NCBI RefSeq assembly: GCF_000337415.1
Contig: NZ_AOJD01000051.1
Span: forward strand, 14,031 to 54,919
Length of the DNA: 40,889 nucleotides
Direction: 5' to 3'
DNA from: Halorubrum tebenquichense DSM 14210
GTDB taxonomy: Archaea; Halobacteriota; Halobacteria; Halobacteriales; Haloferacaceae
Position numbers and translations under genes: made by a program
Part shown: piece by piece, positions 1 to 40,889 of the stretch
Layout: every line of letters starts with the position of its first letter
Numbering within the stretch: the first letter of the stretch is position 1
The notes under the pieces: model-generated
Database searches by the model: none
What the model was told of the DNA's origin: nothing
Seen by the model: only the letters and a program-made list of their open reading frames with translations

Positions 1-2
1 GA

Positions 3-806
3 GGGGCCGCGCGGGTCGCCGTCACCGTCCGCGAGGACGAGGCGGGCGTCGTCGCCGCCCTCGACCGGCAGGGAGACCTGCTCGGAACGACCGTCGAGAC
101 GACCGGCGACGAGGAGATCGTCGTGACGGTCTCCGTCGACGCCTCGGATCGAGAGATCCGCCGGGCCCGCGCCGGGGACCTGCTCGAACGCGTCGGGCTC
201 TCGGCCGACCAGATCGACCGGTACCCGCACGAGTTCTCCGGCGGGCAGCGCCAGCGGATCGGGATCGCCCGGGCGCTCGCCTTAGACCCCGACTTCGTCG
301 TCTTGGACGAGCCGGTGTCGGCGCTCGACGTGAGCGTTCAGGCGCAGATCCTGAACCTCCTCGACGACCTCCAGGAGGACTTCGGGCTGACGTTCCTCTT
401 CATCGCGCACAACCTCGGCGTGGTCCGGCACGTCTGCGACCGCGTCGCGGTGATGTACCTCGGCGAGATCGTCGAGATCGGGCCGGTCGAGGAGATCTTC
501 GACGACCCCGCGCACCCGTACACGAAGGCGCTGCTGTCGAGCGTGCCGCGCGCGACCACGGAGGCGCGCGACGAGGCGTTCGACACGCTCCGCGGCGACG
601 TGCCCTCGCCGCGGAACCCGCCTCCGGGCTGCCGGTTCCACACGCGCTGTCCGCAGGCGCGCGCGGCCTGCCGGGAGTCGACGCCCCCCGCGTACGACGT
701 GGGCGACGGCCGGACGGCGACCTGCTTCCGGACGGACGACGACCACGCGTACTGGGACAGCGAGCCGATCGGCGAGAACGCCGTCGAAGAACCGGCCGAC
801 GACTGA
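3..806 (+). CDS. Oligopeptide/dipeptide ABC transporter ATP-binding protein, C-terminal part (5' end outside window)
   Basis: The reading frame is open from base 3, so the gene is cut by the window edge. From about base 165 it is a clear DppF/OppF-type ATPase: signature FSGGQRQR, Walker [12 protein letters not shown], the switch histidine in FIAHN, and the family's C-terminal oligopeptide-transporter domain with [14 protein letters not shown] (cysteines that bind an Fe-S cluster in relatives). It would power peptide or nickel-type substrate import with membrane partners lying outside the window. Odd: the first ~50 residues do not contain the Q-loop (QDPxxSLNPR) expected about 60 residues before FSGGQ. 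They read [20 protein letters not shown], which does not fit this family (see findings). It is convergent with the next gene, 37 bases away. Confidence 0.85.
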
Positions 807-843
807 ACCGGCCTCTCCTCGCAGTCGCCGTCCGGGGCGGCTC

Positions 844-1686
844 CTACCGCTCGCGGACGACGACGAACTCCGCCAGATCGCGGAGGTACTCGATCGCCTC
901 GGTCTCCGGCGGGTCGGCGTCGTCGAGGGCCGCGAGCGCGCGCTCGGACTCCGCACGGGCGCGCTCGTTGATCTCCTCCGGCGACAGCGACGTGACCTGA
1001 AGGACGCTCGGTCGGTCCATCTCGGCGTCCTGCCCGGTCGGCTTGCCGAGGTCGTCGGCGTCGGCGGTGGCGTCCAACACGTCGTCGCGCATCTGGAAGG
1101 CGACGCCGACGCGCTCGGCGTACTCGCCGAACGAGTCGATCGCGTGCGGCTCCGCGCCGCCCGCGACCGCGCCGAGCTCGGCGGCGGCGCGGAACAGCGC
1201 GCCCGTCTTCCGGCGCGCCAGCTGCATGTACTCCTGCTCGTTGGTCGGTCGCGCCGCCAGCTCCGTCGCCTCGCCCTCGCCGAGTTCGACCATCGCCTCG
1301 GCGACGGTGCGCATCGCGCGCGGGTCCGTCGAGAACAGCGCGAACGCCTCGCCGAGCAGGCCGTCGCTGGCGATGATCGCCGGGCCGTAGCCGAACTCGG
1401 CCCACGCGGCGGCGGTGCCGCGGCGGACCTCGGAGCGGTCGATGATGTCGTCGACCACGAGCGACGCGTTGTGGACGAACTCGATGCCGGCCGCGAAGTC
1501 GACCGCCGCCTCCGGGTCGCCGTCGAACGCCTCGCACGCGAGGACGGTCACCGCGGGGCGGACCCGCTTGCCGCCCGCGAGGACGACGTGACCGACCTCG
1601 TCGGACAGCTCGTCGGGCTCGACGTCGTCGATGACCGACTCGATCCGGTCCTCGACTAACCCGACCCGACGCTGCAAATACTCCAT
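844..1686 (-). CDS. Short-chain polyprenyl diphosphate synthase (GGPP-synthase family)
   Basis: Condenses isopentenyl diphosphate with allylic diphosphates; in haloarchaea such enzymes supply archaeol lipids, carotenoids and quinone side chains. The 280-residue protein has GGKRVRP (38-44), a first aspartate-rich motif DDIID (79-83) and a second DDVLD (201-205), with GKPTGQDAE after it. That is a complete catalytic set, although the chain is shorter than the usual ~340-residue GGPP synthase. Starts MEYLQRRVGL at the ATG next to base 1686. Product chain length cannot be read reliably from the sequence. It is followed upstream by a 550-base gene-free stretch with repeats. Confidence 0.88.
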   Translation of the reverse strand: MEYLQRRVGLVEDRIESVIDDVEPDELSDEVGHVVLAGGKRVRPAVTVLACEAFDGDPEAAVDFAAGIEFVHNASLVVDDIIDRSEVRRGTAAAWAEFGYGPAIIASDGLLGEAFALFSTDPRAMRTVAEAMVELGEGEATELAARPTNEQEYMQLARRKTGALFRAAAELGAVAGGAEPHAIDSFGEYAERVGVAFQMRDDVLDATADADDLGKPTGQDAEMDRPSVLQVTSLSPEEINERARAESERALAALDDADPPETEAIEYLRDLAEFVVVRER

Positions 1687-1811
1687 CTACCGTGCGGAGG
1701 GGACGCCCGCGCAAAGGCCTAACGGAACCGCCGGCGGAGTCGGATCCACCGACTGCGCGACGAGCGTCCGTGACAGACCACCGACGGTGGCCGGCGCGTG
1801 CCTCCGAGCCC

Positions 1812-1879
1812 GCCGCCGAAGGCGGCCGCGAGTAGCGAGAGACCGAAGGTCTCTCGGACAGCCGGCGGCGAAGCCGCCG
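1812..1879. repeat. Three consecutive perfect palindromes with GAA loops
   Basis: GCCGCC-GAA-GGCGGC at 1812-1826, CGAGAGACC-GAA-GGTCTCTCG at 1836-1856 and CGGCGGC-GAA-GCCGCCG at 1863-1879. Three different stems share the same three-base loop, inside the distal part of repeat copy 1. On the minus strand the loops read TTC. Confidence 0.9.
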
Positions 1880-2024
1880 ACGAGGCTGGGGAGGCGTGAG
1901 GTGCGGGGCTGTGCGGGGCGGGGACTCGAAGGGGCAGCCGCGAGGGCGAAGCACGACGACGCAAGCACCACAGCGAAGGAACGTAGTGACTGAGCGAGGA
2001 GCGCAGCGAGTCGCGCGAGTCCTC

Positions 2025-2147
2025 GCGGCTGGGGCTTCGGTGGTCTCTGTCGGAACAGTGTCTGCGTGTAGCCGAGCGGCTGGGGCTTCGGTGGTCTCTG
2101 TCGGAACAGTGTCTGCGTGTAGCCGAGCGGCTGGGGCTTCGGTGGTC
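2025..2147. repeat. 51-bp direct tandem repeat, two full copies plus 21 bases
   Basis: Copies at 2025-2075 and 2076-2126 are identical; a third stops after 21 bases at 2147. Each unit starts GCGGCTGGGGCTTCGG and ends GTGTAGCCGA. The unit contains the proximal boundary sequence of the dispersed repeat, so the end of the element itself has been multiplied. The unit length is a multiple of three and translates on the minus strand as TTEAPAARLHADTVPTE, but the surrounding frame does not look like a protein. Confidence 0.95.
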
Positions 2148-2239
2148 GTGTCCCCAGCAGCAACCGCGTCGTAGCGACCGACCGGATCGTCGACCCCGTC
2201 CGGACCGATCAACGACCCACAGCCGACAACTAGATCGTC

Positions 2240-2908
2240 TTACTGGAACCGGACGCCCAGGTCGTGAAGGCCGTCGTTGTTCTGCGCGACGTTGATGAGA
2301 AGCGGCGTCAGCCCCTCGATTTCGGGTGCGTTGGCGATCCCGCCGGCGTCGAGCGCGCGCAGTCCCTCGATCCCCTCGGCCACGTCGGCCACGGTCTCCT
2401 TCGCGTCCGGGTCGTCGCCGATCACGAGCGTGTCGACGCCGAGGTCGGCGTCGAGGTTCGCCAGCCGCGCGGCGGCGAGGTTGTGGAACGCGCCGACGAC
2501 CGCGACGCCCTCGGGGGCCGCGTCGGCGACGATCGCCGTCACCGACCCCGCGCCCGGCTTGTGGTAGTGGAACCCCTCCTCGTCGCGCTTCATCCCGGTG
2601 GCGGGCGAGACGAGCACGTCGCCGTCGTCCAGCGACGCCGCGACCGCCTCGACGGTGTCGCCGACGTGGTACGGCGGCACCGCGAGCACGACGATCCGCG
2701 CGTCGGCGGCGACCGCGGCGTTCTCGCCGCCGGTCACCGCGGCGTCGAGCCCGCGGCTCTCCAGTTCGGTGGTGTACTCCTCGGCCTTCGTCTCGGCCTT
2801 CTCGGCCTCCCGCGAGCCGACTGCGACCCGGTGGGGCGTGTCCGCGGCCAGCCGCAGCGCGAGCCCCTCCCCGATGTCTCCGGTGCCGCCCAAGATGGCG
2901 ATTTTCAT
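2240..2908 (-). CDS. npdG: NADPH-dependent F420 reductase (F420H2:NADP oxidoreductase)
   Basis: Transfers hydride between coenzyme F420 and NADP in the cytosol. The protein begins MKIAILGGTGDIGEGLALRLA, a Rossmann fold whose GGTGDIGEGL binds NADP, followed by SREAEKAE where the NADP phosphate is recognised. Later segments typical of the family are VVLAVPPYH, SPATGMKR, VGAFHNLAA and the C-terminal NAPEIEGLTPLLINVA. The start is the ATG at 2908; an upstream extension of the frame lacks conserved sequence. About 222 residues, full length. Divergent from the MazG-like gene with a 123-base spacer that may hold both promoters. Confidence 0.92.
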   Translation of the reverse strand: MKIAILGGTGDIGEGLALRLAADTPHRVAVGSREAEKAETKAEEYTTELESRGLDAAVTGGENAAVAADARIVVLAVPPYHVGDTVEAVAASLDDGDVLVSPATGMKRDEEGFHYHKPGAGSVTAIVADAAPEGVAVVGAFHNLAAARLANLDADLGVDTLVIGDDPDAKETVADVAEGIEGLRALDAGGIANAPEIEGLTPLLINVAQNNDGLHDLGVRFQ

Positions 2909-3031
2909 ACGATCCGTGCGGTCGCTCGCGACTTCAGGGTTGCGTGACCGGCCGTCCTCGCCACGGTCGAAGCCGGCGGTGCGGCCTCGTCGAGCGGGGG
3001 CTTCTTGTCCGACCGCGGGGAGGCGACGCAC

Positions 3032-3337
3032 ATGGACGAGCAGGACCGCGTCGCCGCGTTCGTCGACGAGTACGGCCTGGAGACCGACCTCGCCTACCAC
3101 GTCCTCGACTTGGAGAGCGAGGTCGGCGAGATAGCGAAGGAGGTGACGACCTCCACCGACTACGGGCGCGACCCAGCCGCCGCCGCGGTCGCGACCGACG
3201 AGGTCGGCGACGCGCTGTTCGCGCTACTCGCGCTCGCCGAGGCGGCCGACATCGACGCCTCGGCAGCGCTCGACGAGGCGCTGGCGAAGTACGAGGCGCG
3301 GATCGAGTCCTCCGGCGATCCGGGCTCCGGCGAGTAG
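3032..3337 (+). CDS. MazG-like nucleotide pyrophosphohydrolase family protein
   Basis: A 101-residue all-alpha NTP-PPase-like protein. The metal-binding pattern is visible as ESEVGEIAKE (residues 28-37) and DEVGDALF (56-63), the ExxE ... ExxD arrangement of MazG/dUTPase-type enzymes. These hydrolyse non-canonical or excess nucleoside triphosphates; the substrate here is unknown. The ATG at 3032 follows GGGGAGG; a TTG start at 3005 is possible but unneeded. The C-terminal tail is Gly/Ser-rich. Confidence 0.82.
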   Translation: MDEQDRVAAFVDEYGLETDLAYHVLDLESEVGEIAKEVTTSTDYGRDPAAAAVATDEVGDALFALLALAEAADIDASAALDEALAKYEARIESSGDPGSGE

Positions 3338-3390
3338 CGACGCGCCGCGCCCGGGCGTCGGTTCAAGTGCGTCGCCCGCCTACCGCGGCC

Positions 3391-3561
3391 ATGACCGACG
3401 CCCCGTCGCTCGCGCTCCGCTACGTCGTCTGCGACGCCTGCGGGACGGTGTTCGCGCTGCCGGACGACCCGGACGAGCCGACCGCCTGCGGCCGCTGCGG
3501 TGCCCGCGCGCTCCGCGAACTCCCGGGCCTTCGGGGGGCGGAGGCGTACTTCACGCCCTGA
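3391..3561 (+). CDS. Small zinc-ribbon protein (56 aa)
   Basis: Contains CDACG and CGRCG about 20 residues apart, a four-cysteine zinc ribbon, with an aromatic/acidic C-terminus ending AYFTP. Haloarchaea carry many such 50-70 residue zinc-finger proteins, most of unknown role. Starts at the ATG at 3391, 53 bases after the MazG-like gene on the same strand. Function not recognised. Confidence 0.72.
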   Translation: MTDAPSLALRYVVCDACGTVFALPDDPDEPTACGRCGARALRELPGLRGAEAYFTP

Positions 3562-3603
3562 ACGCGGTCCGCGGGCCGCGGTTCACCCGCGGCCGATCGG
3601 TCC

Positions 3604-3654
3604 GACTGCCTCACGGATCCGATCGCCTCACGGATCAGATCGACTCACGGCTCC
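3604..3654. repeat. 17-bp imperfect tandem repeat, three units
   Basis: Units at 3604-3620, 3621-3637 and 3638-3654 share the core CTCACGG(A/C)TC. They lie between the zinc-ribbon stop and the end of the convergent transducer gene. Confidence 0.8.
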
Positions 3655-3674
3655 GACCACGTTAGGCCCCCTCC

Positions 3675-5456
3675 TCACACCGGATCGTTCCCACCGGCCT
3701 CCTCGGCCGCGATCGCCCGCAGCTCCTCGTCGGAAAGCCGGTCGACCACGAACTCCGGCATCCCCTCGGGAACGCCCGGCGGAACCTCCCGGTCGCCGTC
3801 CGTTCCCCCGGCCGGCCTGCCGCCGCCTGCTCCCCCGGCCGGCCTCCCGCCGTCCGTTCCCCCAGCCGGCCTCCCGCCGTCCGTCCGAGACGCCACGCGG
3901 GAGCCGCCGCCGTCCTCGTCGCCCACGGCCAACCGGCGCACGGTGCGTTCCAGCGCCTCGACCGCATCCGACTGGCGCTCGCTCTCGGCCGCCAGCTCCC
4001 GCATCTCCTCGGTGATGTCGTTCGACCGCTCGACCACGCCGTCTATCGTCGCCGCTATCTCCTCGGCGGCGGCGGCCTGCTCGTCGGTCACGTCCGAGAC
4101 CTCGTCGATCCCGTTCGCCGTCTCCGTCACCGCCTTGGCGATGGCGGAGAGGCTCTCGGTCGCGTCGCCGACGCGATCGCTCCCGTCGTCGACCCGTTGG
4201 GTCGTCTCCGAGAGGCTCTCGACCGTCTCCTCGGTGTCGGTGCGGATCCCGTCGACCATCGACTCGATGTCGCTCGCGTGCCGCTGTGACTCCTCCGCGA
4301 GCGACTTGATCTCGTCGGCGACGACGCCGAACCCGGCCCCCGCGTCGCCCGCCCGGGCCGCCTCGATCGACGCGTTCAACGCGAGCAGGTTCGTCTGGTC
4401 CGCGATCCCGTTGATCGCGTCGACGAACTCGTCGATCTCCTCGACGCGGTCCTGGAGCGCCCTGACGTCGGCGGCCACCTCGTCGACGGCGGAGCCGATG
4501 TCGTCCATGGCCGCCGCGGCGTCGTCGGCCGCGTCCCGGCCGTCCTCCGCGAGCGCCTCCGCCCGGCTACTCGTGCGCTCCACCTCGTCGGCGGTCGACG
4601 CCACCTCCTCGACGGTCGCCGAGAGGTTCGCCACCTCCGAGGAGACCTCGGCCACCCGCCGCGACTGGTCCTCGGCCGCGTCGCCGACCTCGGCGGCGCT
4701 GTCGGCGACGTCGCCCGCCGACTCGCGGAGGTCGCCGATCGGCTCTCGGACCTCGGCTTCCACCTCGGCCATCAGCCGCTCGTTCTCCTCGACGGCCGCG
4801 GAGAGCTTCTCGCTGTACGAGTGGATGTACGTGTCCGTCACGACCTGCATGTCGAGGTTGACGATCCGGAGGACCGAGAGGATGTCCTCGATCGCGTCGT
4901 CGACCTCCGCTTCGACCGCCGCCGCGGTCTCGTCGTCTACCTCGCCGCCCGCACCGCCCTCGGCCAGCCGGTCGGTGAGCGAGTCGACGAGCCGGTCGCC
5001 GACCAGCGGGAGGATGAGGTCGTAGTACACCCCGTACTGGCCGAGGTAGTGTTTCATCGGCATCTCCAGCATGTCGTGGAGCTTCCCGATCCGCGCCCGG
5101 TCCTCGAAGTACTCCGGGCCGTAGTCGCCCTCGGCGAGCGTCACGAGGTACGCCGACTGCGTCCGCTTGAGCTGTTCGACTCCCTTTTCGGACCGACCGA
5201 TCACGTCGACGGTCTGGTCGTACCCGGTGAGGTTGTCGTAGAAGTCGTCCGCGATCTGCTCCGCGTTCTCCGCGAACGCGTCCCCGTACCGGCTCAGTCG
5301 GCGCTCGTCCTCCTCGTCGAATCCCACGAACTCCTTCCGCCACGCGATCTCGTCGGCGTCGAGCCCGATCTCCTCGACCAGTTCGTCGGCGTCGAGTCCG
5401 TCGTTCAAACCGCCCCGCCCGAAGTCGTCTCGACCGAAATCCCCACGTGAAGCCAT
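3675..5456 (-). CDS. HemAT-like globin-coupled aerotaxis transducer
   Basis: Soluble haem-based oxygen sensor that signals to CheA for aerotaxis. Residues ~25-190 form a protoglobin-type sensor domain; the likely proximal haem ligand is His127 in RIGKLHDMLEMPMKHYLGQY. Residues ~215-510 are the coiled-coil methyl-accepting cytoplasmic domain with the highly conserved hairpin tip at ~350-380 (DQTNLLALNASIEAARAG). There is no transmembrane segment, as in HemAT. Longer than the ~490-residue Halobacterium HemAT because of a C-terminal tail: a Gly/Arg/Pro linker with three TDGGRPAGG-like units (~525-553), then a predicted acidic helix (DRLSDEELRAIAAEE, ~572-586). No che genes adjoin it. Promoter directly upstream. 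Confidence 0.9.
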   Translation of the reverse strand: MASRGDFGRDDFGRGGLNDGLDADELVEEIGLDADEIAWRKEFVGFDEEDERRLSRYGDAFAENAEQIADDFYDNLTGYDQTVDVIGRSEKGVEQLKRTQSAYLVTLAEGDYGPEYFEDRARIGKLHDMLEMPMKHYLGQYGVYYDLILPLVGDRLVDSLTDRLAEGGAGGEVDDETAAAVEAEVDDAIEDILSVLRIVNLDMQVVTDTYIHSYSEKLSAAVEENERLMAEVEAEVREPIGDLRESAGDVADSAAEVGDAAEDQSRRVAEVSSEVANLSATVEEVASTADEVERTSSRAEALAEDGRDAADDAAAAMDDIGSAVDEVAADVRALQDRVEEIDEFVDAINGIADQTNLLALNASIEAARAGDAGAGFGVVADEIKSLAEESQRHASDIESMVDGIRTDTEETVESLSETTQRVDDGSDRVGDATESLSAIAKAVTETANGIDEVSDVTDEQAAAAEEIAATIDGVVERSNDITEEMRELAAESERQSDAVEALERTVRRLAVGDEDGGGSRVASRTDGGRPAGGTDGGRPAGGAGGGRPAGGTDGDREVPPGVPEGMPEFVVDRLSDEELRAIAAEEAGGNDPV

Positions 5457-5477
5457 ACTGGGCCCTCTCCTTTTGGG

Positions 5478-5485
5478 TTATAAAA
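5478..5485 (-). promoter_or_regulatory. TATA box of the HemAT-like gene
   Basis: Minus-strand TTTTATAA centred about 25 bases before the ATG at 5456, the spacing of a leaderless transcript. An AAGGAG sequence also precedes the ATG. Confidence 0.65.
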
Positions 5486-5588
5486 GAAGCAACACCCGAA
5501 TATCACGGGCGATACTTCCGGTGTCGCCGGAGAATACCTCGGCGCGGTCGGGCGGATCTCTCGGCGGCCGCGGCAGCGACGACGCCGC

Positions 5589-7712
5589 TCAGTCGTCCCC
5601 GGCGGCCGCGTCGCCCTCGCCGGCCGCGTCGCTCTCCCCGGCGGCTCCCGCGTCGGCGGCCGGTTCGACCGCGACCGCCGAGTGCTTGAACTCCGGTATC
5701 TTCGCCGCCGGGTCGAGCGCGTCGCCCGTCAGGGCGTTCGCGAGCGGCTCCGCGTAGTGGAACGTGCAGAACGCGACCCCCTCGCGGACCGCCGGCGTGA
5801 CGTCGGCCGCGGCCTCGACGGTCCCGCGCTCGTTCGAGGCGACCACCCGGTCCCCGTCCTCGATCCCGCGCTCTGCGGCGTCGGCCGGGTGGATCTGGAG
5901 GACGTCCTCGCCGCGCATCGCCATGAGACGGTCCGAGCGCCGGCTGAGCGCCCCGCTGTTGAAGTGCTGGAGGACGCGCCCGGTCGTCAGGGTCAACTCG
6001 CCGGCGTCGAGGTCGTCCGCGGGCGGGTCCGCGTCCACGACCGCGAGCGGTGCGGTCCGCTCGCCGGTCGCGAACGTCTCCGCGTGTAACACGTCTGTCC
6101 CCGTCCCCGCCTCGGCGTCGAACGGCCACCGCTGGTAGCCGTCGCCGACCCCCTCGTAGCTCATCCCCTCGTAGATGGAGGCGACCCGCGTCAGTTCGTC
6201 GAAGGCCGCCTCGGGACCGTCGTACGCGAACTCCTCGGGCCGGTCGGTCAGGCGACGGCCGAGTTCGGTCAGGATCTCGAAGTCGCGCCGGGCGTCGCCC
6301 GGGAGGTCGGCGTTCGGCCGCATCCGCATCACGCGCCGGTCGGTGTTCGTCACGGTCCCGGACTTCTCCGCCCACGCGCTCCCGGGGAGGACGACGTCCG
6401 CGTGTTCCGCCGTCCGCGTCTCGAAGAGGTCGATGACGACGCAGAAGTCGAGGTCGTCGAACGCCGACGAGACCGCGGTCGCGTTCGGCTCCGTGACCGC
6501 CGGGTTCTCGCCGAAGACGACCGCCGCCCGCACCTCGTCGCCGAACCGGTGGGTGGCCTCGACCTCGGTGAGCCCGGGCTCCGCCGGCGGCTCGACGCCC
6601 CATTCCTCGGCGACGCGCTCGCGGGCGTCCGGGTCCGTCACCGGCTCGTAGCCGGGGAGCACGCCGGGAAGGCCGCCGACGTCGCTCGCCCCTTGAACGT
6701 TGTTCTGCCCGCGCAGCGGGTTCACGCCCGTCCCCGGTCTCCCGACGTTACCGGTCAGCAGCGCGAGGTTGAGCAGGGCGTGGACGTTGTCGGTGCCGCA
6801 GCGGTGCTGGCTCGTCCCCATTCCGGTGATCACCGCCGCGCGGTCGGCCTCGCCGTACGCCCGCGCCGCCTCGCGGACCGCCTCGGGGTCGACGCCGGCC
6901 GCCTCGGCGCTCGCCGCGACGTCGACGTCGGCGAGGTGCTCGCGCAGCCGGTCGAAGCCGGTCGTCCGCTCCGCGAGGAACCCCTCGTCGACGAGGTCCT
7001 CCTCGACGAGCACCGCGGCGACCGCGTTCAACAGCTGGATGTCGGTGCCGGGCCGCAGCGGGAGGTGGACGTCCGCCGCCTCGGTCGTGTCGTTCGCGCG
7101 CGGGTCGACGTGGACCAGCGTCGCGCCGTCGCGGACCGCCGGGAGGATGTACGACCGGAACGCGACCGGGTGCTGTTCGGCCGGGTTCGCCCCGTTGACG
7201 AGGATACAGTCCGCCTCCCCCAGGTCGTCGAGCGTGTTCGTCATCGCGCCCGCGCCGAACCGCTCGCTCATCGCGGCGACCGTCGAGGCGTGACAGAGCC
7301 GCGCGCAGTTGTCCACGTTGTTCGTGCCGAGGACGCGCGCGAGCTTCTGGAGGACGTAGTTCTCTTCGTTCGTGCAGTTCGAGGAGGCGAAGAACTGGAC
7401 GGCGTCGGCCCCGTGCTCCTCGACCACCTCTCCGATCCCGCTCGCGACGCGGTCGAGCGCCTCCTCCCACGGGGCCGTGACGAAGCTCCCGTTGTGTTCG
7501 ACCAGCGGCTCCGTCAGGCGGTCCCCGTGGTCCACCACGTCGAACGCGGCCGCCCCCTTCGGACAGATCTCTCCGCGGCCGTTCACCGGCCCCTCGACGC
7601 CCGTCGCGCTCCCGCGGCCGGCGTACTCGACGCTGCAGCCGACCCCGCAGAACGGACAGACGGTCGGGTTCGACTCGAATCGGCGCTCGGAGGTCTCGCT
7701 CGGATCGGGCAT
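5589..7712 (-). CDS. Formate dehydrogenase alpha-type molybdopterin oxidoreductase
   Basis: Mo/W-bis-MGD enzyme of the DMSO-reductase superfamily. N-terminal 4Fe-4S ligands are CPFCGVGC (Cys19, 22, 26) and ICPKG (Cys50). The metal ligand is probably Cys140 in ARLCHASTV, the position of selenocysteine in E. coli FdhF. GQNNVQGASDVGGLPGVLPG is typical of formate dehydrogenases, and the C-terminal cofactor domain is present. Assimilatory nitrate reductase is a less likely alternative. 707 residues, with an Ala/Asp-rich low-complexity tail (~680-707). There is no NuoG-like extension and no FdhB, FdhC or FdhD gene nearby, so its electron partner is unknown. Substrate is inferred from family. Confidence 0.85.
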   Translation of the reverse strand: MPDPSETSERRFESNPTVCPFCGVGCSVEYAGRGSATGVEGPVNGRGEICPKGAAAFDVVDHGDRLTEPLVEHNGSFVTAPWEEALDRVASGIGEVVEEHGADAVQFFASSNCTNEENYVLQKLARVLGTNNVDNCARLCHASTVAAMSERFGAGAMTNTLDDLGEADCILVNGANPAEQHPVAFRSYILPAVRDGATLVHVDPRANDTTEAADVHLPLRPGTDIQLLNAVAAVLVEEDLVDEGFLAERTTGFDRLREHLADVDVAASAEAAGVDPEAVREAARAYGEADRAAVITGMGTSQHRCGTDNVHALLNLALLTGNVGRPGTGVNPLRGQNNVQGASDVGGLPGVLPGYEPVTDPDARERVAEEWGVEPPAEPGLTEVEATHRFGDEVRAAVVFGENPAVTEPNATAVSSAFDDLDFCVVIDLFETRTAEHADVVLPGSAWAEKSGTVTNTDRRVMRMRPNADLPGDARRDFEILTELGRRLTDRPEEFAYDGPEAAFDELTRVASIYEGMSYEGVGDGYQRWPFDAEAGTGTDVLHAETFATGERTAPLAVVDADPPADDLDAGELTLTTGRVLQHFNSGALSRRSDRLMAMRGEDVLQIHPADAAERGIEDGDRVVASNERGTVEAAADVTPAVREGVAFCTFHYAEPLANALTGDALDPAAKIPEFKHSAVAVEPAADAGAAGESDAAGEGDAAAGDD

Positions 7713-7767
7713 CGCGTTCGGATAGGGCCTCCACGCCCCTCCCGATGTGACCGGAGTTGCGTGGTGT

Positions 7768-7775
7768 TTTAAATA
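7768..7775 (-). promoter_or_regulatory. TATA box upstream of the formate dehydrogenase gene
   Basis: Minus-strand TATTTAAA. Initiation ~27 bases on would give a 5' leader of about 30 bases before the ATG at 7712, with GGAGG-like sequences inside it. Confidence 0.55.
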
Positions 7776-7808
7776 CCCGTGCGCGCTCGGCGGGACCTCG
7801 CGGGCGAC

Positions 7809-8792
7809 TCACCCGGTCACGGCGTCGCCGACGGCCGGCGCGAGGACGCGGCCGAGCGACAGGACCCCGGCGGTCACGAGGCAGGCGGCGAACGCGATCG
7901 TGCCGAGCTTTCCGCCGAAGCCGACGAAGTACGGCGTCGCGCCGACGAACGCGGTCCCCGCGACCCCGCCGGCCAGCAGCATCGCCCCGGGGCCGGGGAT
8001 CCGCTCCGGCGTCGCCATCCCCGCGAACGACGCGCAGAAGGCGACCGCCGCGACCGCGTCGCCGGCGGCGAAGAGCGGCGGGCAGACGACCCCGGCGACG
8101 AGCCCGACGACCGCGGAGCCGACGACCGGCCCGTGGTCGAACCGGACCGAGAGGAGGAACGTCGCGAGCGCGGCGAGGGCGGCGACCCCGACGAGCCCCG
8201 CCGCGACGGTCGGACCCGGCACCGACCCCGTGCCGGGGGCCAGCCCGCCGAGCGCCGCGACCGACAGGCAGCCGACGAACGCCGTCGTCCCGAGCTTCCC
8301 GCCGAAGCCGTTGAACGCGCGCTTGACGAGCACGAAGACGACGGCCGCGACGAGGCCGGCGGCGACCACCGTCCCGAGGTCCGCCCCGGCCGCCGGGGTC
8401 GCCATCCCGACGAACGAGCCGCAGTACGCGGGCGCGCCGTACGTCTCCGTCAGGAGGTACGCGCAGAGGCCGACGAGCGCGGACGCCACGACCGGCCCGA
8501 CGCCGAGCCGGACCGAGAGCAGGAACGTAACGGGCGCGCCGACGGCGACCGCGGCCGCGTTGCCGAGGTCGACGCGGGTGACGCCGAACTCACCGGTCCG
8601 CAGGGCGTCGCGGGTCTCCGTCGCGGCGGTGTACCCGAGGCTCGTCGCGGCGACCGCGAGCGCGACCGCCGCGACGAGCGGGTTCGGGCCGCCGCCGGTC
8701 TCGAACGCCAGGCCGGCGGTCGCCGCGACGCTCATCGCGGCACCGGCACCGGTCAGGGCGAGCGCGCCGAGGGCGTGGATCGATCGGTTCAC
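7809..8792 (-). CDS. Internally duplicated multi-pass membrane protein, function unknown
   Basis: 327 residues, almost entirely hydrophobic, with roughly 8-10 membrane segments. The protein contains two related halves. TFLLSVR at 89-95 and 211-217 begins each unit; C(G/A)SF(V/A)GMATP occurs at 124-133 and 253-262; GFGGKLGT occurs at 162-169 and 291-298; another Cys lies at 175 and 304. From the first Cys onward the two units are in exact register (offset 129 residues). The paired Cys and the single Lys in each GFGGKLGT look functional. I do not recognise the family; an inverted- or direct-repeat transporter is possible but unproven. The formate dehydrogenase gene lies 96 bases downstream on the same strand but has its own TATA box. 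Confidence 0.8.
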   Translation of the reverse strand: MNRSIHALGALALTGAGAAMSVAATAGLAFETGGGPNPLVAAVALAVAATSLGYTAATETRDALRTGEFGVTRVDLGNAAAVAVGAPVTFLLSVRLGVGPVVASALVGLCAYLLTETYGAPAYCGSFVGMATPAAGADLGTVVAAGLVAAVVFVLVKRAFNGFGGKLGTTAFVGCLSVAALGGLAPGTGSVPGPTVAAGLVGVAALAALATFLLSVRFDHGPVVGSAVVGLVAGVVCPPLFAAGDAVAAVAFCASFAGMATPERIPGPGAMLLAGGVAGTAFVGATPYFVGFGGKLGTIAFAACLVTAGVLSLGRVLAPAVGDAVTG

Positions 8793-8922
8793 GGCCGCGA
8801 CTCCGGGCCCCGGACCGATATCGTCGGACCCTCAGTACTGCGGGTGTTCACGGGGGGTAACGGGCGAAACGAGCGCCCGTCTGGGATCAGGACTTTGTGC
8901 CCGTCCCCCTTAGCCCGACGCG

Positions 8923-9618
8923 ATGGGAACCCAAGGGGAGTCGTCCGAGAGCCCCGCAGAGGCCACGCCCGACGGCGTCCGCGCGGGCGTCGCGATCCAC
9001 GGGACCGGGAACTGCCCGGTCGTCGCCGCGTCGACCGCCCACGACGGCCCGATCACGGGCGTTAACTGGACGCACGCCGGCGACACACACACCGAGGAGT
9101 TCCGCGCCCGCGACCCGGCCGCGGTCGAAGACGCGGAGGGCGTCCCGTCGGCCTCGTCGGTGATCGACCTCGGCAGCGAGCGGGTGTACCGGTACGACCG
9201 CCCGGACGACGGCGCGTGCGCCTGTCGGATCATCGAGGAGCTGGACTGCCCGATCGCCGACGCGCGCGCCGAGGACGGCGTCCTCCTCCTAACGTTACAC
9301 CTCCCCGACCTCGAACGCCTCCGCGACGTCGTCTCGGCGCTCGACGGGGTCGTCGACCGCGTCGAGGTCCGCTACCTCGTCCACGGCGCGACGCGCGGCG
9401 ACGAGCTGTCGGACCGGACCCTCGTCGACCGCGGCCGGCTCACCGACCGCCAGTGCGAGGTGCTGCGGACCGCCTACCGCATGGGGTACTTCGAACGCCC
9501 CCGCGACGCCAACGCGAGCGTGGTCGCCGACGCGCTCGACATCGCCCCCTCGACGTTCGCCGAACACCTCGCGGCGGCGCAGCGGAAGCTCCTCGAAGAG
9601 ACGCTCGCCGAGAACTGA
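8923..9618 (+). CDS. Bacterio-opsin-activator type HTH transcriptional regulator
   Basis: C-terminal residues 173-222 (LTDRQCEVLRTAYRMGYFERPR ... APSTFAEHL) form the HTH_10 domain of the haloarchaeal Bat/DmsR group. The N-terminal ~150 residues match the usual partner domain of these regulators, with Cys31, Cys99, Cys101 and Cys109 (ACACRIIEELDCP) that could sense metal or redox state. Expected to be a DNA-binding regulator in the cytosol; targets unknown. Divergent from the duplicated membrane protein across a 130-base spacer, so that gene is a plausible target. Convergent with thioredoxin, whose stop lies 10 bases beyond. Confidence 0.88.
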   Translation: MGTQGESSESPAEATPDGVRAGVAIHGTGNCPVVAASTAHDGPITGVNWTHAGDTHTEEFRARDPAAVEDAEGVPSASSVIDLGSERVYRYDRPDDGACACRIIEELDCPIADARAEDGVLLLTLHLPDLERLRDVVSALDGVVDRVEVRYLVHGATRGDELSDRTLVDRGRLTDRQCEVLRTAYRMGYFERPRDANASVVADALDIAPSTFAEHLAAAQRKLLEETLAEN

Positions 9619-9627
9619 CCCCCCGCC

Positions 9628-10116
9628 TTAGGCGGCGTGCTCGTCGATCGCGGACTCGAGCGTCGCGCGGTCCTGCGCGCCGACGAACCGGTCGACCGCC
9701 TCTCCGTCCGCGTACAGGACGAGCGTCGGGATGCTTCGCGCCCCCAGCTGTTGAGCGACCGCCTGATTGGCGTCCACGTCGACCTTCGCGACCGCGGCGT
9801 CGGTCTCGGCCGCGAGCGCCTCGATCGTCGGCTCCATCATCTGACAGGGCCCGCACCAGTCGGCGTAACAGTCCACGAGGACGACGTCGTGGTCGTCGAC
9901 GGTCCGCCGGAGCTCGTCCGTCCCGTTCACGTGGACCGGCTCGCTCGGTGTCCCCGACCCGCCGTCGTCACCCGAATCGGTGCTCCCGGCCTCCGCGAGC
10001 GATTCCCCGTCGTCGAGGCGCGCTTCGAGCTCCCGGCGCTTCCGCTCCCGGATGCGCTCGCGCTCCGTCTTCGCGTCATCGTCGACCGCTTCGTTCGCGT
10101 CGGCTGCGTCACTCAT
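9628..10116 (-). CDS. Thioredoxin with charged N-terminal extension
   Basis: Residues ~60-162 are a thioredoxin fold with active site WCGPC (87-91), an extra Cys83 just before it and the cis-proline in RSIPTLVLY. The first ~60 residues are a charged, helical then Gly/Ser-rich extension (TERERIRERKRRELEARLDD) absent from ordinary thioredoxins. It resembles the extensions of haloarchaeal thioredoxin-like proteins, and its role is unknown. The start chosen is the ATG at 10116, placed ~29 bases after a TATA box; longer frames upstream run into the cbiP region. Confidence 0.9.
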   Translation of the reverse strand: MSDAADANEAVDDDAKTERERIRERKRRELEARLDDGESLAEAGSTDSGDDGGSGTPSEPVHVNGTDELRRTVDDHDVVLVDCYADWCGPCQMMEPTIEALAAETDAAVAKVDVDANQAVAQQLGARSIPTLVLYADGEAVDRFVGAQDRATLESAIDEHAA

Positions 10117-10140
10117 ATCGCAGTATTGGGCATATATGAC

Positions 10141-10147
10141 AATATAA
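10141..10147 (-). promoter_or_regulatory. TATA box of the thioredoxin gene
   Basis: Minus-strand TTATATT about 28 bases before the ATG at 10116, in a short AT-rich island that also contains ATATATG closer to the gene. Confidence 0.6.
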
Positions 10148-10162
10148 CTTCCGCCATCGGGT

Positions 10163-11758
10163 CTACCTGTCGGCCCGATCTGACGACCCGGCGAGGTCGC
10201 CGAGTCCGGCCGCGCGCAGGTCCACGTTGTCCGCGACGAGGTCGGCCGCGCGGTCGTACGGCGAGCGGTCGACCGCCGCTGCGTCCGAGCGCGGCCGCCC
10301 CGCCCGCTCGAAGACCGCCTCGACGAACGCGTCGCGCACGCGCTCCGTCTCGAAGAGCCCGTGGAGGTACGTCCCGAGCACCCGGTCGGTGGCGACGCTC
10401 TCCGCGCCGAGCGGCTCGGTCGCGGCCGGCGTCGACTCCCCCCGTTTCCCGTCGAGGAGCCGCGTCCGCCCGGCGCGGATCTCGTAGCCGGTCGCCTCCC
10501 CGTCCGCGCCGGCGATCGGTCCGACGCCGTCGACGGCACAGGTCACGCGCTCGACGCGCTTGTCCGCCGAGAACCCGGTCTCGACCGGGAGCAGGCCGAC
10601 CCCCGGAACCGTCTCGCGGTCGCCCGTCCCCTCGACGGCGGCGTCGACGAGGCGCTCGCCGAGGAGCTGGTAGCCGCCGCAGACGCCGACCACGGGGCCG
10701 TCGAACGCGCGCAGGGCCGCGTCGAAGCCGGCCTCGCGGAGCGCGAGCAGGTCGTCGACGGTGTTCTTCGACCCCGGGAGGACGACCGCGTCGACCCCGT
10801 CCAGCGCGGCGTCGAGCGGGAGGTAGACGACGCGGACGCCCGGCTCGCGCGCCAGCGGCTCCAGGTCGGTGAAGTTGGAGATGCGCGGGAGCCGCGGGAC
10901 GCCGACCCGGACGGCCTCGTCGTCGGGGACGCCGTCGTCCGCGCCGAGGACGCCCTCGCCCTCGCTCGCGCTCCCGGCCTCCCCTCCGGCGGTCGCCGCG
11001 TCCGGCAGCGAGAGGCTGTCCTCCGCCGGCAGGCCCGGATCGTCGTGCGGGACGACGCCGACTATCGGGACGCCGGTCCGCGCCTCGATCTCGTCGATGC
11101 CGGGTTCGAGGAGGTCCGGGTCGCCGCGGAACTTCGTGATCACGGCCCCGCACACGCGTTTGCGGAGGTCCTCGGGCAGCAGTTCGAGGGTCCCGTAGAG
11201 GCTCGCGAACGCGCCGCCGCGCTCGATGTCGACCGCGATCAGGATCCGCGCGTCCGCGAACCGCGCGCACTCGACGTTCGCGAGGTCGCGGTCGTGAAGG
11301 TTGATCTCGGCGACGCTCCCCGCGCCCTCGGCGACGATGACATCGTGGCCGGCCGCCAGCCGCTCGTGCGCGGCGATCGCGGCGTCGCGGGCGTCCGCCC
11401 AGTGGTCGTCGTAATAGGTCGACGCCGGGGCGTTCGCGACCGCCTCGCCGTCGACGATTATCTGGCTCTCCCCGCCGCCGCGGGGCTTGAGCAGCACGGG
11501 GTTCATGTCCGTCGTCGGCACCGTCTCGGCCGCCCGCGCCTGGACGTGCTGGGAGACGCCGACCTCGCCCCACTCGCCGTCCGGGGCGAGCGCCACCCGG
11601 GCGTTGTTGCTCATGTTCTGCGCCTTGTACGGCGCGACGGAGACGCCGCGGCGCGCGAGCAGCCGACAGAGCCCGGCCGCCAGCGTGCTCTTGCCGACGT
11701 GGCTCGCCGTGCCCGCGATCAGGACGGTGTCGGCGTCCCCCGCGCTGTCGCCGCTCAT
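10163..11758 (-). CDS. cbiP: Cobyric acid synthase
   Basis: ATP- and glutamine-dependent amidation of side chains b, d, e and g of adenosylcobyrinate a,c-diamide. The N-terminal half is a dethiobiotin-synthetase-like ATPase ([27 protein letters not shown]). The C-terminal half is a class I glutamine amidotransferase with nucleophile Cys in [12 protein letters not shown] and a late catalytic His in [10 protein letters not shown]. 531 residues, normal length. A Ser/Glu-rich insertion follows [10 protein letters not shown]. It is the last gene of the cobamide operon, starting 19 bases after the cobA stop. Confidence 0.95.
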
Positions 11759-11777
11759 CGGACTCCCCCCGCCACCG

Positions 11778-12503
11778 TCAGTACTCCGTCCCCCGGCGGG
11801 CGCGCTGGCCGTCGTCGAACGGGTGTGCCTCCTTCCGGACGTTCGTGATCAGGTCGGCGACCCCGTCGAGGTAGTCGGGTTCGGCGTGGCTCCCGGTGAG
11901 GACGAGTTCGAGGCCGTCCGGCTTCGACTCCGCGAGCGCGACGACGGCGTCCCCGTCGACGAGGCCGCGGTCGACCGCGTACAGCAGTTCGTCGAGGATT
12001 AGCATGTGGACGCCGTGCTCGGGGTCGCCGTCGAGCGGGAACGGCTCCGTCAGGTCGGCCTCGCCGGCCGCCGCGACGAGGGCCTCCGCGCGCTCGAAGG
12101 CGGCGGTCGCCTTCGCCTCGTGCTCGTCGTCGGCCGACCCGTCGAGCAGGCCGTGCCAGCCGTAGTGGCCGGCGTTCTCGTAGGAGAACCCGGGCACGGC
12201 CGCGATCGCGTTGTACTCGCCCCTGACGCCCTCGACGCTGTCCGCGCCCCCCTTCATGAACTGGAGCATGTGGACGCGGTAGCCGTGCCCCGCGGCCCGG
12301 AAGCCCATCCCCATCGCCGCCGTGGTCTTCCCCTTCCCGCCGCCCCAGAACGCCTGGACCAGCCCGAACTCCTCGGGCGCGCCCGGCTCGATCGGCTGCG
12401 GCTCCGGGGCCGCGCCGCCGCCCGGAGTGCGGGCGGCGCGGTCGTCGGTCTCCTCGTGCGATACGTCGTCTCCGTTCGTGGTGTCGTCGTGGGTCGTGGT
12501 CAT
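11778..12503 (-). CDS. cobA: Cob(I)alamin adenosyltransferase (CobA/CobO type)
   Basis: Attaches the 5'-deoxyadenosyl group to Co(I) corrinoids. P-loop GGGKGKTTA at 54-62, then [10 protein letters not shown] and a Walker-B-like [11 protein letters not shown], the CobA/CobO/BtuR signature. The first ~45 residues are an acidic unstructured leader. The ATG overlaps the cbiZ stop by four bases (ATGA), implying coupled translation. Confidence 0.94.
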
Positions 12504-13276
12504 GGATCGAAAACCTCCGCCCGCTCGTCGGTGACGACGCCGTGTTCGGCGTCGGCCGTCGGACCGGGCACGTCGCCGTCCGGGTACCGCGACCGCAGGC
12601 CCGCGCGGACCGCGTCCCGGACGCAGGCGCGGGCCGCCGCGCCGACCGCCGTGGCGCTCCCGGAGAACTCGGCCGGCTCGCCGTCCGGGTCGTCGGCGAC
12701 GACGACGGCGTCGCTCGTCGTCCCCGGCACGCCCGCCGCCGCGAGCAGCGTCGCCGCCTTCGCCTCGGCCGCGACCGCGACGAGGTTCGCCGCGGCCCCC
12801 GGCGCGAGCCGCCGCGTCGTGCCGACGATCAGGTTGACCGTCCCGAGGCGCTCGGGGCGGTCGGTCGGCTCCGCACTCCGCGAGTCGTCCATCTCGGCCG
12901 ATTTGTCCGATACGCCCGCGCCAGCCGGCTCCATCGGCAGCATCGCGGGGTTCGAGAGCCCGACCGTCGCGTACGCGACGACCGGCCCGAGCCGCGCGCC
13001 CCGCGCGTGGTCCATCGAGACGCCCGTGAACAGCGTCGGCGGGGCGTCGCGGTCGGGAGCGCCGCCGCCGGAGTCGTTCCTTCCGTCGTCGAACCCCGCC
13101 CGCGCCAGCCGCTCGTCGCGGTAGGCCGCGAGGTCGGTCCGGTCGAACCCCTCCGGGACCGTCACGTTGTACGCGGCCGCCGCCCGCGCCCGCCCCCCGT
13201 CCCAGCCGGTCGAGACCCAGCGCGTCTCCGGGCGGTGTAGCCGGAGCACCCCCTCGCTGACGGTCGCGTCAAACAT
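12500..13276 (-). CDS. cbiZ: Adenosylcobinamide amidohydrolase
   Basis: CbiZ cleaves the aminopropanol side chain of adenosylcobinamide to return adenosylcobyric acid, the archaeal salvage route. Family features include RWVSTGWDGG near the start, TGVSMDHA, VAYATVGLSNP, VNLIVGT and the C-terminal AATLLAAAGVPGTTSDAVVVA. An acidic insertion (residues ~120-140) interrupts the middle. I start at the ATG at 13276 (MFDATVSEG), which overlaps the upstream cobD stop by eight bases; the longer frame adds only low-complexity sequence from inside cobD. Confidence 0.9.
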   Translation of the reverse strand: MFDATVSEGVLRLHRPETRWVSTGWDGGRARAAAAYNVTVPEGFDRTDLAAYRDERLARAGFDDGRNDSGGGAPDRDAPPTLFTGVSMDHARGARLGPVVAYATVGLSNPAMLPMEPAGAGVSDKSAEMDDSRSAEPTDRPERLGTVNLIVGTTRRLAPGAAANLVAVAAEAKAATLLAAAGVPGTTSDAVVVADDPDGEPAEFSGSATAVGAAARACVRDAVRAGLRSRYPDGDVPGPTADAEHGVVTDERAEVFDP

Positions 13277-14366
13277 CGGCGGCCGCACCCCGGTTCCCGT
13301 CGCCTCCCTCCCCGCCGCTCCCGTCGTTGCCCTCTCCGTCACCGTCGCTCCCGTCGCCCGCGTCGAGCGCGGCGAGGAGCCGGTCGTTCTCCGCCGGCCG
13401 GCGGACCGCGACCCGGACGTGCGAGTCGAGCCCGCGGAAGGTCCGCGCGTCCCGGACGGCCACGCCGCGCTCCCGGGCGCGCCCGATCACGCGGTCGATG
13501 TCGCGGTCGCCGACGTCGAGCAGGAGGAACGGCGCTTCGGAGGGGGCGACGGCGTACCCGGCGTCGGTCAGCGCCGCGCGCAGCCGACCGCGCTCCCGCC
13601 GGACGCGCTCGCGGGTCTCGCGGACGAATCCGCCCTGTCGGAGGCAGTACTCCCCGGTCGCGAGCGCCGGGGCGCTCACGTTCCACGCGCGGCGCGCGCC
13701 CCGCAGCGCCGCGCCGAGGTCGCCGACCCCGACCGCGAAGCCGGTCCGGAGCCCGGGGAGCCCGAACAGTTTCGTGAGCGCCCGCGCGACGACGACGCCC
13801 TCGGTCCCCGCGACCGACTCGCGCTCGGTGAACCCGAGGAACGCCTCGTCGACGAGCAGTACGGTCCCGGCGGCCCGGCAGCGCGCCGCGAACGAGAGCA
13901 AGGACTCGCGGTCGTAGCCGGTCCCGGTGGGGTTGTTCGGCGTACAGACGACCGCCAGCGCGTGGCCGCTCGGGTCGGCGTCGAGGACGCGCTCGGCGTC
14001 GACGAAGGCGGGGTCGCCCCCCTGTAGCCGCACTTCACGGGCGTACTCGCCGAAGCTCGGGGCCGGGAGCAGGGCGGTGTCGCCGTCGTCGACCGCGAGC
14101 GCGACCGCGGCGCGGATCGCCGCCAGCCCGCCCGGCGTCGGGACCACGCTCTCGGGGTCGCAGCCGACGTACTCCGCGGCGGCCGCGCGGAACGCTTCCG
14201 GCGGCTCCGGCGGGTACGTCCGCGCCGTCTCGAACGCGGCGCGGTACGCGCGCTCGACCCCGTCGGGGACCTCGGGGTTCGCGTTCGCGCTGAAGTCGAG
14301 CAGGTCGGGGTCGTCGCTGCTCCCGTGCGGCTCGCGTCCCAGCGCCGCCGCCCGCTCGCGGTTCAC
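13269..14366 (-). CDS. cobD: CobD/CobC-type L-threonine-O-3-phosphate decarboxylase (PLP aminotransferase fold)
   Basis: Makes (R)-1-amino-2-propanol phosphate for the cobamide side arm. Fold-type I aminotransferase related to histidinol-phosphate aminotransferase: LLDFSANANPEVPDGV at the start, CTPNNPTGTGY, LLVDEAFLGF and ALTKLFGLPGLRTGF with the PLP lysine. GTG start at 14366 overlaps the cobY stop as GTGA. The C-terminal ~30 residues are a Gly/Asp low-complexity tail. HisC-type activity is a less likely alternative given the operon. Confidence 0.9.
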   Translation of the reverse strand: MNRERAAALGREPHGSSDDPDLLDFSANANPEVPDGVERAYRAAFETARTYPPEPPEAFRAAAAEYVGCDPESVVPTPGGLAAIRAAVALAVDDGDTALLPAPSFGEYAREVRLQGGDPAFVDAERVLDADPSGHALAVVCTPNNPTGTGYDRESLLSFAARCRAAGTVLLVDEAFLGFTERESVAGTEGVVVARALTKLFGLPGLRTGFAVGVGDLGAALRGARRAWNVSAPALATGEYCLRQGGFVRETRERVRRERGRLRAALTDAGYAVAPSEAPFLLLDVGDRDIDRVIGRARERGVAVRDARTFRGLDSHVRVAVRRPAENDRLLAALDAGDGSDGDGEGNDGSGGEGGDGNRGAAADV

Positions 14367-15142
14367 GACGGTCCACCCCCGTCGGCGGCCGACCCCGCGT
14401 CCGGTCGGTCGAGCCAGTCGACCCCGCCGGTCGGGAGGGTTGGTGCGCCCGGGTCCTCCCGGAGGATCCGCTCCGCGAGCCGCCGGTCCGCGGGGCGGTT
14501 GACGTTGACGGCGAGGCGAGCGTCGCGGGTCGCGCGGACCGCCTCGTCGCCCGCGCCGCCGAGCGCCCCGACGACGTTGACCCCGGCCGGAACGTCGGCG
14601 GTCGCGTCGCCGTCGCCCGCATCTCCGCCGTCCGCGTCGCCGCCGTCCCCGTCGCCGTCCCCCTCGTCGTCGTACCGGGTCACGGCGTCGGCGCTCGCGC
14701 CGAGTTCCCGCTTGCGCGCCGCGGGGACCCTGACCGACAGCGCGTCGGCGTCGGCCGCGGCGCGGGCGTCGAGGACCGCGTCGACGGCCGGGCCGTCGAG
14801 CAGCGGGAGGTCGGCCGCGACGGTGAGCGTCGGCGCGGTCGGTCCCCCGGACAACGCCGCCCGGAGGTCCGCGACGTAGCCGTCGCCCGGCGTGTCGACG
14901 ACGGCGAGTTCGAGCGACCCGCGATCCGGCCGGGACGCCTCCTCCTCCCGGCGCGCGACCAGTCGCTCGCGCGTCAGCGGGGTGTGCGGGGAGACGGCGG
15001 CGTACGCGGTCTCGACCCGGCTCGCGGCGAGGGCGTCGAGCGCGCGGTCGACCATCGACCGCCCGGCGACCGCCGCCAGGGGCTTCTCGCCGTCGCCGCC
15101 GAGCCGCGTGCCGCGGCCGCCGCACATCACGAGAGCGTCCAC
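14363..15142 (-). CDS. cobY: GTP:adenosylcobinamide-phosphate guanylyltransferase, archaeal type
   Basis: Transfers GMP to adenosylcobinamide phosphate; archaeal CobY replaces bacterial CobU. Nucleotidyltransferase fold: LVMCGGRGTRLGG at the start, EKPLAAVAGRSMVDRAL, a metal-binding VAADLPLLDG and VNVNRPAD near the end. The start is GTG at 15142 (VDALVMCGG), 16 bases inside the end of cobS. About 260 residues against ~200 for the methanogen enzyme. The excess includes a GDGDGDGGDADGG-type acidic stretch and a C-terminal tail. Confidence 0.9.
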   Translation of the reverse strand: MDALVMCGGRGTRLGGDGEKPLAAVAGRSMVDRALDALAASRVETAYAAVSPHTPLTRERLVARREEEASRPDRGSLELAVVDTPGDGYVADLRAALSGGPTAPTLTVAADLPLLDGPAVDAVLDARAAADADALSVRVPAARKRELGASADAVTRYDDEGDGDGDGGDADGGDAGDGDATADVPAGVNVVGALGGAGDEAVRATRDARLAVNVNRPADRRLAERILREDPGAPTLPTGGVDWLDRPDAGSAADGGGPS

Positions 15143-15930
15143 GCGATCACCCCCGCGTGGAGCGCCGTCGCCCGCGCCAGCTCCGTCGTCGCGCCGAGCA
15201 CGTCGCCGGAGACGCCGCCGAGCCGCGCCCGCGCCCACGCGAACGCGAGGAGGCCGACCACGCCCGCGGCGACGAGGGCGGCGACGGTCGCCCGGACGCC
15301 GGCGGAGCCGCCGAGCGTTCCGGCCAGCGGCACCGCGGGCGCGACTGCGAGGGCAACGCCCGCGAGGGAGCGCGGGCCGGACTCGCCGGTCAGCGCGGAG
15401 CCGAGCCCCTCGTGTGCGGCGTCGCCGAGACAGACCAGCGCCGCCGTCGCGCCCCGCGCGCTCACCTCCGCGGCGACGACGAGGGCCGCCGCGCCGCCTG
15501 CTGAGAGACGAATCGCGTCCGCGACGGCCGCCCCCGCGGTCGCGAGACCGACGACGACCAGCGCGACGGCGAGCGCGCCGCCGACGCCGAGCGACGAGTC
15601 CTTCAATACCGCCCGCCGGCGGTCGGCGTCGCCGTGGACGACCGCGGCGTCCCCGAGGTCCGCGACGCCGTCGAGGTGGGTGATCCCGGTGACGAGGGAG
15701 AGCCACGCGGGGAACGCGACCGCGACCGTGGCCGACGGCACGCGGACGGGCGCGGCGGCCGCCGCGACGACCGGAAGCGCGACGAGGGGGCCGAGCGCGT
15801 AACCGACCGCCGGCAGGGCCGCGGGCCGCCGCCGGAACGCCTCCCAGTCGGCCTCGCCGCTCCCGACCGGAATCCGGGAGCAGAAGCCGACGGCACCGCG
15901 GAACGCGGCGACCGCCCCGGTCAGGACCAC
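15127..15930 (-). CDS. cobS: Adenosylcobinamide-GDP ribazoletransferase (cobalamin-5-phosphate synthase)
   Basis: Integral-membrane enzyme that joins adenosylcobinamide-GDP with alpha-ribazole (or its phosphate). Residues 84-95 THLDGVADLGDA are the family motif, preceded by FCSRIPVGSG. Ala/Val/Leu-rich membrane segments fill the rest. 267 residues, normal. GTG start at 15930 overlaps the end of cbiB by ten bases. Confidence 0.93.
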   Translation of the reverse strand: MVLTGAVAAFRGAVGFCSRIPVGSGEADWEAFRRRPAALPAVGYALGPLVALPVVAAAAAPVRVPSATVAVAFPAWLSLVTGITHLDGVADLGDAAVVHGDADRRRAVLKDSSLGVGGALAVALVVVGLATAGAAVADAIRLSAGGAAALVVAAEVSARGATAALVCLGDAAHEGLGSALTGESGPRSLAGVALAVAPAVPLAGTLGGSAGVRATVAALVAAGVVGLLAFAWARARLGGVSGDVLGATTELARATALHAGVIAWTLS

Positions 15931-17033
15931 GCCGTCACCCCCGCGAGCGCGAGCAGCCAGCCGACGGCGACCGCGGCCGCGACCCCGGCGGCGGTCCCGA
16001 CGAGGCGGACCCCGTCACGGGCGGTCGCCGGCGTCGGCGGCTCCGGGCCCCCGTCGAGGACGTACGCCCCGCGCTTCTCCAACCGGACGCCGAGCGCGAC
16101 CGCCGCGGTCGCCATCGGCCACCCGGAGTTCGGCGACGCCGGCTCGCGGGCGAGGGATCTCGCATCCCGGAGCGACCCCGGCGACCGCGCCGCGACGGCG
16201 AGACAGACGGCGCTCGCCCGCGCCGGGAGGGACATGACGGCGTCGTCGAGGCGGGCGCTCGCGCGCCCGACCGGCTTCGACCGGTAGCCGAGCATGGAGT
16301 CCAGGGTGTTCACGGCCTTCGCCCAGGCGGCCGCGGCCGACCCGCCGCCGAGCGCGAGCGCCGCGGGCGAGAGGGACGCGGCCAGGAGGGGGGCGACACC
16401 CGCCGCCGCGACCCCGGCGGTCGCTCCCGCGACGAACCAGCCGAGCGGGGCGACGACGCCGTCGGCGAGGTTCTCGGCCGCGCTCTCGACCGCGGCGCTC
16501 CGGAGGTCGGGCGGCGAGAGGTCGGACGGGTCGCGGCCGACCAGCGCGACGACGCGCTCGCGGGCCGCCTCGGGGTCCGTCTCGGTCAGCGCGACGGTCT
16601 CGGCCGCGACCGCGACGAGCATCCGACGGCTGACGGTCACCCACAGCGCGAGCGCCGCGGCCGCGACGCCGACGGGCGGGACGCCGTATAGGCGCGGACC
16701 GACCCCGGCCGCGACCGCGACGGTCCCGCCGACCGCGACCGCGGCGGCCAGCGGGAGCGCGACGGCGACGGCGACCCCGACCGCGTCCGGGCGCTTCCAG
16801 TCGCGGTCGAACGGGGCGACCGCCGCTCCGAACAGCGCCACCGGGTGGACTCGTCCGGGCGGTTCGCCGAGCGCGGCGTCGAGCGCGACGGCGACGACGA
16901 CCGCGATGGCGGCGGCCGCGGCTGCCGCGGTGAGGGAGGGAACGGCGGCGACGCCCGACGGCCTCGCCGCGGTCGCCGTGGTCACCGTGATTGCCGCGTT
17001 CTCCGCGCCCGCCCCGCCCCCGATCGGGATCAT
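15921..17033 (-). CDS. cbiB: Adenosylcobinamide-phosphate synthase
   Basis: Membrane protein that attaches aminopropanol (phosphate) to adenosylcobyric acid. Recognisable segments are DAALGEPPGRVHPVALFG, SAAVESAAENLADGVVAPLGW, KAVNTLDSMLGYRS and PNSGWPMA, all typical of CbiB/CobD. About 370 residues, longer than usual because of a ~45-residue Ala-rich N-terminus. ATG at 17033 overlaps the cbiA stop (ATGA). Confidence 0.94.
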   Translation of the reverse strand: MIPIGGGAGAENAAITVTTATAARPSGVAAVPSLTAAAAAAAIAVVVAVALDAALGEPPGRVHPVALFGAAVAPFDRDWKRPDAVGVAVAVALPLAAAVAVGGTVAVAAGVGPRLYGVPPVGVAAAALALWVTVSRRMLVAVAAETVALTETDPEAARERVVALVGRDPSDLSPPDLRSAAVESAAENLADGVVAPLGWFVAGATAGVAAAGVAPLLAASLSPAALALGGGSAAAAWAKAVNTLDSMLGYRSKPVGRASARLDDAVMSLPARASAVCLAVAARSPGSLRDARSLAREPASPNSGWPMATAAVALGVRLEKRGAYVLDGGPEPPTPATARDGVRLVGTAAGVAAAVAVGWLLALAGVTAWS

Positions 17034-18346
17034 AGTCCGTCGAGGAACGCGTCGAACGCCCCGCTCTCCGGGTGGACATGACCGTACGTTCCGAGGGTGC
17101 GGTGTTCGGTCAGTCCGTCGCGGTCGCCGTCGATCCCGGTCCCGCGCACCACGTCGAAGGCGAACCGCGCGTCGCCGGCGGCGTCGGCCGCGGAGTAGTG
17201 GAACTCGTGGCCGCGGATCCGGTCGCCCGCCCCCGCTGTGAGCGTGTCGCTCCGGGCGCGGAGTTCGACGTGGTCGAGCGCCTGGTACCGCTCGCAGCGC
17301 TCGATCGACGCCGGGAGGACGCCCGCCATCTCGTACGCGTCGCCGTCCGCGGTCGTCAGCGTCTCCGCGAGCGCCATCAGCCCCCCGCACTCGCCGAGGA
17401 CCGGCGTGCCCTCGGCCGCGGCGTCGGCGATCGATCCGAGCGCCGGCCCCTCGGCGAGCGCCTCGGCGTGGAGCTCCGGGTAGCCGCCGGGGAGGTAGAC
17501 GCCGTCGCAGTCGGGGAGGTCGTCCCCGGCCGCGGGCGCGAAGGGGACCACGGTCGCGCGCTCGCGGAGCCGCTCGCGCGTGGCGGGGTAGACGAACCGG
17601 AAGGCGGCGTCGTCGGCGACCGCGACGCGTGGTCCGTCGCCGGCGGTCGCCGCGCCCCGCGCCTCGCCCGGGGGGACCTCCGGCGGCGTCGGCTCGCGGG
17701 CGGCGTCGAGCAGCCGGTCGGCCCGGAGCGTCTCTGCGGCCTCGTCGAGCGCGCCGTCCGGGAGCGCCGCCTCGTCGCCGCCGTGGAGGCCGAGGTGTCG
17801 GTCCGGAATTTCGAGGTCGTCGCTGGGCGGGATCCGGCCGAAGTAGTCGAGCGACTCCGGCAGCGCCTCGCGGATCCCCGACTCGTGGCGGCCGCCGTGC
17901 GCCCGCTGGGCGATCACGCCCGCCACGTCGAGGTCGTGTTCCGTCCGGTCGGCGTACTCGCGGAAGCCGAGCGCGGTCGCCGCGACGCTCTCCATCCCGG
18001 CGCTCGCGTCGACGACGAGGACGACCGGGAGGTCGAGCGCGGCGGCGACCCCGGCCGTGCTGGCGACGCTGCCGTCGTACAGCCCCATCACTCCCTCGAT
18101 CACGCAGACGTCGCCGTCGCCGCGGGCGTAGTTGCGCCGGAGCCCGTCGGCCCCCTGAAGCCACGGGTCGAGCGTCCGGGAGGGGCGTCCCGCCGCGCGG
18201 GCGTGGTGGCTCGGGTCGATGAAGTCCGGCCCCGCCTTCGCGGGCTGGACCGTCCGTCCCGCCGCCTCGAACGCGCGCAGCGTCGCGAGCGTCGCGACCG
18301 TCTTGCCGACGCCGGAGGCCGTGCCGCCGAGGACGAGCCCCTTCAC
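17030..18346 (-). CDS. cbiA: Cobyrinate a,c-diamide synthase
   Basis: Glutamine- and ATP-dependent amidation of carboxylates a and c. N-terminal P-loop [10 protein letters not shown] (7-16), [12 protein letters not shown] and [11 protein letters not shown]-terminal class I amidotransferase with PGGYPELH, nucleophile Cys in [10 protein letters not shown] and a late GHEFHYS. 438 residues, normal. GTG start at 18346 overlaps the preceding gene's stop as GTGA. Confidence 0.95.
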
Positions 18347-19470
18347 GGCGCGTCGCCTCCGTTCGCGGCGGTCGGTCCGCTCGCGGCCCCTCCGCCCTCC
18401 GAGCGCTCGGCGAGCAGGCGGTCGGTCACGGCGGCGATCCGTTCGCGGACGGCGGCGTCGGCCACGCCCGCCCGCTCGGCGAGCGCGAGCGCCCCGCCCA
18501 TGCCGACGCCCTCCTTCGCCTCGCCGCGGGCGTACGCCGCCATCGCCGGGTGGTCGCTCTCCGCGAACCCCGGGTCGGCGGCCGCGAGCCGCAGGTCGAG
18601 GTCGTCGGCGACCGCCGGGAGGTCGGCGGTGGGGTCGTCCGCGACGAGCGACGTGGTCGCGAGCGGGAGCGGCCGCTCGACGCCGGCGTGTCGGGCGAGC
18701 GCGGCCGCGGCCGCGAGCTGGGTGCCGCCAGCGAGCGTCACGTCGACGCCGGCGTCCGCGCAGCCGACGATCAGGCCGGCGAGCGCGGCGAGGACCGGGT
18801 CGCCGACGAGCCGGACCGCCTCGGTCGGCTCGCCGGCCGCGTCGCCCGGTTCGAGGCCGCTCGCCGCCAGCGCCTCGGCGACGACGCGCCGCTTCCGCTC
18901 GATCGGGTTCGCCGGCAGCGACGAGGAGACGGCGGCCCGCTCGCCGAGCGCGGTCAGGACGCCGAGCGCGGTCGTCGTCCCGCCGGGGATCGTCTCGGCG
19001 AGGAGCAGTTCGGCGGCCTCTCCCCGGCCTCGCCCGCTATCGCCGTCGCCGCCCGCTGGCGCGTCGTGTTCCGGGGCGGCGAGCTCCGGCGCGAGCGCGC
19101 GGGCCCGCTCGAAGGCGGTCGCCGCTTCCGGGACCGGCTCCGGGTCGCGCACGTCGCCGCCCGGGGCCGCGCCGATGTCGCGGACGGCGGCCGCGGTCGG
19201 CGCGCCGAGCCCGGCGTCGACGGCCGTGACCGGCAGCGAGTCGGGGCCCAACAGCTCGCGGACCGCGCGGGTGGCGACCGCGGGCGTCGGACAGTCGGTC
19301 GGACTCACCGGCAGGGGCGAGTCCGGCGCGGGCCGCCCCGTCTCGACGATCTCCAGGTCTGCGCTCGGCGTCTCGGTCCGTACGTCCGGGTCCGCGCCCG
19401 CGGCGCTGATGCCGTCGATCGCGGCCGTCGCGGTCGTCCCCGCGACGACGACCAGCCTCACGGATCCCAC
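18343..19470 (-). CDS. CobT-like nicotinate mononucleotide:base phosphoribosyltransferase family protein
   Basis: Probable lower-ligand activating enzyme (alpha-ribazole phosphate formation), of the archaeal CobT-related family. Segments resembling the family include [59 protein letters not shown] and the C-terminal [17 protein letters not shown]. 375 residues with a Gly/Asp insertion at ~140-150. The GTG at 19470 is taken as start; an in-frame GTG at 19461 is as good. It is the first gene of the operon and so next to the likely promoter. Confidence 0.82.
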
Positions 19471-19817
19471 CGGACACCACCTCCGTCGAGTCCGCGTCCG
19501 CCCGGCGCGGCGTCGTTGTGTACCACTGGCGGTTCATCGATACAAATGGACTTTAATCGATCGACGCGCGGCCGCGATGTGATCGGTCGCCGGTGCGCTG
19601 GGGACACCGACCGCACCGCCGTCTCGAGGCACGCGCTCGCACGCGATCCGGGGAACGAAGCCGTTAAGGGCGAACCGCGGGTACTGCCGATAACTCGCTG
19701 GTGCGGACACAGCGGGCACTCGCCGCCGGGACCGCCGTCGGATCGACCGACGCGCGTCCCGGGACGAGACGACATGTGGCCCCTCGCGGCTGAATCGCAA
19801 CCGTCCGCGGACACACA
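19471..19817. other. Intergenic region between the cobamide operon and L15e
   Basis: No gene seen. For the minus strand, a weak TATA-like TTAAAG lies at 19551-19556. The palindromic hexamer ATCGAT occurs at 19536-19541 and again at 19556-19561, exactly 20 bases apart and bracketing it. No convincing cobalamin riboswitch was recognised by eye. The right half lacks an obvious TATA box for L15e. Confidence 0.4.
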
Positions 19818-20408
19818 ATGGCACGAAGCTTCTACTCGCACATCAAGGAGGCGTGGCGGTCCCCCAAGGAGGGGAAACTGGCTGAGCTGCAGTGGCAGCG
19901 CAAACAGGAGTGGCGCGACGAGGGCGCTATCGAGCGCATCGAGCGCCCCACTCGGCTGGACAAGGCCCGCGAACTGGGCTACAAGGCCAAGCAGGGCGTC
20001 ATCGTCGCCCGCGTGAGCGTTCGCAAGGGCGGTTCGCGCAAGCAGCGCTTCAAGGCCGGTCGCCGCTCGAAGCGGCAGGGCGTCAACCGCGTCTCGCGCC
20101 GCAAGTCGATCCAGCGCATCGCCGAGGAGCGCGCCTCGCGGAAGTACCGCAACCTCCGCGTGCTCAACTCCTACTGGGTCGGTGAGGACGGCTCGCAGAA
20201 GTGGCACGAGGTCATCCTCGTGGACCCCGCCCACCCCGCGATCGAGAACGACGAGGAACTGAACTGGATCTGCTCGGACGACCACAAGGGCCGCGCGTAC
20301 CGCGGTCTCACCTCCGCCGGCACCAAGGGCCGCGGCCAGCGCAAGCGCGGCAAGGGCACCGAGAAGACGCGCCCGAGCGTCACCTCGAACGACCGACAGG
20401 GCAAGTAA
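19818..20408 (+). CDS. rpl15e: 50S ribosomal protein L15e
   Basis: Archaeal/eukaryotic large-subunit protein. MARSFYSHIKEAWRSP, VSVRKGGSRKQRF, RRSKRQGVNRVSRRKSIQRIAEERASRKYRNLRVLNSYWVGEDG and the basic C-terminal TSAGTKGRGQRKRGKG are diagnostic. 196 residues, complete. Single gene on the plus strand, followed by a T-rich stretch. Confidence 0.98.
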   Translation: MARSFYSHIKEAWRSPKEGKLAELQWQRKQEWRDEGAIERIERPTRLDKARELGYKAKQGVIVARVSVRKGGSRKQRFKAGRRSKRQGVNRVSRRKSIQRIAEERASRKYRNLRVLNSYWVGEDGSQKWHEVILVDPAHPAIENDEELNWICSDDHKGRAYRGLTSAGTKGRGQRKRGKGTEKTRPSVTSNDRQGK

Positions 20409-20433
20409 CCCGGCCCGCGGTCGACGACACCCG

Positions 20434-20441
20434 CTTTTATT
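20434..20441 (+). terminator. T-rich termination candidate after L15e
   Basis: CTTTTATT about 25 bases after the L15e stop, in otherwise GC-rich DNA, as in archaeal T-tract terminators. No strong stem precedes it. Confidence 0.35.
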
Positions 20442-20510
20442 CCCGACTCGCTCTCGCCGCCCAGCCGCGGCACCGGATCCGCTCGACGCAAGAGCAAAGA
20501 CAACGCGTCA

Positions 20511-20517
20511 CATACTA
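20511..20517 (+). promoter_or_regulatory. TATA-like box of the DUF4864-like gene
   Basis: CATACTA centred 28 bases before the GTG at 20542 supports that GTG as a leaderless start. Confidence 0.5.
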
Positions 20518-20541
20518 ACGGTACTACGTGGCGATTCACCG

Positions 20542-21933
20542 GTGACCGCGAGCAACCCCATTCCCCTCGACGAGTTCGCGACCGCGGTCGAGTCGCTCGA
20601 CAGGGACGCGCTCGCGACGCTCGTCGGCGAGACGTACGCGGCGACCGCCGACGGCGCGACGGTCGACCCGCCCCGCGTCACGGTGTCGGACGGCGATCGG
20701 CGGACCGAGATTCACGTCGTCGCGGCCGCTGATGAGCCCCTGCCGGACGGGTCGGTCGACGCCGTCGCGGTCGCGGGCGGTTCCCGCGAGTCGCTCGACG
20801 GCGAACCCCTCGGCGACGCGGTCGAGGTCGTCACTCCCGGGGACCTCCGGGAGCGCCTCCTGTACGCCGCGCCGCCGGCGGACGCGAACGCGCTCGCCGA
20901 GCGGGTCCTCGGCGTTCCGGTCCGCTCGACCGAGTACGACGACGTGGCGGCCGCGGGTTCGACGGCGGACGGGTCGACGGCGGGCGGGTCGACGGGCGAC
21001 GAGGCGGCCGACGGAACGACCGTAGACGGGGTGGCCAGCGGTACGACGGCCGATAACCCCGCGGACGAGACGATGACGACCGCCGGGGGAACGACCGATG
21101 AAGCGACCGTCGGCGGAGTGAGGACCGCCGGTGCGGCGGCCGGCGACGCGACGCGCCGAGACGGTCCCGGACCGCGGCCGCGTTCGCCCTCCCGAACCGA
21201 TGCTGGGGAACCCGCCGACGCGGCGACGGAACGGACGTACCCCCGGACCCTCCTCGCGGCGGTCGCGGTCGTCGCGCTCCTCGCCGCGGGCGTCGGGGGT
21301 GCCCTCGTCGGCACCGCCGTCGGATCGGACGGGTTGGACGGCTTCGCGGGCGTCGGCGGCGGAGAGTCGACCGAGCCGTCGCCGACTGGGTCGGACGCGG
21401 TCGGGCCGGGCGGCGCGGCCGGCGGCGGAGGCGGAACCGGGGACAGCGACGGAGACGACGGCGGTTCCGTGGACGGCGTCGACGGCGAGCCCACGGACGG
21501 GCCGACCGACGAAGTCGCCAGGAACACCGCGGCCGTCCCCACCTGCGAGCGGTCGGCGCTTCAGGTCGTCCAGATCCAACTGAACGCGCTCCGGTACGAC
21601 GACAACGCGACGAACGACGGCGTGCGGACCCTGCGGGCGTTCGCGTCGCCGGAGAACCGGGCGACCGTCGGCTCGGTGGACGACTACGCCGCGCTGTTCG
21701 AGACGGAGCGGTACGCGCCGATGCGCACGTACGACACCGCGGCGTACTCGGTGCCGGCGGTCGACGGCGGGACGGCCGAGGTCGAGGTCGTCACCCGCGA
21801 GGGCGGCGACGTAACCGGCCGGTACGCGTTCCGGCTCGAACTCATCGACGGCGGGAGTCAGGGGACCGACGACGCCCTCGGCGACGTCGACGGCTGCTGG
21901 ATGACCGACTCGGTGGCGGCGTCGACAGAGTGA
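20542..21933 (+). CDS. Single-span membrane protein with C-terminal DUF4864-like domain
   Basis: 463 residues in four parts. Residues 1-135 form a globular domain (VEVVTPGDLRERLLYA, ADANALAERVLG) resembling N-terminal domains of other haloarchaeal proteins and perhaps a restriction-endonuclease-like fold. Residues 135-230 are a Thr/Gly/Ala low-complexity linker. About 237-262 is one membrane span (TLLAAVAVVALLAAGVGGAL). After a second Gly/Asp linker, ~335-463 resembles DUF4864 (VVQIQLNALRYDDNATNDGV ... AFASPENRATVGSVDDY ... GCWMTDSV), an NTF2-like domain of unknown role. The C-terminal domain is probably outside the cell, but topology is inferred. Function unknown. Confidence 0.8.
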   Translation: MTASNPIPLDEFATAVESLDRDALATLVGETYAATADGATVDPPRVTVSDGDRRTEIHVVAAADEPLPDGSVDAVAVAGGSRESLDGEPLGDAVEVVTPGDLRERLLYAAPPADANALAERVLGVPVRSTEYDDVAAAGSTADGSTAGGSTGDEAADGTTVDGVASGTTADNPADETMTTAGGTTDEATVGGVRTAGAAAGDATRRDGPGPRPRSPSRTDAGEPADAATERTYPRTLLAAVAVVALLAAGVGGALVGTAVGSDGLDGFAGVGGGESTEPSPTGSDAVGPGGAAGGGGGTGDSDGDDGGSVDGVDGEPTDGPTDEVARNTAAVPTCERSALQVVQIQLNALRYDDNATNDGVRTLRAFASPENRATVGSVDDYAALFETERYAPMRTYDTAAYSVPAVDGGTAEVEVVTREGGDVTGRYAFRLELIDGGSQGTDDALGDVDGCWMTDSVAASTE

Positions 21934-22022
21934 GCGCGGCGGGGTCGGAGTAAACGCGGCGGGGTCGGGATCGAAAACGCCTCCGCCGGCGTCGACGGGG
22001 CGGGCCGAACCTTCGGGAACAC

Positions 22023-22030
22023 GGTTATAT
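22023..22030 (+). promoter_or_regulatory. TATA box of ubaA
   Basis: GGTTATAT centred 27 bases before the ATG at 22054; this spacing decides for that ATG over the GTG at 22045. Confidence 0.7.
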
Positions 22031-22053
22031 CCGCGCCGGCACAGGTGACGCAC

Positions 22054-22866
22054 ATGAGCCTCTCTCTCGACGCGACCCAACTCGACCGCTACTCCAGACA
22101 CGTCATTTTGGACGACGTCGGTCCCGAGGGACAAAAGCGGCTGCTCGACGGCCGCGTCCTCGTCGTGGGCGCGGGCGGGCTCGGCGCGCCCGCGATCCAG
22201 TACCTCGCGGCCGCCGGCGTCGGCACCATCGGAATCGTCGACGACGATGTCGTCGAACGCTCGAACCTCCAGCGGCAGGTCATCCACGGCGACGGCGACG
22301 TGGGGCGCACGAAGGTGGACTCGGCCGCCGACTTCGTCGCCGACCTCAACCCCGACGTCGACGTGGAGAAACACGAGACCCGGCTCGACGCGAGCAACGC
22401 CCGCGAGCTGATCGCCGACCACGACGTGGTCGTCGACTGCTCGGACAACTTCGCCACTCGGTACGTGGTGAACGACGCCGCGCGGATCGAGGAGGTCCCC
22501 GTCTCTCACGGCGCGATCTACAAGTTCGAGGGGCAGGTGACGACGCTCTCGCCCGACGGCCCCTGCTACCGCTGTCTGTTCCCCGAGCCGCCGGAGCCGG
22601 GGACGGTCCCGGACTGTGCCAGCACGGGCGTCCTCGGAGTCCTCCCGGGGACCGTCGGCTGCCTCCAAGCGACGGAGGCGGTGAAGCTGCTCATCGGGGT
22701 CGGCGACCCGCTCGTCGGCCGGATGCTGTTCTACGACGCGATGGACCTCTCGTTCGAGACGGTGCCGTACGCGCGCAACCCGGACTGTCCGGTGTGCGGC
22801 GACGACGGCATCGAGGCGCTCGACGGGATCGACTACGCGGCCGGCTGTCGGGTCGACGTCGCCTGA
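22054..22866 (+). CDS. ubaA: E1-like SAMP-activating enzyme
   Basis: Adenylates the C-terminal glycine of small archaeal modifier proteins for protein conjugation (sampylation) and for sulfur transfer to molybdopterin and tRNA. ThiF/MoeB fold: nucleotide-binding VVGAGGLGAPAIQYLAAAG (37-55), DDDVVERSNLQRQ, zinc pairs CYRC (171/174) and CPVC (245/248), and Cys188 in VPDCASTG, the position of the catalytic cysteine in Haloferax UbaA. 270 residues, the same length I recall for that protein. No SAMP gene lies nearby. The MoCo enzyme at 5.6-7.7 kb is one plausible beneficiary. Confidence 0.93.
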   Translation: MSLSLDATQLDRYSRHVILDDVGPEGQKRLLDGRVLVVGAGGLGAPAIQYLAAAGVGTIGIVDDDVVERSNLQRQVIHGDGDVGRTKVDSAADFVADLNPDVDVEKHETRLDASNARELIADHDVVVDCSDNFATRYVVNDAARIEEVPVSHGAIYKFEGQVTTLSPDGPCYRCLFPEPPEPGTVPDCASTGVLGVLPGTVGCLQATEAVKLLIGVGDPLVGRMLFYDAMDLSFETVPYARNPDCPVCGDDGIEALDGIDYAAGCRVDVA

Positions 22867-22930
22867 TCGGTCTCGCTTCGACCGCTCCCTTCCCGACTGC
22901 TCTCGCTTCGACCGCCCTTATTTCGCCCGC

Positions 22931-23332
22931 TCACAGCGACCGGTCGGTCATCGCGGTCCCAGCCGTGACCCCGGCCTCCTCGTCGACGAACCCCGAGCGC
23001 GCGCACCACCGACAGTACTGGTAGCCGGCGCGGTTCTCGGCACCGCAGTGCCGGCAGACGACCGTCTCGCCGTCCGCGTCGAGCGGCGGCGGGTCGCGCG
23101 GCTCTCCCGCCTCGTCCGTCGTATCGGGGCCCGCGCCGGACGCGGTCGCGGGCGTCGAACCGGGATCGACCGGCCCTGCGTCGCGGTCGGCGTCGGACGA
23201 CCGCGTCGCCGCCGAGCCGAACAGCTCCGCGATGTCGCGGTCGCGCCGGACGAGCACCCACATCACCGCGAGGTTGACCGCCGCCACGCCGACGAAGACC
23301 GCGGCGAGCGGCAGGAGCTGATCACCCGTCAT
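22931..23332 (-). CDS. Membrane-anchored zinc-ribbon protein
   Basis: 133 residues: one N-terminal membrane span (LLPLAAVFVGVAAVNLAVMWVLV, 6-28), a disordered acidic Pro/Ala/Asp linker, then a C4 zinc ribbon CRHCGAENRAGYQYCRWC (Cys93, 96, 107, 110). The ribbon would face the cytosol if the short N-terminus is outside. The arrangement is common among haloarchaeal proteins of unknown function. Divergent from RidA with a 122-base spacer. Confidence 0.82.
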   Translation of the reverse strand: MTGDQLLPLAAVFVGVAAVNLAVMWVLVRRDRDIAELFGSAATRSSDADRDAGPVDPGSTPATASGAGPDTTDEAGEPRDPPPLDADGETVVCRHCGAENRAGYQYCRWCARSGFVDEEAGVTAGTAMTDRSL

Positions 23333-23454
23333 ACGTGTCGTGTTACCATTCGAAAGTCTTGTGTCTGACGGTGGTCCCGCTAGGCCGGCTTCGACCGGCC
23401 CCGCCCGGCTCGCTCCAGAGTACTCTTGAGGCCGCCGGGCGAAGTCGCACTCGC

Positions 23455-23835
23455 ATGAAAGAGACCATCCACACGGACGACGCGCCGGCGGCGGTGGGCG
23501 CGTACAGTCAGGCGACGACCGACGGCGACCTCGTGTTCACGGCCGGGCAGATCCCGCTGACGCCCGACGGCGACCTGCTCGACGACGCGTCGATCGCGGT
23601 CCAGACGGAGCGCGCGCTCGACAACCTCCTCGCGGTGCTGGAGGAGGCGGGCGCGTCGCCCGAGGACGTGCTCAAGACGACGGTGTTCCTCGACGACATC
23701 GACGACTTCGACGAGATGAACGAGACGTACGCCGGCTACTTCGACGAGTCTCCGCCGGCGCGATCGGCGGTCCAGGCGGGCGCGCTCCCGAAGGGCGTCG
23801 GCGTCGAGATCGAGGCCGTCGCGGTCGTCGAGTAG
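23455..23835 (+). CDS. RidA/YjgF/YER057c/UK114 family enamine/imine deaminase
   Basis: Hydrolyses reactive enamine/imine intermediates such as 2-aminoacrylate, protecting PLP enzymes. Family motifs: AVGAYSQATTDGDLVFTAGQIPL, VQTERALDNLLAVLEEAG and PARSAVQAGALPKGVGVEIEAVA, with the conserved Arg103 and Glu120. 126 residues, normal; a trimer is expected. The next gene starts immediately after its stop. Confidence 0.94.
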   Translation: MKETIHTDDAPAAVGAYSQATTDGDLVFTAGQIPLTPDGDLLDDASIAVQTERALDNLLAVLEEAGASPEDVLKTTVFLDDIDDFDEMNETYAGYFDESPPARSAVQAGALPKGVGVEIEAVAVVE

Positions 23836-24096
23836 ATGGCCGACGGCGGCGAGGAGTCGGCGGCGACGCCCGGCGCGCCGGCCACCCCGCGCGCCAGAGC
23901 GCGGTCCGCGGCGCTGTGGGGAGCCGTCGGCGGCTTCGCGTTCCTCGCGCTCGCGCAGGGATACCGGCTCCTCGGTCCCGGGTCGCTGCCGATCGGCGTC
24001 GGCGGGCAGGCGCTCGTCGCGTTCGCCGTCGCCGCGGCGTCGGCCGGTATCTCCTACGCCGCCGAGGTGCGACTGCGAGCGAAAAGAAGGACTTAA
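23836..24096 (+). CDS. Small two-span membrane protein
   Basis: The ATG directly follows the ridA stop without a spacer, so the two are likely co-transcribed and translationally coupled. 86 residues: a polar N-terminus, two hydrophobic segments (ALWGAVGGFAFLALAQGY, ~27-44; GQALVAFAVAAASAGISYAA, ~57-76) and a basic end RLRAKRRT. The positive C-terminus suggests both ends in the cytosol. No family recognised. Confidence 0.75.
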   Translation: MADGGEESAATPGAPATPRARARSAALWGAVGGFAFLALAQGYRLLGPGSLPIGVGGQALVAFAVAAASAGISYAAEVRLRAKRRT

Positions 24097-24123
24097 CAGT
24101 CGCACCGGAGTATCACCGGGTGA

Positions 24124-24205
24124 GCCAGGATGGCCGAGTGGTAAGGCGCACGCCTGGAAAGCGTGTTCCCATCCGGGATCGGGGGTTCAAATCCCTCTCC
24201 TGGCG
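24124..24205 (+). tRNA. tRNA-Ser (anticodon GGA)
   Basis: 82-base class II tRNA. The acceptor stem GCCAGGA (24124-24130) pairs with TCCTGGC (24198-24204), with discriminator G at 24205 and no encoded CCA. D-arm GGCCGAGTGGTAAGGC, anticodon loop CTGGAAA giving GGA for UCC/UCU codons, a long variable arm, and T-arm GGGGGTTCAAATCCCTC. No intron. Confidence 0.97.
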
Positions 24206-24247
24206 TTTTCGACGAACAACACGGCGAGCGGAGCGAGCCGTTCGTCG
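24206..24247 (+). terminator. Hairpin directly after tRNA-Ser
   Basis: TTTCGACGAAC and GTTCGTCGAAA form an 11-base-pair perfect stem around a 22-base purine-rich loop, beginning at the base after the tRNA. It could act in 3' processing or termination, or be part of the repeated palindromes that follow. Confidence 0.5.
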
Positions 24248-24259
24248 AAACCCGAGATT

Positions 24260-24342
24260 GAGGGATTTGAACCCTATCAGTCGCGCGCAGCGAACGGAGT
24301 GAGCGAGCACGTCTGATTTCGGTTCAAATCCCTCTCCTGGCG
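24260..24342. repeat. Degenerate tRNA-Ser 3'-end copy inside a palindrome, unit 1
   Basis: 24321-24342 repeats the tRNA T-arm and acceptor end (GGTTCAAATCCCTCTCCTGGCG). The 14 bases at 24260-24273 (GAGGGATTTGAACC) are its exact inverted complement, and inner ATCAG/CTGAT also pair. The unit is about 77% identical by eye to unit 2, 151 bases further on. It does not form a full tRNA. Confidence 0.88.
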
Positions 24343-24412
24343 TTTCTGTCGACGCCGACTGCGAGCGAGGAGCGACAGCGACGAGCGAGTACTGCGACAG
24401 CGAAGCGTCTGC

Positions 24413-24494
24413 GGATTTGAACCTTATCAGTCGCGCACAGCGAACGGTGCGAGGTGTGAGCACGTCTGATCTCGGTTCAAATCCCTCTCGTGGT
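24413..24494. repeat. Degenerate tRNA-Ser 3'-end copy inside a palindrome, unit 2
   Basis: Same layout as unit 1: GGATTTGAACC at 24413-24423 pairs with GGTTCAAATCC at 24474-24484, followed by CTCTCGTGG, which has lost the exact acceptor sequence. The inner block CAGCGAACGG ... GAGCACGTCTGAT is shared with unit 1. The segment between the units (24343-24412) is purine-rich with GCGAGCGAGGAGCGACAGCGA-like low complexity. Confidence 0.85.
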
Positions 24495-24512
24495 TCTGCC
24501 GGGGCCAATGCG

Positions 24513-24776
24513 GACACCTCCGAAGCCCCAGCCACGAGGCGGGCGTACGCTCGTTGCGCTCCTCGCTCAGTCGCTCCGCTCCTTCGCTACGGTGCTTACG
24601 TCGCCTACGCCCGCCTCGTGGCTGCCCCTTCGAGTCCCGCCCCGCACAGCACCGCACCTCACGCCTCCCCAGCCTCGTCGCTCGCTCCGGGCTCCCTTCG
24701 GTCGCCCGTCCACTCGCGACTCCCTCGCGCGTGCTCCTCGCGGCCGCCTTCGGCGGCGCGCTCGGAGGCACGCGCC
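24513..24776 (+). repeat. Dispersed hairpin repeat, copy 2
   Basis: Most complete plus-orientation copy. Arms AGCCACGAGGCGGGCGTA (24530-24547) and TACGCCCGCCTCGTGGCT (24606-24623) pair perfectly over 18 bases around a ~58-base loop containing GCTCCTCGCTCAGTCGCTCC. Next come CCCCTTCGAGTCCC, CACCTCACGCCTCCCCAGCC, a GCCGCC-TTC-GGCGGC palindrome and the terminal GGAGGCACGCGCC. It lies 19 bases after the second tRNA-Ser end copy. No protein-coding frame looks real. Confidence 0.85.
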
Positions 24777-24904
24777 ACCGGATATTCATAAAGAACTGTC
24801 GCCGCCGGAGCTGGTGGTTTAAATACCGCATCCTCATTGCCGCGTGACTCGTCCGCGTACCGACACAAGATTCATATGTGTGGGTATATTTGGCACGGGT
24901 GACG
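24777..24904. other. Spacer between repeat copy 2 and the small charged protein
   Basis: No gene seen. A near-palindromic TATA-like GGTTTAAATACC at 24815-24826 could drive transcription in either direction, including leftward into repeat copy 2. A second TATA-like box (TTCATAT, 24871-24877) serves the next gene. Confidence 0.45.
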
Positions 24905-25072
24905 ATGCCAGACACGAAATCGGGCCGCGAGCGGAAAGGGAGGAACAAGCGCCGCCAACTCGAGAACCACCTCGCACGGCGCGAACTCGACGCGGACGAC
25001 GAACCGCCGGAACCGTACGCGGAGCCCACGGACGCGGAGTTCCTCGCGGAATCCGACGACGCGGCCCGGTGA
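24905..25072 (+). CDS. Small highly charged protein (55 aa)
   Basis: MPDTKSGRERKGRNKRRQLENHL gives a basic first half; the second half is acidic (DADDEPPEPYAEPTDAEF), a two-faced charge pattern suited to nucleic-acid or partner binding. The ATG at 24905 is ~30 bases after TTCATAT, supporting a leaderless start there rather than the ATG at 24878. It precedes topA by about 100 bases. Function not recognised. Confidence 0.65.
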   Translation: MPDTKSGRERKGRNKRRQLENHLARRELDADDEPPEPYAEPTDAEFLAESDDAAR

Positions 25073-25174
25073 CGGTCACGCGCCGACCCGTCTTTTGAGG
25101 GCCTTCGACCCCGCGCCTGCCGCCGATCTCGCGTCGCGAAAGCTTTAGACCCGGGAGCGGCGTATCTCGGCGCA

Positions 25175-27814
25175 ATGAGTCGCGGCCCCGAACTGATAAT
25201 CACGGAGAAGGACAACGCCGCGCGGCGCATCGCCGACATCCTGAGCGGCGAGTCCGCGACGGCGGAGCGGACCAACGACGTCAACGTCTACGAGTGGGGC
25301 GGCAAGCGGTGTATCGGCCTCGCCGGCCACGTCGTCGGCGTCGACTTCCCCGCCGAGTACAACGACTGGCGCGACGTCGAGCCGGTCGAGCTGATCGACG
25401 CGCCCGTCACGAAGACGCCCACGCAGAAGGGGATCGTCGCCGCGCTCCGGCGGCTCGCCCGCAACGCCTCCCGCGTCGTCATCGCGACCGACTACGACCG
25501 CGAGGGCGAGCTCATCGGCAAGGAGGCCTACGAGCTGGTGCGCGAGGTGAACGAGGACGCGCCCGTCGACCGCGTGCGCTTCTCCTCGATCACCGAAAAC
25601 GAGGTGCAGGAGGCGTTCGCGAACCCCGACGAGCTCGACTTCGAGCTCGCGGCCGCCGGCGAGGCCCGCCAGACCATCGACCTCACCTGGGGGGCCGCCC
25701 TCACCCGATTCCTCTCTTTATCCGCCCGTCAGCTCGGCGACGACTTCATCTCCGTCGGCCGGGTCCAGGGCCCGACGCTCAAGCTCATCGTCGACCGCGA
25801 GCGGGAGATACAGGCGTTCGATCCGGAGTCCTACTGGGAGCTGACCGGCGAGCTGGCGAAGTCCGGCGGCGACCCCTTCGAGGCGCGCTACTTCTACCTG
25901 AACGACGAGGGCAACGAGCGCGAGCGCGTCTGGGACGAAGGCGTCGCCGAGACGCTCACCGAGGCGCTCGACGCCGCCGACGGGGCCACCGTCGACGACG
26001 TGACGCGACGGACCCAGACCGACGACCCGCCGACGCCGTTCAACACCACCGCGTTCATCCGCGCCGCGGGGTCGATCGGCCACTCGGCGCAGCGCGCCAT
26101 GTCCCTCGCGGAGGACCTGTACACCGCGGGCTACGTCACCTACCCCCGGACCGACAACACGGTGTACCCCGACGACTTGGAGCCCGAGGAGCTGATAGCC
26201 GACCTCGCGGAGTCGTCAACGTTCGGGACCGACGCCGCGAGCCTGATCGACGACGACGACCGCGAGATCGAGCCGACCGAGGGCGACGAGGAGACGACGG
26301 ACCACCCGCCGATCCACCCGACCGGCGAGCTCCCCTCGGCCTCGGACCTCTCCGACGACGAGTGGGAGGTGTACGAGCTGATCGTCCGCCGCTTCCTCGC
26401 CACCTGCGCCGACCCGGCCACGTGGGAGCGGCTGCGCGTCGTCGCGCTCGCGAACGGGGACGCGACCCCCATCGCCGAGCGCGCGGACGGGCTCGCCGCG
26501 CTGCGGGACCCGGACGACGCGGCGACGCCCGCCGACCTCGTCGCCGACGGGGGCCTGCGGCTGAAGGCCAACGGCAAGCGGCTGCTGGAGGCGGGGTATC
26601 ACGAGGTGTACCCGTACCGGTCCAGCGACGAGCGGATCGTCCCGGACGTCGAGGTCGGCGAGACGCTGTCGCTGTCGGACCGCGCCACCGAGGGGAAAGA
26701 GACCCAGCCGCCCCGCCGCTACGGCCAGTCCCGCCTCATCGAGGAGATGGAGAAGCGACAGCTCGGGACGAAGGCGACCCGCCACCGCACGATAGAGAAG
26801 CTGTACGACCGCAACTACGTCGAGAGCGACCCGCCGCGGCCGACGCGGCTCGCGGAGGCGGTCGTCGAGGCCGCCGAGGAGTTCGCCGACCGGATCGTGA
26901 GCGAGGAGATGACAGCCCAGCTGGAACGGGACATGGCGGCCATCGCGGCCGGCGAGAAGGAGTACGAGGACGTGACGGCGGCGTCCCGCGAGCTGCTTTC
27001 GAGCGTGTTCGACGACCTCACCGAGTCGCGCGAGGCGGTCGGCGACCACCTCCAGGACTCGCTGAAGGCGGACAAGACGCTCGGTCCCTGTCCGGAGTGC
27101 GGCTCGGATCTCCTCGTTCGGAAGTCGCGACAGGGGTCGTACTTCGTCGGCTGCGACGGCTACCCCGACTGCGAGTACACCCTCCCGCTCCCCTCGACGG
27201 GCAAGCCGCTCATCCTCGACGAGACCTGCGAGGACCACGACCTCCGGCACGTGAAGATGCTCGCCGGCCGGAAGACGTTCGTCCACGGCTGCCCGCAGTG
27301 TAAGGCCGACGAGGCGGACGAGCAGGAGGACGAGGTGATCGGCGCGTGTCCCGAGTGCGGGGAGGGCGCGGCTTCGCCGCGCGACGGAGGCGGTGGAACC
27401 GCCGACGCCGGCGGCGACCTCGCGATCAAGCGGCTCCGCTCCGGCTCCCGGCTCGTCGGCTGCACGCGCTATCCCGACTGCGACTACTCGCTACCGCTCC
27501 CGCGGCGCGGCGAGATCGAGGTGACCGACGAGCGCTGCGAGGAACACGACCTCCCGCACCTCCGGGTCCACTCCGGCGACGAGCCGTGGGAACTGGGCTG
27601 TCCGATCTGTAACTACCGCGAGTTCACGGCCCGGCAGGAGGGGTCGGAGCTTCAGGCGGTCGAGGGGATCGGCGAGAAGACGGCGGAGAAGCTGAAGGAC
27701 GCCGGCATCGACGGCGTCGACGAGCTCAAGTCGGCCGACCCGGACGACCTCGCGGCCGACGTCGACGGCGTGGGCGCGGACACCGTCCGCGACTGGCAGG
27801 TGAAGGCGGACTGA
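25175..27814 (+). CDS. topA: DNA topoisomerase I (type IA)
   Basis: Relaxes negative supercoils through a 5'-phosphotyrosyl intermediate. TOPRIM segment ATDYDREGE (104-112) holds the metal-binding acidic residues; the active tyrosine is Tyr323 in YPRTDN. Zinc ribbons follow: CPECGSDLLVRK ... GYPDC, a CPQC, and CPECGEGAAS ... RYPDC. The C-terminus has a helix-hairpin-helix (AVEGIGEKTAEKLKDAGI). 879 residues, full length. A TATA-like CTTTAGA lies ~28 bases before the ATG at 25175, consistent with a leaderless start. Confidence 0.97.
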   Translation: MSRGPELIITEKDNAARRIADILSGESATAERTNDVNVYEWGGKRCIGLAGHVVGVDFPAEYNDWRDVEPVELIDAPVTKTPTQKGIVAALRRLARNASRVVIATDYDREGELIGKEAYELVREVNEDAPVDRVRFSSITENEVQEAFANPDELDFELAAAGEARQTIDLTWGAALTRFLSLSARQLGDDFISVGRVQGPTLKLIVDREREIQAFDPESYWELTGELAKSGGDPFEARYFYLNDEGNERERVWDEGVAETLTEALDAADGATVDDVTRRTQTDDPPTPFNTTAFIRAAGSIGHSAQRAMSLAEDLYTAGYVTYPRTDNTVYPDDLEPEELIADLAESSTFGTDAASLIDDDDREIEPTEGDEETTDHPPIHPTGELPSASDLSDDEWEVYELIVRRFLATCADPATWERLRVVALANGDATPIAERADGLAALRDPDDAATPADLVADGGLRLKANGKRLLEAGYHEVYPYRSSDERIVPDVEVGETLSLSDRATEGKETQPPRRYGQSRLIEEMEKRQLGTKATRHRTIEKLYDRNYVESDPPRPTRLAEAVVEAAEEFADRIVSEEMTAQLERDMAAIAAGEKEYEDVTAASRELLSSVFDDLTESREAVGDHLQDSLKADKTLGPCPECGSDLLVRKSRQGSYFVGCDGYPDCEYTLPLPSTGKPLILDETCEDHDLRHVKMLAGRKTFVHGCPQCKADEADEQEDEVIGACPECGEGAASPRDGGGGTADAGGDLAIKRLRSGSRLVGCTRYPDCDYSLPLPRRGEIEVTDERCEEHDLPHLRVHSGDEPWELGCPICNYREFTARQEGSELQAVEGIGEKTAEKLKDAGIDGVDELKSADPDDLAADVDGVGADTVRDWQVKAD

Positions 27815-27913
27815 CCGGTCTCCGGTCGAGAGCCGACGGGCGTCCCGGCCGACGATCGACGCGCGTCTCGGCCCGCACCCCTCCCGGGTCGCCGCGACCC
27901 ATAAATCCATAAA

Positions 27914-27921
27914 CACATATG
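27914..27921 (+). promoter_or_regulatory. TATA-like box of the histidine kinase gene
   Basis: CACATATG centred ~29 bases before the ATG at 27947; CATAAATCC further upstream is an alternative. Confidence 0.5.
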
Positions 27922-27946
27922 CGCGGAGTGTCTCGATCACCGACAG

Positions 27947-29491
27947 ATGGGAGACCGCGACGCGGACCCCCCGACCGACGACCGGCCGTCGTCGAGCGGG
28001 GCCGCCGACCCGAACGGGGCCGTCGACGCGACCGGAGTGCTCCGGGCGTTCGTCGAGGCGGTCCCGACCGCGACGCTCGTGTGTGACCCCGACACGCTGG
28101 CGATCCGCGCCGCGAACCCCGCCGCGGTCGACCTCCTCGGCCACGACCGCGGCACGCTGACGCTGATGGGCCTCCCGGACGTGGGCGAGACCGACCGCAC
28201 CGTCGCCGGGGAGCCGCTCTCGGAGGTTGCCGCCCGGGCTTCGAACGCCGGCGGGTCCGTCCCCGACGACGCCCGGACCGAGCGGTTCGAGTGGGACGTC
28301 CGGATCGGCGACCCGGGGCTCCGGGTCGACGCGGCGCTCCACACGGCGACGATCGCCGGCGACGAGTGGCTCGTCGTCGGGTTCTCGGACGCGACCGCGC
28401 GCGTCGCGGCGGCGAACGAGCGCGACGCCGAGCGGCGGCTGGTCGACGCGCTCGCCGGGACCGTCCCGCTCGCGCTGTTCCGGTGTACCGAGGAGGGGAC
28501 GCTCTCGCGGTGGAACGGCCGGCTGGCGTCCGACTCCGGCTACGAGCCGGCTGCGCTGTCCGGGACGGCGCTCACGTCGCTGTTCGACGAGGCGACGCGC
28601 GACGCCGTCAGCGAGGCGCTCTCACGGGTGTACCGCGACGCCGACCCCGCCGCCTGCGAGGCGCGGCTGCTCACCCGCTCCGGCGAGCGCGTCCCCTACC
28701 GGCTCTCTATCGGTCCCGTCACCGACGGTGACCGGGTCGTCGGCGCGGTCGGCGTCGGCGAGGACGTCACCGAGGCGTCGCTGCGAGAGGAGCGGCTCGC
28801 GGTGCTGACGCGCGTGCTGCGCCACAACTTCCGGAACGACCTCAACGTGGTGACGGGGTTCACCGCCCGCGCCATCGAGGCGATCGACGACCCGGACCTC
28901 ACCGCCGAACTTCAGCGGGTCGTCGACACCGCCGAGCGGCTGTTGCGCCTCGGCGAGACGTCCCGGAAGGTGGAACGGTTGCTCTCGCAGCGGCCCTCGC
29001 CGCGCCCCGTCGCGCTCGCCCCCGCGGTCGACGCCGCGCTCGAATCGCTCGACCCGGCGATCCACGACCGGGCCGCCGTCGAGGTCGACGTCCCCGGGGA
29101 GCTCGTCGTCTCCGCCGTCTCGTTCCTCCCCGAGGCGATCACCGAACTCGTCGACAACGCGATCCGGCACAACGACGCCGACGAGCCGCGAGTCCGGGTC
29201 TCGGCCGCCGAGCTCCCCAGCGAGTCGTGGATCTCTCTCGTCGTCGCCGACGACGGGCCGGGGATTCCCCCCGCAGAGCGCGCCGTCCTCACCGGCGAGG
29301 AGACGCCGCTCGAACACGCGAGCGGGCTGGGCCTCTGGTACGTGAACTGGATCGTCTCGGCCGGCGGCGGGACACTCGACATTGCCGAGAGCAAGGCCGG
29401 CGGGAGCCGAATCGAACTGTCGCTTCGCGCCGCGGAGGGCCCGCCGTCCGACGACGCGGAACTGTTCAGTCCGAGCGAGCGGGACGCCTGA
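27947..29491 (+). CDS. Soluble PAS-domain sensor histidine kinase
   Basis: Two PAS-like domains (about residues 31-150 and 165-277) precede the kinase core. The H-box is VLRHNFRNDLNVVTGF with phospho-acceptor His293, the haloarchaeal form. N-box ELVDNAIRHN (400-409), G1 ADDGPGIP (434-441) and G2 SGLGLWYVNW. There is no membrane segment, so the signal is intracellular. No response regulator adjoins it, as is common in haloarchaea. Ligand and partner unknown. Confidence 0.93.
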   Translation: MGDRDADPPTDDRPSSSGAADPNGAVDATGVLRAFVEAVPTATLVCDPDTLAIRAANPAAVDLLGHDRGTLTLMGLPDVGETDRTVAGEPLSEVAARASNAGGSVPDDARTERFEWDVRIGDPGLRVDAALHTATIAGDEWLVVGFSDATARVAAANERDAERRLVDALAGTVPLALFRCTEEGTLSRWNGRLASDSGYEPAALSGTALTSLFDEATRDAVSEALSRVYRDADPAACEARLLTRSGERVPYRLSIGPVTDGDRVVGAVGVGEDVTEASLREERLAVLTRVLRHNFRNDLNVVTGFTARAIEAIDDPDLTAELQRVVDTAERLLRLGETSRKVERLLSQRPSPRPVALAPAVDAALESLDPAIHDRAAVEVDVPGELVVSAVSFLPEAITELVDNAIRHNDADEPRVRVSAAELPSESWISLVVADDGPGIPPAERAVLTGEETPLEHASGLGLWYVNWIVSAGGGTLDIAESKAGGSRIELSLRAAEGPPSDDAELFSPSERDA

Positions 29492-29540
29492 CGCGCTCCG
29501 CCGCCCCGCTCGCGGCCGGAGCGCCCGACCGGTCGGGGGC

Positions 29541-29900
29541 TCAGTCGACGAGCCGCAGTTCGTCGCCGACGCTCACCGACTCCGCCGCGCCCGCCGGAAG
29601 TTCGACGACGGTGTCGGCGCGACCGCGGCCCAGCCCGACGAACGGGGCGAGCCGCTTTTTCGCCGCGACCTCGCCGTCGACGAGCCACACCGCGTCGATG
29701 GCGAACGGCACGAACAGCATGTGGAGCCACTGCGTGTCGGCCTCGTCGAACGGGAACACGAGGGCGTAGTCGTCCGTGATCGACCGGCGGAACATCAGCC
29801 CCCGCGCCTGTTCGAGCGTCGAGCGCGCGACGTCGACGTCGCTCGCGAGGACGGTCTCGGATCGGTCGGTCGCCGCGGCGGGACGGTGAACGAGTCGCAC
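29541..29900 (-). CDS. DUF192 family protein
   Basis: About 119 residues of the DUF192 fold: ARSTLEQARGLMFRRSI, ALVFPFDEADTQWLHMLFVPFAIDAVWLVDG, and a C-terminal VVELPAGAAESVSVGDELRL. The family is small, often secreted in bacteria, and of unknown biochemical role; no signal peptide is seen here. I prefer the GTG at 29900 (then RLVHRP) over the GTG at 29909, because a TATA box is centred exactly 27 bases before 29900 and relatives begin near this point. The difference is three residues. Confidence 0.85.
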   Translation of the reverse strand: MRLVHRPAAATDRSETVLASDVDVARSTLEQARGLMFRRSITDDYALVFPFDEADTQWLHMLFVPFAIDAVWLVDGEVAAKKRLAPFVGLGRGRADTVVELPAGAAESVSVGDELRLVD

Positions 29901-29923
29901 GCCGGACACCTCACCCCCGCCGA

Positions 29924-29930
29924 ATAAATA
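29924..29930 (-). promoter_or_regulatory. TATA box of the DUF192 gene
   Basis: Minus-strand TATTTAT in a GC-rich setting, 27 bases before the GTG at 29900. Confidence 0.6.
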
Positions 29931-29987
29931 GCCTCTCGTTCGGTCGACGCCGCGTCCGTCGACCGCGCTTCCCGCGTGACCGGCCGC

Positions 29988-30242
29988 TTAGCTCGCGTTG
30001 CCGTACGTCTCTTCGAGGTACTCGACGATGTCGTCGCTCTCCGGCATCCCCTCGACCCCGTGCTCCTCGTCGACGAGGACCGGCACGCCCGTCTGTCCGG
30101 AGACCTCCTCGACCTCGGTGCGCTCGCTGTGCGAGCGCGGCACCATCACCGAGTCGTACTCCAGACCGAGGTCAGAGAGCTTCGTCTTCACCTTCGCGCA
30201 GTACGGACAGCCCTCCAGCTCGTAGAGTGTCAGGTTCGTCAT
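29988..30242 (-). CDS. Glutaredoxin-like protein
   Basis: 84 residues with a thioredoxin fold. Redox motif CPYC at 12-15, conserved TGVPVLVDE with the cis-proline, and C-terminal SDDIVEYLEETYG. Likely a cytosolic dithiol oxidoreductase working with gamma-glutamylcysteine or thioredoxin systems in haloarchaea; partner not shown. The ATG at 30242 is 28 bases from a TATA-like box at 30267-30274; the longer upstream frame is spurious. Confidence 0.9.
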   Translation of the reverse strand: MTNLTLYELEGCPYCAKVKTKLSDLGLEYDSVMVPRSHSERTEVEEVSGQTGVPVLVDEEHGVEGMPESDDIVEYLEETYGNAS

Positions 30243-30266
30243 CACCGACTCGTACGGTGCGGATCC

Positions 30267-30274
30267 GTAAAGAG
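30267..30274 (-). promoter_or_regulatory. TATA-like box of the glutaredoxin gene
   Basis: Minus-strand CTCTTTAC, centred 28 bases before the ATG at 30242. The rest of 30275-30458 is GC-rich without a visible gene. Confidence 0.45.
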
Positions 30275-30458
30275 GTGCGGCCGCGGATGCGCGGGCCGCG
30301 CACGGGCGACCGCCGCGGTCGGCCCGGGTCGGAGCGCGTCGTCCCGGTCCGGTCGGTCGTTTCGATGTGGCGGTCGCTGTCGACTGTCGCGCGAAACGGG
30401 GGAGAAAACGGAGCGTGTGAACGGCAGTGGTTATCGAGCGGTCATCGCTGCGGCGGTT

Positions 30459-30481
30459 GAGGTTGGTTCTTCCGGAACCTC
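30459..30481 (-). terminator. Possible stem-loop after the thermosome gene
   Basis: GAGGTT (30459-30464) pairs with AACCTC (30476-30481), with an alternative inner GGTTC/GAACC pairing, just past the thermosome stop on the minus strand. No T-tract follows, so the assignment is weak. Confidence 0.3.
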
Positions 30482-30483
30482 GC

Positions 30484-32142
30484 CTACATCGCGCCGCCCA
30501 TACCGCCCATGCCGCCCATGCCGCCGCCGGGGGCACCGCCCTCGTCGTCGCCGCCGGCGGTCGAGAGGTCGCCCGCCGAGATGATGTCGTCGATTTTTAA
30601 CACGAGGTTCGCGGCCTCGGCCGCGGAGGCGATCGCCTGCTCCTTGGCGTGGGCCGTCTCGACGACGCCCGCCTCGGCCGTGTCGACGACCTCGCCGGCG
30701 AACACGTCGAGCCCGGCGTGCTCGTCGCCGGCCTCGTGGGCCGCGCGCAGGTCGACCAGCAGGTCGATCGCGTCGAGGCCCGCGTTCTCGGCGAGCACGC
30801 GCGGGATCAGCTCCAGCGAGTCCGCGAACGCCTCGACCGCGAGCTGCTCGCGGCCCTCGACGGAGTCGGCGTAGTCGCGCAGCCGGCGCGCGATCTCGAC
30901 CTCGACCGCGCCGCCGCCGGGCAGGGTCCGCCCGTCGGAGACGGTCGTCGAGACCACGTCGATCGCGTCCTGAATGCCGCGTTCGAGCTCGTCGACGACG
31001 TGCTCGGTGGTGCCGTACAGGAGGAGCGTGACGCCGTGGGCGTCCTCGCCCTCGACGTAGAACAGCTCCTCGTCCGCGTCGCGCTCGACCGAGCCGACCG
31101 CGAGGTCGTCCGCGGAAAGCGAGTCGAGGTCCGTGACGATCGGCGCGTCGAGCACGTTCTTCAGGAAGGTCAGGTCGGACTTCTTCGTGCGGCGGACCGC
31201 CAGAATTCCCTCCTTCGCGAGGTAGTGCTGCGCGAGGTCGTCGATCCCCTTCTGACAGAAGACGACGTCAGCGCCGGACTCGACGATCGTGTCGACCTTC
31301 TCGCGGAGCTGCTCTTCCTCCTGATCGAGGAACTTCTGGAGCTGGTCCGGGGAGTCGACGTTGACGGAGGTGTCGACGTCGGCCTCCTCGACCTCGATCG
31401 GGTCGTTGAGGAGCAGGACGTTGGCCGACTCGAAGTCGGTCGGCATGTCCTCGTGGACGGGGTCCTTGTCGATCGCCGCGCCGGTGAGCAGGCGGGACTC
31501 GCCCGCCGCCCGACCGGTGCGGGTCTCGATGTTGAGGTTCGCCAGGTCGACCACGTGGGAGCCGTCGTCGGCCGCGACGGTGACGCCCTGTACCGCGCGG
31601 ACGACGAGGTCGGCGAGCACGTCCTTGTCCAGCTCAGCGCCCTTGCCGGTCATCGACGTCTCGGCGACGTTCCGGAGGGTCTCCGTGTCGTCGGGGTCGA
31701 CGGCGGTGGCGACCTCGTCGACCTGCTCGCGGGCGTACTCGCTCGCGAGGTTGAACCCCTTGATCACCGCGGTCGGGTGGATGTCCTGTTCGAGGAGGTC
31801 CTCGGCGTTTTTCAGCAGCTCGCCCGCGATGGCGACCGCGCTGGTCGTCCCGTCGCCGGCCTCGTCCTCCTGGGTCTCGGCGACTTCCACGACCATCTCG
31901 GCGGTCGGGTTGTCGATGTCCATCGTCTGGAGGATGGTGACGCCGTCGTTGGTGATGGTCACGTCGCCCATCGAGTCGACGAGCATCTTGTCCATCCCCT
32001 TCGGTCCGAGCGTCGAGCGGACGGATTCGGCGACGCCGCGCGCCGCGGAGATGTTGTACTCCTGTGCGTCCTTGTCCTGGACGCGCTGGGCGTCCTCGCC
32101 CATAATGATCATCGGCTGGCCCTGCTGCATTCGCTGACTCAT
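30484..32142 (-). CDS. Thermosome subunit (group II chaperonin)
   Basis: ATP-dependent double-ring chaperonin subunit. Family signatures: RSTLGPKGMDKMLVDSMGD, TNDGVTIL, QEDEAGDGTTSAV, and the C-terminal LPGGGAVEVEIARRL. It ends with the flexible GGM-rich tail (GGGMGGMGGMGGAM) that projects into the cavity. 552 residues from the ATG at 32142 (MSQRMQQGQP); a TATA box sits 28 bases before it, so the upstream extension of the frame is not used. Haloarchaea carry two to three paralogues; which one this is cannot be decided here. Confidence 0.97.
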   Translation of the reverse strand: MSQRMQQGQPMIIMGEDAQRVQDKDAQEYNISAARGVAESVRSTLGPKGMDKMLVDSMGDVTITNDGVTILQTMDIDNPTAEMVVEVAETQEDEAGDGTTSAVAIAGELLKNAEDLLEQDIHPTAVIKGFNLASEYAREQVDEVATAVDPDDTETLRNVAETSMTGKGAELDKDVLADLVVRAVQGVTVAADDGSHVVDLANLNIETRTGRAAGESRLLTGAAIDKDPVHEDMPTDFESANVLLLNDPIEVEEADVDTSVNVDSPDQLQKFLDQEEEQLREKVDTIVESGADVVFCQKGIDDLAQHYLAKEGILAVRRTKKSDLTFLKNVLDAPIVTDLDSLSADDLAVGSVERDADEELFYVEGEDAHGVTLLLYGTTEHVVDELERGIQDAIDVVSTTVSDGRTLPGGGAVEVEIARRLRDYADSVEGREQLAVEAFADSLELIPRVLAENAGLDAIDLLVDLRAAHEAGDEHAGLDVFAGEVVDTAEAGVVETAHAKEQAIASAAEAANLVLKIDDIISAGDLSTAGGDDEGGAPGGGMGGMGGMGGAM

Positions 32143-32166
32143 ACAGCGTTTGATTGATTGTGATTC

Positions 32167-32174
32167 TATATAAA
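32167..32174 (-). promoter_or_regulatory. TATA box of the thermosome gene
   Basis: Strong minus-strand TTTATATA, 28 bases before the ATG at 32142. Confidence 0.75.
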
Positions 32175-32318
32175 TCTCTCGGTGAGCGGCGAACGGATGC
32201 GAGCGATCGCCGCCGAGGGTTGCCGTCGAAAACCGCACTACAACGCGGCCGTCGTCGCCTATCCGTGTGGGGAGTTACCATTGAACTTCGTCCGGCAGCG
32301 ACGGCCGGTTCGAGGTCG

Positions 32319-32326
32319 TTTATATA
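32319..32326. promoter_or_regulatory. Second TATA-like box between the thermosome and membrane-protein genes
   Basis: TTTATATA on the plus strand (TATATAAA on the minus) about 180 bases before the thermosome ATG. It could be a distal thermosome promoter or drive a plus-strand transcript starting near 32350, antisense to the 3' end of the next gene. Confidence 0.4.
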
Positions 32327-32392
32327 CGAACGGCTCGGTTCGATGCTCTCGGTCGCTCCCGAGCCGTCTCGGCCCTCTCGGTCGCCCCAGCC

Positions 32393-32944
32393 TCACCCCG
32401 GCAGCCCGCCGGCCAAGAGCGCGGCGTCGACGAGCAACAGGACGGCCAGAGCCCCGCTCGCCAGCAGGTAGGGGCGCGCGACCGTCGCCAACCGGGCGGC
32501 CCCCGGCGCGTTCCCGGCACCGTCGAGCGCCTCGGTCGGGAACCCCTCGGCCATATACGTCCCCCACCCCACGTCGGGGTCGGTCTCCCGACGCATTCGG
32601 AGGACCCCCAACTCGACGAGTCCGTTCATGACCCCCCACAGCGACAGCATCGCGAGGACCGCCCACCCACGCGACGTGCCGGTCAGAAGCTCCAGCGGCC
32701 GGTAGAGCAGCCAGATGAGGTACGCCCCGGTGAGCGGCAGCGCGACGCCGGTCCAGCGCGTGACCATGAGGAGGCGGTGCGCGGCGTCGGCGAACGACTC
32801 CCGGGACAGCGCGCCCTCTCGCGCCCGCGGGAGGACCGCGTAAACGACGAACAGGACGGCCCCGGTCCAGAAGGCCCCCGACAGCACGTGCGCGGCGTAG
32901 GCGGCGGTTCGGATCACGTCACGCCCTGCGTCCGACGGCCCCAT
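32393..32944 (-). CDS. Four-span membrane protein, CopD/DUF2269-like
   Basis: 183 residues with four hydrophobic segments: AAYAAHVLSGAFWTGAVLFVVYAVL, LLMVTRWTGVALPLTGAYLIWLLY, GWAVLAMLSLWGVMNGLVELGVL and LLASGALAVLLLVDAALLAG. The His in AAYAAHVLSGAFWTG is where CopD-like and related proteins place a haem or copper ligand, but homology is weak. Function not known. The ATG at 32944 lies 30 bases after the preceding minus-strand gene, so the two may be co-transcribed. Confidence 0.75.
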   Translation of the reverse strand: MGPSDAGRDVIRTAAYAAHVLSGAFWTGAVLFVVYAVLPRAREGALSRESFADAAHRLLMVTRWTGVALPLTGAYLIWLLYRPLELLTGTSRGWAVLAMLSLWGVMNGLVELGVLRMRRETDPDVGWGTYMAEGFPTEALDGAGNAPGAARLATVARPYLLASGALAVLLLVDAALLAGGLPG

Positions 32945-32974
32945 AAATCCCCGACGCGAGTCCCGCCGCCCCGG

Positions 32975-33310
32975 TCACGGCAGCGACAGCGTCCCCTCGT
33001 ACCGGTGCGTGTCGTCGACGGTCCCGCGGTACTCGTAGGCCTCCGGCGGCCCGATCCCCCACTCGCGGAGCCGCTCGTCGATCCCGTCGACGTACGTGGC
33101 GAGGAACGAGCCGCGATCGCGGAGGGTCGGCGGCGCTCGCGCGTGTTCCGTCTCGAACCGACAGCGGGCGGTCCGGCCGTCCCCGTTCGCGGTTATCCGA
33201 ACCCGGAGATCCGATCGAAGCCGTTCCCGGACGGCCGGCGGGTCCCCGCGGAGGTGCCCCTCGCCGAACGCGTCGACCGCGGCCAGCGCCTCGTTCGGGA
33301 CGTGGTTCAC
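32975..33310 (-). CDS. Small soluble protein of unknown function
   Basis: 111 residues beginning at GTG 33310 (VNHVPNEALAAVDAFGEG), the only start codon in this frame after the AT-rich promoter area. No family recognised; the C-terminus EYRGTVDDTHRYEGTLSLP looks like beta strands. A TATA box (minus-strand TTATAAATA, 33399-33407) lies ~90 bases upstream, giving a leader of ~60 bases. Preferred over overlapping opposite-strand frames because of its acidic composition and spacing to the next gene. Confidence 0.58.
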   Translation of the reverse strand: MNHVPNEALAAVDAFGEGHLRGDPPAVRERLRSDLRVRITANGDGRTARCRFETEHARAPPTLRDRGSFLATYVDGIDERLREWGIGPPEAYEYRGTVDDTHRYEGTLSLP

Positions 33311-33398
33311 GCGGAGGGATACGCCCCCGCGACACGAGTCACTTGCCCCGGCGGCTCGGACGCGACTCGCTCCGGGTCCGCCCGTTCGGACGGTATCA

Positions 33399-33407
33399 TA
33401 TTTATAA
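33399..33407 (-). promoter_or_regulatory. TATA box in the divergent promoter region
   Basis: Minus-strand TTATAAATA in the AT-rich island 33391-33470. On the plus strand GTTTAAG at 33464-33470 is the corresponding candidate for the BCCT gene at 33506. Confidence 0.5.
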
Positions 33408-33505
33408 GCGAATATTCGGCGTCCACTTTCTCGTAATATCTGATTTAGCGGGTTCAGAAACAGGTTTAAGCGGATCGCGCCCCACCGATCGGTAGACGCT
33501 CATTT

Positions 33506-35119
33506 ATGAGTGAACGCTCCGTCGTCGAGTCGATACGCTCGTTCCGCGCCGAGGTCGATCCCGTCCCGTTCGCCGTCGGGTCGCTCGTCACGTTCGCCTT
33601 CCTCGCGTACACCGTGACCGACACCGACGGCGCGGCGGCCGCCATCGACGCCGCGTTCGTGACGTTCGGTCAGGGGCTTGCGTGGCTGTACCTCGGATCG
33701 GTCCTCGCGCTGGTGCTCGCGGCCGGCTACCTCCTCGTCGGGAAGTACGGGCGCGTCCGCCTCGGCGACGGCGACCCGGAGTACGGGACGCTCTCGTACG
33801 TCGCGATGTTCTTCTCCGCCGGGCTCTCGGCGGGGATCGTGTTCTTCGGTCCCGTCGAAGCGCTGCTCCACTACCAGACCGTTCCGCCGCTGTTCGCGGG
33901 GCAGGTCGCCGCGGAGTCGAGCGCGGCGGCGGTGCCGGCGGTCGCGTACACGGTCTTCCACTACGGGATCAGCGCGTGGGGCGGGTACCTCGCGATCGGC
34001 CTCCCGGTCGCGTACTTCGCGTACCGCCACGACGCGCCGTTCCGCGTCTCAACCGCCCTGTACCCGCTCCTCGGTCCGGACGGACTCGACGGCGTCGTCG
34101 CCCGGACGGTCGACACGCTCGCGGTCGTCGCCACCATCGGCGGGATCGCGACGGGGCTCGGCTTCATCGCCACGCAGCTGCTCACCGGCGTGACGTTCCG
34201 GACCGGCGTCTCGTTCGGCGACGCCGAGACGGTCGTCGTCATCGTCGGTATCACCGCGCTGTTCACGCTGTCGCTCGTCGCGGGCGTCGGCCGCGGCATC
34301 AGGCGGCTCTCCGTGTTCAACGTCGGCGTCATGGCGCTCCTCCTCGGCGTGGCGCTCGTCGCCGGCCCGACGACGGACGTCTTGAACGTCGGCGTGGCGG
34401 CGCTCGGCACGTACGCGACCTCCTTCTTCGAGATGAGCCTCTTCACCGGCAGCGGCGTCGAGAACGGCCCCGGCTGGACCGCGGCGTGGACCGTCTTCTA
34501 CTGGTCGTGGTGGATCGCGTGGGCCCCGTTCGTCGGGCTGTTCCTCGCCCGGATCTCCCGCGGGCGGACGATCCGATCGGTCGTCGGAACCGCGTTCGGC
34601 ACGATGACCGCGGTCTCCGCGCTGTGGTTCACCGTCATCGGCGGCACGTCAATCCGGCTCCAGGACTCCGGGGCGGTCGACGTGCTCGGCGCGGTGGGCG
34701 AGTTCGGCGACGGCGTCTCCGGGTACGTCATCTTCGGGGCCTTCCCCGGCGGAGAGCTGTGGCAGCTCCTGTTCCTCGTGTTGGTGACGACGTTCTTCGT
34801 CACCTCCGCCGACTCCTCGACGCTCGCCGTCGGGATGCTCACCACCGGCGGCAGCCGGGAGCCGTCGGGCGCGAACCGCGTGTTCTGGGGGGTCCTTCAG
34901 GGCGCTATCGCGTCGGTGTTGGTGGTCGTCGGCGGCGCGACGGCGCTCCGGTCGTCGGTGATCGTCACCGGCGCTCCCTTCGCGGTCGTCTGTCTCGTCG
35001 CGATGGGCGGGTTCCTCCGGTGGCTGTCGCGGGCGGCGGACCCCGCGCCCGCCGCCGAGTCCGCCCCGTCGTCGGAGTCCGCGCGGTCGCCGGCGGCCGG
35101 GGTCGCCGAGGACGACTGA
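33506..35119 (+). CDS. BCCT family transporter
   Basis: Betaine/choline/carnitine-type secondary transporter of the cytoplasmic membrane, likely importing an osmolyte. 537 residues with about 12 membrane segments. The family's aromatic signature in the eighth segment is present: WTVFYWSWWIAWAPFVGLF followed by ARISRGRTIR (residues ~328-357). The glycine-rich motif that reads AGMGIG in BetP is AGLSAG here (105-110, then IVFFGPVEALLHY), so coupling ion or substrate may differ. The cytosolic C-terminal tail (~505-537) is Ala/Ser/acidic. AT-rich promoter region upstream. Confidence 0.9.
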   Translation: MSERSVVESIRSFRAEVDPVPFAVGSLVTFAFLAYTVTDTDGAAAAIDAAFVTFGQGLAWLYLGSVLALVLAAGYLLVGKYGRVRLGDGDPEYGTLSYVAMFFSAGLSAGIVFFGPVEALLHYQTVPPLFAGQVAAESSAAAVPAVAYTVFHYGISAWGGYLAIGLPVAYFAYRHDAPFRVSTALYPLLGPDGLDGVVARTVDTLAVVATIGGIATGLGFIATQLLTGVTFRTGVSFGDAETVVVIVGITALFTLSLVAGVGRGIRRLSVFNVGVMALLLGVALVAGPTTDVLNVGVAALGTYATSFFEMSLFTGSGVENGPGWTAAWTVFYWSWWIAWAPFVGLFLARISRGRTIRSVVGTAFGTMTAVSALWFTVIGGTSIRLQDSGAVDVLGAVGEFGDGVSGYVIFGAFPGGELWQLLFLVLVTTFFVTSADSSTLAVGMLTTGGSREPSGANRVFWGVLQGAIASVLVVVGGATALRSSVIVTGAPFAVVCLVAMGGFLRWLSRAADPAPAAESAPSSESARSPAAGVAEDD

Positions 35120-35187
35120 GCGGCGACCGCCCGCCGCGCGGTACCGCGACCGAAACCGGCTTGCGCCGCGCCCGCGCACCGGGAGGC

Positions 35188-35700
35188 ATGTCGCTGGCAG
35201 CCGACACCCGCGAGGCCGTCCGGTCGCGCCCGTTCGTCTTCGACGCGCTCCGCGCCGGACTCCTGAACCACAGCGCCGCGGCCGAGTGGCTCGCCGAGAC
35301 CGCCGACCTTGACGGCGACTCGGACGCGATCGCGGCCGCGCTCCGCCGCTTCCGCGAGGACCTCCCCGCGTACGCGACCGAGTCGCGTCAGACGACGGTC
35401 TCGATGCGGAGCGGCGTCGGCGTCGCCGAACTCGGCGACGAAACGGCTCCGCTCCTCCGCGTCGGCGACACCGGCGTCGTCTCGGACGGCGACCACACGG
35501 CCGTCGTCGCGACCGGAGACGTCGACGCGGAGGCGCTCGGAACGGTCGTCCGTCGGTTCGCCGCCCGAGAGGTCCGGATCGCCGCCGCCGGCGTCGCGGG
35601 AGACGCGCTGGTCTGCGTCGTCGGTCGGCGGGACGGCCCCGACGCGGTCCGCATCGTCGAGGCCGCGCTCGACGCCGTGCCGAGGTTCGACGCGCCCTGA
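35188..35700 (+). CDS. Conserved-looking haloarchaeal protein of unknown function
   Basis: 170 residues, soluble. The N-terminal ~60 (TREAVRSRPFVFDALRAGLLNHSAAAEWLAE) looks helical and HTH-like. The C-terminal half (VGVAELGDETAPLLRVGDTGVVSDGDHTAVVATGDVDAEAL) alternates strands and helices like an ACT-type regulatory domain. A regulatory role is only inferred. GGGAGG precedes the ATG at 35188. It sits between the BCCT gene and cbiX on the same strand. Confidence 0.72.
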   Translation: MSLAADTREAVRSRPFVFDALRAGLLNHSAAAEWLAETADLDGDSDAIAAALRRFREDLPAYATESRQTTVSMRSGVGVAELGDETAPLLRVGDTGVVSDGDHTAVVATGDVDAEALGTVVRRFAAREVRIAAAGVAGDALVCVVGRRDGPDAVRIVEAALDAVPRFDAP

Positions 35701-35761
35701 CCCGTTCTCGCCCTCCCGAAGCCTCCGAAGTCCCTAAGAGCGGCGCGGCCCCAGCACGGGT

Positions 35762-36631
35762 ATGCAGTCGCTCGTCATCGTCGCGCACGGCTCTCACCTC
35801 AATCCGGAGTCGAGCGCGCCGACCTACGACCACGCCGACACGATCCGCGCCACCGGTGCGTTCGACGAGGTCCGCACCGGCTTCTGGAAGGAGGAGCCGC
35901 ACTTCCGGGAGGTGCTCCGCACCGTCGAGGGCGACGAGGTGTACGTCGTCCCGCTGTTCGTCTCGGAGGGGTACTTCACCGAGCAGGTGATCCCCCGCGA
36001 ACTCCGCCTCGACGGGTGGGACGTCTCGGAGTGGGGCTCGGACGGCCTCTCCGCGGACCAGGCCACGCTCGTCGCCGAGGACATCGACCGCGAGGTCCAC
36101 TACTGCGGCCCGGTGGGGACGCACCGCGCGATGACCGACGTGATCGTCCGCCGCGCCGAGTCGGTCACCGACGACCCCGACGTGGGGGACGACTTCGGCC
36201 TGGCCGTCGTCGGCCACGGCACCGAGCGCAACGAGAACTCGGCGAAGGCGATCGAGTACCACGCCGACCGGATCGCCGAGCGCGACCGCTTCGACGAGGT
36301 GAAGGCGCTGTACATGGACGAGGAGCCGGAGGTCGACGACCTCCCCGAGCACTTCGAGAGCGACGACGTCGTCTTAGTCCCCCTCTTCATCGCCGACGGC
36401 TACCACACGCAGGAGGACATCCCGGAGGACGTGGGGCTCTGCGAGGACCACACCGAGGGGTACGACGTGCCCGAGACCGTCGACGGCACCCGGATCTGGT
36501 ACGCCGGCGCGGTCGGCACCGAACCCCTGATGGCCGACGTGGTCTTAGAGCGCGCGGCCGACGCCGGCGCTAGCCTCGGCACCGCCCTCGACGACGTGCG
36601 CGAGACGACCCGCGTCGCCACGGGGGACTGA
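35762..36631 (+). CDS. cbiX: Sirohydrochlorin cobaltochelatase, two-domain form
   Basis: Inserts cobalt (or iron) into sirohydrochlorin or a related ring. The chain is an internal duplication: VAHGSH (7-12) with VYVVPLFVSEGYFT (60-73), and VVGHGTERN (149-157) with VVLVPLFIADGYHT (203-216). Metal-site His9 and His152 are present in both halves. The second His is kept only in half two (His215); half one has Phe72. 289 residues. Only two bases separate it from the next gene, so the pair is an operon. Cobalt supply to the distant cobamide operon is the likely role. Confidence 0.9.
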   Translation: MQSLVIVAHGSHLNPESSAPTYDHADTIRATGAFDEVRTGFWKEEPHFREVLRTVEGDEVYVVPLFVSEGYFTEQVIPRELRLDGWDVSEWGSDGLSADQATLVAEDIDREVHYCGPVGTHRAMTDVIVRRAESVTDDPDVGDDFGLAVVGHGTERNENSAKAIEYHADRIAERDRFDEVKALYMDEEPEVDDLPEHFESDDVVLVPLFIADGYHTQEDIPEDVGLCEDHTEGYDVPETVDGTRIWYAGAVGTEPLMADVVLERAADAGASLGTALDDVRETTRVATGD

Positions 36632-36633
36632 CC

Positions 36634-37806
36634 GTGGGCGACTCCACCTCCGCGACCGACGAGGCGGGCGACGACGCGCCCGCGGTCCCCGATATCGATC
36701 TCCCCGGCGACGCGTTCGACGCGGTCCTCGACGCGCTCGCCGACCGCGAGGCGGGCGACCCGCTCCGGTTCGAAGGGTTCAGCGTCGCCCGCGACGAGGA
36801 CGCGGAATTCGTCCTCGACGGCGGCGACCGCCGGACCGGACTCTCCGAGCGCGACCTCCACGCCGCGCTCGACGAGCGCGCGCCGGCGGTCACGGACTGG
36901 TACGCGTTCGAGCGCGTCGTCGGCGAGTTCGGGCCGCGCCGCGCCTTCGTCCGGTGGATCGAGGACGCCGACGGCGAGACGGTGGCGGCCCGCTACGCGG
37001 CGCTCGCGGCGGGCGTCGAGCGGGCGTGGGGCGAACTGAAGATCACGGCGACCGTCACGGACCGGGGCGAGCGCCGCTACGACGTGCGCCACGCGGACGA
37101 CGCCGGCGTCCCCGTCGACGACCTCGACGCCCACGACGACCCGCTCGACGCGCGCGACCTCGTCACCCTCGACGAGAAGGGCCGGTACCGGCCGCTCAAG
37201 ACCGCGCCGTCGCTCGCGGGCGGGTGGGTGTTCCCCGACCTCGGTCCGCGCGACCTCTACGAGACGGTCGAGACGATATACCCCGCGACCGTCGCCAACT
37301 GGCACCGCGAGCGCGAGGGGAACCTGGACGTGAACCACTGGCGCGAGACGATGGAGCGCCAGTCCGGCATCTACGGCGTCGTGAAGACGTGGGACCGCGG
37401 CGAGGGCCACGAGCACGTGAACTGGGTCGCGGAGGCGTGCTGTGACGACTCGCAGTGTCTGAAGCGACGGGAGTGGGGGTACGACGAGGACACGGACCTC
37501 GACGTCGACGGCGGCGACGGCGTCTTCCCCTGCCGCGAGCCCTGCTCCGTGGTGGTCTCGGCCGCGCGCAAGTGGACCCGGTTGGAGAGCGAGCAGCCGC
37601 GGACCTACGAGTTCGACCTGACGCCGAGCGAGAAGGAGCAGGTGGAGGACATCATCGACGCGGTCGCGGACGGCCGGACCGACGAGATCCGCGAGGCGGA
37701 CACGAAGGAGGGCGCGAACCGCTACCGGACGCGGTTCCTCCGCGCCAAGCTGTTCGACGACGAGGGGAACCTCGGCGGCGTGCCGACCGACGCGGACGAG
37801 GAGTAA
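36634..37806 (+). CDS. DR2241 family 4Fe-4S protein
   Basis: 390 residues. The C-terminal part carries a cysteine set suited to an Fe-S cluster: Cys269, 270 and 275 (EACCDDSQCLKRREWGY) and Cys300 and 304 (FPCREPC). This resembles the region fused to or encoded beside CbiX in relatives of Deinococcus DR2241. The N-terminal half is acidic and not recognised. GTG start at 36634, two bases after the cbiX stop. It probably assists CbiX in corrinoid or sirohaem synthesis; this is inferred from neighbourhood. Confidence 0.85.
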   Translation: MGDSTSATDEAGDDAPAVPDIDLPGDAFDAVLDALADREAGDPLRFEGFSVARDEDAEFVLDGGDRRTGLSERDLHAALDERAPAVTDWYAFERVVGEFGPRRAFVRWIEDADGETVAARYAALAAGVERAWGELKITATVTDRGERRYDVRHADDAGVPVDDLDAHDDPLDARDLVTLDEKGRYRPLKTAPSLAGGWVFPDLGPRDLYETVETIYPATVANWHREREGNLDVNHWRETMERQSGIYGVVKTWDRGEGHEHVNWVAEACCDDSQCLKRREWGYDEDTDLDVDGGDGVFPCREPCSVVVSAARKWTRLESEQPRTYEFDLTPSEKEQVEDIIDAVADGRTDEIREADTKEGANRYRTRFLRAKLFDDEGNLGGVPTDADEE

Positions 37807-37893
37807 CGGGCTTCGGCACCCGTCGGAACGCGTCCGCCCCAAACGTCGCCGCGCCCCGCAGGCTTTTCTCACCGCCCCGGGTACGGTGGAGTG

Positions 37894-38700
37894 ATGAACG
37901 CCGTCACGCTGGGCCCCGCCGGCACGTACTCGCACCGCGCCGCGCGCGCCGTCGCCGCCGAGGTGTCGTTCCGGGAGTCGGTCACCGCCATCGTCGACGC
38001 CGTCGCCGACGGCGAGTTCGAGCGCGGGGTCGTCCCCATCGAGAACAGCATCGAGGGCTCCGTCACGGAGAGCCTCGACGCCCTCGCGGAGTACGACGTG
38101 TCCGTCACCCGCGAGGTCGTCACCCCGATCCGCCACGCCCTCCTCGCGCAGGACGACGAGTTCGAGGTCGTCGCGAGCCACTCGCAGGCGCTCGCGCAGT
38201 GTCGCAACTGGCTGGAGTCCAACTACCCGTCGGTGAGCCTCGAAGCGGTCGCCTCCACCGCTCGCGGGGTCGAGCGCGCCCGCGAGGACGCCCGGGTCGC
38301 CGGGATCGGCCACCCGGACAACGCCGGCGACGACCTCGAAATCCTCGCGCAGGACATCCAGGACCGCACCTCGAACGCGACCCGCTTCCTCGTCGTCGCC
38401 CCCGAGTCGGCGCGGTCGGACGCCGGCGGGAAGACCACCCTCATCGTCTATCCGAACGCGAACTACCCCGGCCTGCTGCTGGAACTGCTGGAGGCGTTCG
38501 CCGACCGCAACCTCAACCTCTCGCGGATCGAGTCGCGCCCGAGCGGCGAGCGCCTCGGCGACTACCTGTTCCACTTCGACGTCGACGCCGGCCTCTACGA
38601 GGACCACATGGCGAAGGCGGTCGGGGACGTCGAGGCCATCGCCGACAAGGGGTGGGTGAAGGTGCTCGGGTCGTACGACACCGAGCACGTGTTGGACTGA
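37894..38700 (+). CDS. pheA: Prephenate dehydratase
   Basis: Converts prephenate to phenylpyruvate for phenylalanine synthesis. Catalytic domain: LGPAGTYSHRAA at the start, VVPIENSIEGSV (47-58) and TRF at 163-165. C-terminal ACT domain (~180-268) with NYPGLL and ESRP (213-216), which bind phenylalanine in feedback-inhibited homologues. 268 residues, monofunctional. I use the ATG at 37894; the GTG one codon earlier is possible. Confidence 0.95.
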   Translation: MNAVTLGPAGTYSHRAARAVAAEVSFRESVTAIVDAVADGEFERGVVPIENSIEGSVTESLDALAEYDVSVTREVVTPIRHALLAQDDEFEVVASHSQALAQCRNWLESNYPSVSLEAVASTARGVERAREDARVAGIGHPDNAGDDLEILAQDIQDRTSNATRFLVVAPESARSDAGGKTTLIVYPNANYPGLLLELLEAFADRNLNLSRIESRPSGERLGDYLFHFDVDAGLYEDHMAKAVGDVEAIADKGWVKVLGSYDTEHVLD

Positions 38701-38787
38701 GGCCCCGTCCCGGTCGGAGTGAGACTCCGTCGCAGTCGGACTGAGTTTCCATCCCGACCTGAACGGGCGCTTCGATGCGAGGCAGTA

Positions 38788-38795
38788 TTTATAAA
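38788..38795 (+). promoter_or_regulatory. TATA box of the small membrane/coiled-coil gene
   Basis: TTTATAAA centred 27 bases before the ATG at 38818, supporting a leaderless transcript. Confidence 0.7.
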
Positions 38796-38817
38796 TTCAG
38801 TTTCACAAGACGCCGGT

Positions 38818-39030
38818 ATGGGCGTCGCGTTGTTCCTCGTCAGCGGCCTGCTCGGACTGCTGATCGGTTCCCTGCTCGGACCGCCCGGAGCGCTCTTCGG
38901 CCTCATCGCCGGACTGTTCGTCGGGGCGTTCTTCTGGGACGACGAACCGGACCAGAGCCAGCGCCTGAACGAACTCGAACAGCGCGTGTCTGAACTGGAA
39001 GCGGAGTTGGAACGCGAGCGGAACGAGTGA
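38818..39030 (+). CDS. Small membrane-anchored coiled-coil protein (70 aa)
   Basis: Residues 1-40 form one or two membrane segments (VALFLVSGLLGLLIGSLLGP, GALFGLIAGLFVGAFFW). After DDEPDQS, a heptad-rich helix (RLNELEQRVSELEAELERE) ends the chain. The arrangement suggests a membrane-bound oligomer with a cytosolic coiled coil; partner unknown. The strong promoter 27 bases upstream supports it as a real gene. Confidence 0.78.
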   Translation: MGVALFLVSGLLGLLIGSLLGPPGALFGLIAGLFVGAFFWDDEPDQSQRLNELEQRVSELEAELERERNE

Positions 39031-39049
39031 CGCCCGCCGCGGCCCGCCC

Positions 39050-40543
39050 TCACTCGAACCGGTACGTCGCGCCGTCCGGGCCGTCCTCGATCTCGACGCC
39101 GACCTCGCGGAGCGCGTCCCGGAGTTCGTCGGCGCGCTCGTAGTTGCCCGCCTCCCGCTCGGTCTCGCGCACGTCCAAGATCAGTTCGACGAGTTCGCCG
39201 GCCAAGTCCGCGTCGCCGTCGCTCGGCGACTCGAACTGGAGGCCGAGCACGTCGCCGCCGAGCTCCTCGAACGCCTCCACCGCCTCGCGGAGCGCGCGGT
39301 AGTCATAGGCGGACTCGCCGTCGGCGTCGCCCGCCCCGTCGACGTGACGGTTCACCGCGTCCGTGAGATCGAGCAGCGCCGCGGTCGCCTCGCGGAGGTT
39401 GAGGTCGTCGTTCATCGCGGCCGCGAAGTCCTCGCGGGCGGTCTCGACGGCCTCGCGGAGGTCGTCGTCGGTCGCCTTCGCGCCGGCGTCCACGGAGTCG
39501 AGCGCGTCGACGGCGCGGTCGTAGGTGCGCGAGAGGCGCTCCCAACGCTCCTCGGCCTCGGCGATCGCCTCCTCGGTGAGCGCCTGCTCGGAGCGGTAGG
39601 CGGCCCCGGCGTAGAAGGTGCGGACCACGTTGACGCCGAGCCCGTCGAGGGCGTCCGGGACCGTCCAGAAGTTGCCGATGGAGGAGGACATCTTCTCGCC
39701 GTCCATCTCCAGCAGGCCGACGTGGAGCCAGTGGCGCGCGAACGTCTCGCCGGTCGCGGCCTCCGACTGCGCGATCTCGTTTTCGTGATGGGGGAAGACC
39801 AGATCCCGGCCGCCCATGTGGATATCGAGCGTGTCACCGAGGTGCGTCGTCGACATCGCCGAGCACTCGACGTGCCAGCCGGGTCGCCCCTCGCCCCACG
39901 GCGACTCCCACGTCTCGCCGTCGGGCGTCGCCGCGCCGTGGTCGTGTTTCGCGTGTTCGCGCGCGGCGGTCTCGCTCACGCCGTCCGCCTTCCATAACGC
40001 GAAGTCCGACGGGTTGCGCTTCTCCGACCGCTCGTCCGGTTCGCCCTGCGCTTCGAGCGCGTCCAGCTCCTGGTTCGAGAGCTTCCCGTACTCCTCGAAC
40101 GCGGTCACGTCGAAGTAGACGGAGCCGTTCGACTCGTAGGCGTACCCCTTCTCGACCAACGTCTCGACGAGGTCGATTATCTCCGGGACGTGTTCGGTGA
40201 CGCGGGGGTACACCTCGGCGCGTTTCAGGTTCAGCCCGCGCATCGCGTCGAAGACGCTCGCGGTGAACGTCTCGGCCACGTCGCGCTCCGCGGCCCACTC
40301 GTCGCGCTCGCCGACGCGGGCCGTGATCTTCTCGTTCACGTCGGTGACGTTCTCGACGTGGCGCACGTCGTAGCCGACGTGTTCGAGCCACCGGTGGAGG
40401 ACGTCGGCGTGGAACCACAGGCGGGCGTGCCCGAGGTGGGGGTCGTCCGACACCGTCAGGCCGCAGACGTACAGCGTGACGTCGCCGTCGGCCGTGAACT
40501 CGACGCGCTCGTCCTCTAAGGTGTCGGTAACGACGAGACTCAT
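39050..40543 (-). CDS. cysS: Cysteine--tRNA ligase
   Basis: Class I aminoacyl-tRNA synthetase. HIGH-type motif HLGH (36-39), KMSSS (284-288), and zinc ligands Cys27, Cys227, His252 and Glu256 (VECSAMST, FPHHENE). The C-terminal anticodon-binding helices and the acidic end are present. 497 residues, complete. Start at ATG 40543, 29 bases from the TATA box at 40569-40576. Convergent with the small membrane protein (19-base gap). Confidence 0.97.
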   Translation of the reverse strand: MSLVVTDTLEDERVEFTADGDVTLYVCGLTVSDDPHLGHARLWFHADVLHRWLEHVGYDVRHVENVTDVNEKITARVGERDEWAAERDVAETFTASVFDAMRGLNLKRAEVYPRVTEHVPEIIDLVETLVEKGYAYESNGSVYFDVTAFEEYGKLSNQELDALEAQGEPDERSEKRNPSDFALWKADGVSETAAREHAKHDHGAATPDGETWESPWGEGRPGWHVECSAMSTTHLGDTLDIHMGGRDLVFPHHENEIAQSEAATGETFARHWLHVGLLEMDGEKMSSSIGNFWTVPDALDGLGVNVVRTFYAGAAYRSEQALTEEAIAEAEERWERLSRTYDRAVDALDSVDAGAKATDDDLREAVETAREDFAAAMNDDLNLREATAALLDLTDAVNRHVDGAGDADGESAYDYRALREAVEAFEELGGDVLGLQFESPSDGDADLAGELVELILDVRETEREAGNYERADELRDALREVGVEIEDGPDGATYRFE

Positions 40544-40568
40544 TACGACGTGGTAGCTCGGGTGAGCG

Positions 40569-40576
40569 TTTTAAAT
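40569..40576 (-). promoter_or_regulatory. TATA box of cysS
   Basis: ATTTAAAA on the minus strand, centred 29 bases before the ATG at 40543. Confidence 0.65.
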
Positions 40577-40628
40577 CGTCGGATCGGGTGAGGACGGCGA
40601 TGCGGACGTTCCGGTGGTTCGATCGTAC

Positions 40629-40699
40629 ATTTATAAACCGTTGCTACGACCGTCGCAGTCGCTTCCAACGTCTCTGCCGCTCGCTTATAAATAGTTGCT
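40629..40699 (+). promoter_or_regulatory. Two near-identical TATA-type motifs before repeat copy 3
   Basis: TTATAAACCGTTGCT at 40631-40645 and TTATAAATAGTTGCT at 40685-40699 share 13 of 15 bases and lie 54 bases apart. From the second, initiation ~27 bases on would fall near 40716, at the conserved edge of repeat copy 3. No protein gene follows within the window. Confidence 0.55.
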
Positions 40700-40712
40700 G
40701 ACGGATCGGCGG

Positions 40713-40889
40713 CGAACACCTCCAAAGCCCCAACCGCGAGGACGGCGGACGCTCGTTGCGCTCCTCACTCAGTCGCTCCGCTCCCTCGTTCCGGTGCTCA
40801 CGTCGCCTCCGCCGTCCTCGCGGTTGCCCCTTTGAGTCCCGCCCAGCACCGCAACCGCAGCCTCACGCCTCCCCAGCCTCGTCGCTGGC
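40713..40889 (+). repeat. Dispersed hairpin repeat, copy 3 (cut by window end)
   Basis: Begins CGAACACCTCCAAAGCCCCA. Arms AACCGCGAGGACGGCGGA (40732-40749) and TCCGCCGTCCTCGCGGTT (40808-40825) pair perfectly over 18 bases around a 58-base loop with GCTCCTCACTCAGTCGCTCC. CCCCTTTGAGTCCCGCC and CCTCACGCCTCCCCAGCC follow, and the copy runs out of the window. Five arm positions differ from copy 2, each with a matching change in the partner arm. Confidence 0.85.

Follow-up and report, generated by a model that had tools for sequence, protein, structure and literature searches.

Hairpin elements with a conserved fold across the Halobacteria: a dispersed repeat family that may be non-autonomous mobile DNA

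The palindrome-associated transposable elements (PATEs) and the small mobile repeats SMR-A were both described from Haloquadratum (PMC3119063). PATEs are haloarchaeal, non-coding, and heterogeneous, they reach a high copy number, and they have palindromes near their ends that are akin to those of IS605-type transposons; SMR-A are about 110 bp long with prominent inverted ends, cause no target duplication, and insert into the palindromes of IS605 elements and PATEs (PMC3119063). In a Halorubrum virus, one PATE is reported to be strongly transcribed, and a PATE of Halobacterium is said to act as a non-coding RNA (PMC10544981). Here we describe a repeat from a 40,889-nucleotide stretch of the genome of Halorubrum tebenquichense DSM 14210 (the window). 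We lean, with modest confidence, towards the view that it belongs to a family of non-autonomous, mobile DNA hairpin elements that spans the class and is kept by its fold. We found no description of this hairpin family in the literature, although our search mostly missed subscription papers and a prior description is possible.

To compare copies, we used two covariance models. R1 was built from 40 copies (34 from the source genome, G000, and six from congeners), and R2 was built from 36 hairpins of the type that we call P1, all from other genera and none labelled Halorubrum. A preliminary description of the window had reported three copies, and their R1 matches confirm that all three are one element. 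The folded strand is the purine-rich strand, which is opposite to the one that was read initially. Copy 2 is complete and lies on the minus strand at 24518-24779 (R1: 255.7 bits, E = 1.2e-59; C51:38548-38809 in the genome); it is the highest-scoring copy in the source genome, and its limits had first been given as 24513-24776. A tRNA-Ser(GGA) gene at 24124-24205 is followed by repeats of its 3' end (GGTTCAAATCCCTCTC) at 24263-24340 and 24400-24500, directly upstream of copy 2, and these repeats may have been left behind by integration at the tRNA. Copy 1, which had been reported on the reverse strand, is genuine and lies at 1790-2042, with the plus strand as its folded strand (R1: 172.9 bits, E = 5e-40; R2: 91.7 bits, E = 1.8e-17) and P1 at 1927-2039. 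It had been drawn out to 2147; the element itself ends at 2042, and the larger span arose because two extra tandem 51-bp 5' units occupy 2040-2141 on the plus strand, with the motif CGAAGCCCCAG at 2080-2090 and 2131-2141. Copy 3 is on the minus strand at 40720-40889 (P1 at 40723-40834), where the end of the window interrupts it (R1: 171.2 bits for this partial copy); in the genome it continues, as C51:54750-54977. R2 recovers the three copies with E-values of 1.8e-17, 6.7e-13, and 1.9e-12.

The core of the element is the hairpin P1, which in copy 2 spans 24521-24632 on the minus strand (R2: 70.1 bits, E = 6.7e-13). It has a foot of CGAAG/CTTCG, a symmetric CCCC/GCCC internal loop, 18-bp arms, an inner stem in which G.A mismatches recur when the folded strand is read, and an apical triloop. 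The arms at 24530-24547 (AGCCACGAGGCGGGCGTA) and 24606-24623 are exact reverse complements, as are those of copy 3 at 40732-40749 (AACCGCGAGGACGGCGGA) and 40808-40825. The 5' arms of these two copies differ at positions 2, 5, 11, 12, and 17, and the 3' arm matches every change (5/5), just as had been noticed. Perfect 18-bp hairpin pairings within 140 nucleotides occur four times in the window and not at all in single-base shuffles (mean of five). On the folded strand, P1 reads CGAAG-GGGC-arm, then an interior that contains CGACGYAAGCACC and GGAGCGCAGCGAG, and then arm-GGGG-CTTCG.

The element has two further structures, P2 and P3, to which the preliminary description did not refer. A linker at 24657-24677 (CCTCACGCCTCCCCAGCCTCG, or CGAGGCTGGGGAGGCGTGAGG on the folded strand) is near-invariant in alignment A1. 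It is followed by P2 (24677-24720), whose size and sequence differ among the aligned copies while its ends stay complementary, and by P3 (24727-24775), which pair counts and the alignment show as a stem of GCGCGTGC/GCACGCGC. On the folded strand, the P3 stem reads GCGCGTGC..., and its inner hairpin (24743-24757) varies in sequence and size between copies. All three parts are on the minus strand in copy 2. Full copies from Halorubrum comprise the P1 core, conserved linker, P2, and P3, in about 230-300 bp (typically 250-275 bp). Their ends, CNCCGAAGCCCC and GCACGCGCCACCGC, are not inverted copies of each other. Outside Halorubrum, P1 is often solitary or forms a head-to-head pair about 45 bp apart, and its foot is GAAAG/CTTTC, a compensated change relative to Halorubrum (alignments A1 and A2). 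Small perfect palindromes (for instance CGAAAGGCGC..GCGCCTTTCG) are nested in some P1 hairpins of other genera (L197, L206, L219, L237, L240, and L253), which gives the impression that P1 hairpins are a target for some second mobile palindrome. The copy at L166 (2414-2648; the S2 site in genome G021) has an atypical P1 interior with TTTATAAACAAACCCATC and is apparently degenerate or chimeric.

Halorubrum units are often preceded by one or more tandem 5' units of 48-75 bp; besides the window (2040-2141), examples are found in L037 (2798-3021) and L057. In 82 of 86 cases they are spaced by a multiple of three (48, 51, 54, 57, 63, 66, 69, or 75 bp), and they contain an open frame (EAPAARLY...). 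However, we rejected a coding role: it is the third codon position that varies least, and this frame has the lowest synonymous fraction (0.17 versus 0.42 and 0.30). Reading their TTATAAA box as a promoter is also weak, as the box is present in only 34 of the 86 intervals (~40%).

BLAST already finds dozens of matches in the source genome; R1 finds at least 127 with E ≤ 0.1, of which about 115, with E < 1e-5, are recognizable copies. Several matches are at contig ends (C34, C38, C40, C56, C58, C64, and C87); the assembly was probably interrupted by the repeat, which makes this count a minimum. All 22 of the Halorubrum congeners that we searched have at least 19 matches each. A search with the pattern of the P1 foot gave at least 80 loci, and all of the matches listed are in Halobacteria, including Haloarcula, Halobaculum, Haladaptatus, Natrinema, Natronococcus, Halorussus, Halosimplex, and Haloparvum. 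Of the 116 Halobacteria genomes that we searched with R2, 98 have a match to P1, and these represent 38 of the 45 genera. In a sample of the phylum, 10 of 11 Halobacteria matched R2, and the P1 hairpin was absent from the other members (0/69 genomes). Six plasmids carry relatives, and we found no copy of the element among the phages and viral contigs that we searched.

Stem sequence drifts in this family while selection keeps the pairing. Almost all of the variable pairs in P1 are seen in most or all of the Watson-Crick types. Across 69 copies from other genera, the 11 outer pairs are Watson-Crick in 87.6% of cases, versus 44% if arms of different copies are paired. For a formal test, we used our own script, modelled on R-scape, in which substitutions are re-dealt along a tree; because copies recombine, this tree is only approximate. 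Covariation exceeds this tree-aware null both within Halorubrum and across genera, and the significant pairs are mostly hairpin pairs. Specifically, three of the four significantly covarying pairs in alignment A1 are structure pairs and the fourth is close to one; in the cross-genus alignment A2, all five are; and among 129 P1 sequences, 11 of the 15 significant pairs are in the hairpin, and the other four involve foot columns that separate Halorubrum from other genera. The proposal that a fold is under selection therefore stands. Full-length copies with unpaired arms are not numerous, and the source genome also has a tail of about 25 weaker or partial copies.

Several observations bear on which strand folds, and whether it does so as DNA or RNA. 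In the outer stems, read on the reverse strand, G.T pairs outnumber A.C mismatches by 46 to 18 (2.6-fold; nominal P = 6e-4), which implies that one strand folds. This asymmetry disfavors a cruciform with no strand preference. G.T pairs make up 2.8% of the cells in the outer stems, versus 7% in 17 haloarchaeal tRNAs, although GC-rich helices hold few G.T pairs anyway. (The tRNA stems have 27 G.T and 0 A.C, but the zero is partly built in, as ARAGORN demands pairing.) The apex loops of P1 in Halorubrum are mostly GNA (77 of 108), where N can be any of the four bases, or GNNA (14 of 108); loops in other genera are more mixed (GNA in 14 of 30, as parsed). In DNA, mini-hairpins whose GNA or GNNA loop is closed by a G-C pair are exceptionally stable (PMC4686876). 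Together, the low tolerance of G.T, the GNA and GNNA loops, and the G.A mismatches of the inner stem (read from A1) favor single-stranded DNA over RNA but do not prove it; the G.T and loop arguments are indirect, as the copies share ancestry rather than being independent.

The alternative is a structured non-coding RNA that exists in many copies: transcription would read the purine-rich strand, the RNA would bind a protein or regulate its neighbors, and copies would spread as genes. The strong covariation, the conserved letters of the internal loops, and the excess of G.T over A.C on just one strand all speak for an RNA, as do the findings on PATEs mentioned above. But besides the low G.T tolerance relative to tRNA, 13 of the 14 tetraloops do not fit the GNRA rule (a single GNNA loop does), and searches against Rfam 15, at gathering and permissive thresholds, gave nothing but a tRNA in the window, with other matches at chance level. 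Also, the TTATAAA-like box is missing from most 5' unit intervals, the copies have no orientation rule relative to genes, and a gene family does not look like this set of about 115 copies, in which decay is seen. We consider an RNA possible but rather unlikely. The preliminary description had left an RNA family and a mobile palindrome both open, and the evidence leans towards a non-autonomous mobile palindrome, given the low G.T tolerance, the loops, the decaying copies, and the filled, decayed, and empty sites and swaps of hairpin modules that are described below.

The element is dispersed and intergenic, as first thought: all 40 of the copies that we checked lie between predicted genes. The flanking genes are oriented +/+ (13), +/- (12), -/- (8), or -/+ (7). 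As these copies follow no orientation rule, we rejected a gene-associated cis-element such as a terminator or riboswitch. The neighbors are unrelated genes, and no transposase is among the 25 commonest of their 168 families. At the site of copy 1 (site S1), 9 of 30 Halorubrum genomes have a full or partial element, 13 are empty, with the same two genes only 56-59 bp apart, and 8 have remnants or diverged spacers. The window's other two sites are also variable, and site 2 holds two copies on opposite strands. PATEs insert at a short target oligonucleotide and do not duplicate it; here, the spacers of empty sites are too diverged to place the junction, and no target duplication is clear. We did not find a closely related pair of strains with and without a copy, or a transposase gene within any copy, and we saw no transposition. 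Between G000 and its close relative G016, at least 10 of the 19 copies that we retrieved sit in matching positions. Because many sites are common to several species, movement is slow or old.

Those conserved positions, and persistence across the class (98 of 116 genomes), might instead suggest host binding sites, as has been proposed for some roles of REP/BIME in bacteria: a nucleoid, repair, or recombination protein would bind the extruded hairpin, and selection would act on the host. On the other hand, individual sites are freely empty in congeners, the neighboring genes have no theme, and a single chromosome (G019) has copies on either strand, so we think that this is improbable.

Among nine position-conserved pairs from G000 and G016, four are near-identical; for the other five, the gap holds a copy that is clearly different, with 83-89% identity in the element versus ~95% in the flanking genes. 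One of the near-identical pairs (L038/L055) shows a clean swap of the whole P2 hairpin, and L106, from genome G007, has its P1 arm sequence inverted. Such swaps and inversions, and the very few wobble intermediates, would fit a process with no selection, in which one arm is rewritten from its partner by template switching and hairpin-templated repair, so that compensated changes are mechanical, but we think this very improbable, as templated correction would erase mismatches, yet the CCCC/GCCC loop, the G.A mismatches, and the inner-loop letters are conserved across Halobacteria while the stems drift.

Our preferred reading is still a mobile DNA hairpin. We infer that mobility is the cause of this distribution, and that the element moves, or is copied, while its purine-rich strand is single-stranded (at a replication fork, or during transfer or excision) and folds. 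A trans-acting protein would recognize the folded P1, which has a GGG/GGG internal loop, inner bulges that are conserved, and an apex of the GNA type. Copies unable to fold would not be propagated and would decay, so that stem sequence drifts and pairing is kept, and recombination between copies would swap whole hairpins.

Which protein might mobilize the element? We searched the TnpB-type and Y1 loci of G000 for a Y1/IS605 parent and did not find one: the sole Y1 locus has no flanking copies or element-like ends, and the five PF07282 loci have no element-like ends. R2 has no match at these loci and R1 has only short, weak ones; by eye, the foot GGGCTTTCG alone resembles one IS end. Two other copy-rich genomes, G016 and G019 (43 and 47 P1 matches), have no match to a Y1 transposase. 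More tentatively, and we would not bet on it, the family could be a new mobile class that is restricted to Halobacteria, defined by the conserved single-stranded DNA fold of P1, and mobilized by a recombinase from outside the known Y1, serine, and DDE transposases.

A repeat with over 100 copies, conserved in structure across an archaeal class and apparently unannotated, shapes the intergenic regions of haloarchaea and is a probable cause of broken assemblies. Should single-stranded DNA be what folds, the element would be a natural test bed for structure-based DNA recognition in archaea, and a new enzyme, its mobilizer, would await discovery; should it be RNA, the family is a large and unrecognized one of RNAs. 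Both possibilities can be tested directly in haloarchaea that grow in culture.

It's useful to compare the element to known systems. The attC sites of integrons are folded single strands kept by structure rather than sequence, with one strand preferred, and they involve the IntI integrase and cassettes. Our element shares the priority of structure over sequence, the strand preference, and probably the folded single strand; in contrast, it is dispersed rather than arrayed, has no cassettes, and has unrelated neighbor genes, and no integrase was noticed. MITEs share terminal inverted repeats with a transposon, which the Halorubrum form does not; the paired P1 elements of other genera do have inverted ends (L203), and we found no parent transposon. 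Like REP/BIME with RAYT (PMC2817692), the family has over 100 intergenic copies, imperfect hairpins, and modular combination. Unlike in that system, where the gene of the cognate tyrosine transposase (RAYT) has an element on each side, no RAYT-like gene is flanked by two copies of the element. Also, REPs are far shorter than P1. P1 alone resembles SMR-A in its length and inverted ends, and no target duplication is clear for it either, but insertion into IS605 or PATE palindromes was not seen for P1; this comparison is by description only. The element also differs from PATEs in that the TnpB-type and Y1 loci of G000 were not found to carry ends related to its palindromes. It shares the other PATE features listed at the outset, and in Halorubrum it lacks terminal inverted repeats and is too short to encode a transposase, as expected for a PATE (by description, not by sequence). 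The PATEs and SMRs of Haloquadratum are the nearest described things to this family.
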